Shown in pieces: positions 1-64,000 of a stretch of DNA of 64,000 nt. The notes beneath the pieces were generated by a model. That model saw only the letters and a list, made by a program, of their open reading frames with translations. It did not search any database and was not told where the DNA came from. Origin of the DNA: Flexithrix dorotheae DSM 6795 (GTDB lineage: Bacteria > Bacteroidota > Bacteroidia > Cytophagales > Flammeovirgaceae). The stretch is from assembly GCF_000379765.1 (NCBI RefSeq), contig NZ_KB903431.1:1-64000 (forward strand), given 5' to 3'. A program made the translations under genes and the position numbers. The stretch's first letter is position 1, and each line of letters opens with the position of its first letter.

Positions 1-3000
1 CAGGATTAAGGAGTGCTACAGTAAGTATAGACAATGATGATAATAATGAGGACCCTTACACTTTTGCGATTCAGGGAACAGGTTTAGAACCAGAGATCTT
101 GGTAGAAGGGAGTTCCACAGAAATTGTATCTGGAGATGCCACTCCTTCGGCAGGAGATGATACAGATTTTGGATCGAGCTTAATAGCAGGAGGGATGGTA
201 GTTAAAACCTTTACGATAGAAAACACAGGGAATTCGAATTTGAGTTTAACCGGAGCTCCTTTAGTATCGGTCAGTGGAGCAGGATCAGCAGATTTTTCAG
301 TAACAAGGCTACCTGCTTCAATAATTAACAATGGAGATACTACCAGTTTTGAGATTACCTTTAATCCCTCAGTTTCAGGATTAAGGAGTGCTACAGTAAG
401 TATTGCCAATGATGATAATGATGAGGACCCTTACACTTTTGCGATTCAGGGAACAGGTTTAGAACCAGAGATCTTGGTAGAGGGGAATTCTATAGAGATT
501 GTATCCGGAGATGCCACTCCTTCGGCAGGAGATGACACAGATTTTGGCTCGAGCTTGATAGCAGGAGGGATGGTAGTTAAAACCTTTACGATAGAGAATA
601 CCGGGAATTCGAATTTGAGTTTAACTGGAGCACCCTTGGTGTCGATTAGTGGAGCAGGATCAGGAGATTTTACCGTAACAAGACTGCCTGCTCCCATAAT
701 TAACAATGGGGATACCTCCAGTTTTGAGATTACTTTTAATCCATCGTTGATAGGCACCATAGAGGCAACTGTAAGAATCGTTAATGATGATAATGATGAG
801 GACCCTTACACTTTTGCCATTCAAGGAATTGGGTTGGAACCGGAGATGGTAATTAAAGGTAATTACACAGAAATTAATTCAGGACTGTTAATTCCCTCTA
901 GTGGAAATGATACAGATTTTGGAAGTTCTCAAGTTGAAGGAGATAGTGTAGTAAGAACATTTAGTATTGAAAATATTGGCAATTCCTCTTTAACCTTAAA
1001 TGGAACTCCTTTAGTGTCAATTAGTGGAGCAGGATCAGGAGATTTTACCGTAATAACATCTCCTGGTACTCCTTTGGCAAGTGGGGAAATTACAACTTTT
1101 CAAATCTCTTTTAACCCATCGGTACCAGGATTGAGAAGTGCTACAGTAAGTATAGACAACGATGATGATGATGAGGATCCTTACACTTTTGCGATTCAGG
1201 GAACAGGTTTAGAACCGGAAATTGTAGTTGAAGGAAATGGAGAGTCAATAATAACAGGTGATACCTTAACTTCCGCTCTGAATAACACAAACTTCGGAAA
1301 TATTTTGGTGGCTGGCGATTCAATTATTAAAATTTTTAGTATTATAAATAATGGGAGTTCTTTGCTAAACTTAATAGATAATTCCCTTGTGGAAATTTCG
1401 GGTCCACATAGTGGAGATTTTTCCATAATCGTAAACCCTTTAAGTATTTTACTTCCAGGAGCTTCTACTGATTTCCAAATAAAATTCAAACCGTTAGCTC
1501 CGGGGGTGAGAAAAGCTACTATTTCTATAATTTCCAATGATAATGATGAGGGGATATTCGAGTTCTCAATTGAAGGAACTGGATTAGAACCAACTATTTC
1601 TGTAAAGGGTAATGGGAATTTGATACCCGATGGACAGATTTTTCCTGAAGTTCCCAATAATACATCCTTCCAAAATGCAATAATTGGCCAGGAAACAGTT
1701 CAAAAAACTTTTACAATAATAAATGAAGGAACCATAGACTTAAATTTATTAAATGACCCTAAGATTAAAATTTCAGGGGCAAATAGCAGTAGTTTTAAAA
1801 TTTTAGGGGTGGTCAGCCCAGTAATTCCTTCTAAAGATAGCATTCAGTTTGAGGTTTTATTTGATCCACAAGAAGCAGGGTTAAATCAGGCCTCAATTAC
1901 AGTGGAAAGCAATGTTTCTGAAAATCCAATTTATAACTTTAATATTGAAGGTTTTGGGGTAATTTCATATCCGGTTGCCCTGGATGATACAGTTAGTCTA
2001 GAAAAAAATAAGAACATTATCATTGATGTTCAGAAAAATGATACTCATCCGGGTAACTATAAGTTATCCACGCAAATACTTGATTTTCCTTCAAATGGGT
2101 TTACAAAAATAATAAATCAGGACAGTATATTATTCCAGCCTAATACAGATTATATTGGGCAGGATCAAATAGAATATTCCGTCTGTGATCAGTTTGGTTA
2201 TTGTGATACTTCAATAGTATATATTCAGGTAATTGAGAATAATAAACCAGTTGCTTTTAATGATACTGTAGAAGTACTAGTGAATACTGCATTGGATATT
2301 TTTGTTTTAAATAATGATTTTGATCCAAGAAGCACTCCATTATTTACCACAGTTTTAACTGAACCGGTAAATGGGGATATTTCTCTAAATAATGATCAGT
2401 CTATAAATTATAATCCTAACAGGGGTGTGACAGGAAAAGATGCTTTTTCATACAAAGTATGTAATGAAGAAGGACTATGTGATACGGCATTTGTATATAT
2501 AAGTATTTCTTCATTTAATCAGGAACCTATTGCAAATAATGATTCTGTGAGAATAAATCAAGATAACATTGTGTCTATTGCTGTTTTGGAAAATGACCTT
2601 AATCCAAATGGAGGTAACCTGAATCTATCCTTAGTTAGCCAACCAGGAAATGGGGAAGCTAATATTATAAATCAAAGTACTGTAAGTTTTGAACCTGCTA
2701 ATGGGTTTTCAGGTACTGAAGTATTTAGTTATCAGATTTGTAATAATATTGGTTTGTGTGATACTGCTATTGTTTATGTTTTAATTGATGACCAAACTGC
2801 ACCAATTGCAAATGCAGATATTTATAATACCATTACAGGAGCTACAATAGATTTTAATGTGCTGGATAATGATAATGATATTCAAAATAATATTGATGAG
2901 ACTTCTGTACGAGTGATTCAGGAACCAAATCAAGGTGGATCAATTGTAAATTATGGAGACGGGTCATTTGCTTATAAATCTGCTAACTTTTTTGTAGGTA

Positions 3001-3380
3001 AGGAAACAATAGTATATGAAGTCTGTGATTTAACAGGTTTTTGTGATCAGGATACCGTATTTATTTTGGTAGAGGCACCAGAATCTGAGATTGTAAAAAT
3101 TAGCCAGGGATTTTCCCCTAATGGTGATGGTATAAATGATATTTGGTTTATTGAAGGGTTACAATATTTCCCAAGAAACCATGTGAAGGTTTTTACCCGA
3201 GATGGAAATATTGTTTTTGAAGGGGAAGGATATGACAATGTCAAAGTTTTTTGGGATGGTATCCTTCAAAATAGCTTATCAATTGGGAATGGAAGGGCTA
3301 AAGAAGGAACTTACTTTTATTTGCTCGAACTGGGTAATGGAGAGCAACCTAAAAAGGGTTTTATTGAGGTAAAATATTAG
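1..3380 (+). CDS. Giant repeat-rich T9SS type B surface protein (5' partial)
   Basis: The frame is open from base 3, so the N-terminus lies outside the window and the TTG at 99 is internal. In order it holds tandem 125-residue choice-of-anchor-D (ASPM/SPD-2/Hydin-like) beta-sandwich units ending in a GTGLEPEI-type motif (to about 1965). Four Ig-like units of about 90 residues follow, each with a C-x5-C pair near its end (about 1968-3085). Last is a gliding-motility C-terminal domain (FSPNGDGINDIW near 3111, ending GFIEVKY). Such type B tails route proteins through the type IX secretion system and tether them outside the cell. The next gene is a PorP/SprF protein, the usual partner of type B substrates. 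A role in adhesion or gliding is inferred. No catalytic domain is visible in the part seen. Confidence 0.88.
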   Translation, partial: GLRSATVSIDNDDNNEDPYTFAIQGTGLEPEILVEGSSTEIVSGDATPSAGDDTDFGSSLIAGGMVVKTFTIENTGNSNLSLTGAPLVSVSGAGSADFSVTRLPASIINNGDTTSFEITFNPSVSGLRSATVSIANDDNDEDPYTFAIQGTGLEPEILVEGNSIEIVSGDATPSAGDDTDFGSSLIAGGMVVKTFTIENTGNSNLSLTGAPLVSISGAGSGDFTVTRLPAPIINNGDTSSFEITFNPSLIGTIEATVRIVNDDNDEDPYTFAIQGIGLEPEMVIKGNYTEINSGLLIPSSGNDTDFGSSQVEGDSVVRTFSIENIGNSSLTLNGTPLVSISGAGSGDFTVITSPGTPLASGEITTFQISFNPSVPGLRSATVSIDNDDDDEDPYTFAIQGTGLEPEIVVEGNGESIITGDTLTSALNNTNFGNILVAGDSIIKIFSIINNGSSLLNLIDNSLVEISGPHSGDFSIIVNPLSILLPGASTDFQIKFKPLAPGVRKATISIISNDNDEGIFEFSIEGTGLEPTISVKGNGNLIPDGQIFPEVPNNTSFQNAIIGQETVQKTFTIINEGTIDLNLLNDPKIKISGANSSSFKILGVVSPVIPSKDSIQFEVLFDPQEAGLNQASITVESNVSENPIYNFNIEGFGVISYPVALDDTVSLEKNKNIIIDVQKNDTHPGNYKLSTQILDFPSNGFTKIINQDSILFQPNTDYIGQDQIEYSVCDQFGYCDTSIVYIQVIENNKPVAFNDTVEVLVNTALDIFVLNNDFDPRSTPLFTTVLTEPVNGDISLNNDQSINYNPNRGVTGKDAFSYKVCNEEGLCDTAFVYISISSFNQEPIANNDSVRINQDNIVSIAVLENDLNPNGGNLNLSLVSQPGNGEANIINQSTVSFEPANGFSGTEVFSYQICNNIGLCDTAIVYVLIDDQTAPIANADIYNTITGATIDFNVLDNDNDIQNNIDETSVRVIQEPNQGGSIVNYGDGSFAYKSANFFVGKETIVYEVCDLTGFCDQDTVFILVEAPESEIVKISQGFSPNGDGINDIWFIEGLQYFPRNHVKVFTRDGNIVFEGEGYDNVKVFWDGILQNSLSIGNGRAKEGTYFYLLELGNGEQPKKGFIEVKY
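3..1967 (+). repeat. Tandem 375-bp coding repeats
   Basis: Matching codons (G-L-R-S-A-T or its variants) start at 3, 378, 753, 1128, 1503 and 1878, an exact 375-bp (125-codon) step with no net indel. The units beginning near 99 and 474 are nearly identical at DNA level across about 250 bases. The later units (after about 1200) have diverged strongly while keeping length. This suggests recent duplication or conversion at the 5' side and older copies at the 3' side. The array probably continues upstream of the window. Confidence 0.9.
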
Positions 3381-3547
3381 CAAATGCAATAGGAATTTTA
3401 GGTAACTTATAGAATTTGGAATTTTATAAGTTGCCCAATGCTGTTTAGGAGTGGATTTTTTACACTTGTTTGAATTACAAATGTTAATAGCATTGTGGAC
3501 AATAAAAATCTCACCGTTATAAGAGCAAAAATGACTAATTCAGAAAC

Positions 3548-4447
3548 ATGAGTTCTCCTAGAAAACTGCTTATTATTATATTAACACTTGTAACTAACCA
3601 ATTGCTTGGACAGGTTGAGACTCAATTTACGCAATACATGTTCAATGAATTTGCAATCAATCCAGCATTTGCAGGTAGTGCAGAATCATTAAATCTAACC
3701 GGGTCCTACCGAACTCAATGGACAGGAGTTGAAGGAGCTCCCACCACGCAAACTTTTTCCGGACATACTCCACTTAACAATGAAAACATTGGTATTGGAT
3801 TATTGGTTTTAAATGATCAGGTTGGAATCCACAAGACACTCAGAGTCCTTTCAGCCTATTCTTATAAAATAAAATTAGACAGAAATAGCTATCTTTCTCT
3901 GGGAGTACAGGCCGGTTTGGTGAATAAAAAATCTGAATATTCTAGTATTTCCTCAAGTTTACAAAATCAATTGGACCCAACCTTTTTAGGTGGGGACTAC
4001 AACGAATTGATCCCCGAATTTGGAGGGGGATTATATTTCAACTCAAAAAAAGTTTTTGCCGGACTTTCCGTTCCAAATATTTCTGCAGGAACATTCAGAG
4101 ATAATATTCATGGTTTTTTGTATTTGGGAGGAAAAATTGGAATTAATAAAGGTGTGGAATGGCAACCCAGTTTAATGGTTAAAGCTGTTGAAAACACGCC
4201 AATAAATGTAGATATCAATTCGAATATTATTTTTAATGAGGTGTTATGGCTTGGAGTATCCTTAAGGTCATTCAAATCCGTTAATTTTCTTGCTCAGGTT
4301 CAGGCAACTCCCCAATTAAGAATAGGATATTCCTATGATACTAACCCTATAGATTTAAACTCAATTAATGGTGGAGCTCATGAAATTGTATTGAATTTTA
4401 GGTTCACTTTTTTCAATCCACGTTTGGTAACGCCAAGACATTACTAA
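3548..4447 (+). CDS. PorP/SprF family type IX secretion outer-membrane protein
   Basis: 299 residues, the normal length of the family. A signal peptide of about 21 residues ends near LLGQ and is followed by the family's conserved start (QYMFNEFAINPAFAG and the SYRTQW motif). The rest is alternating beta strands typical of a small outer-membrane barrel. PorP/SprF proteins work with T9SS type B substrates: they are needed for export or anchoring of proteins such as SprB. This copy lies 167 bp after a type B substrate and 11 bp before a PorE-like gene, so it is probably the dedicated anchor for the upstream giant protein. The ATG at 3548 is directly followed by the signal peptide. Confidence 0.9.
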   Translation: MSSPRKLLIIILTLVTNQLLGQVETQFTQYMFNEFAINPAFAGSAESLNLTGSYRTQWTGVEGAPTTQTFSGHTPLNNENIGIGLLVLNDQVGIHKTLRVLSAYSYKIKLDRNSYLSLGVQAGLVNKKSEYSSISSSLQNQLDPTFLGGDYNELIPEFGGGLYFNSKKVFAGLSVPNISAGTFRDNIHGFLYLGGKIGINKGVEWQPSLMVKAVENTPINVDINSNIIFNEVLWLGVSLRSFKSVNFLAQVQATPQLRIGYSYDTNPIDLNSINGGAHEIVLNFRFTFFNPRLVTPRHY

Positions 4448-4458
4448 AATCCTAAACC

Positions 4459-6099
4459 ATGAAAGCATTTAAGCCTTTTTTTCTATTCATTTTACTACAT
4501 GCAATTTTTTTTAAGGGAAATTTATTCGCCCAGGAAAATATTGTTACAGGATTAAAAAGCGACCTTAAAAGGGCAAATACTTTCTTCCAAAATTATAACT
4601 ATTCCGCTGCTCTTGATTTGTATCTTCAGATTTATTCTACGGAAGGAGGTGACGGAATAATGCAAAAAATTGCTGAATGCTATATCAAACAGAATAATCC
4701 AAGTGAAGCTATAATATGGTATAAAAAGATGGAAGAGTTTGGATTGAGCTTTCAGTATAAAGATAAATTAAATTATGCCCTGGCTTTATCTAGCAATGGT
4801 GATTATTCTAAAGCACAACAATGGTATGAAAGTTATGTGAAAGATCTTCCCAATACTATAGATAAGCAAGACCTTATGATGACAAAGAAAGATTTTGCAT
4901 TATTATATAGGGATTCCATAAATTTTGATGTTGATTTTGCCGAAATAAATTCTGAGTACACCGATTTTAGCCCGACTTTTTATGACAATGGGTTAGTGTT
5001 TGTTTCTGGAAGGGAGAAAAAATTTGGGGTAAAAAATGTAAGTGGGGTAACTTCTAAAGGGTATCTTGAATTATTTTTTTCTGCCTTTTTCGAAAAGAAC
5101 GCAGATGTTTTTCAAGATAGCCTTACAGAAGTAAAAAAGTTTCCGATCAAAAGTAAAATTAAATACCATGAGGGCCCAGTTGCATTTTTTCCAGGAGAGC
5201 AAAAGATGCTTTTTACTGCAAATCAGACCAAAGGGCCCGATGGCACACGTCATTTAAGTCTATTCATAGCAGAACTTAAAGGTAACAACTGGACTAATAT
5301 TAAACCCCTGAAATTAAATAATCCGTCTTACAGTATTAGTCATCCATCCCTTTCCTCTGATGGAAAAACTTTGTTTTTTACTTCTGATATGCCAGGAGGG
5401 TTTGGTGGTTCGGATATTTATAAAAGTGAATTGAAAAATGGGGTTTGGTCAAAGCCACAAAATATTGGAGAAGATTTTAATTCAACAGGGGATGAAATGT
5501 TTCCATACTTATACAATGACTCCTTATTGTATTTTTCATCAAATGGACATGGAGGACTTGGTGGTTTGGATATTTTTAAAGGAAGGATTGACTCCAAGGA
5601 CCCTGTTGAGATTAAAAATTTAGGATATCCCATTAATTCTATGGCAGATGATTTTGGTTTTATCTTAAACAAAATAGGTAATTTAGGTTACTTCTCTTCC
5701 AATAGAAAGGACGGAGGATTTAATGATGATATCTACAGGGTTTATGTCAATCTAAAAAATTACGGCCCACTTTATCCCTTAACGATAAAGGGAAATACTT
5801 TTTCACAGGAGTCTGCTTTTGATCAAGCTGAGCCAAAAGTATGTAAAAATGTAGATGTTCGTGTGGTAGATTTTTACACAATGGAACCTGTGGTTAATAC
5901 AGTGACTGATGGCAAAGGAGGATTTAATCTTGAAATTCCCTACCCGGGAGATTTTTATTTGATTTGTAGTAGTGAAGAAGCAGGGTTTTACCAATCTGTA
6001 ATAAATATTCCCAAAAAGACCGCCTACGATGAATATTTTCATATTGTATTTTTTAAGGACCAGATTGAGGATTTACTAAGCAAAAACAAAACTGAGTAG
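4459..6099 (+). CDS. PorE-like TPR/PD40 beta-propeller protein lacking OmpA domain
   Basis: 546 residues. A signal peptide (about 1-24, ending FAQ) precedes TPR-like helices (about 30-135). Next come WD40/PD40 propeller blades (about 160-430) with motifs such as HPSLSSDGKTLFFTSD, then a carboxypeptidase-regulatory-like beta-sandwich (about 440-530). This is the domain order of PorE, the T9SS protein that links the PorP/PorK side to peptidoglycan, but PorE proteins normally end in an OmpA peptidoglycan-binding domain and here the protein stops after the regulatory domain. It is probably a periplasmic accessory partner of the PorP protein encoded 11 bp upstream. Whether it contacts the phosphatase encoded downstream is inference. 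Confidence 0.82.
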   Translation: MKAFKPFFLFILLHAIFFKGNLFAQENIVTGLKSDLKRANTFFQNYNYSAALDLYLQIYSTEGGDGIMQKIAECYIKQNNPSEAIIWYKKMEEFGLSFQYKDKLNYALALSSNGDYSKAQQWYESYVKDLPNTIDKQDLMMTKKDFALLYRDSINFDVDFAEINSEYTDFSPTFYDNGLVFVSGREKKFGVKNVSGVTSKGYLELFFSAFFEKNADVFQDSLTEVKKFPIKSKIKYHEGPVAFFPGEQKMLFTANQTKGPDGTRHLSLFIAELKGNNWTNIKPLKLNNPSYSISHPSLSSDGKTLFFTSDMPGGFGGSDIYKSELKNGVWSKPQNIGEDFNSTGDEMFPYLYNDSLLYFSSNGHGGLGGLDIFKGRIDSKDPVEIKNLGYPINSMADDFGFILNKIGNLGYFSSNRKDGGFNDDIYRVYVNLKNYGPLYPLTIKGNTFSQESAFDQAEPKVCKNVDVRVVDFYTMEPVVNTVTDGKGGFNLEIPYPGDFYLICSSEEAGFYQSVINIPKKTAYDEYFHIVFFKDQIEDLLSKNKTE

Positions 6100-6261
6100 C
6101 CTAACCAATTTTATTATTGTATCTGTAATTTTTCTGTCTGATTGATCTTCCAAATTATACTTAAAATAGAAATGACCCACTATACGGTAAGCCTAAAACG
6201 TTCGTTCATTTTCAGGTGACCTATATCCATAGGAGAGGTAGATTACTACATAAAATTATTA

Positions 6262-8439
6262 ATGAAACATTATTTTTTACATACTTTTTTGCTTGGGATA
6301 CTTCTAATTTTGAATTGTAACATTGTGTTACAAGCTCAAAATGGAGAAGATTTATCCGTTCTATGTAAAATAATGGACACAAAAGGACAGCCTCTGGCTC
6401 AAGTTAACCTATCTATTGATGAAAGAAGTTTTGACCCTTCAGATGAAAATGGTTCAATTATTTTAAATCAATTTAATCCAGAAAGTAAACCTAAAAAAAT
6501 ATTTGCCTATAAAGAGGGAGTGGAGTTGGCTTCATGGGGAATGAGAAAGGGAAAGATAGAAATCATCATGAGGGAAAGCAAATATAAGTTATTAGAAGGT
6601 GAGGTTTTAGATTTGGAAGGCAACCCGATTATTAACCAAGAAATAATATTTTTAGGTAAAAAAAATGCGGCATCTTCAAAAACAGATCAAAATGGAAAAT
6701 TTAAAATGATTCTGCCTGTAGAGACAGAATTGAATGAAGGCAGTGAGTTTTTAATTGAGGAGCATTCAATCTATCATAAGTATTTTGAGTACAGAGGAGT
6801 ATATGATTTTAAACTAACAATCAAGAAAAATAGGGAGGAAAAGTACTTTGGAAAATTTTACAACGGGTTTGTTTTAGATAGTGCAAGGAGGCCCATACCA
6901 GATGTTCAATTGAATATAGGAGGTTATAATTACCTGACAAATGAATCTGGAAAATTTAAAGCTGTATTACTTGATAGTAAAGAAGGAGTCAAGGTAGAAG
7001 GATACAAAATTGTAAAACTGGATTCATCTTCAACTGAGAATAAAATTAATCTTATTTTAGAAAGGGACCCCAATTATGTTGATCTTGAAAAAAATAATTT
7101 GGGTGAAAATGGAGAAAATCTGTTTACCGGATTATTAGACATGCCCACTCTCAAAAGGTTGATTAATGATTCAACGAAGGTAAGTGATGATGTAAAATAT
7201 TTATTGAGAGATTTAATATTGGAGGATGATCTTGAGGATATTGATGATGAAGAAAAAATTAATCAGGATTTAAATAAGGTTCTAAGTAAGTTAGAGGGAG
7301 GACATGAGCTTTCAAAAGATGAAAAGGATTCCTTAAAAATTCAACTTGCCAGATTGGAAAAACTGATCGAAGTGAAAAAAGTTGATTTTAAAGATTTTGA
7401 AGAAACTCAATCTTTAATAGAGAACCTAAAGGTATCACTACTTGAAAAAGAAGAGCGCCTTGCAATTATTGAAGATCAAAAAAAATTGGAACAAGCTGAG
7501 TTCCAAAGAAAGCTAACCATCATTTCGGGTATTACTGCATTTTTAGCCTTGTTGGTAGTCGTTTTTGTAATTTTAGCAAGGAAGTTGAAAAAACGAAAAA
7601 ATGAGCTAACAATTTATAAATCTAAGTTAGAATTAACCATTGATGATTTAGAGGGAAAAAATTTAAAAATTACTGATAGTATCAGATATGCGCAAACAAT
7701 TCAATATGCCATCTTACCGCAAGAGGAGTTAATGCGTAAACATTTTGATGATATATTTATTTTATATCGCCCGAAGGATATTGTTTCTGGTGATTTTTAT
7801 TGGTTTGCAAATACCAAAAATGAGGAAAATAAAGAAATCACATTAATCGCAGCTGTGGACTGTACAGGACATGGAGTGCCAGGTGCATTTATGTCCCTCA
7901 TCGGAAATACTATATTAAATGAAATTGTTGATAGGAGACTTACTTTAGAAACGGATCAGATTTTAGAAATTCTGAACAAAGAAATTATTTCAGCTTTGAA
8001 ACAGGACGAAAAACAAAATGACGATGGTATGGATGTCTGTTTATGTAAGTTGGAAAAGGTTGATGAAAATATTACAAAAGTGAATTTTACAGGGGCCAAG
8101 CGTCCACTATATTATATTATTTCCAAAAACCGTTCTCTTAAATATTTGAAAGGAGACAATAAATCAATTGGAGGCCTACAAAAGAAAAATAGACAATTCA
8201 CTTCAGAAAGTTTCTTTCTTCAAAAGGGGGATATTCTTTATTTATCTACAGACGGCTATGTGGATCAAAATAATTCAGAGAATATGAAAATTGGGAAAAG
8301 GAAATTTGCCGATCTACTTCAGGAGATTGTAATGCTTCCGTTAGAGGAACAAAAGCAAATTTTTGAGAAAACACTTGATGCTCACCAAAATGGACAGGAA
8401 CAAAGGGATGACATTACAATAATTGGTATAAAAATTTAA
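6262..8439 (+). CDS. Membrane SpoIIE-type PP2C phosphatase with periplasmic CRD-like domains
   Basis: 725 residues. A signal peptide (about 1-25) is followed by about three regulatory-like beta-sandwich repeats (to about residue 270), each with a G-x-P or R-P-I-P turn. An acidic helical or coiled-coil segment (about 285-415) leads to one transmembrane helix (about 418-440), a short linker helix and a C-terminal SpoIIE/PP2C domain from about residue 473. Metal-binding motifs are visible: SGDFYW, DCTGHGVPGAFM (Asp533) and a late QRDDIT. These phosphatases dephosphorylate Ser/Thr on anti-anti-sigma or similar partners. The topology is a sensor: outside beta-sandwiches, inside phosphatase. It follows the PorP/PorE-like pair on the same strand by 162 bp, which suggests that it reads their state. 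No anti-sigma or STAS gene is next to it. Confidence 0.85.
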   Translation: MKHYFLHTFLLGILLILNCNIVLQAQNGEDLSVLCKIMDTKGQPLAQVNLSIDERSFDPSDENGSIILNQFNPESKPKKIFAYKEGVELASWGMRKGKIEIIMRESKYKLLEGEVLDLEGNPIINQEIIFLGKKNAASSKTDQNGKFKMILPVETELNEGSEFLIEEHSIYHKYFEYRGVYDFKLTIKKNREEKYFGKFYNGFVLDSARRPIPDVQLNIGGYNYLTNESGKFKAVLLDSKEGVKVEGYKIVKLDSSSTENKINLILERDPNYVDLEKNNLGENGENLFTGLLDMPTLKRLINDSTKVSDDVKYLLRDLILEDDLEDIDDEEKINQDLNKVLSKLEGGHELSKDEKDSLKIQLARLEKLIEVKKVDFKDFEETQSLIENLKVSLLEKEERLAIIEDQKKLEQAEFQRKLTIISGITAFLALLVVVFVILARKLKKRKNELTIYKSKLELTIDDLEGKNLKITDSIRYAQTIQYAILPQEELMRKHFDDIFILYRPKDIVSGDFYWFANTKNEENKEITLIAAVDCTGHGVPGAFMSLIGNTILNEIVDRRLTLETDQILEILNKEIISALKQDEKQNDDGMDVCLCKLEKVDENITKVNFTGAKRPLYYIISKNRSLKYLKGDNKSIGGLQKKNRQFTSESFFLQKGDILYLSTDGYVDQNNSENMKIGKRKFADLLQEIVMLPLEEQKQIFEKTLDAHQNGQEQRDDITIIGIKI

Positions 8440-8598
8440 TTTTTCCAATTCCTTTTGTGACTTATAATAACCCATCTTTAATATTTTTTTAAAATTCAAA
8501 TCTTTATTGTTCCATTAAATTTTTATTGCGATAATTTATCTTTTATTTTCTAAATTTAACCAGACAACAAACTACTTCAATTTTTTAAAACTCTGTTT

Positions 8599-9918
8599 GT
8601 GAAGGAATCGAAAATAAAAGTACTTATGCTTGGTTGGGAATATCCTCCCAAATTGACTGGTGGATTGGGACAAGCATGCTATGGAATTGCTTCTGCGTTG
8701 GCTGAAGCCGTTGATCTTACATTAATTATTCCGAAAAAAGAAGCAGCCTCCAGGTTATCCAATGGGGAATTAATTGGCCTAAATGAATTGGATTATGCTG
8801 ATAGTTACAAAATAGAGAAAGAATATAAATATGAGTCATTCGCCAAAGTAAAATATGTACCTGCATATTTTGATATTTATCCAGTTTCAAACTCCAATGT
8901 TCCCATTGTAGAATATGAGGAGAAAGTTGTGGAAATGGAGACTAAAATTCCTCAAAAATCAAAACTCAAAGCAATTTTCAATGAAGAGGTAAATTATGGG
9001 AATAATATTAGAGAAAAAGTAATGGCCTATACAAAGGTGGTTGTTGAATTGGCCGAATCTATGGATTTTGATATTATTCATGCGCATGATTGGATTACCT
9101 TTCCAGCTGCAATGGAATTAAAACGCAGGTTCAACAAACCTTTTGTGGCCCATATACATTCTCTTGAGACTGACAGGGTAGGGGATTTCTCTAAATCTAA
9201 GGTTTATGAAATTGAGAAAAGTGCAATGGAAGCCGCAAATTATGTCTTCCCCGTAAGTTTATATACAAGGGATTGCATCCAAAAGTATTATCAGACTGAC
9301 ATTGAAAAAGTTTTTCCTATTCACAATGGTATTGACCAGCAGGTAAGTCTATTAAAGAAAAAGCGAAAAAAGAAAGCTGAATCGGGAATAAAAAAAATTC
9401 TCTTTTTGGGGAGGTTAACGCGCCAAAAGGGAGCAAGCTTTTTAGTAGAAACAGCCGTTCAGTTGCTTAGAAAATCGGATAATATTAAATTTTTAATTGC
9501 CGGAAATGGTGACCGGCTAAGAGAAATTATGCATTATGCTATTCAAAGAGGAGTAAGAGGCTATTTTGAATTTCATGGTTTTTTGGATAAGCAAAAGGTG
9601 CAGGAAATTATGCAGGAATCAGATATCTATTTTATGCCAAGTATTTCTGAACCGTTTGGTCTTTCTGCCCTGGAGGCGGCTCAAAATCAATTACCAGTTA
9701 TTACCTCTAACCAGACAGGAGTAACGGAAGTTTTACCAAATGTGCTTAAGGCAGATTTTTGGGATACAGGAAAGTTTGCGAATTACCTTTATGCCTTGCT
9801 TAACTATAAGGGCTTAAAAAAAGACCTTGTAAAACTTAACAGTGAAAATATCTCGGAAATTACCTGGACAAAATCTGCGGAAGATATTCTCTTCTATTAT
9901 GAGAAATTACTCAAATGA
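8599..9918 (+). CDS. GT-B glycosyltransferase (glycogen/starch synthase-like)
   Basis: 439 residues from a GTG start; the next residues (KVLMLGWEYPPKLTGGLGQ) carry the N-terminal K/R-x-GGL-type ADP/UDP-sugar loop of starch synthase-like GT5/GT4 enzymes. The C-terminal half has the Rossmann fold of GT1/GT4 proteins, with FLGRLTRQKG and an E-x7-E motif in EPFGLSALE. It probably transfers glucose from a nucleotide sugar to a glucan in the cytoplasm. Bacteroidota commonly carry this type annotated as glycogen synthase. It stands alone: no branching enzyme or phosphorylase gene is near, so glycogen synthesis is likely but unproven. The gene converges on the next one with a 17-bp gap. Confidence 0.75.
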   Translation: MKESKIKVLMLGWEYPPKLTGGLGQACYGIASALAEAVDLTLIIPKKEAASRLSNGELIGLNELDYADSYKIEKEYKYESFAKVKYVPAYFDIYPVSNSNVPIVEYEEKVVEMETKIPQKSKLKAIFNEEVNYGNNIREKVMAYTKVVVELAESMDFDIIHAHDWITFPAAMELKRRFNKPFVAHIHSLETDRVGDFSKSKVYEIEKSAMEAANYVFPVSLYTRDCIQKYYQTDIEKVFPIHNGIDQQVSLLKKKRKKKAESGIKKILFLGRLTRQKGASFLVETAVQLLRKSDNIKFLIAGNGDRLREIMHYAIQRGVRGYFEFHGFLDKQKVQEIMQESDIYFMPSISEPFGLSALEAAQNQLPVITSNQTGVTEVLPNVLKADFWDTGKFANYLYALLNYKGLKKDLVKLNSENISEITWTKSAEDILFYYEKLLK

Positions 9919-9935
9919 GCGAGTAAACTTCCATT

Positions 9936-10550
9936 TTAAATTTCATGAGTATATCCTTCTGCAAACACGATAATACCAACCTGGATTACTCCTATAATAA
10001 AACCAAGAACTGCACCGGCAAGCTCAATGAATTTCAACTCCTTTTTAATTACCGCCATCAATAAACTTTCTAATTTTTCATTGGAAAAATTGTTCACCCT
10101 GTCATGGACTATTTTTTCAATATCAATATTCTCCACTTTACCTGTCATCTGATTCATCAGCTTTGGAATTAACTCATCCAACATTTCAGCGAGTTTTCCT
10201 TTAAACTGGTCGATCATTTTATCATTAAGAAACATGGCAATCATTGGGTTGGAATCCTTGAACTTTGTCCTCAGATAACTATCCAGCTGAACCAAAATGG
10301 TTTCCTTAATTTTTTCCCTATTTTCACCATTATCCAATTTATCTGAAATCATTTTGGGTGAAAATAAATCTCTTGCCACAATTCTTCCTAACCTTTCAGC
10401 AAGTACTGGCTTTCTTTTAGGGAAAATTCCCTGAAGTTTAAATAATCCAAAATTTCTTTCCTCTCTCGGGTGAAATAACATCTTCAAAGCAACATAATTT
10501 GTAAACCAACCAATTGCTGCCGAAATAAAAGGAATTATGTATAATACCAT
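9936..10550 (-). CDS. DUF445 family membrane protein
   Basis: 204 residues. An N-terminal membrane segment contains the family signature GWFTNYVALKMLFHPR and is followed by the LQGIFPKRKPVLAERLG stretch. A long amphipathic helical middle and a C-terminal membrane helix (about 180-198) complete it. This matches short DUF445 (YheB/YjiN-like) proteins, whose biochemical role is unknown. The two membrane anchors at either end place the helical region on one side of the inner membrane. It is likely monocistronic: the DinB gene upstream is 105 bp away on the same strand. Confidence 0.8.
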   Translation of the reverse strand: MVLYIIPFISAAIGWFTNYVALKMLFHPREERNFGLFKLQGIFPKRKPVLAERLGRIVARDLFSPKMISDKLDNGENREKIKETILVQLDSYLRTKFKDSNPMIAMFLNDKMIDQFKGKLAEMLDELIPKLMNQMTGKVENIDIEKIVHDRVNNFSNEKLESLLMAVIKKELKFIELAGAVLGFIIGVIQVGIIVFAEGYTHEI

Positions 10551-10655
10551 CGTATTTTATAAACGCTTAATTCTAATCTGATTTTTGGATTGCAATAATA
10601 ATCCATATCCTCAATATTGACAATTAGAATTTTCCAGGAAAATGGTATTTTTCCA

Positions 10656-11180
10656 TTATCCCTTCTTATTTAGATTTATGCCACCATAATAATTTAGATC
10701 AATCTCTTTTTTCAATTTTACAAAATAAGATATTTGCCCGACATGGTAAGAAAAATGCTCGATTACATGAATAATAATACTGAGTTTTGTTTCTCTAAAC
10801 CCTTGTACACCAACCTCCTGTATTAATTCTTCTACTGAAAGATGATTGATTACTTTTGAAACCTGGGACATCACTTTTTCCATGTTTTCTATTAATTCAG
10901 AGGCCGGAATGGGGCCTTTTTCATTAAATTCAGCAGAGCGATTCCTGGTATCCTCAAGTCCGCCAATCCCACTTAAAATATACTGGCTTACATTTCCACA
11001 TAAATGCAATACAAGGTTTCCTACACTATTCGATTCCGAATTAGGTTTGAGCCAGATTTCCTCATCTGTGAGTAAACCAAGACACTTAATCAATCTAGGG
11101 ACAGATTCTGAAAAAATCCTTCGTTTAAACTCTTCAATAATGTTTTGTAAAATGGCCTGGTTTAATGCATCGCTTTTCAT
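10656..11180 (-). CDS. DinB-family (DUF1572-like) putative metal-dependent protein
   Basis: 174 residues, all alpha-helical, about the size of DinB/YfiT four-helix bundles. Histidines sit where the family binds a metal: one in NLVLHLCGN on helix 2 and two in HVIEHFSYHVGQ on helix 4. DinB-like proteins include thiol transferases (bacillithiol and mycothiol S-transferases), but most are uncharacterised. The neighbours give no clue to a substrate. The ATG at 11180 starts just before a helix typical of the family. Confidence 0.75.
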   Translation of the reverse strand: MKSDALNQAILQNIIEEFKRRIFSESVPRLIKCLGLLTDEEIWLKPNSESNSVGNLVLHLCGNVSQYILSGIGGLEDTRNRSAEFNEKGPIPASELIENMEKVMSQVSKVINHLSVEELIQEVGVQGFRETKLSIIIHVIEHFSYHVGQISYFVKLKKEIDLNYYGGINLNKKG

Positions 11181-11283
11181 GAGTGAATTGAATAGGGTAG
11201 AAGATAATTCATGATTTAACTTAAGGTAATTTCTAATTCCATGTAGCTACAGAATTTAAAATAATATACTTTAGAGTTTTTAA

Positions 11284-11322
11284 TAAAAAAAGAGCTGTGA
11301 ATAAATTAAATCCACAGCTCTT
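11284..11322 (-). terminator. Intrinsic terminator downstream of floA
   Basis: A perfect 10-bp stem (AAGAGCTGTG at 11290-11299 against CACAGCTCTT at 11313-11322) with a 13-nt loop. On the minus strand it is followed by a run of Ts (A-run 11284-11290 on the plus strand). It lies 46 bp beyond the floA stop codon and so ends that transcript before the DinB gene. Confidence 0.8.
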
Positions 11323-11367
11323 AGAAAAAATATTTTTTGAATTAGAAAAAAAGGAAGCTTACACTAA

Positions 11368-12357
11368 TTAATCATCATCATCTTTTTTATCTGTTTTTTC
11401 CAACAATGGATCCGCAATAGAATCACGCATGGCTGTATCAGCCTGAATATTTTTCATCTTATAATAATCCATGATACCCAGTTGACCTTCCTTAAATGCA
11501 TGGGCGATTGCCAAAGGAATATCGGCTTCTGCTTCGATTACCTTAGCCCTTGAAGCCTGAGATTTAGCTTTCATTTCCTGCTCTACAGCTACCGCCATAG
11601 CTCTTCTTTCTTCAGCTTTAGCTTCTGCTACCTTTAGATCCGCATTGGCCTGGTCAATTTGAAGCTTTGCCCCAATATTATCTCCAACATCAATGTCGGC
11701 AATATCAATAGATAGAATCTCGAAAGCCGTTCCAGAATCCAGACCTTTTTCCAAAACCAGTTTAGATATTTTATCTGGATTTTCCAATACATCTTTATGC
11801 GAAGTGGATGAACCAATTGAGGTCACAATTCCTTCACCAACCCTTGCCAAAATAGTATCTTCTCCGGCTCCCCCAACCAACTGGGCAATATTTGCTCTTA
11901 CAGTTACCCTGGCCTGTGCTTTTAGTTGAATCCCATCCTGGGCAACAGCTGCTACAATAGGAGTATTAATTACCCTTGGGTTTACAGAAGTTTGAACGGC
12001 CTCAAATACATCCCTACCTGCCAAATCGATGGCGGCAGCCTGTTTAAAGGTAAGTTCTATATTGGCCTTGTCGGCAGAAATTAATGCCTTGATTACAGAA
12101 GGAACATGGCCACCTGCCAGGTAGTGTGTTTCCAAATCAGCTGTGGTTAAAACCAGACCGGCTTTTGTGGAATTTATTAATGATTCCACAATTACCCTTG
12201 GAGGGACTTTCCTCACCCTCATAAATACCAGCTGAAAAAGGCCAACATTTACCCCTGAAAAAATAGCAGTTATCCAAAGGTTTACAGGCACAAAATACAT
12301 GAAGACAAAAAAGCCAACAATGATAAGCGCCAGGTAAATTAAAATAGTAAATTCCAT
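11368..12357 (-). CDS. floA: Flotillin-like protein FloA (SPFH domain)
   Basis: 329 residues, the usual FloA (UPF0365/YqfA) length. The N-terminus has two short hydrophobic segments (about 4-22 and 29-47) forming a membrane hairpin. An SPFH/band-7 domain follows (about 60-220, with the conserved [20 protein letters not shown] stretch), then an Ala/Glu-rich coiled coil (about 225-285). FloA scaffolds functional membrane microdomains and influences membrane fluidity and the assembly of membrane complexes. The acidic KTDKKDDDD tail is notable but of unknown function. It is monocistronic, with its own terminator. Confidence 0.92.
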
Positions 12358-12550
12358 TTTCTTAGTTTAAAAAGTAAGTAGATAATTTGATTATTTATAA
12401 AAAATCAAAGTCTGGAAAATCTTTAATAATTGAAAATCTAAAGTAATATTCTTTCAGGAATTATTATAATGTTTGTGTAATAAAGTTGGCATAAATTACA
12501 TTCTTTTTCACATGTTTTCTGTTAAATTAATTTTGTGATTTTTTTTTCAC

Positions 12551-13309
12551 TCAAAAATTAAAATTGGATACTGCTTCTCTCATCCTTCGGACCCTTTCCG
12601 GATCTGCAATAAGCAATTGATATTCTGTTTCTGGATTGGATTTCCCCAAAGAAATTGTGGGGTTCTTATATCGCATTTTACTTTCTTTTATGGTTTTTGC
12701 AGAAAAATGACATTCTGAAACTCCAGTTCCTTCAACAATTTCCAAAATATTATCTTCGTTTACCCCACCTCCAGGCATTATCGAAAGTTGATTCTTAGAC
12801 TTTTCTACCAATTTAGCAATTAGTTCTTTTCCATCTAAGGCGGAGGATTGTTGGCCTGAAGTTAATATCCTTTTTATGCCTGTTTGCTTTAATTCCTCAA
12901 GCCCAACTTCAGGGTCTTTGCAAAGATCAAATGCCCTGTGGAAAGTAACAGGTAAGGGATAGGCCAATTCCACAATCTCTTTGGTTTTTTCTATATCAAT
13001 ACTGCCATCGGAATGAAGAAACCCGATTACCACTCCGTCTATACCCAGGTTTTTCCCTATTTCAATATCTCTTTTGATAATTTCAAATTCGATTTCAGAA
13101 TACAGAAAATCACCAGGTCTTGGCCGAAAGATAACAAAAAGTTCCAATTCAAGATGCTTTCGAGCCATGGCTATAGTTCCATAACTAGGTGTGGTTCCTC
13201 CTTCAAATAAATTATCGCATAATTCCACTCGGTCTGCTCCACCTGATTGAGCCTGCATGGCCGACTCAACAGAATTGACACAAACCTCAATCTGGAAATT
13301 TTTCCCCAT
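12551..13309 (-). CDS. cutC: CutC family copper homeostasis protein
   Basis: 252 residues. It has the CutC TIM-barrel signatures: an N-terminal IEVCVNSVESAMQAQSGGADRVELC, FVIFRPRPGDFLYS, VTFHRAFDL and the late ISIMPGGGV-type strand. The family was named for copper tolerance in E. coli, but its reaction is not firmly established. In this window it sits just downstream (same strand, 114 bp) of a GlcNAc-glycan degradation locus. A CutC near glycoside hydrolases is common in Bacteroidota and may point to a role outside copper handling; that is inference. Confidence 0.9.
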   Translation of the reverse strand: MGKNFQIEVCVNSVESAMQAQSGGADRVELCDNLFEGGTTPSYGTIAMARKHLELELFVIFRPRPGDFLYSEIEFEIIKRDIEIGKNLGIDGVVIGFLHSDGSIDIEKTKEIVELAYPLPVTFHRAFDLCKDPEVGLEELKQTGIKRILTSGQQSSALDGKELIAKLVEKSKNQLSIMPGGGVNEDNILEIVEGTGVSECHFSAKTIKESKMRYKNPTISLGKSNPETEYQLLIADPERVRRMREAVSNFNF

Positions 13310-13423
13310 TTCTGTCTTTTATGTGTTTACGTTAGAATTTTAATAAAATATGTGTGTAAAGTCAGGAGTTAGTTTGTAGTCAGGTAGAATTTGCCCGAGT
13401 TTTTCATCAGGCAAATAAATTAT

Positions 13424-16078
13424 TTATTTCACTAATTCCAGAGTTGCAAATCCGCTGGGGACATGAAAAACCTTCAGGTTCATGAAATCATAATATCGGT
13501 AATCTCCGGTTTTATCGTTCCGGTCATTTGTACATAGATTAATGCCAAGTTTTAAACCATTGGCAGGAGTTTTTCCAATTTCTTTCCACTTGATAGCTAC
13601 CTCCACCTGGTACCCCTTATCAATATCGGTTGCCTGGTTTATGGTCCCATTAATTTTCACTGCAGTTTTGGCTTTTCCATTCCACTTGCTGTTGTATTGT
13701 CCTTTAGCATCCAGGCCTCTGTCATCAATAATTGCATTGAGAACATTAATGTGATAGGCAATATCATCCCCTTCCCAGCTCTTTGATTTGTCCAGGTTGG
13801 CATCAATCAAAAATTCAACTCCATCGTCCATATGCAGACCTTCCTGATCTCTTTTTTTCTTTAAAGCCTGAAGGTTGGAGTTTTTTACATTAAAAGCGAT
13901 ATACAGATTTTCTTCATCCCATTTTAGGGCAAATTCAGTTTTGTCTTTCCAGTAATAATCATTTGGTACATAGGAATACCATTTGGCATCTTCCCATTCT
14001 GTAAGCTCCCCATCAATTTCAATTTCCTGACTGGTAAAATTTGCACTAAGTACAGCACTATGATATTTTACAAGTTTTTCAATTGCGTTCACCACTTGCA
14101 GTTCAGTCCGGCCTCCCTGTTTTCTGGCATTTTGCAAGATTTCCATGTGGTCATCAAATTGACCAATACCTGGTTTAAACCCTGGTTGCATTACCTCAAG
14201 ACCAATTTTGGCGATCCTGGAAAGGTTAGCCGATATTTCCTCCATTTCTTTTAAAGCCGGAGCTTTTACAATAATCTTTTCCAAAGCGGCATGGTTGTTT
14301 GCCCAAAGGCTAAGCCATTTTTTTATTTCTTCCACCTCTGCTTTTGATGGCTCATAAAGAAAAGTATTCACCAGTTTATTAAATTTTCTGGCTGCCGGAG
14401 CATCTGCATTGGCAGCATCAGCAGTGAGGGTAAATGGCGAATAACTTTGATACATAGTACCTCCAGGGTTCCTTGTATAAACTTTTAAGGGTTCAATCAC
14501 TTCAATTAAATTTTTCAGTGATTCAGTGTCATTTCCCCTGGTTAAATTCCGCATAATGATCTCTCTGGAGGTAATGTGTTTTAATCCTAATTCCTCCAAT
14601 TGCCTGCCTACTACTTCCATTCTTTTATACATGGACTCCACATCCTTTACATTTGCTGGTGACCAAAATCGCTCAGCAATCGCTGCTGATCTTGGCCAGA
14701 TTCTGGAATCCACCGTAAGCTGGGTTACCAGTTCTCCCCACTGGGTAGCTTCGCCTCCCAAAATATTATCCTTAACTTCTTCGGTTAAATTATTTCCCTC
14801 TGGTAAGGGATCATTCAGGTAATGGTGCCATGCCGGATGCATCAGGTCTATATAATAACCATTCGATAAGATAGCTTTGTAACCTTTTTGGGCTGCTTCA
14901 TACAATGATTCCTTTCCTCTCCAGGAATGAATAATAGCATTTTTGGGCAGGTCTGGTTGAAGAATTTCGTCCCAACCTACCATTTTCTTCCCCAGTGGCG
15001 TAAGAATTTCTAAAAGTCTATTATTGAAATAACCCTGCAATTCATGATTATCCTTTAATCCCTTTTCTTTCATGAATTTTTGAATATCGGCATTATTATC
15101 CCAGTCATGACCTTCATTTTCATCTCCTCCTATATGAAAATATTCATCGGGAAACAAAGGAGCCATTTCCTGGAAAAGATTGGTAAGGAATTCATAAGTT
15201 TTTTCATTTGTGGGATCCAGAGTTGGATCAAATATTCCTGCATTTCTTTCAATTACATATGGTCCTGGAGCGCTTCCTAATTCCGGATAACCTACAAGAA
15301 TAGCAGTAGCATGGCCAGGTACATCAAATTCCGGCATCACTCTTATTCCCCTTTCACCGGCATATTTTACAATATCTTTTATTTCCTGTTGGGTATAATA
15401 ATTGCCATCGGATCCCAATTCATGCAATTTGGGATAAACTTTGCTTTCAACCCTAAAGCCCTGATTATCACATAAGTGGAAATGTAAAACATTCATTTTA
15501 ACAGCCGACATCGCATCGAGATTTCTTTTTATTACCTCTACAGGCAGAAAATGTCTTGCCGGATCCATCATTATTCCCCTCCAGGCAAATCTTGGCTCAT
15601 CAATGATCTCGATAGCCGGGAAATAAAATCCCAACTCATCTACTGCCAGTAATTGCAAAAGGGTTTCCAACCCATGCATGGCTCCAAAATCTGTCCCTGC
15701 TTCTAAACTGATTTTTTGAGCGGTAACTGTAAGTTTATAGGATTCATTTTCAAAAAGCTTTAATTCTCCATTTTGCTTGGCAGATATTACCAGTGACGCA
15801 TCTTGCTTATTGTCATTTTCGGATAAAAATCCCTGTTTAAAAAACATTCCTGTTCTGCCATCAAGTCTTCTTAAAAATCTGGTAGTTGCGGCATATAATT
15901 TTTGCTGTCCTTTAGAATTTTGAAAAGAAACCGTAAAAGATTTGTCAATCCTGAATTTTCCATTTTGCAGGGTAGCATTAGCAGGGTAAGGCATCAGATT
16001 CAATGATTCATGAACCTGGGAAGAAACCGAAAAATGTAATAATACCAGTATTAAAACTGTGAAAAAGCTTTTTTTCAT
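13424..16078 (-). CDS. Secreted GH20 beta-N-acetylhexosaminidase with C-terminal CBM9-like domain
   Basis: 884 residues. A signal peptide (about 1-20, ending VSSQ) precedes a GH20b alpha/beta domain (to about 155). The GH20 TIM barrel (about 160-500) carries the catalytic Asp-Glu pair in HIGGDENEG (about Asp319-Glu320), the substrate-assisted mechanism of the family. Helical and linker regions follow, and from about residue 680 a CBM9-like sandwich (begins EIDGELTEWEDAKW). It removes terminal GlcNAc or GalNAc from chitooligosaccharides or glycoprotein glycans in the periplasm or on the surface. It heads the path glycan to GlcNAc to MFS uptake to NagB encoded by neighbours on the same strand. 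Confidence 0.93.
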   Translation of the reverse strand: MKKSFFTVLILVLLHFSVSSQVHESLNLMPYPANATLQNGKFRIDKSFTVSFQNSKGQQKLYAATTRFLRRLDGRTGMFFKQGFLSENDNKQDASLVISAKQNGELKLFENESYKLTVTAQKISLEAGTDFGAMHGLETLLQLLAVDELGFYFPAIEIIDEPRFAWRGIMMDPARHFLPVEVIKRNLDAMSAVKMNVLHFHLCDNQGFRVESKVYPKLHELGSDGNYYTQQEIKDIVKYAGERGIRVMPEFDVPGHATAILVGYPELGSAPGPYVIERNAGIFDPTLDPTNEKTYEFLTNLFQEMAPLFPDEYFHIGGDENEGHDWDNNADIQKFMKEKGLKDNHELQGYFNNRLLEILTPLGKKMVGWDEILQPDLPKNAIIHSWRGKESLYEAAQKGYKAILSNGYYIDLMHPAWHHYLNDPLPEGNNLTEEVKDNILGGEATQWGELVTQLTVDSRIWPRSAAIAERFWSPANVKDVESMYKRMEVVGRQLEELGLKHITSREIIMRNLTRGNDTESLKNLIEVIEPLKVYTRNPGGTMYQSYSPFTLTADAANADAPAARKFNKLVNTFLYEPSKAEVEEIKKWLSLWANNHAALEKIIVKAPALKEMEEISANLSRIAKIGLEVMQPGFKPGIGQFDDHMEILQNARKQGGRTELQVVNAIEKLVKYHSAVLSANFTSQEIEIDGELTEWEDAKWYSYVPNDYYWKDKTEFALKWDEENLYIAFNVKNSNLQALKKKRDQEGLHMDDGVEFLIDANLDKSKSWEGDDIAYHINVLNAIIDDRGLDAKGQYNSKWNGKAKTAVKINGTINQATDIDKGYQVEVAIKWKEIGKTPANGLKLGINLCTNDRNDKTGDYRYYDFMNLKVFHVPSGFATLELVK

Positions 16079-16137
16079 GGAGTTAATTTAAATGTGTTTA
16101 AAATGTTTTAAAGAAGGCGGATAATTTATTTCTTCCC

Positions 16138-17118
16138 TCAATATTTCATTTTATGGTTAGCATCTTTTAGAATTTTAGTTTTTGGGTCTTTTACGGCATA
16201 GTTAAATCCATTATAGATGCTATAAGCTCCGTAATCCCCAGCTTTATTTAAAGCTAAAAATCCTACTTGAATGTCTTTCAGGTTTTTATGTCTTGACATG
16301 ATTCTTTCAACTGCAATTTTGCAGGCTTCTTCAGGACTTTTTCCATTCCTCATATTTTCAACCACAATGGCACTGCCGGCAATTTTGATAACTTCTTCAC
16401 CTACACCAGTGGCTACAGCTCCTCCAATTTCATTATCCACAAATAGGCCAGCTCCAATTAAGGGTGAATCTCCAACCCTTCCATGAATTTTATAAGCCAT
16501 CCCACTGGTGGTACAGGCACCAGAAATGTCCCCATTTTTATCTAAAGCCAACATTCCAATAGTATCGTGGTTTTCGATATTCACAATTGGTTTGTATTTA
16601 GCTTCTTTCAGCCATTTTTTCCAGGCGGCTTCGGACTCTGGTGTAAGTAAATTTTCCTTTTTAAAACCCTGAGAAAGGGCAAATTGAAAAGCTCCTTCTC
16701 CTACCAGCATCACGTGAGGGGTTTCTTCCATTACCTTTCTGGCTACAGCAATGGGACTTTTGATGTGTTCCAAAAATGCCACTGAACCGCAATTTCCCAA
16801 CTCGTCCATAATGCAGGCATCCAGGGTTACTTTCCCTTCTCTGTCAGGCAGGCCTCCATAGCCCACACTGGTTTCCTTCGGGTCAGATTCAGGTACCTGA
16901 ACTCCTGCTTCTACTGCATCGAGGGCTCTGCCTCCGGTTTCCAATATTTTCCAGGCAGCTTCATTGGCAGCCATCCCAAAGTTCCAGGTGCTGACCACCA
17001 CCGGTTTATTGATTTCGATATTTGATTTGGAAAATGAATTTAGGGGATACTGAGTCCCTAATACTGTTGCACCTAAAGTTGCGGTTTGAATAAATTTTCG
17101 TCTTCCTTTTTTTTGCAT
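16138..17118 (-). CDS. N4-(beta-N-acetylglucosaminyl)-L-asparaginase, Tat-exported
   Basis: 326 residues of the Ntn-hydrolase (family 2 asparaginase) type. A twin-arginine signal (RRKFIQTATLG) starts the protein. The autocleavage/nucleophile Thr is in HDTIGMLALD, and the SGMAYKIHGRVGDSPLIGAG stretch forms the substrate pocket. The enzyme splits the GlcNAc-Asn bond of N-glycoproteins. Together with the GH20 gene 59 bp away it would strip GlcNAc from N-linked glycans, so the locus may feed on glycoproteins as well as on chitin. Export by Tat puts it in the periplasm. Confidence 0.9.
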   Translation of the reverse strand: MQKKGRRKFIQTATLGATVLGTQYPLNSFSKSNIEINKPVVVSTWNFGMAANEAAWKILETGGRALDAVEAGVQVPESDPKETSVGYGGLPDREGKVTLDACIMDELGNCGSVAFLEHIKSPIAVARKVMEETPHVMLVGEGAFQFALSQGFKKENLLTPESEAAWKKWLKEAKYKPIVNIENHDTIGMLALDKNGDISGACTTSGMAYKIHGRVGDSPLIGAGLFVDNEIGGAVATGVGEEVIKIAGSAIVVENMRNGKSPEEACKIAVERIMSRHKNLKDIQVGFLALNKAGDYGAYSIYNGFNYAVKDPKTKILKDANHKMKY

Positions 17119-17284
17119 AGAAGATTATTGTTAATAAGAAATTGTAACTCTTTGTAAAAATTATCTGCTTATGTAATTTCTCCCTCTGCAGGGATACAGC
17201 CCAAAAGACTGAATTAAAAATTTGCCCACTTCACATCTTGCCAGGCAAAGAAGCAATTCACTTATTTGTTGTAAGAAGAGAAAC

Positions 17285-17315
17285 AAGGGAGGTTTTTACA
17301 GAAAATTCCTCCCTT
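17285..17315 (-). terminator. Intrinsic terminator downstream of nagB
   Basis: Stem AAGGGAGG (17285-17292) with CCTCCCTT (17308-17315), extended by T/A pairs. On the minus strand it is followed by a T-rich stretch. It lies 20 bp after the NagB stop codon, so NagB and the asparaginase are probably not one strong transcript. Confidence 0.7.
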
Positions 17316-17334
17316 TCTTAAGAATCTAAATCGA

Positions 17335-19266
17335 TTAAAACAAATATCTCTTAAAAGCCTCCATCGCCTCGTATTCTGCCATTCCCAACTGATTGTAAAG
17401 TTCTGCAGTTTTTCTGTTTCTGTCCTCAGCCCTTTGCCAGAATTCTCTGGTATCCGAACCGGGGAATAAAGGCCTGTCCTTTTGAGACTGATGCTTAAAT
17501 ACGGCTCTCCTTTTTCTCAACAATTCTTCAGGACTAATAGGCACTGCCATTTCAATATCTTCTACATCCCATTCGGCCCATGCTCCTCTGTACAACCAAA
17601 CCCAGCAGTCTTTTGTCCAGGCTTCTTTTTTCAGTCGGTCTAATGCCCTGAATATGGCTTCCAAACAAACTCTGTGGGTACCATGAGGATCTGATAAATC
17701 TCCGGCAGCATATATTTGATGGGGCTTTATTTCCTGTAGCAAGTCAATAATGACCTGGATATCTTCTTCACCCAATGGCTTTTTCTTAACCAGGCCTGTT
17801 TCATAAAATGGCATGTCAAGGAAATGCGCTTTTTTGTCGCTTAAGCCTACAAACCGGCAACCAGCTTTGGCTTCTCCTCTTCGGATTAATCCCTTTATTT
17901 TTTGAACCTCAGGGGAATCAATATCACCGGGTTTTTTAGCTTTGATGTCGTCTACCACTTTCGAAAGTAACTGCCCCGCATTTTCTTCCTCAAAATTAAA
18001 GGCATCACTATAATCTCTCACGAAATCAGCAAATCTGACTACATCATCATCAAAAACCGCAATGTTCCCTGAAGTTTGGTAAGCTACATGCACATCGTGG
18101 CCCTGGTCAACCAGCCTGATAAAGGTTCCTCCCATAGAAATCACATCATCATCCGGGTGTGGACTGAAGATCACCACTTTTTTCTTATCGGGTTTAGCCC
18201 GCTCTGGTCGGTAGGTATCATCCGCATTGGGTTTCCCACCAGGCCAGCCGGTAATGGTATGTTGCAATTCGTTGAAGATCCGAATATTGATTTCGTAAGC
18301 ATTCCCATGGCTGGCAATTAAATCGCTCAGGCCATTATCATTATAATCCCTGTCAGTTAATTTAAGAATTGGTTTTTTAACTCTCTGGCACAACCAAAGT
18401 ACAGCCCTTTTGGCCAATAAACTGTCAAACTCACAAACCTCCACCAACCAGGGCGTTTTCACTCTCGTAAGGTCGGCAGATGCAGGTTCATCCAGAATTA
18501 CCGTTGTATTTGGATGATTTTGCAGGTAAGTTGCGGGTACATGATCAGAGATTTTTCCCTCAATAGTTTTTTGAATAATGGAAGATTTGCCTTCCCCCCA
18601 GGCCATTAGAATAATTCTTCTGGCGTTCATAATGGTACCTACACCCATAGTAATTGCCCTTCTGGGTACATTTTCTTCAGCGAAAAAATCACTGGCAGCA
18701 TCTATTCTTGTAATGGAGTCCAGCGTAATCATCCTTGTTTTGGAATGAATGCCTGAACCTGGTTCGTTAAATCCAATATGGCCGGTTCGACCAATGCCCA
18801 AAATTTGCAAATCTATTCCACCGTAGTACTGGATTTTTTCTTCATATTTCCTGCAAAAGGAATGAACCTTGTCCAGGGAAAGTGTACCATCAGGAATATG
18901 GATGTTTTCTTTCAGAATATCTACATGGTCGAATAAATATTCATTCATAAACCGCACGTAGCTCTGAAGTGCCTCTGGCTGAATAGGGTAATATTCATCC
19001 AGGTTGAAGGTAATTACGTTGCGGAAGCTGAGTCCCTCTTCCTTGTGCATTCTCACTAGTTCCCCGTAAACCCTTGTAGGAGAAGAACCTGTAGCTAGTC
19101 CCAGCACACATTTTTCTCCTTTACTGCTTTTCTTTCTTATTAATTCGGCAATTTCCTGAGCAATAGCTACAGAAGCAGAAACAGAATCTGCAAAAATCTC
19201 TGTATGGATTCTTTCAAATTTTCTGTTTTCAATGGCGCCAATTTCTTTGTGTTGAATTAAACTCAT
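17335..19266 (-). CDS. nagB: Glucosamine-6-phosphate deaminase fused to PIG-L-type domain
   Basis: 643 residues. Residues about 1-270 are a NagB deaminase: GLATGSSPTRVYGEL phosphate loop, TFNLDEYY with the catalytic Asp, and GIGRTGHIGFNEPGSG. They convert glucosamine-6-P to fructose-6-P and ammonia. After a linker, residues about 365-640 form a PIG-L/LmbE-like domain starting with the zinc motif FSPHPDDDVISMGG (His370) and carrying a second site near SDPHGTHRVC. The fusion is a known Bacteroidota form; the PIG-L part could be a deacetylase acting on GlcNAc-6-P or related sugars. No separate NagA is visible here, which fits that idea but does not prove it. It acts in the cytoplasm downstream of the MFS transporter. 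Confidence 0.93.
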   Translation of the reverse strand: MSLIQHKEIGAIENRKFERIHTEIFADSVSASVAIAQEIAELIRKKSSKGEKCVLGLATGSSPTRVYGELVRMHKEEGLSFRNVITFNLDEYYPIQPEALQSYVRFMNEYLFDHVDILKENIHIPDGTLSLDKVHSFCRKYEEKIQYYGGIDLQILGIGRTGHIGFNEPGSGIHSKTRMITLDSITRIDAASDFFAEENVPRRAITMGVGTIMNARRIILMAWGEGKSSIIQKTIEGKISDHVPATYLQNHPNTTVILDEPASADLTRVKTPWLVEVCEFDSLLAKRAVLWLCQRVKKPILKLTDRDYNDNGLSDLIASHGNAYEINIRIFNELQHTITGWPGGKPNADDTYRPERAKPDKKKVVIFSPHPDDDVISMGGTFIRLVDQGHDVHVAYQTSGNIAVFDDDVVRFADFVRDYSDAFNFEEENAGQLLSKVVDDIKAKKPGDIDSPEVQKIKGLIRRGEAKAGCRFVGLSDKKAHFLDMPFYETGLVKKKPLGEEDIQVIIDLLQEIKPHQIYAAGDLSDPHGTHRVCLEAIFRALDRLKKEAWTKDCWVWLYRGAWAEWDVEDIEMAVPISPEELLRKRRAVFKHQSQKDRPLFPGSDTREFWQRAEDRNRKTAELYNQLGMAEYEAMEAFKRYLF

Positions 19267-19419
19267 GGTAATGGTTAGAAAATTTTAAGTATTCAATTAA
19301 ATAAATTTCTCGCTTGAAAAGCCTTCGGATTTATTTTTTCCCAAGGACCTACAAACTAAAATCAGGTTCAGGTATTTGATTGAAGAATCACACTGCAAAT
19401 AATTACTATATTTTTTTAA

Positions 19420-19451
19420 AATATAAATAGGAGGAAGCCAAAGCTTCCTCC
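19420..19451 (-). terminator. Intrinsic terminator downstream of the sugar transporter
   Basis: A perfect 9-bp GC-rich stem (GGAGGAAGC at 19430-19438, GCTTCCTCC at 19443-19451) with a 4-nt loop, followed on the minus strand by an AT-rich stretch. It lies 50 bp past the transporter stop codon and separates it from nagB. Confidence 0.7.
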
Positions 19452-19501
19452 AAGATTGATAGTTAAATAAATAGGGAAAAGATTTTAAAATAATTCATAC
19501 A

Positions 19502-20947
19502 CTAAATCATGTCTTTTCTTCCTGCCTTGTATCCTTTTATCCCATAAAATACAAGATACAAATAACAAAATATAGGAACAATAAAAGAATTATGAACCCC
19601 AATGGAATCAGCGAGTAAACCCTGAATTGGTGGAATTAACGCTGCGCCCAAAATAGCCATTACCAGCAAAGAAGATCCCTGACTTTTATATTTCCCCAGA
19701 CCTTCAATGGCTAGGGTGAAAATATTTGACCACATAATGGAATTGAATAATCCAATGCCGATTACCGACCAAAAGGCCATTTTTCCATCTGTAGAAAGGG
19801 TAATGACTAGCAATATAATATTTACAAAAGCAAAAACAGCCAGTGTTCTGCTTGCAATTGATTTTCCAAAAACAAAGGCCAATAAATTAATCGCAACAAA
19901 AATTAAAAATGGAGTTACGGTAGAAAATTCAAGTGTAAAACCACTTTTAAAATAAGCACCAAAATAAATGACCCCAAAAGAAGCAATGGAAACTATAGCC
20001 ATTAGCCCCAGCTTTTTGGCACCATCAGCCATTTTACTCAGGGAAATTGCTCCCAGAAATCTCCCTATCATTGCTCCTCCCCAATAAAAGGCAAGGAAAA
20101 TATCTCCTTCTGATTTATCCAGCCCCATAATCTCTTCAAGACCGAAGAAGTTGATTAAAATACTGCCTATAGTTACTTCTCCTCCCACATAACAGAATAT
20201 GGCAAACATCCCGAAAATCAAATGTGGATATTTTAGTGCTCCTGCTCCTTTTACCCCTGCATCTTCACTGGTAAATTTTGGTAAATTGGTTGCTTTAATT
20301 AATAAAGCCAAAAGGAAGAAGGTAAAGGCAAAAACCAGGTAAGGAATTTTCACCGAGTCAGCAGAAAGTTCTCCGTCCCGGGCGAAGTATTCGAAAACCA
20401 GAAAGCCTCCAATCAACGGGGCAATTGTGGTTCCGAAAGAGTTAAAACCCTGAGATAAATTGAGCCTGCTGGAGGCCGTCTCCTCAGTTCCTAAAATAGA
20501 GACATATGGATTGGCTGCTATTTGAAGGAGAGTAAACCCAATGCCTAAAAGAAAAAGTGCACTTAAAAAGAAACCATAAATTTTTAGTTCTGCTGCCGGG
20601 TAAAATAGTGCACAACTGAACCCTGAGATTAAAAGACCTGCTATTATTCCGTTTTTATATCCAATTTTGGTAATGGGGTCCCCGCTGCTGGCTGAGATTG
20701 CAAAATAAATAAGGGAGCCAATAAAATATGCTCCAAAAAAAGCAAACTGAACCAACATCGCCTGAAAATAAGTAAGGGTAAATACATCCTTCAGGTAAGG
20801 AATAAGGATATCATTCATACAGGTAATGAAGCCCCACATGAAGAATAAAGAGGTTAATACGATTAATGCAGTGGTGTAATTCGGATTTCCACTCGAAGTT
20901 TTTTCTACTACAATCTTACTATCACCTAATGCTGAATTTCCTGCCAT
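19502..20947 (-). CDS. FHS-type sugar MFS transporter, probable GlcNAc importer (NagP-like)
   Basis: 481 residues with about 12 membrane helices. The first helix region (FFMWGFITCMNDILIPYLKD) is the signature of the fucose-galactose-glucose-GlcNAc H+ symporter group (FucP, GluP, NagP). The placement between nagB and a DeoR regulator, near GH20 and glycosylasparaginase genes, makes GlcNAc the likely substrate. Specificity within this family cannot be read from sequence alone. A strong palindrome about 150 bp upstream (21096-21126) may regulate it. Confidence 0.85.
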   Translation of the reverse strand: MAGNSALGDSKIVVEKTSSGNPNYTTALIVLTSLFFMWGFITCMNDILIPYLKDVFTLTYFQAMLVQFAFFGAYFIGSLIYFAISASSGDPITKIGYKNGIIAGLLISGFSCALFYPAAELKIYGFFLSALFLLGIGFTLLQIAANPYVSILGTEETASSRLNLSQGFNSFGTTIAPLIGGFLVFEYFARDGELSADSVKIPYLVFAFTFFLLALLIKATNLPKFTSEDAGVKGAGALKYPHLIFGMFAIFCYVGGEVTIGSILINFFGLEEIMGLDKSEGDIFLAFYWGGAMIGRFLGAISLSKMADGAKKLGLMAIVSIASFGVIYFGAYFKSGFTLEFSTVTPFLIFVAINLLAFVFGKSIASRTLAVFAFVNIILLVITLSTDGKMAFWSVIGIGLFNSIMWSNIFTLAIEGLGKYKSQGSSLLVMAILGAALIPPIQGLLADSIGVHNSFIVPIFCYLYLVFYGIKGYKAGRKDMI

Positions 20948-21510
20948 TTGTTTAGTTAATTAATTGAAGATTTTAAATTTCCTCTAATTTCAGTATTAAA
21001 TTAAAATTATCTAACCATGTGCTGAAAATATATGCAGTTTGATCGGTTTATTATTTCCTGATTTATGAACCAGAAAAGTTTTTTTATTTAATAATCAAAC
21101 AGACAAGCGAATGGCTTGTCTGTTTGAACTTTTTGGTAATAAGCACGCAATGAAATTTAATGTGTATTGTTAAACCTTGGTTAGGTTAAAAGTCTGTAAC
21201 GTTTTCTTAATAATCTGGTAAAAAACAGGCTAAAGTTTGCATGTTTTTGCAGGTTATTAACTCAAAGCTATAAAAGTGGGTGGATTATTCCAATTATAAA
21301 TGGAGGAAATATTCAAGAAATGCCTGATTTTTATGAATTCTCTTGAGCAGGTTGCATGATTATGCCAAAAATGCTCAAAAAAATCCTCAATTTGAGTAGA
21401 TTTGAAAAGTGGGAACGTTTCCAAAATTGAATTTTCTGGCAAATCACGTATGCATTTGCCGAAATATTGCAAGATTAGCCCAATAAGGTTATAGGCTGGT
21501 TTGCTGAGCA
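20948..21510. other. 563-bp intergenic region upstream of the sugar transporter
   Basis: It holds a perfect 13-bp inverted repeat (21096-21126) and an imperfect 12-bp palindrome centred on AACGTT (21411-21422, one mismatched pair). An 84-codon minus-strand reading frame (21257-21511) overlaps the DeoR stop by one base but matches no family I know. I see no RNA gene. The length and the two palindromes suggest a control region for the GlcNAc genes. Confidence 0.5.
21096..21126. promoter_or_regulatory. Perfect 13-bp inverted repeat, candidate operator or terminator
   Basis: Arms CAAACAGACAAGC (21096-21108) and GCTTGTCTGTTTG (21114-21126) pair perfectly around a 5-nt loop. It lies between the DeoR gene and the transporter gene, both on the minus strand. 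There is no clear T-run right after it on the minus strand; on the plus strand only a short AACTTTTT follows. It could be the terminator of the DeoR transcript or a binding site controlling the transporter. Confidence 0.5.
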
Positions 21511-22260
21511 TTATAACACCTCCACACCCGATTTTTTATAATTCTCCAACCGACTGTCGTTGGGATCGAGCTCGGTTACGATGGTATTAATTTTATTAAT
21601 TCCTTCTACTTTAAATGGCTGAAGGGTGTCCAGTTTATCGGAAATGGCAAGGGATACCACATGATTTGCAGATTGGGCAATGGCTCTTTTTACCTGGGCT
21701 TCTTCTCTGTCAATTTCGGTAATACCTCGGCTGTGATGAATGCTTCTGGTGCCTAAAAAACAAATATCTGCCTGAATTTCACTTAAAGAATTGATGACAT
21801 CCAAACCAATACTTACCAAAGCGTTTTTAATTACTTTCCCCCCAATAAATACTATTTCAATGTTTGGGTGCTCGGCCAGCTGAGTGGCCACTGGCAGGCA
21901 ATTGGTAAAAAATGTGGCTTTCAAATCCTGGGGAAGTAATCTTACTAATTCAAGGTTGGTGGTTCCGCCATCTATCAGTACCACCTGATCGTCTTTTATG
22001 AGGGGAATGGCTTTTTTAACGATGGCAATTTTTTCTTCATGTGCATAAACTTCCCGATCTTTATAGCTAAAAGGAATGTAAGAGCTGGCCATAGCTCCAC
22101 CATGCACTTTTCGGATCTTCCCCGTGTCAGATAATTCCTTCAGGTCCCTGCGAATAGTGTCTTCAGAAACATTCAGCTGAATACTTAAATCAGAAGATTT
22201 AACCTTGTTATAGGCCCTAATTTCGTCTAATATATAGTTTAGTCTTTCTTCTTTTAGCAT
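21511..22260 (-). CDS. DeoR/GlpR family transcriptional regulator
   Basis: 249 residues. The N-terminal winged helix-turn-helix (about 1-57) has the family signature VSEDTIRRDLKELSDTGKI followed by R-K-V-H-GGA. The C-terminal DeoRC sugar-phosphate sensor holds IDGGTTNLELVRLLP, TNCLPVATQL and the FIGG strand. DeoR proteins usually repress sugar-catabolic operons and respond to a phosphorylated sugar. Its position upstream of the transporter, nagB and hexosaminidase genes suggests that it controls the GlcNAc locus, with GlcN-6-P or GlcNAc-6-P as likely effector. Confidence 0.9.
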   Translation of the reverse strand: MLKEERLNYILDEIRAYNKVKSSDLSIQLNVSEDTIRRDLKELSDTGKIRKVHGGAMASSYIPFSYKDREVYAHEEKIAIVKKAIPLIKDDQVVLIDGGTTNLELVRLLPQDLKATFFTNCLPVATQLAEHPNIEIVFIGGKVIKNALVSIGLDVINSLSEIQADICFLGTRSIHHSRGITEIDREEAQVKRAIAQSANHVVSLAISDKLDTLQPFKVEGINKINTIVTELDPNDSRLENYKKSGVEVL

Positions 22261-22735
22261 ATTAATAAAGGATATAGGGATAGTTGCTTGATAATTCTAC
22301 AATTCTAGGAATAAATTTGCGGATTTCCACCGGTATTCCTGCAAAACTAGGGAGTTCCTATAAAAAATATAAATTGTTGATTTTTAATTTCCTGCCTGGT
22401 GGATGGGACGGGCTTAAATAATTCGGGTTTTTAATTTAATCTGGAATTTTGTCAGTTGAAAAGTGTAGGTTTACTTATTCCGGCAATGGCCAGGGTGATC
22501 AATAAACTTTTGGTTTATCCTAGAGGAGAAAAACAAGTGTTAAGTTATGCTCCTTTTGAAAAAAGCCTAATTAATGGTCTATCCAGATACACAGGATTTT
22601 AATAAAAAAAAGTTTCTTATTGAGTTCCAGTTGTTTATATTGTTAAATTTGTATTCTTAACCTTAGGGTTTTACAGTTAAAGTGTATTTATTACTTTTTC
22701 ACCTGTTTACTGGCTAATTTTTAAACAACCGTCTA
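22261..22735. other. 475-bp intergenic region between divergent DeoR and CHAT genes
   Basis: It contains a candidate minus-strand -7 box for the DeoR gene (CAAAACTA at 22342-22349, read TAGTTTTG) and a candidate plus-strand promoter near 22620-22651 for the CHAT gene. A 38-codon plus frame (22486-22602), open upstream to about 22434, could be a gene remnant but matches nothing I recognise. I see no RNA structure. Confidence 0.4.
22620..22651 (+). promoter_or_regulatory. Candidate Bacteroidota promoter for CHAT gene
   Basis: TAAATTTG at 22644-22651 fits the TAnnTTTG -7 consensus, with a TTG at 22620-22622 about 21 bp upstream as a -33 element. It lies 84 bp before the CHAT start codon. Confidence 0.4.
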
Positions 22736-25700
22736 ATGAATCACTATCCCGCTGAGCGTGTTTTTTGCACAATGCTTTATTGTATGTGGTTAGTTTTAGG
22801 GTTTGGGTTTTATGGGAAAGCCAAATCATTATCCCTGGATAATCCCTATCCTGAAATTACTGTAGTCAACAGTAAGGCAACCACATTAATTTCTGATTCC
22901 ATAAAACAGATGTTGGTTCCGGAAAACTATGAATACCTGGACCAGGGTGATGACTTGGTGGCAAAAAATAAAATTGCTGAAGCTATAGATGCTTATACTA
23001 GTGCCAGTGAAAAGTTTAAGTCGGAAAACAATGAGGACGGCTATTTTATTGCATTAATTAAAACAGGATACTGCCAAAGGCGCTTAAGACAATACAAAAA
23101 ATCTTTTTCAATTTTAAATTTTGTGCTCGATTCGGCATCAAAAAGATTTGATCATTCCAGTCTGATATTGGCGGAAGCTCATCATTTCCTGGGACAATGT
23201 TTTGATTATACTAATGATTCGGAAAATGCCCTGATACATTATAATCAAGGATTAAATACCAGGATAAAAAAACTAGGTAAGGACCATATACTAGTGGCAG
23301 ATAGTTATCAGAGTTTGGGTGATTTATCTTATTATGTGCTTCACGATAATAAAAAAGCGGATTTATATTTTAAAAGTGCCCAGAATATTTATGAAAATCA
23401 GTCTCCAAAAGATGAATTAAAAATTGCCAAAAATTATAACATGCTTTCAATGGTTAACCGCAAAAAAGGCGATTTTGAGAATGCTTTAACATATTCAAAA
23501 AAGGCCATTGAAATTTTTAATAATTTCAATGACAATATAAGCCTTTACAAGGCTTATAATGGTCTGGCTAATATCTATTTTGAGAAAAAAGCCTATCAAA
23601 AAGCCTCCGAATTTTATGAAATAGCAATTGATTTAGAGGGAAAAATAAATAAGCAAGAACCATCTGAGCTTAGGGTTAAGGCTTTAACTAATGTTGGTAC
23701 ATGTTACCTTAATTTATCTGAATATAATGATGCTTTAAAGTATTATTTTATAGCTCTAAGGGTTTTAAATAGATTGCAAGAACCCAATTATATTTTAAAA
23801 TCAGCACTATTTAGTAATATCGGAATGTCTTATGGTCATACAAAACCAGACTCAGGGAAATTTTATTTAAATAAAGCATTGGAGATAAGGAGGGACATTT
23901 ATAATGAATCTCACCAAAAAGTTGCTGATATTTATAACTGGTTTGGGGATTTGTACCTTGAAAATGACGATCCTGATTCCGCATTGGTTTACTATCAAAA
24001 AGCCCTGTTTTCTCCTATAGAAAACCTTCATGCAAGCGATTTGTTGAGCAATCCTGAGGCATCCTGGCTAAATACCGATCTCACTACAATTGTGCTGTTA
24101 AAACAGAAAACCAGAGCCCTGATGAAAAAAGCCGACTTATCGGCAAAAACTGAGAAGGAAGCCATCCTACGGGCTGCTTTAAATACCTGCTTATTGGCAA
24201 AAAAACTTATTTATACCAATCAGGTTTCTTATTTTCATGAAGGGTCAAAACTACTTTTATTGGATGAAAATGCTAACCTATATGAATATGCTCTGGATTG
24301 TGGGTATCAGCTATTTCTCCTTACCCGGGATGACCAGTATATCCATTTGTGCTTTGAATTTTTGGAAGCCAGAAAAGCAACAATTTTATCAGAATCCTTT
24401 CAATATGCCGAAATCCTCAATTCTTCAGGAATTCCTGATTCTGTTATGGAAAAAAGGAGGCAATTAATTTTTGAGCAGGAGAAAAACAATAAAATCATTA
24501 CTGGTACGGAAAATCAAGAAGAAAAAAAGAATGCCCAGAGCCGCTTATTCGAGATAAGCCGGGAATTGGAAAAATTAGTGGAAAGTCTGGAAAACAATTA
24601 TCCACAATATCAGCAATTGGGCCAGGCAAACAAAACTGAAATTTCAGAATTACAACAGCATTTAGGAGGTAGTGCTTCCGGCCTGATAAATTATTTGTAT
24701 GGGGAAGAGGCGATTTATTGCATTGGAATGAATAAGGAAGAAATGATCATGCATAAAATTGATATTTCTCCAAACTTTCAGGAAAATATCCATACCTATA
24801 TAGCCTGTTTGAAACATTCGAATTCGAATGTTTCAAAAGTGGAAAGGCAAAAACAACTGTTAAATTCCGCCTGGTATTTATATAATGTGCTTATAGAGCC
24901 TTTCCAACCAGTTTTAAATTCAAAAACTGTGGAGAGAATTGTCCTCGTTCCTGATGGTTTGCTTTCCTTTATTCCATTCGAAAGCTTTATTACCAGACCT
25001 GTGGATTCAATAATGAATTTCAGGAATGCCCCCTATTTTTTATACGATTATAATACAAGCTATCATTTTAGTGCAGGATTGTTCAATACAATGCCTCATA
25101 AGAATAGGGATAAAGGGCTGGGAGAGGTGCTCGCCTTTAGTTTTTCCCGTGAACTGGACAAAGATAAACTGGCTGGTAATTTCAGTATTTTCAGGGATGA
25201 TGAATTCAGGGAGTTGCCCGGAACTGCCATAGAGCTGGAAACCATATCCAAATATGTAGGTGGAGCATTTTTTTCAGGCAAAGATGCCACAAAGGAAATT
25301 TTCATGGAAAAAGCACCCAATTATAAAATGCTGCATTTGGCCATTCACGGTGAGGCAGATGCTGAAAATAAGTACAATACCCGCTTGATTTTTAACTCAC
25401 CAGAGGATGATATGGCAAATAAAAACTTATATAGTCACGAATTGTACAATTTGAATTTGAAAAGTGAACTGGTGGTGCTAAGTGCCTGTGAAAGTGGATT
25501 GGGAAAACAATATACAGGCGAAGGGGTGTTCAGTATGGCCAGGGGATTTGTTTATGCAGGAGTGCCTTCTGTAGTTAATACACTCTGGAAAATAAATGAT
25601 AATTTTTCAGCTGATATTATGGGTGGGTTCTATCAAGAACTTGCAGATGGAAAACAGGTAGATGAGGCCTTGCAACAGGCTAAAATTAACTATATTCATC

Positions 25701-25882
25701 AGGCGGATGAAATTTCTGCAGACCCTGCGAATTGGGCTGCTTTTATCCTGCTTGGAGAAAAAGAAGCATTGACCACAAGAGGCTTTTTTAAAAATAGTTG
25801 GTTGATATTTTGTATTGTGATTGCGACTGGGTTGATTTTTTTCTTTTTTTATATAAAAAGAAAAGCCAAGGCATCTGCCTAG
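22736..25882 (+). CDS. TPR-CHAT domain protein with C-terminal membrane anchor
   Basis: 1048 residues. An N-terminal hydrophobic segment (about 12-30) looks like a signal peptide or anchor. About ten TPR-like repeats follow (about 50-430), then a helical linker and a CHAT caspase-like domain (about 690-1010). The expected catalytic dyad is present: His871 in LAIHGEA and Cys918 in VLSACESGLG. A membrane helix (about 1018-1038) and a short basic tail end the protein. CHAT domains are clan CD cysteine proteases; the TPRs usually bind a partner or substrate. If the N-terminus is a cleaved signal, the protease faces the periplasm. The substrate is unknown; the small protein gene encoded head-on next to it is one candidate. 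Confidence 0.88.
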   Translation: MNHYPAERVFCTMLYCMWLVLGFGFYGKAKSLSLDNPYPEITVVNSKATTLISDSIKQMLVPENYEYLDQGDDLVAKNKIAEAIDAYTSASEKFKSENNEDGYFIALIKTGYCQRRLRQYKKSFSILNFVLDSASKRFDHSSLILAEAHHFLGQCFDYTNDSENALIHYNQGLNTRIKKLGKDHILVADSYQSLGDLSYYVLHDNKKADLYFKSAQNIYENQSPKDELKIAKNYNMLSMVNRKKGDFENALTYSKKAIEIFNNFNDNISLYKAYNGLANIYFEKKAYQKASEFYEIAIDLEGKINKQEPSELRVKALTNVGTCYLNLSEYNDALKYYFIALRVLNRLQEPNYILKSALFSNIGMSYGHTKPDSGKFYLNKALEIRRDIYNESHQKVADIYNWFGDLYLENDDPDSALVYYQKALFSPIENLHASDLLSNPEASWLNTDLTTIVLLKQKTRALMKKADLSAKTEKEAILRAALNTCLLAKKLIYTNQVSYFHEGSKLLLLDENANLYEYALDCGYQLFLLTRDDQYIHLCFEFLEARKATILSESFQYAEILNSSGIPDSVMEKRRQLIFEQEKNNKIITGTENQEEKKNAQSRLFEISRELEKLVESLENNYPQYQQLGQANKTEISELQQHLGGSASGLINYLYGEEAIYCIGMNKEEMIMHKIDISPNFQENIHTYIACLKHSNSNVSKVERQKQLLNSAWYLYNVLIEPFQPVLNSKTVERIVLVPDGLLSFIPFESFITRPVDSIMNFRNAPYFLYDYNTSYHFSAGLFNTMPHKNRDKGLGEVLAFSFSRELDKDKLAGNFSIFRDDEFRELPGTAIELETISKYVGGAFFSGKDATKEIFMEKAPNYKMLHLAIHGEADAENKYNTRLIFNSPEDDMANKNLYSHELYNLNLKSELVVLSACESGLGKQYTGEGVFSMARGFVYAGVPSVVNTLWKINDNFSADIMGGFYQELADGKQVDEALQQAKINYIHQADEISADPANWAAFILLGEKEALTTRGFFKNSWLIFCIVIATGLIFFFFYIKRKAKASA

Positions 25883-25888
25883 GCTTTT
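25845..25888 (-). terminator. Terminator hairpin overlapping the CHAT stop codon
   Basis: Arms 25861-25872 and 25877-25888 pair over 12 bp with one mismatch. The CHAT stop codon (25880-25882) lies inside the right arm. On the minus strand the hairpin is followed by a T-rich tract, so it would end the transcript of the small gene at 25911-26168; the stem's own TTTT may also serve the plus strand. Confidence 0.6.
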
Positions 25889-25910
25889 GATACCCGTTAA
25901 GGAAAGTTTT

Positions 25911-26168
25911 TTAAGTGGAAGATGACGAAGATAATACTTCTTCAATAGTGGCAACTGGTAATGTAAATGATTGACCACTCAACGTTATTTGAGCAGCTTC
26001 AACATTATACCTAACAAGTTGTCCAGCGACTAAAGGTGTGCCATCTGGCTGCTTAAATAATTTAACAGTTGGAAAAGTTTTTGGCGGAACTGAAATTACT
26101 CGCAAATATCCGAATTCAGTTCCATTAGCCCCATCATCCCGGGCATCTAAAATTTCACCTTCTGGCAT
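25911..26168 (-). CDS. Small uncharacterised protein (85 aa)
   Basis: I do not recognise this family. The 85 residues look like a small beta-rich domain: short strands split by glycines and prolines (LRVISVPPK, TVKLFKQPDG, ITLSGQSFTLPV) with a flexible LSSSSST tail. There is no signal peptide, cysteine or membrane segment. Codon use and composition resemble real genes, and a terminator-like hairpin follows its stop. It converges with the CHAT gene (28 bp gap) and diverges from the M4-like zincin gene (237 bp). Being a substrate or regulator of either protease is a guess. Confidence 0.62.
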   Translation of the reverse strand: MPEGEILDARDDGANGTEFGYLRVISVPPKTFPTVKLFKQPDGTPLVAGQLVRYNVEAAQITLSGQSFTLPVATIEEVLSSSSST

Positions 26169-26405
26169 AGTTTTATGGTTTTAAGTGAACAATAAGTTAT
26201 AGTTGTCTATGCAGTATTTTCTTATAGGTCTCCTGAAAAATTCAAAATTTTTTTATTCAGCTATCTTTTAAGCTTAAATTTAAAGGTGGAGAATTGCAGG
26301 CCTGATAGATAAAGCTTTATTTAAGTGCTGTTTTTTTGATGTTGTCAGGGATTTGTAAGTCAATCAACAAGTTAATAAACCTGGGTTTCATTGAATAATG
26401 GGTGA

Positions 26406-27404
26406 ATGAATAATCAAAGGAAAATCATAAAAATCTGGGGCCAGGATCCTGCCGAATCAGACTTGGGTATGGTGAATGTAGATCTTACTTTGCCTAAAGA
26501 AAAATGGCCCATAGAAGTCTGTTGTGGAGGAAAACAGATAAAAAATCTGTTGACTGTATCGCATCCAGAAATTACAGATTTCTTTAATACTGAACAATTG
26601 AAAGATTTAATACATACATATGGGGTGTCCCTAATGATGCTGCAGTATGGTGAAAAACTTTTAGGCAAGGCCATAAAATGGTCATGGAATAGGAAAGGAG
26701 AAAATTTACCCTTGCTACTTTACCCTTATTATGATGAAGATATAAATGCGTATTATGTGAAAGAAGAGCGGGCAGTTCAACTTTGCAAATACGGTATTCC
26801 TCCTTATAAAAAATATGCTTGCAGGTCTTTTGATATTGTGGCTCACGAAACGGCTCATGCCATTTATGATGCCCTCCAACCCGCCTGGCATGATTTAAAA
26901 ACGGATACGGAGGCAGGAGCCATAAAGGAAGCTTTTTGTGATTTGTGTGTAGTTTTTCTTTTCCTTTCTCAGCTGGTTTTATGCAATTATATACTAAAAG
27001 TTACTGGCTCCGATTTATCCAAAAAATCAGTGCTGACTACCATTGGTGAGGAATTCTACCAAAACAGATTAAGAGATATAAATGTTTTGGTGAAATATGA
27101 TGAAGTGAATAAATCCAGGAAATATGAATTTTCCGTAGTTTTTTCTGGTGGAATGTATGAAGTTCTCGCCAATTATTTTCAATATGCTTTGGAGAAAAAT
27201 AAGACTAACAATCCCACAATGTTATTGATGAAAATTAGTGGGGAATTGGCAAAAATACTGTTTTTTACCATTGCCAATGAAAAAGAAGTAAAACCCACTA
27301 TGGCTTTATTGATAACCCAAATGGCAGGTTTTGCCATGGATTACGACAATCCCATTTTAGCCGGGCTAATCAAAGAAAGTTTCATCAGGCGTAGGGTGAT
27401 TTGA
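26406..27404 (+). CDS. M4-like (gluzincin) zinc metallopeptidase domain protein, no signal peptide
   Basis: 332 residues. A zincin motif HETAH (His147-His151) sits in a helix (FDIVAHETAHAIYDAL), and 24 residues later GAIKEAFCDL (Glu175) matches the thermolysin-type third ligand motif G-x-x-N-E-x-x-S-D, with Lys for Asn and Cys for Ser. All zinc ligands and the catalytic Glu148 are therefore present. There is no signal or propeptide, unlike secreted M4 enzymes, so it should act in the cytoplasm. The N-terminal 80 residues and the helical C-terminus match nothing I know. It may work with the CHAT protein encoded upstream. Confidence 0.75.
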   Translation: MNNQRKIIKIWGQDPAESDLGMVNVDLTLPKEKWPIEVCCGGKQIKNLLTVSHPEITDFFNTEQLKDLIHTYGVSLMMLQYGEKLLGKAIKWSWNRKGENLPLLLYPYYDEDINAYYVKEERAVQLCKYGIPPYKKYACRSFDIVAHETAHAIYDALQPAWHDLKTDTEAGAIKEAFCDLCVVFLFLSQLVLCNYILKVTGSDLSKKSVLTTIGEEFYQNRLRDINVLVKYDEVNKSRKYEFSVVFSGGMYEVLANYFQYALEKNKTNNPTMLLMKISGELAKILFFTIANEKEVKPTMALLITQMAGFAMDYDNPILAGLIKESFIRRRVI

Positions 27405-27552
27405 GTTTTACAGGAATTGTAAAAAGAAACCAGCATAATTGATTTGTAGGAATCTCCCGGAGCTTTCATGTCTGTTTTTTATTTGTCAACACTTTTATGA
27501 AATCAAATTAAGGACCTTTGTAGAGGTAGATTTCAACAATGTGTAACGCATA

Positions 27553-29781
27553 TCACGAATTTCCCATTTTTTTTGAGTTTAAAATATACTGGTGTTCACC
27601 GGCAATGTGGGTAAAAGGAAAATATTTTCCCATCCACCAGATTTCATTATCGGGTTTGGGCATTATTAGCGTATTTCCACTTTTACTGGGTTCTGAATTT
27701 CCATAATTCAATTGAATATCCCGAAAATAAATACCATAGGGAAAATCCTGTCCGTCATTTATGGTCCAGGTGCCTAGTGTAATGGTGAGTTTATCCAGGT
27801 TTAAGTTATGGAATTTGGATGTGGAGTTCTTCTCAAAATCTTTCAGAATATTTAAATGCGTCTGTTGGGTTTCCGTATTTTGATCCGCCATTTTCAAATG
27901 CACATTTTTACAGAATTCACTTTGGTTAAACCTACCGCCCAAACCACCATAGGCAATTCCCGTCCAGTAAATAAGGTTAAGTTTTTTGAAAGACCGGTCA
28001 AAGCCTTCAATCCAGATATAGGCTCCACACCAATCTACCTGGTCTGAAAATGCTTTATCAATCTGGTAATTAAGGGAAATAGAGGGAGACTCACCGGGTT
28101 TCAGTTTTACTGTTTGGGAAATTCTGTTGATCGTTTGGGGAAGCCTGTCCTGACCGGGGATATCGTAGCCTCTTTTCCTGGAAAACAGATACAAACAGGG
28201 TTGTCCATGATTATCCCTTATCTCACAAATATTGGAAGGATTTTTATCTTCGGTATAAACAAACCTTTTTGTCCAGCCTTCAATTCCATTTTTAAAGTCA
28301 CCATTCACTAATTTATCCGAGGCTGGGAGTTCAAATTTATAATTGAGCCATAATTTATATTTCTCTTCCTCAAATTTGGGCAGGGTTTCAGGATATTCAT
28401 AGACTTCCTGAGTCACGGTCTTAAAGGTGGCTTTTGCCTGATCATCATTAATATCCACAACCAAAATCCCCTGGCAGGGACCGCCTCCGAAATCCTCTTC
28501 TCCAAAAGCCCTTGGTCTGTAACCCGCAGCCGGCAGGTTAATCATTTTCATTCCCTTATATTCAACTGCAGTTTTGAAAGAAGCTTTGATGGGAATATGC
28601 ACATGGCCACTAAAATTGTATTTCACATTGCTATGTCTGGTTAAGAGCGCAAGCAATGTCCTTTTGACTTCTACCGATTCTGCATAATTAATGAGTGGGT
28701 TGATGCCAATCGGGTGGGAGGGGACATGTTGCATGAAAATAGTTGGTCTGTCTTTATGTTTTTCCAGGTCTTCTTCCAGCCAGTCGAAATAATGAGGATG
28801 AGTTTCCCAAAAATTATTTCTAAGGGGATCTGGCCAGACTATAAAATGCCATTTGCCCAGGTTGAAGGAATAAAGCATAAGCTCCAAACCATTGATTTTT
28901 TTCTGAGCAGCAAAAAAATTGTTGAATTCCTCCATATAATATCCCGGAGTAAATTCAGCCTTATACCTGGTCTCATGATTGCCAACCGCATACAGAATGG
29001 GAGATTTTAATTCCTTAAAAAACGCCTCCATACTTTGGAAGTTGGCTTCCTGACCCTGTCCATCTACAATATCTCCAAGCATTATGGAAAAAACCGGCTC
29101 AGGATCTAGTTTATTCGCCTGTACGATACTTTCTTCTATCCAGGCATTATGGATTTTCATTCTGGTTGGATGGTTCCCTTTTTCTTTAGGATCGCCCCCC
29201 TGGGGGTCTGCCATAATTACAAATCTGAAGGTATCACCAGGAATTTTGGCTCCTATTTCTTTTAAATCCAGTTCTCCAATTTCCTTATCGAGTAATAGGT
29301 TGGACGTAATTTTGGTTTTACCGAAAATTTGAGCAAACTCCTCATGATCTACCAATTGCTGAAGGGTAAAAGTATATTTCCCTTTTGCATGTTTAAAACT
29401 AATTTCGGTTTTGGGAGAAAATTCATTTAACCAGAGGACTAAAATATCTACATTTTCCCCGCTGGATTGGACTTGCAGGCTAATGTCTTCACTGGCAAAT
29501 TTATCTTCCCCATTTTCAAAAAAGTAGGATTTGCTTTTAGAAAGTTTTCCATTTTTAATTTTTATTTTGTCTTTGGTGGAGGAAATATCGGGTATTTCAG
29601 AGGACCTGAATTCCAGTCTTACCATTATCTCCCCTTTTTTAGAAACAGCCTCATCCAGGTGCTCAATTTTTCCATAGCTGTAGGCAGGAGTAAAACTATG
29701 TGGGGAAGTAATTAGTGAGGAGGTTGCCAATACCGAAGGAGCGGAAAGTCCTAAGTTTTTGATAAAGTTTCGTCTTTTCAT
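27553..29781 (-). CDS. Tat-exported calcineurin-like metallophosphoesterase
   Basis: 742 residues. A twin-arginine signal (RRNFIKNLGLS) starts the protein. A beta-rich N-terminal domain (about 40-180) precedes the metallophosphoesterase core with its motifs in order: MADPQGGD, MLGDIVDGQG, GNHETRY, MQHVPSHP and SGHVHIP (about 190-430). The C-terminal 250 residues look like a carbohydrate-binding-type jelly roll. The first motif is D-x-Q instead of the common D-x-H, a variant known in some phosphatases of this family. It acts in the periplasm on an unknown phosphoester. It stands alone as a transcription unit. Confidence 0.85.
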   Translation of the reverse strand: MKRRNFIKNLGLSAPSVLATSSLITSPHSFTPAYSYGKIEHLDEAVSKKGEIMVRLEFRSSEIPDISSTKDKIKIKNGKLSKSKSYFFENGEDKFASEDISLQVQSSGENVDILVLWLNEFSPKTEISFKHAKGKYTFTLQQLVDHEEFAQIFGKTKITSNLLLDKEIGELDLKEIGAKIPGDTFRFVIMADPQGGDPKEKGNHPTRMKIHNAWIEESIVQANKLDPEPVFSIMLGDIVDGQGQEANFQSMEAFFKELKSPILYAVGNHETRYKAEFTPGYYMEEFNNFFAAQKKINGLELMLYSFNLGKWHFIVWPDPLRNNFWETHPHYFDWLEEDLEKHKDRPTIFMQHVPSHPIGINPLINYAESVEVKRTLLALLTRHSNVKYNFSGHVHIPIKASFKTAVEYKGMKMINLPAAGYRPRAFGEEDFGGGPCQGILVVDINDDQAKATFKTVTQEVYEYPETLPKFEEEKYKLWLNYKFELPASDKLVNGDFKNGIEGWTKRFVYTEDKNPSNICEIRDNHGQPCLYLFSRKRGYDIPGQDRLPQTINRISQTVKLKPGESPSISLNYQIDKAFSDQVDWCGAYIWIEGFDRSFKKLNLIYWTGIAYGGLGGRFNQSEFCKNVHLKMADQNTETQQTHLNILKDFEKNSTSKFHNLNLDKLTITLGTWTINDGQDFPYGIYFRDIQLNYGNSEPSKSGNTLIMPKPDNEIWWMGKYFPFTHIAGEHQYILNSKKMGNS

Positions 29782-29825
29782 GAGGGTTGATTTTTTTCAT
29801 TTTCAATTTAAATACCCCATTTGTT

Positions 29826-29846
29826 CTTTAGGTATGAAACCTAAAG
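29826..29846. repeat. 8-bp inverted repeat upstream of the metallophosphoesterase gene
   Basis: CTTTAGGT (29826-29833) and ACCTAAAG (29839-29846) form a perfect stem with a 5-nt loop. It lies 45 bp upstream of the phosphoesterase start and 110 bp past the stop of the LysM-like gene, both on the minus strand. There is no T-run, so an operator is as likely as a terminator. Confidence 0.3.
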
Positions 29847-29956
29847 GCAATTAAATTTCAGGATAACAAAAAATTGTTACCAATGGGCATTGAAAAGGAA
29901 ATTTAGTCAGATTAATGTTTCCGGATGTCCTGTGCTTTCATGAAAATAAGGAACAA

Positions 29957-30478
29957 TTATTTCCCAAATGGGATAAAAACAAACTTGCCGGGAGAAGGAT
30001 CGAGATTGAATCGGGGTATCAATACCGAATCGGAAGGTTCTTCATAATACCGGGCAGCCAGGTTGGTATAGGTATCCTCTTCTGTGAGGTAATGCATGCC
30101 TTTCACCGGAACAATAAACCATCGTTCTCCCATTACATCATTCCATTTGATGGCTTTGCTATTGGTGATATTAAATTTTAAGGCCACATCCAGTACTGAG
30201 TATCTTTTTTCTACATCCCTGTAAAGTCCATAAATTCGGAAATTATCACTATCGAAAGGATCAAATCTATATTCATACATAGCCCTGTCCCGCTCAAAGT
30301 TGTCTTCTTCAATTTTTGCAAGTTTTTCACTTAAAGTGGCGGATAGATTTTCCAGGCTGTCCAGTTTGCTGGAAGAATTGGAGTATTTGGTCTCCCATTC
30401 CTCCTTATTTTGGAGATATAAATAGGTGATAAATCCTGAAAAGGCAAGAAAGGCTATGATGTTGATTGCTTGTTTCAT
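29957..30478 (-). CDS. Membrane-anchored protein with degenerate LysM-like repeats
   Basis: 173 residues. One N-terminal membrane helix (about 4-22) is followed by a coiled coil (about 25-65) and two LysM-like stretches. The first is YSVLDVALKFNIT..WFIVPV; the second is HYLTEEDTYTNLAARYY..KFVFIPFGK. Both share the T/V-x-x-x-A-x-x-Y/F plus final I-P pattern of LysM. LysM binds peptidoglycan or chitin, so a periplasmic peptidoglycan-associated role is plausible. The match is weak and the protein is best treated as hypothetical. It is likely monocistronic. Confidence 0.6.
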   Translation of the reverse strand: MKQAINIIAFLAFSGFITYLYLQNKEEWETKYSNSSSKLDSLENLSATLSEKLAKIEEDNFERDRAMYEYRFDPFDSDNFRIYGLYRDVEKRYSVLDVALKFNITNSKAIKWNDVMGERWFIVPVKGMHYLTEEDTYTNLAARYYEEPSDSVLIPRFNLDPSPGKFVFIPFGK

Positions 30479-30872
30479 TTTAAAAAAATTCTACAATCCC
30501 CGATGTATTTCGGTGATAGTGATCCATGGTATTGATCTAAATAGAAAAAATGGAAGTTTATTCCCCTTCCAACTGATATTCCAGCCCAAAATTATTACTT
30601 CTTCCAAATTCTAAAGATTTTTTGATGAAAATTTAGGGAGATCTGCTTTAAAAATGTAATTATTAAGGTAACCTGCAATTCACGTTTTACAGACAGAAAG
30701 ATTGGGAAATAATGAAAAGAAAGGGAAATATTGATTAAATTGATCAGCATTTAGTTAATAAATTTTTCCATATTTTTTTGGCAAAACGTTTTGGGTTACC
30801 TTAGACAACAGCTGAATTTGGAAGATAAAGTCTGATTCCTTCAAGGATCAGATAAAGCTAAAAACCGAAACT
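30479..30872. other. 394-bp intergenic region with a 12-bp palindrome
   Basis: AT-rich region between divergent genes. A perfect palindrome CAAAACGTTTTG lies at 30782-30793, directly before TACCTTAG (30797-30804), which is one base from the -7 consensus. The pair is about 70-90 bp upstream of the 30873 start codon and may be a regulated promoter. I see no RNA gene. Confidence 0.35.
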
Positions 30873-33548
30873 ATGAGAAGATATTTACTACTGAAACCTT
30901 CAGGGCTCATGCTCTGGCTAATTTTCTTTTCCCTCATCCCGACAACTCATCTTTTTGCTACTCATATAGTAGGTGGGGAAATGGAACTTACCCATCTTGA
31001 AAACAATAGATACCGAATTGGTTTACTACTTTATTTTGATGAAATAAATGGTCAACAGGGCGCCAAAGATCAAAGTGTAAGTATTGCCATATTTAGAAAA
31101 TCCGATAATTCCAGAATCCGAAATTATATATTATATCAGCGTGAGGTTGTCCCGGTAAATTACACGGTTCCTGAATGTGCTATTGGTTCGTTAAAAACAA
31201 GTAAGGTATATTATGCAGGTGAATTTTTTCTCGCACCCAATGATTTTAGTGATCCTGAAGGGTATTATATGGCATTTGAAAGATGTTGCCGGAATGACAT
31301 AATCGAGAATATTTTAAGGCCTGAAGATGCGGGGCAAACATTTTACCTGGAATTCCCGCCTTTAATAAAAGATGGGGCGCCTTTCATTAATTCCTCCCCC
31401 AAATTATTTCCTCCCTTAAGTGATTATGCCTGTATCAACCAACCTTTTATTTTTGACTTTTCTGGTGAAGATGCCGATAATGATTCCTTAAGTTATGCTA
31501 TTGCCACTCCAATTAATGGGTTCTCCACCCCGGATGATCCTGCGCCAAACCCAAGGCCGGGACCTTATTCCACAGTAGAATTTTTACCCACATACGGTTT
31601 AGATAGTATGATCAAAGGAAGTCCTCCTTTAAACATTGATGCTAAAACGGGAATCCTGAGCCTCACTCCTTCAGAGCTGGGCTTATTTGTGTTTTCAGTG
31701 AAATGTGAGGAGTTCAGAAATGGAGAAAAAATAGGTGAAGTGGTGAGAGATTTTCAGATGTTGGTAGTCGATTGTCCAATCCCCAATGCACCCACAGTGA
31801 TGGCACAAAATTCTGATGGAACCTTATTCAACAATGTAGATACTTTGATTTATGAGGTAGGGAAAGGGGATGCCTGTATCGAAGTTTTTGTTACAGATCC
31901 CGATCCTCAAACCAGAGTTTATACCAGAGTGATTCCAAAGAATTTCAAAACAAACGAACTGGAAATTTTAGGGGATTTACAAAGAATGATTAATCCCGGA
32001 GATACCGCAAAACTTCAGCTATGTATAAAAGATTGCCCCGATATTAGAAATGAAATTTATGAAGTTGAGGTATTGGTAGGGGACAATACCTGTAGCTTGC
32101 CATTAGTGGATACTTTCCGGTTGGTTTTCGATATTCGGGAGCCCAATACCCCTCCTGAGTTGAAAAGTGAAGATTTGAGCTTTAACAATGAATTGAAGGT
32201 ATATGAAACCACATTGATTTTGGGAGATACCCTTGATTTTAAAATGCTGGGTTTGGATGAGGATATGGATAGTGTGGTCATGAAAGCCATTGGCGATGGA
32301 TTTGATTTTGGAACTGAAGGCATGCAATTGAATAATGTTTCCGGAATTGCCCCTGTGGAAGCTGGATTTAGTTGGGTGCCAACCTGTGCTAACATGGGAC
32401 CGGGAATTGAGGAAAAGTCCTTTGAGATAGATTTCCTGCTTCAGGATTATGGGGCTTGTGGAATTAAATCTACTGACACTGCAAGAGTGAAAATTAACCT
32501 GGTTCATATTCCAGAGCCGAATAAAGTTCCTCAGGTTTCTGCAGATGGACTTTCCTTCGATGGTAAATTGAGTGCATATTGTGATACGGTAATTGTAGGA
32601 GATTTGTACAAATTGAATATTCGGGGATTTGATCCGGATGGTGACAGCATTACCCTTACCGGATTTGGAAGTGATTTTAATTTCCTGGAAAAAGGGATGG
32701 TATTTGGCAATGTTTCTGGCTTTGGAGAAGTTACCTCAGAATTTATGTGGCAAACCTCCTGTAGTGATATTCAGGGCGTAAATGAGGGCGTAAATATGCA
32801 GACTCTGGAATTATTTTTTGTAAGCTCCGATTACAATGATTGTTATGCTATTACTGCGGATACCGTTAAATTAAAATTGAAACTGATATTTGTACCTGAT
32901 CCGGCAAAAGCTCCCGTATTGAGCATTAACGGAGCAAAATATGATCATGAAGCTTTGATTTACACCGAAACGATTGAAGCAGGCCAGGATATTTCCCTGG
33001 ATATTTTTGGAAGAGATTTTGGGTCGGATGAACTTGATGTCACGATTTCAGGAATGGGATTCAATCTGGCAGATTTGGGTATGACTACTCAAAATGTCAC
33101 GGGGAAATCTCCAGTGAAATCTGAGTTTTACTGGATTACGGACTGTAGTATGCTCAATGATTCTGCTGCCACAGAATTTACTTTGCAGATAATAGCCCGA
33201 AATAGTCAGAAATGTGGCCTGGAAGCCGCTGATACCGCTCTTCTAAAGCTAAAAGTAATTGATCCCCTAAGGGAAGATTTGGAAGCTTTCCCCAATGCAT
33301 TTACACCCAATGGAGATGGCAAAAGCGATACGTATTACATTACGGAACTCCCCAAAGATACCTGCAAAGACAGGTTTGAATTTGTTGAAATCTCCAACAG
33401 GTGGGGAGATATTATCTTTAACAGTGAGGAAAGAAATTTTCAATGGGATGGGGTAGGGCATCCTCAGGGAGTCTATTATTATGTCATCAAGTTTACGGAA
33501 TCCATTTACAAAGGAACCATTTCTCTGGTTGGCCCAAATACCAATTAA
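30873..33548 (+). CDS. T9SS type B (gliding-motility C-terminal) surface protein
   Basis: 891 residues. A signal peptide (about 1-28, ending LFA) is followed by THIVGGEMEL, a start typical of gliding-motility-associated surface proteins. A conserved N-terminal domain (about 30-420) with several Cys precedes three repeats of about 125-130 residues (starting near 32145, 32519 and 32904). Each repeat has an L-D/N-x-x-G-x-D-F/L-G/E-x-G-M core and a conserved W-x-T-x-C. The C-terminal domain (AFTPNGDGKSDTY, NRWGDIIF, GVYYYVIKF) is the type B T9SS sorting tail. The protein should be exported and displayed outside. No enzyme motif is seen; adhesion or gliding is inferred. It converges with the next gene across 21 bp. 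Confidence 0.88.
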   Translation: MRRYLLLKPSGLMLWLIFFSLIPTTHLFATHIVGGEMELTHLENNRYRIGLLLYFDEINGQQGAKDQSVSIAIFRKSDNSRIRNYILYQREVVPVNYTVPECAIGSLKTSKVYYAGEFFLAPNDFSDPEGYYMAFERCCRNDIIENILRPEDAGQTFYLEFPPLIKDGAPFINSSPKLFPPLSDYACINQPFIFDFSGEDADNDSLSYAIATPINGFSTPDDPAPNPRPGPYSTVEFLPTYGLDSMIKGSPPLNIDAKTGILSLTPSELGLFVFSVKCEEFRNGEKIGEVVRDFQMLVVDCPIPNAPTVMAQNSDGTLFNNVDTLIYEVGKGDACIEVFVTDPDPQTRVYTRVIPKNFKTNELEILGDLQRMINPGDTAKLQLCIKDCPDIRNEIYEVEVLVGDNTCSLPLVDTFRLVFDIREPNTPPELKSEDLSFNNELKVYETTLILGDTLDFKMLGLDEDMDSVVMKAIGDGFDFGTEGMQLNNVSGIAPVEAGFSWVPTCANMGPGIEEKSFEIDFLLQDYGACGIKSTDTARVKINLVHIPEPNKVPQVSADGLSFDGKLSAYCDTVIVGDLYKLNIRGFDPDGDSITLTGFGSDFNFLEKGMVFGNVSGFGEVTSEFMWQTSCSDIQGVNEGVNMQTLELFFVSSDYNDCYAITADTVKLKLKLIFVPDPAKAPVLSINGAKYDHEALIYTETIEAGQDISLDIFGRDFGSDELDVTISGMGFNLADLGMTTQNVTGKSPVKSEFYWITDCSMLNDSAATEFTLQIIARNSQKCGLEAADTALLKLKVIDPLREDLEAFPNAFTPNGDGKSDTYYITELPKDTCKDRFEFVEISNRWGDIIFNSEERNFQWDGVGHPQGVYYYVIKFTESIYKGTISLVGPNTN

Positions 33549-33569
33549 GGAAGTAAGGGCAAGGAAGGC

Positions 33570-36500
33570 TTAATCCTCTTTTCTTATGAAAACAATTTTC
33601 TCTCTGTGTTTAGTCATGATTTTATCAAAGAAGGCTTTGAATTCAGGATATTCAGAGGGAAATATTTCATTGGAGCGGGTGTGAATTGTACTAGAAACAT
33701 TGATTTCATTCATATTGTAGGAAACCTGGTAAATGAACTGGGCCACAAGTGAGTCTTTCCCCATTTTTACAAGAAAATCAGAAAGCTCTTTTTCAAATTT
33801 AATATCTGTGTTTTGTGGAGCCCTGGCTATTTTATAACCTTCCGGAATCTCCAAGGTAATGACGTGCACATAATTTTTGGGGTAAAGTAATGTAATAGGA
33901 TCAATAATGGAATCTGCAGAAAATGGGTTGGCGCGCATTTGTTCCAGCATCATAGGGTTTACTACAATGGAATCTGCCTGTTTTTCAGAAAAATCCAGCG
34001 TTCTAAACTTATAATTGGATTTCAAAGGCTTATCAAATTCTGTAAGGTTGATAAAAGCCATATTGTCCACCTTTACATCATTAAACCGGCTTTCAAATAC
34101 AGATTGCAGCTTTCTGGACAATTGTTTCTCATAAATTTCCCGTCTTTTGTCCAGCGCCATAAAATTCGTCTGCTGATAGGTGATTTCCCCTTCCATTGCC
34201 CCAACCATATCCAGATGCATTTTCGCATAAGAAAACTGGGTTGACCGGGCATTCAAAATATTGAGCCACTCGGGGTTATCTGAACTTACCTTCCAGGCCA
34301 GACCATTCATGTCCTCAGCCGAAATAAGGTTGTAACCCCTCATAAAATCCGTAGCATCCAGCAAAATGGTTTTTCCATTGATCTTCACTTCAGCAATCAC
34401 ATTGTTCAATTTCCGGATATCAGGCACTGATTGCAGTAATGGACCATGGGTTTTGGTACTCAGTACCACAGGGTTAGCCTTAATTCCGGCATCATTGAGC
34501 AAAGCTGTAAGGAAAAGATTTACATCTGCACTGTTCCCCCTTTTAGATTCTGCTATTTTTTTGAGGTCCTGGGAAACGAAAATAGAATATTCTCCATTCC
34601 ACCGTACATTATTTTGCACATATTTATAGATTCTAACCATTCTCGCCAGGTCAGAATCAATGAAATCGAAGAGTGGAATCAGTTTTTTAGTGAATTTTTT
34701 GGAATTTTTGAGTTGCTGCCCGAAATTCTCATGGGTAATCAAAACTTTATTAACTTCTTCCCACGATTGGGTTTTTGTAGGCAGTTTTTCTCCAATTAAC
34801 AATTCATTTTCTTCTCCGGGAAATACAGCCCTCATGGGGTGTCTTTTGAAATCGTCCTCCAGGCTTTCTCTGGTCCACCTTCTTCCACTGTATCTGGAAG
34901 TTACAGGGCGATTAATGCCTCGGTTGAATGCTGTGAAATTATTATTGAAAAAACTTGGTCCGTATCTGTTCCACCTAATTCTTTGCAGCCAGGTAGCATC
35001 CTGAAAAATACCCATAGGATTTACATTGCTGTATCCTGATAAATTAAAGGTCAATTTCGAAACCTGATTGATGCCCGGGTTTTCGGGTATTGGAGGAAGA
35101 TCCTTTAAAATAAATACCGTTCTTAAAGTACTTACAGCCTGTTGATAGTTTATGTTTTGTCCATTGTACCTTGGTGCGGTATTGGTATTCATCCAGTTAC
35201 TATAGCCCATTTGCATATAATCCCAATTGGCAAATTCTGCAATTGCTGCCATTCTGATGTTTCCGGAAATATTCTGGGATACGGATTCTTTAATTATCTG
35301 GTGGGCGGGATACAAACCTTGTAAATCTGTTTTGTATTCGTAAAAATGGGGAATAAGTAATTCCAGCTCGCTATATTCTGTAGGAAGCTTGTTTTGGAAA
35401 AACCATGGAATCAGGTTTTCGTAGTCATCGTAAATCAGTTCATAGGTATATTCAATAATGCTTCCCACACGAACCTCCGGCATAGTTAAAATTTTATAGG
35501 CAACTGTAGTATCTTCATTGAGGGCATATTTGAACTTACCCCTTTCATTTTCATATCTATTAGTAAAGTCGGTGACAATGTCCCTTTTCTTTATTTTATT
35601 TCTACTGATATTGTCATTCAGGTCGAGATTGTAGGTATTGGCTTTCACATAATTGATACGGGCATTTTTAGGGAATTTTATTTTTATATTTCCGTGTTTT
35701 ACCCCTTCCTGTGTTTGAATTTTTATTCTTCTTGTTTTTTCAATTACAAGCTTTACCAAACCATCGCTATCAACAATATCGTATCGAATAATACCCTTAT
35801 CGAAAAGAATTACAGCATCGTGATTGGGAAACTTCACGGAATTGTTTTCTAAATCTTCCTGCGTAATTTTACCAAGGTTTGAAGTGATTTCGTGTATGGT
35901 TTTAGAAGCAGCTTCATTTTTCTTTTCATTTTCTAATACCCCTAATGAAGCAGGTATCGCATCCTGTTCCTCGTTTGTTTCTTCATTTTCTCTGAGCTGA
36001 TTTTCCTTCAGCCAATCCACATATAAGTTGCCAAAGGTACCGGAGGCTTCGAAAGATTGGATTACATTTTCCTCAATAGGAGTTCTTCTTACAATAGGAT
36101 TTTCCTGCCAGAATTTCGGGTTATAATTAACTCCTTTTATTTTTTCCAGATCAGAAAGCAATTCCTCCTCTTCATTATTCATCTGGCTTTCATGCTGGAG
36201 AATTACTTCTGAGTTAAAACTGTATTCGTCCGTATTGATAAGCGAATCCGACTGGCTTTTATCGGCATCGAGGTCATGGTTGTAAAAGGATAAAAATGAA
36301 TGGGTGGTAATTTGTCGGTCATATTGTTTTCGCTTGGAATGATTAAAGGTATGTGTAATATTAATATAATCGAGCACCAGCGATTCATCCTCCAGTTCCC
36401 TGTAGGCCATATCTATTTTTCGTCTGTAATCTGAAATTTTACTTCCTTTCCCCTTCACCAGATTTATGGATGCTCCAAGAATCTCTCCTTTTAGTTTTAA

Positions 36501-37595
36501 GATATCATAGTTTTTGGTATCAATATAAATGTCCCCCTTAAAAACTGGAAAACCGATAGTTACATTAGGTATAAACTCTAAAATGGCCACAAGCCGGTCC
36601 TGATATTTGATGAAGTTTTTTAATTCAATATCGTAAAATTGTTCGGGGTTTTCCCTGATAGGAGAGAGTAGCAGGTTTTCATCGGAAATCCCATCATCAA
36701 AAGATTTTAAATGTTTGGATATCAGTGTGAAATTGATATGATACAGGTATTCTTTTTCGAAAATATCGCCTCTTAAGGCAAATCTGCCATTGTTGATTTT
36801 CCAATTGGCAATTCCCTTTCTGCTATAGGAAACATCATATAAAATCTCATAGATTTCCGGATAAACATCATCAATTTTGGAGATTTGCCTGTAAAATGCT
36901 TTGGCAGTTTGTAAACTATATTGGTAAGAAAGTGCTTTCTTTCGTGCATTTTCAATTAATGACTTTTCATAATTTTCATTGACGGTAATTTCAGGAATTA
37001 TCTGTGCACTGGGAGTAAGGTAAATTACTGAATTTTCATTTTCTAAGGTAGAAGCTAAAATTTCGATTCTTTCAAACCCAATGTGAGAGAAAATTAAGGT
37101 ATCGGTACGTCCTGATTTAATGATAAATTCTCCTTCGATGTTGGAAGAAGTACCCTTTCTTTTTCCTTTTAGACCAATATTTACAAAAGGGATGGTAGCC
37201 TGGGTTTCCTTGTCCTTTACTTTGCCGGAAAAATTTTGAATTTCCGGTTCATTAATTTTGAGCACAACAATATCTGTTAAAAAGGAAAAGGAAATATTAT
37301 CCGGGCCGAACAGGTTACTCAAAACCTCCCTTAAAGGCTTTTGTTCTAATTTGAGAGTTGTTTTTTTTTGTAGTGTCTGAAGGATATAGTTGTTGATATA
37401 AGAAAACCTGATTTTATATTTTTCTTCTAATTCCCCCATGGCCTGTTCAATGGAAATATCCTGGAAATCCACCGAAACTATTTTATCCTCCAGGTTGGAC
37501 TGGGCCATCACCCGTCCTGAAAAAGGGTTGAAAATACTTGAAAGTAATGCAAAGATTATGAGAGGGAAAACCTTTTTCAGGAAAGGTTGAAGCAT
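33570..37595 (-). CDS. STN/CRD protein with DUF3857 and degenerate transglutaminase domain
   Basis: The reading frame reaches 37673 (1367 residues), but the signal peptide starts at the internal ATG at 37595 (MLQPFLKKVFPLIIF.., ending RVMAQS), which I prefer. Next is an STN domain (about 35-120), as in TonB-dependent transducers, and a CarboxypepD_reg-like sandwich (about 125-210). An uncharacterised region and a Glu-rich linker lead to DUF3857 (about 590-800) and a transglutaminase-core region. In that core the catalytic Cys is Ser (RGNSADVN, Ser1048 of the longer frame) and the His position is Asn (LNNVIAEV), while LLDATD remains. It is likely inactive as an enzyme and may be a binding or structural domain in the periplasm. 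The FecR gene upstream suggests that it signals through STN. Confidence 0.78.
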   Translation of the reverse strand: MLQPFLKKVFPLIIFALLSSIFNPFSGRVMAQSNLEDKIVSVDFQDISIEQAMGELEEKYKIRFSYINNYILQTLQKKTTLKLEQKPLREVLSNLFGPDNISFSFLTDIVVLKINEPEIQNFSGKVKDKETQATIPFVNIGLKGKRKGTSSNIEGEFIIKSGRTDTLIFSHIGFERIEILASTLENENSVIYLTPSAQIIPEITVNENYEKSLIENARKKALSYQYSLQTAKAFYRQISKIDDVYPEIYEILYDVSYSRKGIANWKINNGRFALRGDIFEKEYLYHINFTLISKHLKSFDDGISDENLLLSPIRENPEQFYDIELKNFIKYQDRLVAILEFIPNVTIGFPVFKGDIYIDTKNYDILKLKGEILGASINLVKGKGSKISDYRRKIDMAYRELEDESLVLDYINITHTFNHSKRKQYDRQITTHSFLSFYNHDLDADKSQSDSLINTDEYSFNSEVILQHESQMNNEEEELLSDLEKIKGVNYNPKFWQENPIVRRTPIEENVIQSFEASGTFGNLYVDWLKENQLRENEETNEEQDAIPASLGVLENEKKNEAASKTIHEITSNLGKITQEDLENNSVKFPNHDAVILFDKGIIRYDIVDSDGLVKLVIEKTRRIKIQTQEGVKHGNIKIKFPKNARINYVKANTYNLDLNDNISRNKIKKRDIVTDFTNRYENERGKFKYALNEDTTVAYKILTMPEVRVGSIIEYTYELIYDDYENLIPWFFQNKLPTEYSELELLIPHFYEYKTDLQGLYPAHQIIKESVSQNISGNIRMAAIAEFANWDYMQMGYSNWMNTNTAPRYNGQNINYQQAVSTLRTVFILKDLPPIPENPGINQVSKLTFNLSGYSNVNPMGIFQDATWLQRIRWNRYGPSFFNNNFTAFNRGINRPVTSRYSGRRWTRESLEDDFKRHPMRAVFPGEENELLIGEKLPTKTQSWEEVNKVLITHENFGQQLKNSKKFTKKLIPLFDFIDSDLARMVRIYKYVQNNVRWNGEYSIFVSQDLKKIAESKRGNSADVNLFLTALLNDAGIKANPVVLSTKTHGPLLQSVPDIRKLNNVIAEVKINGKTILLDATDFMRGYNLISAEDMNGLAWKVSSDNPEWLNILNARSTQFSYAKMHLDMVGAMEGEITYQQTNFMALDKRREIYEKQLSRKLQSVFESRFNDVKVDNMAFINLTEFDKPLKSNYKFRTLDFSEKQADSIVVNPMMLEQMRANPFSADSIIDPITLLYPKNYVHVITLEIPEGYKIARAPQNTDIKFEKELSDFLVKMGKDSLVAQFIYQVSYNMNEINVSSTIHTRSNEIFPSEYPEFKAFFDKIMTKHREKIVFIRKED

Positions 37596-37731
37596 ATTGG
37601 CCTTATACCTGTCGAAATGCAAAAGGTAAATTTCTTTACTTTTTTTTGGTTTGTAGCAACTCAGTTTCGGCATATATAAAAGCTTTTTTGAGGACCATTA
37701 TTGAATTAGCCTTCAAAAATTAAATTGTAAA

Positions 37732-38718
37732 TTATTGGCATCCACTTCCCTTTAAAATGCAAGCATCTTTTTCTAATGTATAGGATATATTTGAAGCTGT
37801 CTTTAAAACTTCCAGAATTTTTTCTAAATCATCATTTTTGAATGTGGATGTTAACCTGCAATTGTATAAGGCCTCATTTTCAATAATAACATTCACTCTA
37901 TAATAATGTTCCAATACTTGCTCTACATCCGACAAAAGTGTATTTTTAAAAATTATTTCTTCGTTTTTCCAGGCAAGCAGATTAGGATCATAATTTACTT
38001 TCTTTTCCATTTTTGGGCTGCTTCGGTGAATAATGGCCTGTTCTCCTTTAGTGAGTAGGATTTGGGAAGATTCGCCTTCATCTTTATTATAGCAGGCTAC
38101 CTTTCCGCTAACCACTATTACTTCGTCTATTTCTTCATCCTCATAACACCGAACATTAAATGAAGTACCTAAAACTTTTATTTTGGAATTTCCCACATTG
38201 ATAATAAAGGGCTTTTCAGGATTTTCGGTGACATTAAAAAAAGCTTCGCCCATTAATTTTACTTCACGGATTTCGCCTTTAAATTCCTCCGGATAATACA
38301 ATTTACTGCCTTTGTTTAGGAAAACAGAACTGCCATCGGCAAGGATGATTTCCTGCTTTTTATTTTGGCTGGTTGAAAGTTCAATGTAGTCCGGCTGATC
38401 ATTCAATATGCTGAACCCAATGAATGCCACCAAAAAACCTAATCCTACCATAGCGGCTACATTGGTAAAGAATCGCATTTTCCTGGTTTTTGTTTTTTCG
38501 GGTTGAATAAACAATTTGCTTCTGGAGGGATTTATTTTTTCATAGGCGCTGGTTAGATCGGGTTTAAAATTAATGGCACCTTTTTCAGCCAATTCCATTT
38601 CATTTTTTATTTGTAGAAGGTATTGCTTGTTCTCTTCAGAACGATTGACCCAATTTTCAAGATCTTTATTTTCCTGTCCTTCCAAATAAGATTTTATGAC
38701 TTCTGAAAAGTCTTTCAT
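37732..38718 (-). CDS. FecR family anti-sigma-type regulator (DUF4974)
   Basis: 328 residues. A cytoplasmic N-terminal helical segment (1-80) carries the WVNRSEENKQYL motif. One membrane helix (about 84-106) leads to a FecR beta domain (about 120-215, KQEIILADGSSVFLNKGS and VLGTSFNVRCY) and a C-terminal DUF4974 (about 255-325). FecR proteins relay a signal from an STN domain of an outer-membrane transducer to an ECF sigma factor. Here the downstream partner has STN but no TonB barrel, and no sigma factor gene lies upstream. The cognate sigma must be elsewhere or absent. Confidence 0.9.
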   Translation of the reverse strand: MKDFSEVIKSYLEGQENKDLENWVNRSEENKQYLLQIKNEMELAEKGAINFKPDLTSAYEKINPSRSKLFIQPEKTKTRKMRFFTNVAAMVGLGFLVAFIGFSILNDQPDYIELSTSQNKKQEIILADGSSVFLNKGSKLYYPEEFKGEIREVKLMGEAFFNVTENPEKPFIINVGNSKIKVLGTSFNVRCYEDEEIDEVIVVSGKVACYNKDEGESSQILLTKGEQAIIHRSSPKMEKKVNYDPNLLAWKNEEIIFKNTLLSDVEQVLEHYYRVNVIIENEALYNCRLTSTFKNDDLEKILEVLKTASNISYTLEKDACILKGSGCQ

Positions 38719-39003
38719 TGTAGTACTCTTGGATTATAATTAAGATTGTTGATAGTAGTAGGTTTTGTATCCTTCAAATTTCAGGAAAATCAGATTCTAA
38801 GCTTATGAACTTCACAAGTAAATAAATTTCCCGTTTACCATGTTTATTTTTTTTAGATTTTAACTGGCAAAATAGTAATCCATGTTCATAATTCCTTAAC
38901 AAATTCATTAATAACTCATTTGGGAGCAATTAAAAACTATTGGGATACGACATTTGCCAAAAAAATCCTCTTGTTAGTTCCCAGACAAAAAGTCCGGTAT
39001 TTT

Positions 39004-39019
39004 GGAATTTTAAAATTCC
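39004..39019. promoter_or_regulatory. Perfect 16-bp palindrome, candidate regulator site
   Basis: GGAATTTTAAAATTCC is fully self-complementary with no spacer. It lies about 290 bp upstream of the FecR start codon and outside any gene. AT-rich DNA makes short palindromes common, so the evidence for function is limited. Confidence 0.3.
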
Positions 39020-39212
39020 GTTAGTTTATCTAATTTATTTTAGCTGGTACGAAAAAAACAAGGGGGTTATCCAGTTCTTGTTTGATATTTAATTAGTAGC
39101 AGCTTTCCCAGCCTACCCCCAAAAAAATTTAAAATTTTTTAACTTTTCAGTTGGAGCTTAAAAAGAAAAGTCCTGTTAAAGAGTTCGTTGTGGTTTTTAT
39201 TTTTTCCCGGAA

Positions 39213-39245
39213 ATAAAAAAGGAGTTCCTTAGAAAGAAACTCCTT
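39213..39245 (-). terminator. Terminator of the Gfo/Idh oxidoreductase gene
   Basis: Stem AAGGAGTT (39219-39226) with AACTCCTT (39238-39245); on the minus strand it runs into TTTTTTATTT. It lies 33 bp past the stop codon of the oxidoreductase gene. Confidence 0.75.
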
Positions 39246-39277
39246 AGTGATATTTTTTCACAATAATAAACTACCTC

Positions 39278-40390
39278 CTAACCTAAAGTGAAGTCTGGTA
39301 GCTTAATAATCTTTCCTCCTTCCATAGCCGAATCATGAGCCAGAATACCCACGCATGTAATGTTGGCAGACTGTTTGGCATTTGGATAAGGAGACCTTTT
39401 TTCATTGAGTGCCGTAACAAATTCATGTACCAAGTGCGGATGAGATCCTCCATGTCCTGCTCCCTGGGTAAATGAAAGGTGCTGGTTTTCATCGTCATCA
39501 TATACGCCTTTAGTGGTATACTTCTGGATTTCTTCAGGAAGTAAATGGGCATAATCAGGTACATCTACACGCTCAGGACTTTCCCCGGTATGAATGACAG
39601 GTTGCTCATGCTCAATCTGAGTCCATTCAAAAGATTTTTTAGAACCATAAACATCAAAACTTTCCCTATACTGGCGGGCTGTATTGAACAAGGAACGAGT
39701 AATTTCAGCCGATAGGTCTGAGTCTTTATATTTGATATGGCAGGATTCAATAGCAAATGGAGACCCATAAATAGGAATTAATTTTTCATCAATCCGGCCA
39801 GATCCAAAACAGGAAACATATTCGGCTTCTCCCTGAGTTAAGGCCAGAACCGGACCCACACAATGTGTAGCGTAATACATAGGAGGAAGTCCTTCCCAAT
39901 AGCCCGGCCAGCCAGCCATTTCCTGCTGATGGGAAGCTCTTAAAAATTGTATTCTGCCCAATTCTCCTTTTTCGTAAAGTTCTTTCACAAAAAGAAATTC
40001 CCGGCTGTAAACCACTGTTTCCATCATCATATAAGTGAGTCCGGTTTCTTCAACTAAATCCACTATTTTCTTGCAATCTTCTACTGAAGTGGCCATTGGA
40101 ACGGTACAGGCTACATGCTTACCTGCTTTCAAAGCTGCAATAGTTTGTTCGGCATGGTTAGGAATGGGTGAATTGATGTGTACAGCATCCACTTCCGGGT
40201 CTTTCAGTAAATCTTCATAAGAAGTATATCTTTTCTCCACCCCAAAATAGTCCCCAACTTCATTGAGTTTGCTTTCTGTTCGTTGGCAAATGGCATACAT
40301 ATTAGCCTGAGGATGTTTTTGGTAAATGGGAATAAATTCTGCTCCAAAACCCAGCCCTACAATTGCGTAATTAAGTTTTTTGTTTTCCAT
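39278..40390 (-). CDS. Gfo/Idh/MocA family oxidoreductase
   Basis: 370 residues. The N-terminal Rossmann fold has GLGFGAEFIP and the INSPIPNHAEQTIAALKAGKHV stretch. The usual E-K-P motif that carries the catalytic Lys is replaced by T-V-P in ACTVPMATS; a later SCHIKYKDSDLSAEI belongs to the C-terminal beta sheet. NAD(P)-dependent sugar oxidation is the family's role. The T-V-P variant forms a subgroup of its own and may use another residue or another reaction. It lies 121 bp downstream of a sugar isomerase-like gene, on the same strand. No signal peptide is present, so it acts in the cytoplasm. Confidence 0.88.
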   Translation of the reverse strand: MENKKLNYAIVGLGFGAEFIPIYQKHPQANMYAICQRTESKLNEVGDYFGVEKRYTSYEDLLKDPEVDAVHINSPIPNHAEQTIAALKAGKHVACTVPMATSVEDCKKIVDLVEETGLTYMMMETVVYSREFLFVKELYEKGELGRIQFLRASHQQEMAGWPGYWEGLPPMYYATHCVGPVLALTQGEAEYVSCFGSGRIDEKLIPIYGSPFAIESCHIKYKDSDLSAEITRSLFNTARQYRESFDVYGSKKSFEWTQIEHEQPVIHTGESPERVDVPDYAHLLPEEIQKYTTKGVYDDDENQHLSFTQGAGHGGSHPHLVHEFVTALNEKRSPYPNAKQSANITCVGILAHDSAMEGGKIIKLPDFTLG

Positions 40391-40511
40391 ATTTATTAGA
40401 ATTTAAGTAATCAGTCAAGTTTAATTATATTGTGAGATGCAATTGCTCTAAATTATTTTGTGCTGACACTTGAATACATTAGAAACCATATCTAATTTAA
40501 TTTTTAATGAT

Positions 40512-41375
40512 TCAGTTTGAATTTAATAACCCTTCTAAAAAGGTCAGCCCATCTTTAGCGAATTGATCTTGAGAAGGATGAAAATTCCGCCAGATGCATA
40601 CTGCTCCTGCTAATTCCTGAACATGTGGTGTAAAGCTTTCTATCGATACCACACCCGAATATTGAATGTTTTCTAAGCCTGATTTAATATCATCCCACCT
40701 GGTCTGGCCGGTTCCTGGGGCTCCTCTGTAATTTTCGGAAACCTGAAAATGAATCAGCTTATCTCCAACTAATTCAATGGCATGTTGAAGATTTCTTTCT
40801 TCCAGGGTCATATGAAAACTGTCCAACATTATCCTGGCGGCTGGATGGTTGATATCATTTACCAGATTTAAAACCTGTTCAGCAGTATTTACCAGATCAG
40901 ACTCGAAGCGGTTGAGTGGTTCCAGTGCAATCTTTTGATCAAATTTGGTTGCCATTTCACATACTTTTCGCAGATTTTTCACAGCAAGGTTCCATTCTGC
41001 TTTTCGCTCTTCTGGGGGAAGAAGTCGAGTTTTCCCCACTGCCGAATACATTGGTCCAGCTACAAAACCTGCATCCAGACTTTGAGACAATTTAAAGCAG
41101 GCTTCAAGATATTGGAAACAATTTTCGTGAATTGATTCCTCATTACTGGTAAGGTCCCGGGAAGGACCAAATGCACCACAAATAATAGGTTTTAAATTGT
41201 TTTCTGTTAAGGCTTTTTTCACAGTTTCGGCATCAATTATATCAGGATCTTCCACTGGAATTTCCACATAATCAAAACCCATTTCTTTTATTTTAGGGAA
41301 TAATTCAACTGTTTCTGAATTAAATGGAGAAGTCCAAAGCCAGGTACTTACCCCAAGTTTAATATTTTTTGTCAT
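40512..41375 (-). CDS. Sugar phosphate isomerase/epimerase family (AP-endonuclease-2-like TIM barrel)
   Basis: The ATG at 41375 (MTKNIKLGVSTWLW) is preferred over a TTG at 41393. The 287 residues match the xylose isomerase/D-tagatose 3-epimerase group, with metal-ligand regions EPLNRFESDLVNTAEQ (Glu), MLDSFHMTLEE (Asp, His), HFQVSENYRGAPGTGQ and a late SIESFT (Glu). It probably isomerises or epimerises a ketose or inosose. The Gfo/Idh gene downstream and the ThuA/propeller lipoprotein gene upstream make a short sugar-oxidation operon likely. The exact substrate cannot be named. Confidence 0.85.
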   Translation of the reverse strand: MTKNIKLGVSTWLWTSPFNSETVELFPKIKEMGFDYVEIPVEDPDIIDAETVKKALTENNLKPIICGAFGPSRDLTSNEESIHENCFQYLEACFKLSQSLDAGFVAGPMYSAVGKTRLLPPEERKAEWNLAVKNLRKVCEMATKFDQKIALEPLNRFESDLVNTAEQVLNLVNDINHPAARIMLDSFHMTLEERNLQHAIELVGDKLIHFQVSENYRGAPGTGQTRWDDIKSGLENIQYSGVVSIESFTPHVQELAGAVCIWRNFHPSQDQFAKDGLTFLEGLLNSN

Positions 41376-41458
41376 GATAATTTTTCTGAACAATTAACCT
41401 GAAAAGGTCAATTGCTTCCAGTTTTGCTATTATTTTCTGATAAGGTTGATATTTCTCT

Positions 41459-44400
41459 TTATAAATTAGTGCCGTTACCTACAACTTTCATCACTCCGTT
41501 CATAATTCTCCAATGACCTGGGAAAGTACAAACAAAAGGATATTCTCCTGGTTTATCGGGAGCTTTAAATTTCAGGATGTATGTACTTTCCGGATCAACC
41601 AGAGTGGTGGCAAAAAGTACTTCTGGAATTTCAGGAACATAATTTTTTTCTGCTCCATCTGGAGCCGCAGCCATTTCATCAGCTGCATTTCCGATAATTT
41701 CAAGGCTTCCACTTGCTCCAATTACCAGGTTGTGTTGCATAAAATCTATATTTTCGAAATGAATTTCCACCATATTTCCTGCCTTTACCTGGAAAGTTTT
41801 GGTATCGTATTTCATTTCATTTTTGATGGGCTTAATGGAAATAATGACAGGCAATTCAGATAATTCGGAAGTTTTATCCTCAGTCTTATTTTGAAGATTC
41901 TGTGCATAGACTTTTTCCACAAATACTTCCCTGATACCTTTTTCTGCAGTAAAAAATGGTTGTGACCCTTTGCTGAATTCCTTTTCAATTTTATATTTCC
42001 AATTTCCCTGAAGGTTGATTTTGCCATTTCTTGTCTGGACAAAAAGGCTGTCTGGTTTACCCCAGATTCCTCCTCCGCCACCAGTGTCAGTCACTTTGAT
42101 GGCGATTACATTTTTCCCTGGTTTTAATACGCCATTATTTACATTGTAAAGTCGGTTGGCTTTGTAATCATTTTTTGTGTAACCAACTTTTATCCCATTT
42201 ACCCAGGTTTCATCTTCATCATCAATTGGTCCTAAATAAAGCCTGGCAATACCCGAAGCCTGAGCATTTGATAAATTAATTTCCTTCCTGAACCATACAA
42301 TTCCATCCAGTTCGCCCAAATCTGTATTTTCCCACAAAGTAGGTAAATTCATGGTTTTCCAGGCTTCATCTGAAAAATTGGTTTTTACCCAATCGCTGGT
42401 AGTGGACTGTTCATTTGAAGCCATAACCGGAATTTCTCCTTTATCCATTTTCATAGCCTCTATAAATCCCTTACTATGTTTTGCAGCAGCACAATAAACA
42501 GCTTTGGATAGCCATTCATCCTGAACAATTTCCTGGTTATCAGCCATATCATAAAGCCATTTTCCAGTTTTTTCAGAAGGAGCCATTTCGGCTAAAGCCA
42601 GGATGGCAGTCAATTGAACATTTGGATCATTGTCCGCTAAAACACCTGATGAAGTAATCGCCTGATTTGCCCAAAGTGTTCTTGGCAAAACCTGAATCGC
42701 AGCCTTTCTCACACCAGAGGATGGATGGTTTAGGGCATTCACTGCTGTCCAGTAAGCCTTATTAGCTTCCTCTTGAAATGCACCGAGTCCATGTAAAGTC
42801 CATAGGGCATGGATTGCTCCCGGGTTAATACCAATTTCATCAACTGTATTGTTTTTTACCAATTCAATTAATTGTTCCGCTACATCCATTTGTCCTCTTT
42901 CCACCAAAAGACGCTGAGCTGTCATTCTCCAAAAAAGATTATCATTTTGTAGCGTTTTTACCAATTCCTGAGGTCTGTCTTTAGAAAGGGTGATGGGTTC
43001 ATAAGCTTTTCCATAATTATAACTCAGGCGATAAATTCTTCCATGCTTTTTATCTCTTAAAGGGTTGATGTGGGCATTTCCTTTCCCATTTTCAAAACCT
43101 TCAGGTGTAGGGTTATGCTGAATAATAAAGTTGTACCAATCCAAAATCCAAACTGCTCCATCAGGCCCAACTTCCGCATGTACCGGCCCAAACCATTCAT
43201 CATTTGAGGCAACCAGATTCCATCCATCCTTCTCTTTAAATCCGGCACCATCCTTTTCCAAAATGGCATTATGGATTAGTCTTCCTGTAGGTTCACAGAC
43301 CATAGCTATTCTATTCCAGTAAGCTTTTGGGAAATTCCTGGCCGTGTATAAACTATGTCCTGCTGCAGCAGTAAAACCTCCAAAAACATCTACTTGTCTG
43401 TAATTTGCAGTAATAGGATGAAAAGCATAATGACCGTCTATTTTTTTACTACCATTGAAAGGAGGTTCCTCAAACACATCAAAATAGGTATTGGGAATTC
43501 CCATGAACAAACTATGGGTATTATTAGCGGTTGATCCAAAAACATTAAAGTCTTCTGAAAAACCTAATCCCCAGGTATTGTTACTTGTTCTGGTGAGATA
43601 AGTTAAATCACTGCCATCCGGGTTAAAACTGTAAATTCCCTGACCGAATTTTACCGAATCTCCATTTACAGGGCCATAATATCCGGAGTAACCAACGGTT
43701 CCCCAAATTCTGTTATCAAAACCATATTTTAAATTTGATGGACCAGCATGGGTATCAAAAGTTCCCCAGCCTGAAATGATTTTCTTTTTAACATCGGCTT
43801 TGTCATCTCCATCCGTATCTTGAAGAAAAAGGAAGTGGGGTGCCTGGGAAATAATTACCCCGTCATTGGCAAAAACTATACTGGTGGGGATATTCAGGTT
43901 TTCTGCAAAAATGGTAAATTTATCCGCTTTCCCGTCTCCATCAGTATCTTCACAAATTTTTATCCGGTCATCACCTTCGCCTTCAGTATCCCTAACCGTG
44001 TTCGGGTAATCAACTGTTTCGATTACCCAAAGTCTTCCTTTTTCATCCCAGGCCATGCTGATAGGATTAATAATATCAGGCTCAGAAGCAAATAATTCCA
44101 AGGTGAATTCCTGAGGATATTGAGTTAAACTTTGCGAGGCTTCCGGGGATAAAGGGTTTTGCAATTTAGGCGCTGGATCTCTTTTTTCATAGTTAGGTAT
44201 TTTGGCTAATTTATATTCCAGATTGGGGAATTCTATAGTGCTTTTCTCAGAAAGAACTTCTTCACCCACTGCCCATTTTATACCACTTTCCATCAGTTGG
44301 TGGAAGCCAGGGTTTTCCCATGTTCTTTCATCATGCCCATAGGCAGTATAAAAAATCCTGCCTTTTCCCTGTTGTCTGACCCATGTCCATGGCTCTTTTT

Positions 44401-44980
44401 CCCCATTTTCCAATCTTTCCATCAAAACCACTTTATCCTCATTATGCAAATGGTGGACATAGGTTTCATCCCAGGTTTCAAATTCTTTTACGTTTTTTAG
44501 TGCCTGGTGCTGATTATCAATAATTTTGGCCGTGAAAGTTCCCGTACCATGTTTTTGGAATTGTGCGCCTACCAAATCTACGTAGCTCTGAGAATTCCTA
44601 AAGCAATAGGATGCACAATGAATGGGAATAAATCCTTTACCGCTTTCCACAAATTGAAGTAATGCAGCTTCTTGGGATTCTGTAATTACATCATGATTGG
44701 CATAAATTGCAAGGCCATCGTATTTGCTAAGGTTTGCTGTATTTAAGTCTTTCGGATCGGAAGTATAAGTGAACTGAATCCCTTTTTTTACCAGGGCAGA
44801 GGCCAAAATAGGTAAATACTTTTCAGAATGATGATGTTCACTATCATGCCCTAAAAAGAGAATTTGAATATTTGGATTGGTACTGGTTTTTTCCTGCTGT
44901 TGATTTGAACAGCTTAAACATAAAAATCCGAATATTAGAAAAATGAAAGCTTTGAAAAATGATTTGGCTTGTGTATCCAT
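41459..44980 (-). CDS. Lipoprotein with ThuA, PVC-type propeller, HEAT, jelly roll and azurin-like domains
   Basis: 1173 residues, about five domains in one chain. A lipoprotein signal with an LSC lipobox (about 24) precedes a ThuA-like glutamine-amidotransferase fold (about 35-245). A sorbosone/glucose dehydrogenase-type propeller (about 290-650) shows DTDGDGKAD calcium loops. HEAT-like repeats (about 680-830), a galactose-binding-like jelly roll (about 870-1000) and a C-terminal cupredoxin follow. The type 1 copper ligands are all present with azurin spacing: His1083, Cys1151, His1156, Met1160. Related proteins often end in a heme c domain, but no CxxCH is present. It probably oxidises a sugar outside the inner membrane and passes electrons to copper. 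Confidence 0.85.
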   Translation of the reverse strand: MDTQAKSFFKAFIFLIFGFLCLSCSNQQQEKTSTNPNIQILFLGHDSEHHHSEKYLPILASALVKKGIQFTYTSDPKDLNTANLSKYDGLAIYANHDVITESQEAALLQFVESGKGFIPIHCASYCFRNSQSYVDLVGAQFQKHGTGTFTAKIIDNQHQALKNVKEFETWDETYVHHLHNEDKVVLMERLENGEKEPWTWVRQQGKGRIFYTAYGHDERTWENPGFHQLMESGIKWAVGEEVLSEKSTIEFPNLEYKLAKIPNYEKRDPAPKLQNPLSPEASQSLTQYPQEFTLELFASEPDIINPISMAWDEKGRLWVIETVDYPNTVRDTEGEGDDRIKICEDTDGDGKADKFTIFAENLNIPTSIVFANDGVIISQAPHFLFLQDTDGDDKADVKKKIISGWGTFDTHAGPSNLKYGFDNRIWGTVGYSGYYGPVNGDSVKFGQGIYSFNPDGSDLTYLTRTSNNTWGLGFSEDFNVFGSTANNTHSLFMGIPNTYFDVFEEPPFNGSKKIDGHYAFHPITANYRQVDVFGGFTAAAGHSLYTARNFPKAYWNRIAMVCEPTGRLIHNAILEKDGAGFKEKDGWNLVASNDEWFGPVHAEVGPDGAVWILDWYNFIIQHNPTPEGFENGKGNAHINPLRDKKHGRIYRLSYNYGKAYEPITLSKDRPQELVKTLQNDNLFWRMTAQRLLVERGQMDVAEQLIELVKNNTVDEIGINPGAIHALWTLHGLGAFQEEANKAYWTAVNALNHPSSGVRKAAIQVLPRTLWANQAITSSGVLADNDPNVQLTAILALAEMAPSEKTGKWLYDMADNQEIVQDEWLSKAVYCAAAKHSKGFIEAMKMDKGEIPVMASNEQSTTSDWVKTNFSDEAWKTMNLPTLWENTDLGELDGIVWFRKEINLSNAQASGIARLYLGPIDDEDETWVNGIKVGYTKNDYKANRLYNVNNGVLKPGKNVIAIKVTDTGGGGGIWGKPDSLFVQTRNGKINLQGNWKYKIEKEFSKGSQPFFTAEKGIREVFVEKVYAQNLQNKTEDKTSELSELPVIISIKPIKNEMKYDTKTFQVKAGNMVEIHFENIDFMQHNLVIGASGSLEIIGNAADEMAAAPDGAEKNYVPEIPEVLFATTLVDPESTYILKFKAPDKPGEYPFVCTFPGHWRIMNGVMKVVGNGTNL

Positions 44981-45211
44981 TTGAATAATGTTTATTAAAC
45001 TACTGCCTTGAAATTCTAATTATTAAATGGTTGTTGCTTTAGATTCAATTTGCAGATAGCTTGATTCATTTTCATATTAATTAGTTGTCTTTTCGATATA
45101 CAATTATCCAAAAAAAATAATCAAGATACTTTCTTTATTTTTGCTAATAATGACTGTATTTTGACTTTATTTGTATTTGAGTTCTTAATATATGGATAAA
45201 TTAAGCTATAA

Positions 45212-46087
45212 ATGAAGTTCCCCATCCAAAAATCAGCCATTCCTGAGGCCTATACTTTTGAAATACATGATCTAAAAGCTCCATTTTTCGATCCGAACTG
45301 GCACTTTCATCCGGAATACCAATTATTTGTGGTCATGAAAGGATCTGGAACCCGGTTTATTGGGGATAATATCAAACATTTTCAGGAAGGAGATATGGTG
45401 TTTACGGGCCCTAATTTGCCTCATCTTTGGAGAAGCGATGATATTTATTTTCACCATGAAGGGCTGGAAACACATGGTATAGTGATTTATTTCTCAGAAC
45501 AATTTATGGGTAAGGAATTCCTGAAAAAAAAGGAAATGGAGAAGATTAAACAATTGTTTGAGGGAGCTGAAAGAGGTTTGGAATTTTTGGGAGGGACTAA
45601 TCGTGAAGTGACACAGTTGATGAGGGAATGCATAAGGTTGAAAGGATTTGATCGGGTAATTGCCTTAATGCAAATTTTAAATGCATTATCTTTATCTAAG
45701 GAGTTTAATTATATTTCCTCCTTGGGGTATCTTAATACGCATTCAGAATCGGACTCTGGAAGAATGCAGAAAGTTTATGATTATGTGATGAAAAAATTTA
45801 AAGAAAAAATTTCTTTGGATGATGTATCTTCTTTAATTAATATGAGTCCTTCTTCTTTTAGCAGATATTTTAAAAGCAGGGCGAATAAAACATTCTCTGA
45901 TTTTGTAATAGAAATCAGAATTGGATATGCCTGTAAATTACTTTTAGAAGGGAATCTTAGTGTAACTCAAATTGCATACGAATGCGGCTTCAGAACTCTT
46001 TCTAATTTTAATAGAAAATTTAAGGAAATCAATAATAATAGCCCTTTAGGGTATAAGAAAGAATTTTCCAAAGTGATCAGTGCTTAG
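45212..46087 (+). CDS. AraC family transcriptional regulator with N-terminal cupin
   Basis: 291 residues. A cupin effector domain (about 15-100; HPEYQLFVVMKGSGTRFIG and FTGPNLPHLWRSD) is followed by two AraC helix-turn-helix motifs (about 190-285; SFSRYFKSRANKTFSDFV and IAYECGFRTLSNFNRKFKE). It is divergent from the ThuA/propeller lipoprotein gene with a 231-bp gap, so it most likely activates that gene and the isomerase and oxidoreductase genes in response to their sugar. Confidence 0.92.
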   Translation: MKFPIQKSAIPEAYTFEIHDLKAPFFDPNWHFHPEYQLFVVMKGSGTRFIGDNIKHFQEGDMVFTGPNLPHLWRSDDIYFHHEGLETHGIVIYFSEQFMGKEFLKKKEMEKIKQLFEGAERGLEFLGGTNREVTQLMRECIRLKGFDRVIALMQILNALSLSKEFNYISSLGYLNTHSESDSGRMQKVYDYVMKKFKEKISLDDVSSLINMSPSSFSRYFKSRANKTFSDFVIEIRIGYACKLLLEGNLSVTQIAYECGFRTLSNFNRKFKEINNNSPLGYKKEFSKVISA

Positions 46088-46122
46088 GTTTGAAAGAATA
46101 TTAAAAAATTGAAAATGATTAT

Positions 46123-46380
46123 ATGGCAAATAGTGAAGAAAAAATAGCCTGCCCAAAATGCAAGTGGGAGCCTGATGGTGGAAAATATTGGAGTTGTAAT
46201 TGTGGGCATCACTGGAATACATTTGATACCTATGGAAAATGCCCAGCCTGTGGAAAAGTGCACAAGGATACCCAATGCCCTAAATGTATTGAATGGTCTC
46301 CTCATCCCGAATGGTACCTTGACCTTGAAAATATTACACTTAAACTTGATCAAGTTGAAAAAATTTCAATTTCCAAATAG
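46123..46380 (+). CDS. Small zinc-ribbon protein (85 aa)
   Basis: 85 residues with four Cys pairs: CPKC (about 10-13), CNCGHH (about 26-31), CPAC and CPKC. They could bind two zinc ions in a rubredoxin-like or zinc-ribbon fold. The C-terminal 25 residues are an amphipathic stretch. There is no signal peptide and the function is unknown. It follows the AraC gene by 35 bp on the same strand and may be co-transcribed. The cysteine spacing makes it a convincing real gene despite its size. Confidence 0.72.
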   Translation: MANSEEKIACPKCKWEPDGGKYWSCNCGHHWNTFDTYGKCPACGKVHKDTQCPKCIEWSPHPEWYLDLENITLKLDQVEKISISK

Positions 46381-46663
46381 CTAAACATAGAAGTCTCGCT
46401 TAAAAATAGTCTCTGATTAAAAAATAGGGCATATTATTAAGTTAGTAGAAACTAACTGGATTTGGAAAGGAAAGTGACAGCCTTTAAGTTTGCAGTCATA
46501 CAACAACAATTAACATACATCAAAAGAATACCTTCAAATTTTTAATTTGAATTAAATTAAACTTGTTTTTGTTAGAGGGATTCTAATCAAAATAAGCTTT
46601 TAGCTTCTATTTTTAAATTGATTGTTTAATTGTTAGTCTTTCAAAGGGCTGTAATCTGGAAAT

Positions 46664-47368
46664 ATGCTATTTGTACCCACATCTGAACTAATCGAGAACT
46701 TCAACAAGATTGTTGAAGAAATCAAACAGGAACTTACTGAATTTCAAAATGAAGGGAAGCAAATATTTGCTACTTCTTCATTTCAGACGAATAGTATACC
46801 GCTATTGCATATTATTGGTCAGATGGAAAGGAAAATCCCAGTATGTTTTCTAAATACTGGATTTCATTTTCCTGAAACTCTTGCATTCAGAGATAAACTG
46901 GAAAAGGAATTTAACCTGAAAATATTAAACCTGAGCTCCGCTGCACCAAGGAGCCAGCAGAAGGATAACTTAGGACGGTTCTTTTATACTTCAGAGCCAG
47001 ATTATTGTTGTCACATTAATAAAATAGCCCCGCTTGATCCTATTATGGCCAGCCATGATATTTGGATAAATGGAATTAGGAAAGGTCAAAGTGCCGTAAG
47101 GGCTCAAATGAAAAAAATTGAGCCAGCCCCCCAAAATGTTTTACGATATCATCCAATGCTGGATTGGACCACTAAAATGGTTCATGATTACATTCGGGTA
47201 TTTAAGCTTCCCCGTCATCCTTTGGAAGGAAAGGGATATATGAGTATTGGATGCCAACCATGTACGCATAAAATAAGTGCCAATGATATGTTGGATAACA
47301 GAACAGGAAGATGGAAAGGTATGAATAAGACCGAATGTGGGCTTCATACTAAACTTGTGAGTAAATAA
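46664..47368 (+). CDS. cysH: Assimilatory (phospho)adenylylsulfate reductase, APS-type
   Basis: 234 residues of the PAPS/APS reductase family. The iron-sulfur signature of APS reductases is complete: Cys115-Cys116 (DYCCHINK), exactly 80 residues, then Cys197-x-x-Cys200 (GCQPC), with the catalytic ECGLH near the end. Such enzymes hold a [4Fe-4S] cluster and reduce APS to sulfite with thioredoxin. The start of the sulfate-binding loop, SSFQTNSIPLL, differs somewhat from the usual S-S-S-F-G-A. No sulfate adenylyltransferase or sulfite reductase genes are beside it, so it is a stand-alone gene before the glycan cluster. Confidence 0.9.
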   Translation: MLFVPTSELIENFNKIVEEIKQELTEFQNEGKQIFATSSFQTNSIPLLHIIGQMERKIPVCFLNTGFHFPETLAFRDKLEKEFNLKILNLSSAAPRSQQKDNLGRFFYTSEPDYCCHINKIAPLDPIMASHDIWINGIRKGQSAVRAQMKKIEPAPQNVLRYHPMLDWTTKMVHDYIRVFKLPRHPLEGKGYMSIGCQPCTHKISANDMLDNRTGRWKGMNKTECGLHTKLVSK

Positions 47369-47465
47369 CCTTTCCCTCAAATTACAAGAGAAGCATTTCT
47401 AATTTTCTTTTGGAATAAAATAAATTATCCTTTTCAAATTAGTGAATAATTCTAATTCTTGATTG

Positions 47466-47482
47466 TACTTTTGACCAAAAGT
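47466..47482 (+). promoter_or_regulatory. -7 box with overlapping palindrome upstream of glycan cluster
   Basis: TACTTTTG (47466-47473) matches the TAnnTTTG -7 element, 31 bp before the 47505 start codon. It overlaps the inverted repeat ACTTTTG-AC-CAAAAGT (47467-47482). A protein bound there would cover the promoter. No clear -33 TTG was found at the right spacing. Confidence 0.42.
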
Positions 47483-47504
47483 CAGACCCGATAAAAGCTA
47501 TAAC

Positions 47505-48428
47505 ATGAAGATTTTAATAACAGGTGGTGCCGGATATATTGGTTCTGAGTTGACCGAAGTACTTGCCGCCAATTCAGAAGTGGATGAAATCATCATCTAT
47601 GATAACCTTTCGAGGAATAATTACAATATTTTTATTGCTGGTAATTTGCCTAAAGGCAAGGTTAGGTTTGAATATGGAGATATTCTGGATACTTATAAAC
47701 TCAAACAGGTAATCGCAGGTGTAGATGTAGTTTTTCATTTGGCAGCTAAGGTCACTACTCCATTTGCTAATGAAGACCCTCATATTTTTGAACAGGTAAA
47801 TCATTGGGGAACAGCCGAGTTGAGCTATGTATTAGAGGAGAGTGATGTAAAACAAGTTTATTATTTGAGTTCTACTTCGGTTTATGGAACATCGCCTAAA
47901 GTAGTTGATATTGATACTCAACCAAATCCAAGAACGCATTACGGGATCTCCAAGATGCATGGAGAGAAAATGATTGAGCGGCTTTCCGACAAAATGGAGA
48001 CCTATGTTTTAAGATGTGGAAATGTCTACGGATATGGAAAAAGTTTAAGATTTGATGCCGTAATCAACCGTTTTATGTTTGACGCTCATTTTCACAATAG
48101 AATTCAGGTTCAGGGGTCTGGCAGGCAGAAACGGGCTTTTATTCACATTAGTAAAATTTGTGCTACACTGGCAGGATTGATAAAGAAGCCATTATCTTCG
48201 GGGGTTTATAATCTTGTAGATAAAAATTATTCTGTTAATGATATTGTGGAATCTATAAAAGAAATTTATCCAAACCTGGAAACACTAGGCCTGTTGAGCG
48301 ATTTTAAGTTGCGGACAATCAGTGTTTTAAAAGATAAAAGACTTGAAGAACTTCAGCTTTATTCTGAAACAGCACTCAGTAAGGAGTTGAAGGAATTCAG
48401 TCAAAAATTTTCTTTTACCTCAAATTAA
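47505..48428 (+). CDS. NAD-dependent sugar epimerase/dehydratase (extended SDR)
   Basis: 307 residues. The cofactor motif GGAGYIGSE and the catalytic Y-x-x-x-K (YGISKMHGEK), with SSTSVYG carrying the Ser, are all present. Extended SDRs of this kind act on nucleotide sugars as 4-epimerases or 4,6-dehydratases or reductases. The last third is less conserved and the substrate cannot be told. It is the first gene of the surface-glycan cluster and has its own promoter-like site. Confidence 0.82.
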   Translation: MKILITGGAGYIGSELTEVLAANSEVDEIIIYDNLSRNNYNIFIAGNLPKGKVRFEYGDILDTYKLKQVIAGVDVVFHLAAKVTTPFANEDPHIFEQVNHWGTAELSYVLEESDVKQVYYLSSTSVYGTSPKVVDIDTQPNPRTHYGISKMHGEKMIERLSDKMETYVLRCGNVYGYGKSLRFDAVINRFMFDAHFHNRIQVQGSGRQKRAFIHISKICATLAGLIKKPLSSGVYNLVDKNYSVNDIVESIKEIYPNLETLGLLSDFKLRTISVLKDKRLEELQLYSETALSKELKEFSQKFSFTSN

Positions 48429-48458
48429 TTGATTCCTACCTACAATAGTTTATTTTTG
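48429..48458 (+). promoter_or_regulatory. Candidate promoter of rmlA
   Basis: TTG at 48429-48431 and TATTTTTG at 48451-48458 are spaced by 19 bp, the Bacteroidota -33/-7 arrangement. It lies just after the SDR stop codon and 44 bp before the rmlA ATG. Confidence 0.5.
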
Positions 48459-48502
48459 CACTCGTTCTTGGGTTGATTTTTTAAACTTGTACAAATTTTT
48501 TA

Positions 48503-49363
48503 ATGAAAGGTATCATCTTGGCAGGGGGGTCTGGGACTAGGTTGCATCCACTTACACTTTCCGTTAGCAAACAATTGGTTCCTGTTTATGACAAACCAAT
48601 GATTTACTATCCATTATCTACTTTAATGATGGCTGGGATCAGGGAAATCTTAATCATTTCCACTCCCAGAGATATGCCTCTTTTTCAAAATTTATTAGGA
48701 GATGGGAAATCCTTGGGATGTTCTTTCCAATATGCAGTACAGGCTGAACCCAATGGTTTGGCACAGGCTTTTGTAATAGGAGAGGAGTTTGTGGGAAATG
48801 ATAAAGTGGCCTTGATTTTGGGTGATAATATCTTTTATGGTGCGGGGTTAAAGGATTTGTTACTTTCCAAATCAGATCCGGATGGCGGAGTAGTTTTTGC
48901 CTACCATGTTTCCGATCCTGAAAGATATGGTGTGGTAGAGTTTGACGAAAATGAAGTGGCAGTAAGTATTGAAGAAAAACCAACCAAACCAAAATCCAAT
49001 TACGCAGTTCCGGGATTATACTTTTATGATAATGAAGTAGTTGCGATTGCAAAATCTATCCAACCCTCGGCAAGAGGAGAGTATGAAATCACCGATGTAA
49101 ACAGAGAATATCTGGAAAGAAAAAAGTTACAAGTTGGGATATTGGATAAAGGAACAGCCTGGTTAGATACAGGCACATTTGATTCTCTGATGGCTGCTTC
49201 CCAATTCGTTCAGGTGATTGAGGAAAGACAGGGATTAAAAATAGGAAGTCCGGAAGAAGTAGCTTACGAAATGAGATACATCAATTCAAATCAATTGGAA
49301 GCACTTGCCCGGCCATTGTTAAAAAGTGGATATGGTGAGTATTTGATGAATTTAATTGGGTGA
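48503..49363 (+). CDS. rfbA: Glucose-1-phosphate thymidylyltransferase
   Basis: 286 residues, full length. Signature [13 protein letters not shown] followed by [18 protein letters not shown], and the Mg-binding LGDNIFYG. It makes dTDP-glucose from dTTP and glucose-1-P, the first step to dTDP-rhamnose and other dTDP-deoxysugars. RmlB, C and D are not in this window, so the sugar made from it is open; they may lie further downstream or elsewhere in the genome. Confidence 0.94.
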
Positions 49364-49384
49364 TTATATTGATTAATTTTTTTA

Positions 49385-49417
49385 TAATTGTTAGTTATCA
49401 CAATTAACTATTTTTTT
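49385..49417 (+). terminator. Weak hairpin plus T-run between rmlA and pseB
   Basis: Arms TAATTGT (49385-49391) and ACAATTA (49400-49406), then seven Ts (49411-49417). The stem is AT-only apart from one pair and so is weak; it may reduce rather than stop transcription into pseB, or be a chance repeat. Confidence 0.35.
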
Positions 49418-49419
49418 AA

Positions 49420-50451
<1,032 letters not shown>

Positions 50452-50457
50452 GAATTT

Positions 50458-51606
50458 ATGAATTCCATTCCTTATGGAAGGCAGGATATTTCAGATACTG
50501 ATATAGCTGCCGTAATTGAAACTTTAAAGTCTGACTTTCTTACTCAGGGTCCTAAAATACAGGAATTTGAGGAAGCTTTTGCTCGTTATATTGGTGTAGA
50601 ATATGCCGTTGCTGTTTCTAATGGAACGGCTGCTTTACATTTATGTGCTTTAGCGCTTGGAGTTAATAATCAATCAAAAGTGATTACAACTCCAATCACT
50701 TTTGCAGCTTCTGCTAACTGTATTAAATATTGTGGGGGAGAAGTAACTTTAGTAGATATTGATCCTGAAACGGGATTGATTGATGTTGATAAAGCCAGAA
50801 AGGTTTTAGAACAAGCTGATGAAGGAGAGTATAAAGGAATTATTCCGGTAGATTTTGCCGGGTTGGCTGTAAACCTGGAAGAAGTCAGAAAACTTGCTGA
50901 TGAATATAAACTGTGGATTATTGAGGATGCCTGCCATGCCCCGGGAGGTTATTTTGTGGATGGGAGTGGTGAAAAGCAATTCTGTGGAAATGGTAATTAT
51001 GCAGATTTGGCAATATTTTCTTTTCATCCTGTGAAGCATATTGCAACAGGAGAGGGTGGAATGATTACCACAAACGATCCAGAATTGTATGAAAAACTAT
51101 TATTGCTTCGGACGCATGGTATTACTAAAGATGCTGATCTGCTAAAAGAAAATCATGGCGGTTGGTATTATGAAATGCAGGAGTTAGGATATAATTACAG
51201 GCTTTCAGATATGCAGGCTGCATTGGGTATTACCCAATTGAAAAGAGCAAAAAGCTCTCTGGAAAAGAGGCGTGCAATAGCGCTAAGATATGATAAAGCT
51301 TTTGATGGAACTAATATTTTACCATTAAAGGGAGATGCTGGTCACGCTTATCACTTGTATGTTATTCAGGGGGCAGATAGAAAGGGATTGTACGAGTATT
51401 TAAGAGATAATAAAATCTTTGCTCAGGTACATTATATTCCACTACATTTAATGCCTTTTTACCAGGATCAGGGCTATAAAATTGGGGACTTTCCTATTGC
51501 TGAAGCATATTATAAGAAATGCCTAAGCTTACCCATGTATCCAACATTAACTGAAGAGGAGCAAGATTTTGTGATTGAAAAAGTAAAAGGATTTTATAGT
51601 TTGTGA
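50458..51606 (+). CDS. pseC: UDP-4-amino-4,6-dideoxy-beta-L-AltNAc transaminase, PseC
   Basis: 382 residues of the DegT/DnrJ/EryC1 PLP aminotransferases. The PLP Lys is in FSFHPVKHIATGEGG, with EDACHAPGG (Asp, His) and SNGTAALHL as phosphate-binding turn. It adds the 4-amino group to the PseB product. It starts 6 bp after pseB and ends 3 bp before pseF, a tight operon. Confidence 0.94.
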   Translation: MNSIPYGRQDISDTDIAAVIETLKSDFLTQGPKIQEFEEAFARYIGVEYAVAVSNGTAALHLCALALGVNNQSKVITTPITFAASANCIKYCGGEVTLVDIDPETGLIDVDKARKVLEQADEGEYKGIIPVDFAGLAVNLEEVRKLADEYKLWIIEDACHAPGGYFVDGSGEKQFCGNGNYADLAIFSFHPVKHIATGEGGMITTNDPELYEKLLLLRTHGITKDADLLKENHGGWYYEMQELGYNYRLSDMQAALGITQLKRAKSSLEKRRAIALRYDKAFDGTNILPLKGDAGHAYHLYVIQGADRKGLYEYLRDNKIFAQVHYIPLHLMPFYQDQGYKIGDFPIAEAYYKKCLSLPMYPTLTEEEQDFVIEKVKGFYSL

Positions 51607-51609
51607 AAA

Positions 51610-52377
51610 ATGCAAAATACGGTTATAATTATTCAGGCACGTTTGGGTTCAACCAGGCTCCCAGGAAAAGTTTTGAAACATGTAAATGGAATTCCATTGA
51701 TTAAAAGGGTATTTGATAGATGTTTACAAGTTAAGAAAGCTTCCAAAGTAGTGATTGCTACAACAGAAAATACTTTAGACGATCCACTTGAAGAGTTTTG
51801 TAATGAAAATGATATTTTAGTTTTTAGAGGTAGTGAAGAGGATGTTTTGGATAGATATTTTCAGGTTGGAACAAAATTAAAAGCAACCGCTATTGTAAGA
51901 GTAACAGGAGATTGTCCACTAATTGATCCTGTTGAAATAGATAAATTAATTGAAAAATTTAATGAAGGGAAATGGGATTATATAAGCAATAGCATGCCAT
52001 TAAAATTACCGCATGGATTAGAAGCTAGCATTGGAAGCTTCGAGGCATTTAAAAAATCATGGGAAAAGGCAAATCTTTCTTCTGAAAGAGAACATGTAAC
52101 TCACTATATCCGGACTCATCCGAAATTATTTACAATTGGAGGTGTTGAGTATCAATCTAATTATTCTCATTTACGACTTACTGTAGATTATCAGGAAGAC
52201 TATGATGCTATTAACCAACTATACAAGATTTTGGAAGAAAGAGGTTTGTTTGGGCATTATATGGAAGTTGTGAAAATCCTTGAAGAATTTCCGGAAATAG
52301 CCAAGATAAATGCAAAATTTAAAATCGGAGAAGGACTGAAAAAAAGTATTGAGAATGACAAAACAGTTAGCAATTAG
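51610..52377 (+). CDS. pseF: CMP-pseudaminic acid cytidylyltransferase, PseF
   Basis: 255 residues. QARLGSTRLPGKVL is the CTP-binding signature of SpsF/PseF-type cytidylyltransferases, and RVTGDCPLIDP holds the Mg-binding Asp. It activates pseudaminic acid as CMP-Pse, the last soluble step. It begins 3 bp after pseC and overlaps pseG by 23 bp. Confidence 0.9.
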   Translation: MQNTVIIIQARLGSTRLPGKVLKHVNGIPLIKRVFDRCLQVKKASKVVIATTENTLDDPLEEFCNENDILVFRGSEEDVLDRYFQVGTKLKATAIVRVTGDCPLIDPVEIDKLIEKFNEGKWDYISNSMPLKLPHGLEASIGSFEAFKKSWEKANLSSEREHVTHYIRTHPKLFTIGGVEYQSNYSHLRLTVDYQEDYDAINQLYKILEERGLFGHYMEVVKILEEFPEIAKINAKFKIGEGLKKSIENDKTVSN

Positions 52378-53386
52378 ATTGGACGGTGGTGGCATTTTTG
52401 GTTTTGGTCATGCTAAAAGATGTGTTGCGTTAAGTAAATTTCTTGAAAAAGAATACAATATTAAATCCTATTTTTTTTCTCGATTTAATAAAAATCTGGA
52501 GGAGTTCTATCTAGAAAATAAAGTTGAATATCAATTTTCTTTCAAAAATGATGATTTTGAGGAGGAGGGTTTTATTTATGATATTTTGGAGAAAGGCTAT
52601 AAGGTCTTATTTTTAGATAAATTATTTCCATATTCAGAAGATTTAGTTGAAGCAATTCAAAAAAGATGCAAATTAGTACTTTTTCATAATGATTGTAAAG
52701 GTTTAACTAAAGCTACAAAGGTTATTTTTCCAATTGCACATTTGTCAAGTGAAGTTTTAGAATTAATTAATAGTTTAAGACCTGGACAGGTTTTACATGG
52801 TCCAAAGTACATCCTTCTCAATGAAGAAGTTACTAATTTTAGAAATACAAATTCTGAAAAAAATTATATTGCTATTACTACAGGAGCTAGCGATCCTGAA
52901 GGGGTTATGCTATCTTTATTAAGATGGATTAATGAATCTAACCTGCAACAATCATTTGTTTTTCTTGAAGGTTTTGATCTTGTTCATAAGGTTGAGCTTA
53001 GAGAATATCAGAAAAAACTACGAGAAAATATTACTGTAAAACCTTTTTCATATTCTTTGCTATTTAATAGTTCATTGGTAATTTCCGCTTTTGGAGTTAC
53101 TACTTATGAAGTTATTTATCACAAAATTCCCATATTTACTATTGGACATGCTCTTAATAATGCAATAGCCAGTAAAAATTTAGAAAAAAACTACAGCGTA
53201 AATATTGATTTTGGTTTTTTTAGAGAATTATCTCAAAAAGATTTTATATCAAAATTTGAGAATTTAATAATAAATTCTAACCTGTTTGAATCAATAAAAG
53301 AAAATCAGACAAATTTTGGACTAGATCATCTAGGGATTCACAGGATAGGGAAAGAGGTCGATTTAATCTTCAAAAACTATGAATAA
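52355..53386 (+). CDS. pseG: UDP-sugar hydrolase of pseudaminic acid synthesis, PseG
   Basis: 343 residues from ATG at 52355; a TTG at 52349 also opens the frame. The N-terminal GFGHAKRCVAL holds the G-x-G-H-x-x-R catalytic His typical of PseG. The C-terminal half is GT-B-like (AITTGASDPEG, ISAFGVTTYE). PseG removes UDP from UDP-2,4-diacylamino-trideoxy-beta-L-altropyranose. It overlaps pseF by 23 bp and the MaoC gene by 8 bp. Confidence 0.9.
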   Translation: MTKQLAIRLDGGGIFGFGHAKRCVALSKFLEKEYNIKSYFFSRFNKNLEEFYLENKVEYQFSFKNDDFEEEGFIYDILEKGYKVLFLDKLFPYSEDLVEAIQKRCKLVLFHNDCKGLTKATKVIFPIAHLSSEVLELINSLRPGQVLHGPKYILLNEEVTNFRNTNSEKNYIAITTGASDPEGVMLSLLRWINESNLQQSFVFLEGFDLVHKVELREYQKKLRENITVKPFSYSLLFNSSLVISAFGVTTYEVIYHKIPIFTIGHALNNAIASKNLEKNYSVNIDFGFFRELSQKDFISKFENLIINSNLFESIKENQTNFGLDHLGIHRIGKEVDLIFKNYE

Positions 53387-53864
53387 AATTATTATTGGAA
53401 AAGAGAAGTTTGGAAATTATTATGATGATTTTGAAGTAGGTAGTATTTATAAACATTGGCCAGGAAAAACCATAACTGAAAGTGATAATAACATTTTCTC
53501 TTTGCTTACAATGAATCATCATCCGGTTCACTTGGACGCAAATTTTTGCCAAACACATCAACATAAACAAGTACTGGTTGTAGGTACGCTTGTGTTAAGT
53601 GTTGTAGTTGGTCTTACAGTTTCTGATATAAGCGGAAAAGCTATTGCCAATTTGGAATATGAAAAAATAAACCATGATGGTCCTGTCTTTATAGGAGATA
53701 CTTTATATGCTGAAACATGTATCCTGGATAAAAGACTTTCAAAAAAAAATCCAACCCGAGGAATAATTTATGTCGAAACTATGGCAAGAAATCAGAGGAA
53801 CGAAAAAATTTTAACTTTAAGAAGAAAAGTATTAGTCCCGGTTAGCAATAATGAAAACAAATAG
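53379..53864 (+). CDS. MaoC-family (R)-hydratase, mesaconyl-CoA-hydratase-like
   Basis: 161 residues, one hot-dog domain. The hydratase signature is in TMNHHPVHLDA (His51, Asp53 near it), preceded by TITESDNNIF, the form seen in mesaconyl-CoA/beta-methylmalyl-CoA dehydratases rather than in fatty-acid enoyl hydratases. It would add or remove water from an acyl-CoA. It overlaps pseG by 8 bp and the next gene by 14 bp, so it is truly in the operon. MaoC enzymes have no established role in pseudaminic acid synthesis; a role in making an acyl donor is inferred. Confidence 0.82.
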   Translation: MNKIIIGKEKFGNYYDDFEVGSIYKHWPGKTITESDNNIFSLLTMNHHPVHLDANFCQTHQHKQVLVVGTLVLSVVVGLTVSDISGKAIANLEYEKINHDGPVFIGDTLYAETCILDKRLSKKNPTRGIIYVETMARNQRNEKILTLRRKVLVPVSNNENK

Positions 53865-54660
53865 CCTTCATTTTATTCCTGCAGATAAGCCAGAATTTTT
53901 TGCGAAAACTTCAATGTTACCTGCAAATATTTTTATCTTCGATTTAGAGGATGCTGTGCCAATAAGGAAAAAAGAACTAGCAAGACAAAATATTTTAAAT
54001 TTTTATTTAGAAGGCCAAAACAAAAATGGAAAAAAATATTTTCTTCGAATAAATGAGATTAATAGTGAATTCTTTGAAAGAGATATTGAGTTAGTAAATA
54101 ATGTCCCTTTAGAAGGAATAGTGATTCCAAAATTTAATTTTGGAAGTCAAATGCTCGCCTTTTTGGATAAACTAGATTCAAAATTAAAAATTATTTTAAT
54201 TTTTGAGTCCATTAAGGATTTAATGATTTTGTCATTTTTTGAAAACAAAAATATTCTTGGGGCAGGACTTGGCTTAGAAGATATGTTGTCGAGTTTAACT
54301 TTTTTTCCTACTTTCGATTCAGATTTTTTAATTCAATTGAAAACGAATTTTGTTCTAAAATGTAAAGCTAACGGTTGGGAATGCTTCGATACAGTGTCAA
54401 TGAAATTTGCAGATGAAACTGAACTTTCAAATGAGTGTAATTTTTCAAGAAGGTTAGGCTTTGATGGTAGATTTTCAATTCATCCTAAGCAGATAGATAT
54501 TATCAACTCAGTATATAGTATAAGTGAAGAAGAAATTAATTGGGCTAAAAATATCATAGAAGCCGTAGGTGAAAATTATAATGGAGGTTACCAAAAAGTT
54601 GGAAAACTAATTGTTTCCCCTCCAAAGTATAAAAAAGCTAAATTAATATTAGGGATTTGA
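53851..54660 (+). CDS. CitE-like HpcH/HpaI family lyase or thioesterase (divergent)
   Basis: 269 residues, TIM barrel of the malyl-CoA/citramalyl-CoA lyase family. Conserved: FDLEDAVP (metal Asp/Glu region), FLRINEINS (Arg), a FESIKDLM Glu, GLGLEDM and SIHPKQID. The usual D-G-K-x-I-x-x-P at the C-terminus is degraded to V-G-K-L-I-V-S-P-P. It is shorter and more divergent than its neighbour at 54703. It overlaps the MaoC gene by 14 bp. It may be a thioesterase (like Mcl2) or a malyl-CoA-type lyase; the reaction cannot be told from sequence. Confidence 0.82.
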   Translation: MKTNSLHFIPADKPEFFAKTSMLPANIFIFDLEDAVPIRKKELARQNILNFYLEGQNKNGKKYFLRINEINSEFFERDIELVNNVPLEGIVIPKFNFGSQMLAFLDKLDSKLKIILIFESIKDLMILSFFENKNILGAGLGLEDMLSSLTFFPTFDSDFLIQLKTNFVLKCKANGWECFDTVSMKFADETELSNECNFSRRLGFDGRFSIHPKQIDIINSVYSISEEEINWAKNIIEAVGENYNGGYQKVGKLIVSPPKYKKAKLILGI

Positions 54661-54702
54661 GTGAATTTAGATATATACTATTGAAAATAAACCAATTAAT
54701 TA

Positions 54703-55584
54703 ATGAATTATAGTTTAAGAACTATGTTTTTTGTCCCCAGTTATATGACAAAATTCCTGGAAAAAGCTACAACCTTGGAGGCTGATGCATTGATTCTGGA
54801 CTTAGAAGACTCTGTTCCTAATGAGAATAAACCTGAAGCTAGAGAAAATATTAAAAATTTTTTAGATCGTGATGCCTTTAAGCAAAAAGTGTTTATCCGG
54901 GTAAATTCTATAGATTCCAATTTATTATCGGAGGATTTAAAGTGGACTATCCATGAAAATACTGATGGGTTTATGTTTACCAAGATTCAAAATGAGCAGG
55001 ATATTTTTTATTTTGATAAACTGTTATTACAATTGGAGGCTGATAATGGTTTTCCTGAAGGGAAATTTAAAATGTGTCCACTTATTGAAACTGCTGAAGC
55101 TGTTTTAAGAGCATACGAAATTGGAATTTCATCAAAAAGAATGATTGGGTTGGCATTTGGAGGAGAAGACTATTTAAGAGATTTAGATGGACTCCACAAA
55201 GAGCATGGCACAAGTTTATTAGTTCCCCGATCAAATATTGTAATAGCTGCCAGGGCTGCAAAAATAGAACCTATTGATACTCCTTATCTGGATATTCATG
55301 ATTTAAAAGGATTTAAAAATGAAGTGGAATTAGCCAGAGAGTTAGGCTTTTCTGGATCACTCACGATTCATCCTAGTCAATTGAAAATTGCTAATAAAGC
55401 ATTTTCTCCTTCAGACCTTGAAATTGAGGAAGCCGAAAGAATTATTGCAGCTATAAAAGAAAGTGAAAAAAAGGGGATGGGAGTTACTCTGTTAGATGGA
55501 AAACTTATAGGGCCACCAATGCAGAAAAGAGCGGAAAGTGTGTTGAAAAAAGTTGAAAAAATAAAAAGGAATGGAGTTGACTAA
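54703..55584 (+). CDS. CitE-like malyl/beta-methylmalyl-CoA lyase family protein
   Basis: 293 residues with all CitE-family motifs: LDLEDSVP, FIRVNSIDS (Arg), CPLIETAEAV (Glu), AFGGEDYLRDL (metal Glu-Asp), LTIHPSQ and LLDGKLIGPP. This is the canonical member of the pair and probably catalyses reversible aldol cleavage of a malyl-CoA-like thioester. It follows the first CitE gene by 42 bp and precedes the acyltransferase by 70 bp. With the MaoC gene the trio recalls mesaconyl-CoA hydratase plus the Mcl1/Mcl2 pair of the ethylmalonyl-CoA pathway. Confidence 0.85.
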   Translation: MNYSLRTMFFVPSYMTKFLEKATTLEADALILDLEDSVPNENKPEARENIKNFLDRDAFKQKVFIRVNSIDSNLLSEDLKWTIHENTDGFMFTKIQNEQDIFYFDKLLLQLEADNGFPEGKFKMCPLIETAEAVLRAYEIGISSKRMIGLAFGGEDYLRDLDGLHKEHGTSLLVPRSNIVIAARAAKIEPIDTPYLDIHDLKGFKNEVELARELGFSGSLTIHPSQLKIANKAFSPSDLEIEEAERIIAAIKESEKKGMGVTLLDGKLIGPPMQKRAESVLKKVEKIKRNGVD

Positions 55585-55654
55585 ATGGTAAGTTAGTAAT
55601 TGGACGAAAAGTTAGCAGATGAATTAGTTAATTATAATCAAAAATTAAAATTAA

Positions 55655-56311
55655 ATGAAAAAATTAATCATAATGGGGGGGATGGGTAATGGAAGTGTAG
55701 TAGCGTCAACGGTGGAGGATATTAATATGGTTAATAAGGAATGGGAAATATTAGGATTTTTAAATGATTTTGAGACTGAACCAATAAATAGCTATCCCAT
55801 TCTTGGGAAAATCACAAAAGAGGAAGTTGAAAAATTTATTTCTGATCCTGATGTATACTTTTTTTATGCTTTAATTTCAGTGAAGTTAAATCATAAGTTT
55901 TTATCCAAATTACTAGATCTTGAGATTCCTGATGAGAAATTTGCCACAGTAATTCATCCAACCGCAGTTGTTTCAAAGTCTGCGAGAATTGGTCATGGGG
56001 TTTGTATTCAGCCATTTGTTAGCGTTGGACCAAATGTGGTTATAAATAATCACATACAAATTTTTGGACAATCTCTAATTGGTCATAATGCAATTCTCAA
56101 AAATTATAGTTATGTAGCGAATAATGCTTGTATTGGAGCTTCTTTAGTATTGGATGAGGGAGCCTACTTAGGAACGAATTGTACAACAATTGAAAATATT
56201 AGAATAGGGAAATGGGCTGTTGTGGGTATGGGAAGTGTTATAATTAAGAGTGTTGAAGATTATGCTAAAGTGGTTGGGAATCCAGGTCGGGTAATTGGAT
56301 CAACTAAATAA
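55655..56311 (+). CDS. NeuD/PglD-like left-handed beta-helix sugar acyltransferase
   Basis: 218 residues. The N-terminal Rossmann-like nucleotide-sugar domain begins KKLIIMGGMGNGSVV, where most NeuD/PglD proteins have a G-x-G-G-H-x-x-x-V motif. The C-terminal left-handed beta-helix (about 95-215) has many hexapeptide turns, with a probable catalytic His in LIGHNAIL and the final VVGNPGRVIG. PglD acetylates a 4-amino nucleotide sugar; NeuD acetylates sialic acid. As no PseH is visible, this may acylate the amino sugar of the Pse path, or the finished nonulosonate. Confidence 0.86.
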   Translation: MKKLIIMGGMGNGSVVASTVEDINMVNKEWEILGFLNDFETEPINSYPILGKITKEEVEKFISDPDVYFFYALISVKLNHKFLSKLLDLEIPDEKFATVIHPTAVVSKSARIGHGVCIQPFVSVGPNVVINNHIQIFGQSLIGHNAILKNYSYVANNACIGASLVLDEGAYLGTNCTTIENIRIGKWAVVGMGSVIIKSVEDYAKVVGNPGRVIGSTK

Positions 56312-56323
56312 CAAAACATATAA

Positions 56324-57373
56324 ATGGGATTTTTTATAGGGAAAAATAAAATCGATAATAGCCTTCCCGAGGTTTATATTATTGCAGAGTTATCAGCAAA
56401 CCATAATGGCCAATATGAAATTGCTGCAAGGACTATTGAGGCTATGAAAAATTCAGGAGCCAATGCAGTGAAATTTCAGACTTATAAACCAGAAAGTATG
56501 GTTTTAGATTTGGATGATCCCAAATTTAAAGCAAGGAAGGGCACTATTTGGGAAGGGACAAAACTATTTGATTTATACAAAGAAGGGGCAATGCCTTACG
56601 AATGGCAGAAAAAACTGAAAAAAGTTGCTGAAAACCTAGGAATGGATTGTTTTTCAAGCCCTTTTGACCAGGAAGGAGTAGATTTTTTAGAAAGTATCAA
56701 TGTACCTGCTTATAAAATAGCCTCCTTGGAGATTACTGATATTCCTTTAATAAAATATGCTGCAAGTAAAGGTAAACCAATTATTCTATCAAGTGGTATT
56801 TCTACAATTTCGGATATTCATTTAGCTTTAGATACAATTAGAAAAGAAGGGAATGAGGATATTGCTGTTCTTAAATGCACATCTGCCTATCCAACACCAT
56901 TGGAAGAGGTAAATCTTAACACTATTCCAAATATAAAAGATACGTTTAATGTAATTCCTGGTTTATCAGATCATACTTTAGGTATAAGTGTACCTGTTGG
57001 TGCAGTGGCCTTAGGGGCAAAAATAATAGAAAAACATTTTATTCTGGATAAGAATTTGGGGGGAATTGATTCAAATTTTTCATTAGATCCTCAAGAGTTT
57101 AAAATGATGGTTAATTCTGTAAGAGAAACAGAAAAAGCTCTTGGAGAAATTAATTATAATCTTACTGAAAAAATGAAAGGTGCCCGAGGGTCGGCAAGGT
57201 CATTATTCTTTGTGAAGAATATCAAAAAAGGGGAAAAAATTGAATCAAATCATATTAAAAGTTTGAGGCCAAATCTTGGAATTCATCCACAGTTTTTTGA
57301 TGAGATTATTGGGAAAAAGGCAAATATAGATATAAATGAAGGTACTCCTGTAAGTTGGGAAATTTTAAACTAA
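56324..57373 (+). CDS. pseI: Pseudaminic acid synthase, PseI
   Basis: 349 residues. NeuB-type TIM barrel with the PseI-typical IAELSANHNGQ start, FQTYKPESM, SSPFDQEGVDFLE and SDHTLGISVPVGAVALGA with the EKHF metal-site strand. A C-terminal SAF/antifreeze-like domain follows (about 290-349). It condenses the 2,4-diacylamino-altrose with PEP. It begins 12 bp after the acyltransferase gene. The SANHN form favours Pse over sialic or legionaminic synthases. Confidence 0.94.
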   Translation: MGFFIGKNKIDNSLPEVYIIAELSANHNGQYEIAARTIEAMKNSGANAVKFQTYKPESMVLDLDDPKFKARKGTIWEGTKLFDLYKEGAMPYEWQKKLKKVAENLGMDCFSSPFDQEGVDFLESINVPAYKIASLEITDIPLIKYAASKGKPIILSSGISTISDIHLALDTIRKEGNEDIAVLKCTSAYPTPLEEVNLNTIPNIKDTFNVIPGLSDHTLGISVPVGAVALGAKIIEKHFILDKNLGGIDSNFSLDPQEFKMMVNSVRETEKALGEINYNLTEKMKGARGSARSLFFVKNIKKGEKIESNHIKSLRPNLGIHPQFFDEIIGKKANIDINEGTPVSWEILN

Positions 57374-57395
57374 GAGATTTTAGGGTTATAAGAGG

Positions 57396-58823
57396 ATGTT
57401 TCGAAAGGTATTTTCCAATATATTTATTTATACTGTTTTTCCAAAACTTCATTCAATTGCAGGGATTTTTATTCTTCCCATCATAACTAAACATTTAACT
57501 CCTTCTGATTTTGGAATCTATGGGGTAATTATTGCTGCAACGGGAGCATTAGAAGGATTGAAAGAGTTGGGGTTTCAGGTAGTTATAGCCAACTCTTATT
57601 TTAAGTTTAAAAATAGGTACAAATGGATTTGGCGGCAGATACAAGGCTTTATGGTTTACTGGGGATTTGTGTTTTTTTTCTTAGCTTCTCTTATCGTCTT
57701 TATAATAATTCCCAAAGAGGCGGAATCAAACACTAAATTAATTATTTTTTTGACTTGTTCCCCTTATCTTTTTACTCCTAGTCTGGATATTGTTAGTATC
57801 AGGTATTTTCACTATAAGGAAAAACCATTACAGATTACCTTAAGGTCAAGTATTTTAGGGTTTATTGGTATTTCTATTCAGTTATATACCATTGTATTTT
57901 TAAAGTTAGGGTATCTTGGATGGTTTTGGAGCCAGTTTTTTGTTACCATACTGAACTATATCTCTTATTGCTATCCTGTGATTATAAAAGGAAAGTTATT
58001 ACCTATCCTAAATTTTAAATGGTATAGAATAAAAAAATCTTTAAAGCTTTCATTACCACTAATTCCCCATAACTATTCCTTTTATATTTTGAATTCAAGT
58101 GACAGGTTGGTAATGCAAGGCCTAAATGTGGGAATTAATCAAATTGGTAAATACAATGCGGCAGGTACACTATCAAATTATTTTTCCCAGTTTAGTGATG
58201 CCTTAAGTTTTGCCATTTCTCCAACTTTTATGAAGTTTTACGCTAAAGGTGACGATATTTCTAAAATTAATTATAGGAAATTATTATTTATACTTCAATT
58301 TGGAATGATACTAATAACTTTCCTTACCAGTATTTGGCTAAAAGAAATTTTTATTATCCTTATTAAAAATGAGGAATTACAGCAGGCTTACCAAATTGGA
58401 ATTATTTTAATTATGAGCTTTAGCTATAGACCTATGTATATTGCTATTAATTCCCTTCTTTTTTTTGCAGAGAAAACAAAGTCATTCCTTAAAATTTCAT
58501 TAGTTGGGGCATTGATCAATATAATTCTTAACCTAATTTTTATTCCATATTTTGGAATTTTGGCGGCAGCTTTAACAACTTATCTATCTCTTCTTTATGT
58601 TGGTTATTCCGGGTATTTTTTGAAAGAATACAAGCAGCAAAAACAATTAAAGGTTTATCCTGAATTTTTAATTGTTTTAACTTTAATTATTACCATAGCT
58701 GCGTATTTTTTGGGTAGTATGGATATACATGTGAAATTATTAGTTACAGCCATTATATCCCTTTGCCTGGGATTTTTTCTGATAAAAAACTATAAGAAAA
58801 TCATTCAAATAAAAAAAGTATGA
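57396..58823 (+). CDS. Wzx-type polysaccharide flippase
   Basis: 475 residues with about 12-14 membrane helices, a typical MATE/Wzx (PST) length. The N-terminal LPIITKHLTPSDFGIYGVI is the usual Wzx opening. It moves lipid-linked repeat units across the inner membrane. Its position directly after pseI suggests that the unit contains pseudaminic acid. The stop overlaps the next start by 4 bp. Confidence 0.9.
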   Translation: MFRKVFSNIFIYTVFPKLHSIAGIFILPIITKHLTPSDFGIYGVIIAATGALEGLKELGFQVVIANSYFKFKNRYKWIWRQIQGFMVYWGFVFFFLASLIVFIIIPKEAESNTKLIIFLTCSPYLFTPSLDIVSIRYFHYKEKPLQITLRSSILGFIGISIQLYTIVFLKLGYLGWFWSQFFVTILNYISYCYPVIIKGKLLPILNFKWYRIKKSLKLSLPLIPHNYSFYILNSSDRLVMQGLNVGINQIGKYNAAGTLSNYFSQFSDALSFAISPTFMKFYAKGDDISKINYRKLLFILQFGMILITFLTSIWLKEIFIILIKNEELQQAYQIGIILIMSFSYRPMYIAINSLLFFAEKTKSFLKISLVGALINIILNLIFIPYFGILAAALTTYLSLLYVGYSGYFLKEYKQQKQLKVYPEFLIVLTLIITIAAYFLGSMDIHVKLLVTAIISLCLGFFLIKNYKKIIQIKKV

Positions 58824-59725
58824 GTGAGCAGGAATTAATTGACTTATCGAATGGAAGCAAGACTGAATTAAAGCAATTTAGTCAATTATATGGTTACGGA
58901 ATTGAGCTAAAAAAGTATGGGTTATATCCCAATTTATTACCCTTGCCTGTGCATTGTAATCATGGGATAACTTTTCTTGACTACCCCGTGAAAACTGATT
59001 TGGAGAATGGTTTACCCGTAATGTTGGTTTTCTCAGAAAGAATGCAAAAAATCTGGCTTAGGTATTCTAAAAAGCCCTGTTATGTTGTTAAGAATCCTTT
59101 TGCTATTTATAAGGATAGGAATAATATTAAAAAAGATGTGAATGCTAAAGGATCAGTTTTCTTTTTTTCTCATTCGACTGCCCATACTAATGTAGAAATA
59201 GGATTAGAAAATATAATATATGAACTAGAAAAACTTCCTGAAAAATTCAAACCAATTACTATTTGTTTTTATTACCTTGATATTCTTAAAGGAGCTCACA
59301 AATATTTCATGGATCGGGGATTTGAATGCGTGACAGCAGGGAATCCCTTACATCCAGATTTTATTAAAAGGTTTTACAACATTATAAAATCCAGGAAATA
59401 CGGTTTGTCAAATTCAATTGGATCTCATTTATTTTACCTTGTCGATTTAGGATTACCATTTTCTCTTATAGGTAATCCGCCAATATATAAAAATATTTCA
59501 GATCCAAATTTTAATAAAGGAGTTTTAATAAATAATTCAGACCATAAATCATATGTAATAAAGCTGTTTACTGGATTATTTGATAAAATTTCACCAGAAC
59601 AAAAGGAGCTTGTAAATAGCGAGTTGGGTTTAAAAAACAGTATAGGTCGTTTGTCTTTTATTTTTCTTATTTATAAAACCCTCCTGTTTCATTCAATGAA
59701 TAAAATACTTAATAGAAAAATCTGA
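58820..59725 (+). CDS. Uncharacterised glycan-cluster protein, possible GT-B glycosyltransferase
   Basis: 301 residues, no signal or membrane segment; I do not recognise the family. A loop S-N-S-I-G-S-H followed by FYLVDLGLPFSLIGNPP (about 195-220) resembles the acceptor/nucleotide region of GT-B glycosyltransferases such as sialyltransferase-like and DUF354 proteins. FFFSHSTAHTN (about 110) could be the other phosphate-binding part. It starts inside the flippase stop (4-bp overlap) and ends 1 bp into the next glycosyltransferase, so it is co-transcribed. A Pse-transferase role is possible but unproven. Confidence 0.62.
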   Translation: MSEQELIDLSNGSKTELKQFSQLYGYGIELKKYGLYPNLLPLPVHCNHGITFLDYPVKTDLENGLPVMLVFSERMQKIWLRYSKKPCYVVKNPFAIYKDRNNIKKDVNAKGSVFFFSHSTAHTNVEIGLENIIYELEKLPEKFKPITICFYYLDILKGAHKYFMDRGFECVTAGNPLHPDFIKRFYNIIKSRKYGLSNSIGSHLFYLVDLGLPFSLIGNPPIYKNISDPNFNKGVLINNSDHKSYVIKLFTGLFDKISPEQKELVNSELGLKNSIGRLSFIFLIYKTLLFHSMNKILNRKI

Positions 59726-60942
59726 TGAAAATTTTACATATTAATACCTATGATAGAGGAGGAGCAGGGATTGCGTGTATCAGGTTGCATAAGGGTTTAT
59801 TGAGTTTAGGATTAGATTCTAAACTTTTGGTTTTAGAAAACCCGATTTATAAGGAAATTCCTCGTATAGAAAGCTTTCAGGGACAGCTAGGTGGTGCTTT
59901 TGATAAGTTTTTATTTAAGCAAAAACAAATATTTTACAGGGCAAAGCTTAAGAGGAAACTGAAGGATAAGCCAAGAGGTAATGAAGATTTTATTTTCCCA
60001 AATACACCTTTTGATATAACTAAAAATAAGGCTTATCAGGATGCTGATATTATTAATTTACATTGGGTGGAGCATTTCTTAGATTTTAATTCATTTTTTG
60101 TTAATAATACGAAGCCAATAGTTTGGACCCTTCATGATATGTATCCTTTTTCAGGAGGATATCCATATAAAAAGGGATTTCCAAAGTCAAGTTATATCAG
60201 GCAGATTGCCAAAAACGAAATTTTGAAAAAGAAAGCATTAAAGCAAACTAAATATCCTCCCATTATTGTTACCCCCTCCCAATGGCTTGGAAATGAATCT
60301 AACTCTAGTGAGTTATTTTCAGGGTTTGATCATAAAGTTATACCATATGGCCTTGATACAGAGGTTTTTAAACCTTTAGATAGTCAAATTGCGAGGAAAA
60401 TATTAGACCTTCCACAGGATAAAAAAATTGTTTTATTCGTTTGTGAATCCTTATCTAATCAGAGGAAGGGCTTTAATTACTTAAAGAAAGCTATAAAAAA
60501 ATTAAGTAATGAGGATGTAATTTTATGTGCTTTAGGTGAAAACGATGGTTTAAAAAATGAATTGAAAAACTTTTTTTCATTGGGTTTGGTGAGAGATGAA
60601 CGATTCATAAGAATCGTATACAGTGCAGCTGATGTTTTTGTTATCCCATCTATTGAAGATAATTTACCAAATACCGTTTTAGAATCCTTAGCTTGTGGAA
60701 CTCCTGTGGTGGGGTTTAATATTGGAGGTATTCCAGATATGGTAATTCCAAATGAAAATGGCTTAATATGCGATGAAACTTCACCAGAAGGGTTATTGAA
60801 ATCAATACGAAAGATTATTTCAGGTGAAGTTGTATTCAATAGAGAAGTAATAAGGAAAAAGGCAATCCAAAATTATGAAATGAAAAAGCAGGCATTAGCC
60901 TACAAAAATATTTATGAGTCTCTGATAAAAGTTAAACCTTAA
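59725..60942 (+). CDS. GT4 glycosyltransferase
   Basis: 405 residues. GT-B fold with DRGGAGIACIRLHKGL near the N-terminus, VPSIEDNLPNTVLESLACG (the E-x7-E region) and GFNIGGIPDMV at the C-terminus. It adds one sugar of the repeat unit; the donor is not known. It shares one base with the preceding stop (TGATG) and its 3' end overlaps the convergent beta-helix gene by 11 bp. Confidence 0.9.
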   Translation: MKILHINTYDRGGAGIACIRLHKGLLSLGLDSKLLVLENPIYKEIPRIESFQGQLGGAFDKFLFKQKQIFYRAKLKRKLKDKPRGNEDFIFPNTPFDITKNKAYQDADIINLHWVEHFLDFNSFFVNNTKPIVWTLHDMYPFSGGYPYKKGFPKSSYIRQIAKNEILKKKALKQTKYPPIIVTPSQWLGNESNSSELFSGFDHKVIPYGLDTEVFKPLDSQIARKILDLPQDKKIVLFVCESLSNQRKGFNYLKKAIKKLSNEDVILCALGENDGLKNELKNFFSLGLVRDERFIRIVYSAADVFVIPSIEDNLPNTVLESLACGTPVVGFNIGGIPDMVIPNENGLICDETSPEGLLKSIRKIISGEVVFNREVIRKKAIQNYEMKKQALAYKNIYESLIKVKP

Positions 60943-62977
60943 TTAGTTTTGTAATTCCATAATCTTTCCCAGTGGATAACCTTACAATGTACATTCCATT
61001 TTTTAAAGGTAAATTACTTAATTTAATATAACCTAAAAAGCTGAAGTCAAAAACATTTTCTAATACTTTGGCTCCATTTAAATCAAAAAATTCACAAATT
61101 ATCTTTTCGTTATTGTGGGGGAAATTATAAATTATTGTAACGTCTTCTTTTACTGGATTAGGGAAAGGAAAAATTTCAAATTGGTGGGCTTCGTCAAATG
61201 AAAATGGACAATTATCAATTATTAATTTGCCTTGGGATAAAAATTTATATTCTTTTTCAAGCCCACTTGATTTTAATATATCTCCAGAATTAGTAGTAAA
61301 TAAGCTTAAAATATTATTTTCACCAAGTGAGGGGCTGAAATGGTAATCTTGATCAGCATTAATTATTAAGTTGTCATAAACGGATATTAGATCAGATCTT
61401 TCGTCCAGATAAATTCCTGCAACGGGCCAACCTTCAAGGCCTCCCACGGACCACTCGGATTTATTTACATTTTTTATCAGATTACCATATATTTTTGTTC
61501 CAGGCTGTTTGGAAAGCGTATATATGCCTGCTCCATCACTTAGCAGAGTTACTGCATTTTCAATTCTATTATTTCTAATGATGTTATCTTTTAGGTTAGT
61601 GTCATCACTCGTCCATCCCCACCCCACACTTATTGCAGAGTAAGGCACATTAAATATATAATTATTTTCAATAGTAACAGAATCAGCGTAGCCAACGAAT
61701 ACACCTACTCCGGATTTATAATCACTTCCCACTTTCGTAATGAAATTATTTTTAACTAAAACATTTCCTGAATAAATGCCATTTATATCCATTTTTTCCA
61801 AGTCCCAGTCTATTACTATCCCGTTACTTGCAATTTCTTCAATTTGATTAGCCAGAATTTTGGATTCTCTAACCCCACTGTGAAAGATAATGCCTGATCC
61901 TCCGAGGTTTTTTAAAGTATTTCCTTCCAGTACCAGTTTCCTTGTATCTTTTACAAATATAGCCCCATTGGAAGGTTGATTTTTTCCATATTTTGTATAA
62001 TTACTTGCCTGACTGGTTACAAAACCAATTTCAGTAGGTAAATTCCAGTTAGAATGAGAAAATGTCAATCCTTTAATTGATAAATTGTTTACAGGCTCTT
62101 CAAGGCTTCCAATGATAGACAATAGTGTGTCTGTGGCAGGAATGATAAAATTGTTTTCCAAACTATCAGTCTGATCAAATTCAGGAAGGAAATATAAGGT
62201 GTGTGTGGTTTTATCAAAATACCATTCATTTGCCTGATCCATAAATTGATAATTATTCTCAAAATGATACGAAACATTTCCAGATCTTTGAGGAAAATCA
62301 AATTTAAATGTTTCTTCTCTTTCTCTATCAAAAGGTGTGACGTAAATTGTACCCCAATTATTTTCAATCTCGTTAAGCCTGTAAATCTGTAAACCCCAGT
62401 GTTTCTGGACAAACATTTCTGTTGGATTATTATCAGACAGGAATTTAACGTTGGCCACATCTGGTTCATTAACAATAATTTTCTTAATATTTTCATCCCA
62501 GTCAACAATTCTGAAGAAGGCACAGGGATTGGGGGTTCTGGCCCTTATTGCTTTTTGATCTTTGAAATAAAGTTGTCTGAAATTGCTAATTGGAACCGTT
62601 GCTTTATAAATTCCTTTCTCATGTTTTTTCCATCCATTCACTGGAATGCCACCACTGATTACTGGTCTGTCTCCAGGGAATGCTTCCAGGCTAAGTATTC
62701 CATTAGGTAAATTGTGGGAAGAATTTATATGAATTGGTTTATTAATAAAATAATGTCCTTCTTTAATATAGATGGTTAGGTCTCCTTTTATACTATTTTT
62801 GTTGAACTTTACCCATTCGATTGCTTTATCAATTGTGTTAAATGGGTTTTTCAATGTACCAGTTCCTTGTATATTGTTGGATTGATTGACATAAATATGA
62901 TCTTGGCTAAAAAGAATCTGAGAGTAAAAAAGAAGGAGAATAAGCAGTGATTTTTTAATATTGAAAATGGCTTTCAT
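60932..62977 (-). CDS. Secreted right-handed parallel beta-helix protein with T9SS type A tail
   Basis: 681 residues. A signal peptide (about 1-24, LFSQ) is followed by the DUF1565-like start GTLKNPFNTIDKAIEWV of pectate-lyase-fold proteins. Beta-helix turns follow (about 300-560, many N-x-I/F-x-x-N repeats such as NYIFNVPYSAISVGWGW). The C-terminal ~80 residues (FPFPNPVKEDVTIIY, LPLKNGMYIVRLSTG) are a T9SS type A sorting domain. Such proteins are often polysaccharide lyases or glycosidases, but no catalytic residues can be assigned. It is the only minus-strand gene in the glycan cluster and may cut or bind the glycan made there. Confidence 0.88.
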   Translation of the reverse strand: MKAIFNIKKSLLILLLFYSQILFSQDHIYVNQSNNIQGTGTLKNPFNTIDKAIEWVKFNKNSIKGDLTIYIKEGHYFINKPIHINSSHNLPNGILSLEAFPGDRPVISGGIPVNGWKKHEKGIYKATVPISNFRQLYFKDQKAIRARTPNPCAFFRIVDWDENIKKIIVNEPDVANVKFLSDNNPTEMFVQKHWGLQIYRLNEIENNWGTIYVTPFDREREETFKFDFPQRSGNVSYHFENNYQFMDQANEWYFDKTTHTLYFLPEFDQTDSLENNFIIPATDTLLSIIGSLEEPVNNLSIKGLTFSHSNWNLPTEIGFVTSQASNYTKYGKNQPSNGAIFVKDTRKLVLEGNTLKNLGGSGIIFHSGVRESKILANQIEEIASNGIVIDWDLEKMDINGIYSGNVLVKNNFITKVGSDYKSGVGVFVGYADSVTIENNYIFNVPYSAISVGWGWTSDDTNLKDNIIRNNRIENAVTLLSDGAGIYTLSKQPGTKIYGNLIKNVNKSEWSVGGLEGWPVAGIYLDERSDLISVYDNLIINADQDYHFSPSLGENNILSLFTTNSGDILKSSGLEKEYKFLSQGKLIIDNCPFSFDEAHQFEIFPFPNPVKEDVTIIYNFPHNNEKIICEFFDLNGAKVLENVFDFSFLGYIKLSNLPLKNGMYIVRLSTGKDYGITKLIKV

Positions 62978-63183
62978 AAGTTATTGTTAGTTAGAAACCT
63001 TGTAAAAAAGATAGCAATATAAATGAATTGAAAAATTTTTATACTGATGCTCTTTCATGGGAGAGTTTTATCTTACAACACTTTGTTTAAAAAGTGGTGA
63101 ATAAGTTCAATTATTATCAAAGAAAATAAATTTTCTGTTAATTTTGGGACTTCATCATTTTTTTGCTACCAATTTTATTTGTA

Positions 63184-63897
63184 TTGAAAAATCTTATAAA
63201 GAAATTCCTGATTAAGTCTGGCTTAAGCAACAAACTTATTTTTACGGCTCTTTCCACCGAGTCTGCTTTACAAAGGATATCAAAAAGAAAAATTGAAATT
63301 AACGCTGTGATTGATATAGGAGCATCAAATGGTTCATGGTCGAAAGTTGCCATGGAATATTTTTCTGATGCAGAATATTTTTTGATTGATGCCTCCGATG
63401 AACATATTGAAGGTTTAAAAAAGTTTAAGAAAAGCCATAAAAATGTAGATTATATTATTGCAGCAGCAGGGGAGAAAGATGGGGAAATATATTTTGATAA
63501 TTCTACCTTATATGGAGGAAAGGCCTCAAAGGAAGCGCTTAACGAAAACTTTAAAAAAATAAATGTTAGAAGTGTTGACAGTCTGGCAGGAGAATATGAT
63601 TTAGAGGGACCATATTTATTAAAACTGGATACTCACGGGTTTGAGCTTCCCATATTTGATGGTGCTACGGAAGTATTAAAGCATACCAATTTAATTGTAG
63701 TAGAAACCTACAATTTTAATATTACCAGTGAAAGCATGTTGTTCCACGAAATGTGTGCCTTTTTAAAGGAAAAAGGGTTTAGGTGTATTGATATATCTGA
63801 ACCTTTATTCAGGCAATATGACAAATCTTTGTGGCAGTTTGACTTATTTTTTATTCCTGAGTCAAGGAAGGAGTTTGAGGTAAATACTTATGAATAA
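63184..63897 (+). CDS. FkbM family methyltransferase
   Basis: 237 residues from TTG at 63184 (MKNLIKKFL..); a TTG at 63163 would add seven hydrophobic residues. The SAM motif VIDIGASNGSWS is followed by FLIDASDE and the KLDTHGFELPIFDGA stretch typical of FkbM enzymes. It probably O-methylates a sugar of the surface glycan. It is the start of a new plus-strand group after the beta-helix gene and overlaps the next gene by 8 bp. Confidence 0.88.
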   Translation: MKNLIKKFLIKSGLSNKLIFTALSTESALQRISKRKIEINAVIDIGASNGSWSKVAMEYFSDAEYFLIDASDEHIEGLKKFKKSHKNVDYIIAAAGEKDGEIYFDNSTLYGGKASKEALNENFKKINVRSVDSLAGEYDLEGPYLLKLDTHGFELPIFDGATEVLKHTNLIVVETYNFNITSESMLFHEMCAFLKEKGFRCIDISEPLFRQYDKSLWQFDLFFIPESRKEFEVNTYE

Positions 63898-64000
63898 AGT
63901 TGGAAAAATTACGATACTCACCCCTTGCTATAATAGTGAAAAATATATAGAGGAGACTGTTGGTTCTGTGATCAATCAGAATGCTGTTATTAAGGGTAAG
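63890..64000 (+). CDS. GT2-family glycosyltransferase (3' partial)
   Basis: ATG at 63890, overlapping the FkbM stop by 8 bp. The 37 codons seen read MNKVGKITILTPCYNSEKYI and on to GSVINQNA, the opening of GT-A family 2 glycosyltransferases (the T-P-x-Y/C-N-x-E/S nucleotide-binding start). The rest lies beyond the window. It shows that the glycan cluster continues. Confidence 0.85.
   Translation, partial: MNKVGKITILTPCYNSEKYIEETVGSVINQNAVIKGK

Follow-up and report, generated by a model that had tools for sequence, protein, structure and literature searches.

Pseudaminic acid (Pse) is canonically made by a PseB-C-H-G-I-F operon, in which PseH, a GNAT, acylates the amino sugar with acetyl-CoA. 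The anthrose genes antA–D, in which an enoyl-CoA hydratase gene lies beside an aminotransferase and an acyltransferase, serve N-acylation of a 4-amino sugar and so resemble the cassette reported here, which encodes a MaoC-type protein and two CitE-type proteins (CitE1 and CitE2) next to a NeuD-type acyltransferase; unlike the cassette, anthrose synthesis uses a crotonase-type hydratase (AntA), has no CitE and acts on another sugar. The strain-variable R-group genes wfpC–wfpG of the Flavobacterium psychrophilum O-antigen are, in the relevant passages of PMC6519341, predicted to place a 3,5-dihydroxyhexanoyl N-acyl group on a nucleotide-linked 4-amino sugar. As proposed for our locus, a gene set is there combined with a PglD-homologous acyltransferase for a non-acetyl N-acyl group, and other strains have other PglD homologues; those passages describe a fatty-acid-synthesis type of gene set with an ACP and ketoacyl synthases, whereas the cassette has CitE and MaoC, no ACP and a Pse precursor as its sugar (PMC6519341). 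Tannerella forsythia carries a Pse derivative with an unusual N-7 acyl group, Pse5Am7Gra, for which the pertinent passages of PMC6388019 name no glyceroyl genes, CitE or MaoC, unlike the cassette route proposed below. Among the titles and abstract openings listed by searches of the open-licence PMC literature, none named a CitE/MaoC gene set in sugar N-acylation.

Gene content of the pseudaminic acid operon

The window (the whole 64-kb stretch of DNA that was analysed) holds the following genes:

49435..50451, + strand: PseB, UDP-GlcNAc 4,6-dehydratase (inverting); TIGR03589 533 bits, above cut-off
50458..51606, + strand: PseC, UDP-4-amino-4,6-dideoxy-AltNAc aminotransferase; TIGR03588 468 bits, above cut-off
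51610..52377, + strand: KdsB-like cytidylyltransferase in the PseF position; CTP_transf_3, best subfamily KdsB, PseF model 21 bits
52349..53386, + strand: PseG, UDP-sugar hydrolase, without GNAT domain; TIGR03590 75 bits, no match to the GNAT profile
53379..53864, + strand: MaoC-type putative dicarboxyl-CoA hydratase/dehydratase (RipB/Mch-like); Asn/His motif, family matches
53851..54660, + strand: CitE1, divergent CitE-type protein; lid residue Ser, family matches, AlphaFold2 model
54703..55584, + strand: CitE2, CitE/malyl-CoA-lyase fold; Gly270 replaces the lid Asp, AlphaFold2 model
55655..56311, + strand: NeuD/PglD-type left-handed beta-helix acyltransferase of a Pse-specific clade; TIGR03570 146 bits, tree
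56324..57373, + strand: PseI, pseudaminic acid synthase; TIGR03586 472 bits, above cut-off

An earlier note had placed the MaoC, two CitE and NeuD genes at these positions inside a pseB-C-F-G...I operon, and the ORFs bear this out, including the overlaps of 8 bp between PseG and MaoC and of 14 bp between MaoC and CitE1. Its calls of pseB, pseC and pseI hold at the level of curated equivalog cut-offs, which all three exceed. PseG stayed below its curated cut-off (153.6 bits), as did the 'PseF' protein (cut-off 205.7); because the latter barely matched the PseF model and is KdsB-like, its label is positional only. Compared with the canonical operon, every step but acylation appears to be represented, and the cassette and NeuD stand in place of the PseH GNAT. 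ORF and family searches found no CoA-transferase in the operon, and NeuD was the sole acyltransferase that family searches recognised between pseB and pseI. Upstream in the window lie genes for RfbA and an epimerase, which show that a further nucleotide sugar is produced close by.

PseH-type GNATs in the locus and the genome

A profile of PseH-type GNATs built from other Pse loci had no match at E<=10 among ORFs of at least 60 aa in the 64-kb window, confirming that the operon lacks a GNAT-type PseH, and none at that threshold in two further cassette-bearing Pse operons, L053 and L057. In a sample of 21 cassette-free Pse loci, the same profile detected a GNAT in 20; 19 of the 21 had themselves supplied sequences for it. 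The exception, L073, has a formyltransferase-like gene. PseH loss thus correlates with the cassette, as the earlier note had supposed it might, with GNATs absent from 3/3 cassette-bearing Pse operons and 1/21 other Pse loci (p = 0.002, relatedness ignored).

Across the whole genome, the PseH model TIGR03585 gave seven weak matches and nothing above its cut-off of 93.1. With this model, some PseH-type proteins encoded in other Pse loci reach no more than 23–51 bits (for example 33, 48 and 51) and others 144–160; because the cut-off misses such proteins, we dropped TIGR03585 as proof of genome-wide absence and replaced it with the locus-level test and a broader profile. With the broader PseH-type profile, the best GNAT of the genome reached 58.7 bits and lies ~410 kb away. 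Generic GNATs in the control genomes G183 and G516 score at the same level (56–58 bits), and the genuine Pse-locus GNAT of G183 scores below it, at 38.6 bits, so that a remote PseH in this genome retains a small probability. The earlier note had counted a PseH gene elsewhere, combined with a glycan bearing only acetyl groups, against its reading; a search of the genome for such a gene found only background-level GNATs elsewhere.

These scores bear on a reading in which a GNAT encoded elsewhere serves as PseH, while NeuD uses the cassette acyl-CoA to modify Pse after or beside normal acetylation, as an O-acyl group or a replaced N-5 group. We regard it as very unlikely: the genome does encode several GNATs, but the best of them is level with generic GNATs in the controls, and nearly all other Pse loci carry their GNAT within the locus.

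Recurrence of the cassette and its acyltransferases

The cassette occurs within Pse operons of three genera. L053 and L057, from two other genera of the same taxonomic order, share the gene order PseB-PseC-(cytidylyltransferase)-CitE1-MaoC-CitE2-NeuD-PseG-PseI, and both are GNAT-free. The gene grouping in the window is therefore more than chance, as the identical gene set is found in two further Pse operons, and the prospect that the association would not be conserved, which would have counted against the earlier note, did not materialize. The MaoC-CitE block was also found in non-Pse polysaccharide clusters, accompanied by distant NeuDs (31–41%) or by an unrelated AAC(3)-type acyltransferase. 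NeuD-type proteins lie beside the block in 10 loci and AAC(3)-type Antibiotic_NAT proteins in three (L036, L037 and L038); that one and the same set of CoA enzymes occurs with two acyltransferase folds argues that the product in common is an acyl-CoA. DegT aminotransferases were present in 9/10 non-AAC(3) loci, window excluded, and no aminotransferase was found in the sequence stretch covered for the AAC(3)-type loci. The cassettes L038, L043 and L045 showed no adjacent CitE1. All 13 close MaoC relatives lie in polysaccharide clusters, next to genes for an acyltransferase or a flippase.

The window NeuD matches TIGR03570 (NeuD_NnaD) over residues 3–212 below the subfamily cut-off of 161 bits, and its nearest PDB relative is VioB. 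Gly143-His144, which we take to be the catalytic His region, is invariant among 10 cassette NeuDs, and the full-length match including this region places the protein in the NeuD/PglD/VioB sugar acyltransferase family. It is 69% and 66% identical to the NeuDs of the two other cassette Pse operons, with which it forms one clade (support 100/99), and 31–41% identical to seven other cassette NeuDs; a Pse-specific clade fits the proposed transfer to a Pse precursor. Grouping of the window CitE2 with those of L053 and L057 was rejected (p-AU 8e-79), and the window CitE1 clusters with those of L036, L037 and L039 (support 100/100). The window copy is thus a natural chimera, with NeuD in the Pse clade but both CitEs in the AAC(3)-type clade.

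NeuD-type proteins (31–35% identity) also occur at L095–L098, where none of the four loci had a CitE or MaoC match within up to 1.5 kb on each side. We accordingly rejected NeuD as a cassette marker. Because relatives at ~33% occur cassette-free, NeuD by itself might be an ordinary acetyltransferase. It might then be the N-acetyltransferase that replaces PseH, with MaoC and the CitEs serving a different acylation, either on a second amino sugar in the same glycan or to form an O-acyl group. PglD/NeuD relatives are mostly annotated as acetyltransferases, and the RfbA and epimerase genes would supply a second nucleotide sugar nearby. However, L053 and L057 have the cassette immediately 5' of the same NeuD clade, inside a Pse operon; the pseB–pseI stretch of the window has no other recognised acyltransferase; and 7/9 other cassette NeuDs lie directly 3' of CitE2 (the gap holds a WbqC-like gene in L043 and one gene in L052). 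On balance, this alternative seems unlikely.

Further searches for relatives yielded little. Nothing useful came from a CitE1 search of genome contigs or a DNA-level search of E. coli genomes, and a plasmid search with CitE2 and NeuD returned 12 citrate-lyase-type records (33–37%) and 3 Lawsonia records (32%), none of them useful.

The CoA enzymes of the cassette

MaoC matches MaoC_dehydratas and MC_hydratase, and its top NCBIfam model is RipB/Ich. Asn46 and His51 are invariant in 14 cassette MaoCs; the Asn, which takes the place of an Asp in the canonical hydratase-2 motif, is also present in annotated RipB and aligned in 4e3e. The mesaconyl-CoA-hydratase-like motif reported earlier is thus present, and by motif and family MaoC is predicted to be of the dicarboxyl-CoA type. 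MaoC family membership alone is unspecific, because many RipB-type relatives occur away from the cassette (334 plasmid records, the best 50% identical; two regions inspected).

The likeness to itaconate degradation (RipB/RipC, Ich/Ccl) extends to the same MaoC Asn/His motif and to the CitEs, for which RipC is among the best NCBIfam models, and the block could in principle be a pathway of itaconate or mesaconate catabolism whose position in the operon is accidental. RipB/Ich is the best full-length model for MaoC and both CitEs match RipC, but the scores are far below equivalog cut-offs (145 of 340 bits for MaoC; 103 and 144 of 375 for CitE1 and CitE2), the operon has no recognised CoA-transferase, CitE2 lacks a lid Asp that the CitE adjoining annotated ripB (L092) retains, and the close MaoC relatives invariably adjoin polysaccharide genes. 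This catabolic reading is extremely unlikely.

CitE2 matches HpcH_HpaI, CitE and RipC, its best model scoring 223 bits, and the substrate Arg (R66) and Mg-binding Glu and Asp (E129, D156) are invariant in 15 cassette CitE2s. Its AlphaFold2 model (pLDDT 91) is a TIM barrel with lid; its nearest structural neighbours are malyl-CoA lyases, with Z scores of 36–37 across 287–289 residues. According to the relevant passages of PMC3832036, malyl-CoA lyases have a presumed catalytic Asp in the lid (Asp299 in the Rhodobacter enzyme), and the thioesterase cluster has Glu there. The lid position is Gly270 in 15/15 cassette CitE2s and Asp in 9/9 other CitE proteins compared. The earlier reading of one CitE as a malyl/beta-methylmalyl-CoA lyase consequently lacks support in that form, and lyase-type C-C bond chemistry is uncertain for a protein lacking the presumed catalytic Asp.

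CitE1 matches the same three families more weakly (best 103 bits), and its AlphaFold2 model (pLDDT 89) has a barrel and a lid hairpin. Where the thioesterase cluster has Glu, the lid residue of the window CitE1 is Ser, with an adjacent one-residue insertion in the alignment, so the earlier reading of the other CitE as a malyl-CoA thioesterase is likewise unsupported as worded. Among 12 cassette CitE1s, eight have Glu, as in thioesterases, and four (window, L036, L037 and L039) Ser or Thr. With MaoC and two CitE paralogues, the cassette resembles the set of malyl-CoA lyase, mesaconyl-CoA hydratase and malyl-CoA thioesterase; it differs from the enzymes described in those passages in the Gly of CitE2 and the Ser of the window CitE1, despite the Glu of most CitE1s (PMC3832036). 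Lid complementation, with the CitE1 lid contributing an acid to the barrel of CitE2, is compatible with the eight Glu cassettes; it was rejected, given the Ser/Thr lids of the other four and the three cassettes that show no CitE1.

Discussion

We propose that a portable MaoC-CitE1-CitE2 cassette makes a non-acetyl acyl-CoA and that NeuD takes over the role of PseH, using this acyl-CoA to acylate the Pse precursor at its 4-amine, which corresponds to N-7 of Pse; we consider this reading probable. CitE-type bond formation would join a CoA ester to glyoxylate or pyruvate, and MaoC would set the hydroxy or unsaturated form of the short acyl-CoA destined for amino-sugar N-acylation (malyl-, citramalyl-, fumaryl-, mesaconyl- or itaconyl-CoA); the likeliest group would be a C4/C5 hydroxy- or unsaturated dicarboxylic one. 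NeuD would attach it to the PseB/PseC product at the 4-amino group, a step catalysed elsewhere by PseH with acetyl-CoA, and PseG, PseI and the cytidylyltransferase would then lead to CMP-pseudaminic acid bearing a group other than acetyl at N-7. Calculated neutral masses are 334.138 for Pse5Ac7Ac and, with a different N-7 group, 378.164 (3-hydroxybutyryl), 390.127 (fumaryl), 404.143 (itaconyl or mesaconyl), 408.138 (malyl) and 422.154 (citramalyl or 3-methylmalyl). On malate in Flavobacterium, section 3.2 of the review PMC3210612 disagrees with the subject index of that review and with one of its sentences; owing to this inconsistency, we make no claim on malyl groups in that genus. CitE2 might be a CitE-superfamily enzyme with a novel type of catalysis that generates its carbon nucleophile without an enolising lid Asp, for example by decarboxylation of malonyl- or methylmalonyl-CoA, and adds it to an alpha-keto acid. 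The dicarboxylic acyl-CoA so formed would serve a nonulosonic acid whose N-acyl group is new to the literature, and other amino sugars in the loci into which the cassette was inserted; we offer this as a speculative and quite unlikely elaboration.

If the proposal is true, bacteria alter a sialic-acid mimic by a one-step swap, in which an acyl group made by the cassette replaces the acetyl group added by a GNAT. A NeuD- or AAC(3)-type acyltransferase next to MaoC-CitE(-CitE) would then be a genomic marker for N-acyl sugars with no described biosynthetic route, with the N-malyl sugars of marine bacteria as candidates, and the Asp-to-Gly change shared by all 15 cassette CitE2s poses a question for enzymology.

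Cassette-bearing Pse operons lack a PseH-type GNAT

The four cassette genes and the pse genes lie in the window where an earlier note on this sequence had placed them, and domain searches bore out its gene labels except at two points: the gene occupying the pseF position resembles KdsB (the PseF model gave 21 bits), and PseG, at 75 bits, falls below its cut-off. The note's claim that the operon has no PseH-type GNAT held, as a GNAT profile matched none of the window's ORFs of at least 60 aa at E<=10. The genome, presumably that of a member of Bacteroidota, comprises 9.5 Mb in 101 contigs. Side observations concern this KdsB-like gene and one other gene of the organism:

Window 51610-52377, KdsB-like cytidylyltransferase without a PseF-model match; proteins 34-39% identical occur in 7 of 20 other Pse loci.
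Contig 36, 294222-295181 (L080), second NeuB-type synthase; 215 bits with the PseI model, whose cut-off is 340.

Across the order, PseI exceeded its cut-off in 49 of 213 genomes, at 50 places, the window's genome included. For comparison we hand-picked 20 places, spread over genera and away from contig ends, and added G012, the one other searched genome that shares the window's genus; both PseB and PseC were recognised in 17 of the 20. A GNAT was present in 20 of these 21 Pse loci, although 19 of the matches hold by construction because those loci supplied the profile; the GNAT of L077, which was not a profile source, scored 38 bits. The profile search of the remaining locus, L073, found no GNAT, and a formyltransferase-like gene in the GNAT position (10562-11194) suggests that this locus may make N-formyl Pse. 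By contrast, none of the three cassette-bearing Pse operons (the window, L053 and L057) had a GNAT by profile (3/3 versus 1/21 lacking it; P = 0.002, relatedness ignored). In 10 of the 21 comparison loci (L060, L063, L064, L066, L067, L068, L071, L074, L075 and L078) the GNAT is C-terminal within a protein of 480-502 aa; only for L060 was the other half confirmed as PseG. Another Pse locus, L061, carries a class-III aminotransferase and two GNATs at 6671-9089, of which one exceeds the PseH cut-off.

PseH might instead be encoded outside these operons. With a broader profile, the best GNATs genome-wide scored 58.7 bits in the window's genome (G000), 41.5 in that of L053 (G698) and 51.3 in that of L057 (G837), the level of generic GNATs in G183 and G516 (56-58 bits); the locus PseH proteins of G516, G012 and G546 reached 118-184 bits, that of G516 without having contributed to the profile. 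However, the real locus GNAT of G183 scored only 38.6 bits, which leaves some chance that a remote PseH lies elsewhere in the genome. We consider it very probable that NeuD acts in place of PseH.

A rare cassette paired with different acyltransferases

The cassette is rare and scattered, as judged from MaoC, CitE1 and NeuD searches. MaoC matched 26 of 395 genomes of the phylum at E<=1e-15, eight of them (the window's own and seven others) at 52% identity or more, and three of 390 genomes of the order at E<=1e-25 (the window's own, G546 and G698). Of 18 genomes in the family, CitE1 turned up only in the window's own, which was also the sole one of the 395 with NeuD at E<=1e-60; at E<=1e-40, NeuD occurred in 2 of 245 genomes in the family of G698. 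A genome_contigs scan found CitE2 at 57-68% on four MAG contigs, from Delongbacteria, Flavobacteriales, Marinilabiliaceae and Ekhidna.

In the seven loci with close MaoC relatives (L040-L046), CitE2 adjoins MaoC in all seven, CitE1 lies upstream in five, and a NeuD (31-40% identical) and, within the stretch examined, a DegT aminotransferase each occur in six; in L041, the one without a NeuD match, genes for a formyltransferase and a hexapeptide protein lie close by. L052, from G546, is of the same type. L053 reads PseB-PseC-cytidylyltransferase-CitE1-MaoC-CitE2-NeuD-PseG-PseI, and L057, located through its NeuD, has an identical order; their third gene does not match the window's PseF and is labelled from its N terminus only. 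In alignment, the window NeuD is 69% and 66% identical to those of L053 and L057, and 31-41% to seven other cassette NeuDs. CitE2 is followed in L036, L037 and L038 by an AAC(3)-type (Antibiotic_NAT) protein, and in L037, L038 and L039 a Wzx-type protein lies 5' of MaoC; the L039 stretch stops within its next gene, and the examined part of L036 gave no MaoC match. The window and 11 of the 14 other loci have a CitE1 (absent from L038, L043 and L045). L047-L049, used as outgroup, have a MaoC 39-41% identical and a CitE that keeps the lid Asp, and nothing within 20 kb of them matched the sugar genes of the window. Additional genes beside these cassettes are:

L043 8367-9065 and L052 8321-9022, extra gene between CitE2 and NeuD; WbqC-family in L043.
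L037 11784-13160 and L038 6704-8092, DUF7033 proteins beside AAC(3)-type cassettes.
L041 8148-8834 and 11027-11755, two WbmS-like (polysaccharide deacetylase) proteins.

The window's cassette is of mixed ancestry. Its NeuD groups with those of L053 and L057 (100/99), but a single CitE2 group of these three loci was rejected (p-AU 8e-79): the window CitE2 falls with L036-L039 (71/87; 83/94 without L038) and its CitE1 with L036, L037 and L039 (100/100), while the MaoC tree was mostly unresolved. Gene order agrees with the CitE grouping, being MaoC-CitE1-CitE2 in the window, L037 and L039, and CitE1-MaoC-CitE2 in L053, L057, L052 and the five CitE1-bearing loci among L040-L046. In the simplest history, acyl-CoA genes from an AAC(3)-type cassette entered a Pse operon that had a Pse-specific NeuD. 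The presence of both types of block beside a single NeuD clade points to identical or similar acyl-CoA products.

An unusual CitE2 and the likely acyl group

All 15 cassette CitE2s retain R66, E129, D156 and E35-D36, and all have G270-P-P. G270 aligns with Asp299 of Rhodobacter malyl-CoA lyase (numbering assumes a 21-residue tag). The authors of PMC3832036 presume that this Asp takes part in the first step; they describe it as conserved throughout the superfamily, except that members of the malyl-CoA thioesterase cluster have Glu. This lid position is Asp in 9 of 9 non-cassette CitE proteins (L047-L049, L092 and L099-L103). Over its whole length, an AlphaFold2 model of CitE2 (pLDDT 91) is nearest to malyl-CoA lyases (Z 37.1 and 36.2). 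The model of the window's CitE1 shows a full barrel that includes the lid. Among 12 cassette CitE1s, the lid residue, read by eye in all but two rows, is Glu in 8 and Ser or Thr in 4, the window's among them. Where the hydratase-2 motif has Asp, the cassette MaoC has Asn, as do an annotated RipB (L092) and PDB 4e3e, a MaoC-domain relative of mesaconyl-CoA hydratase. Judged by these active-site residues, MaoC resembles a hydratase/dehydratase of dicarboxyl-CoA type, and CitE2 is an unusual kind of lyase.

The MaoC-CitE block probably supplies the acyl donor for NeuD; a C4/C5 dicarboxylic acyl group is a tentative assignment. In malyl-CoA-type lyases the thioester carbon derives from the acetyl unit, so a 4-linked malyl group would be expected from a product of the malyl-CoA type. 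A malyl group with this linkage is reported from Vibrio vulnificus (PMC3210612). As a guess, CitE2 might form its enolate without the lid Asp by decarboxylating, for example, malonyl-CoA or methylmalonyl-CoA.

Parts of this picture are known from the literature consulted: the N-acyl groups of a Shewanella polysaccharide vary with growth medium (PMC3210612), Tannerella forsythia Pse carries a non-acetyl group (PMC6388019), and F. psychrophilum, like the loci described here, pairs acyl gene sets with differing acyltransferases, there of PglD type (PMC6519341). A 2026 paper on Clostridium Pse assigns the N-acylation step to PseH, identified by its acetyltransferase domain (PMC13317340). As far as the literature searched shows, the following are new: a cassette of CitE/MaoC type, the fact that it is paired with acyltransferases of different kinds, its presence in Pse operons without PseH, and a CitE2 with Gly at the lid.
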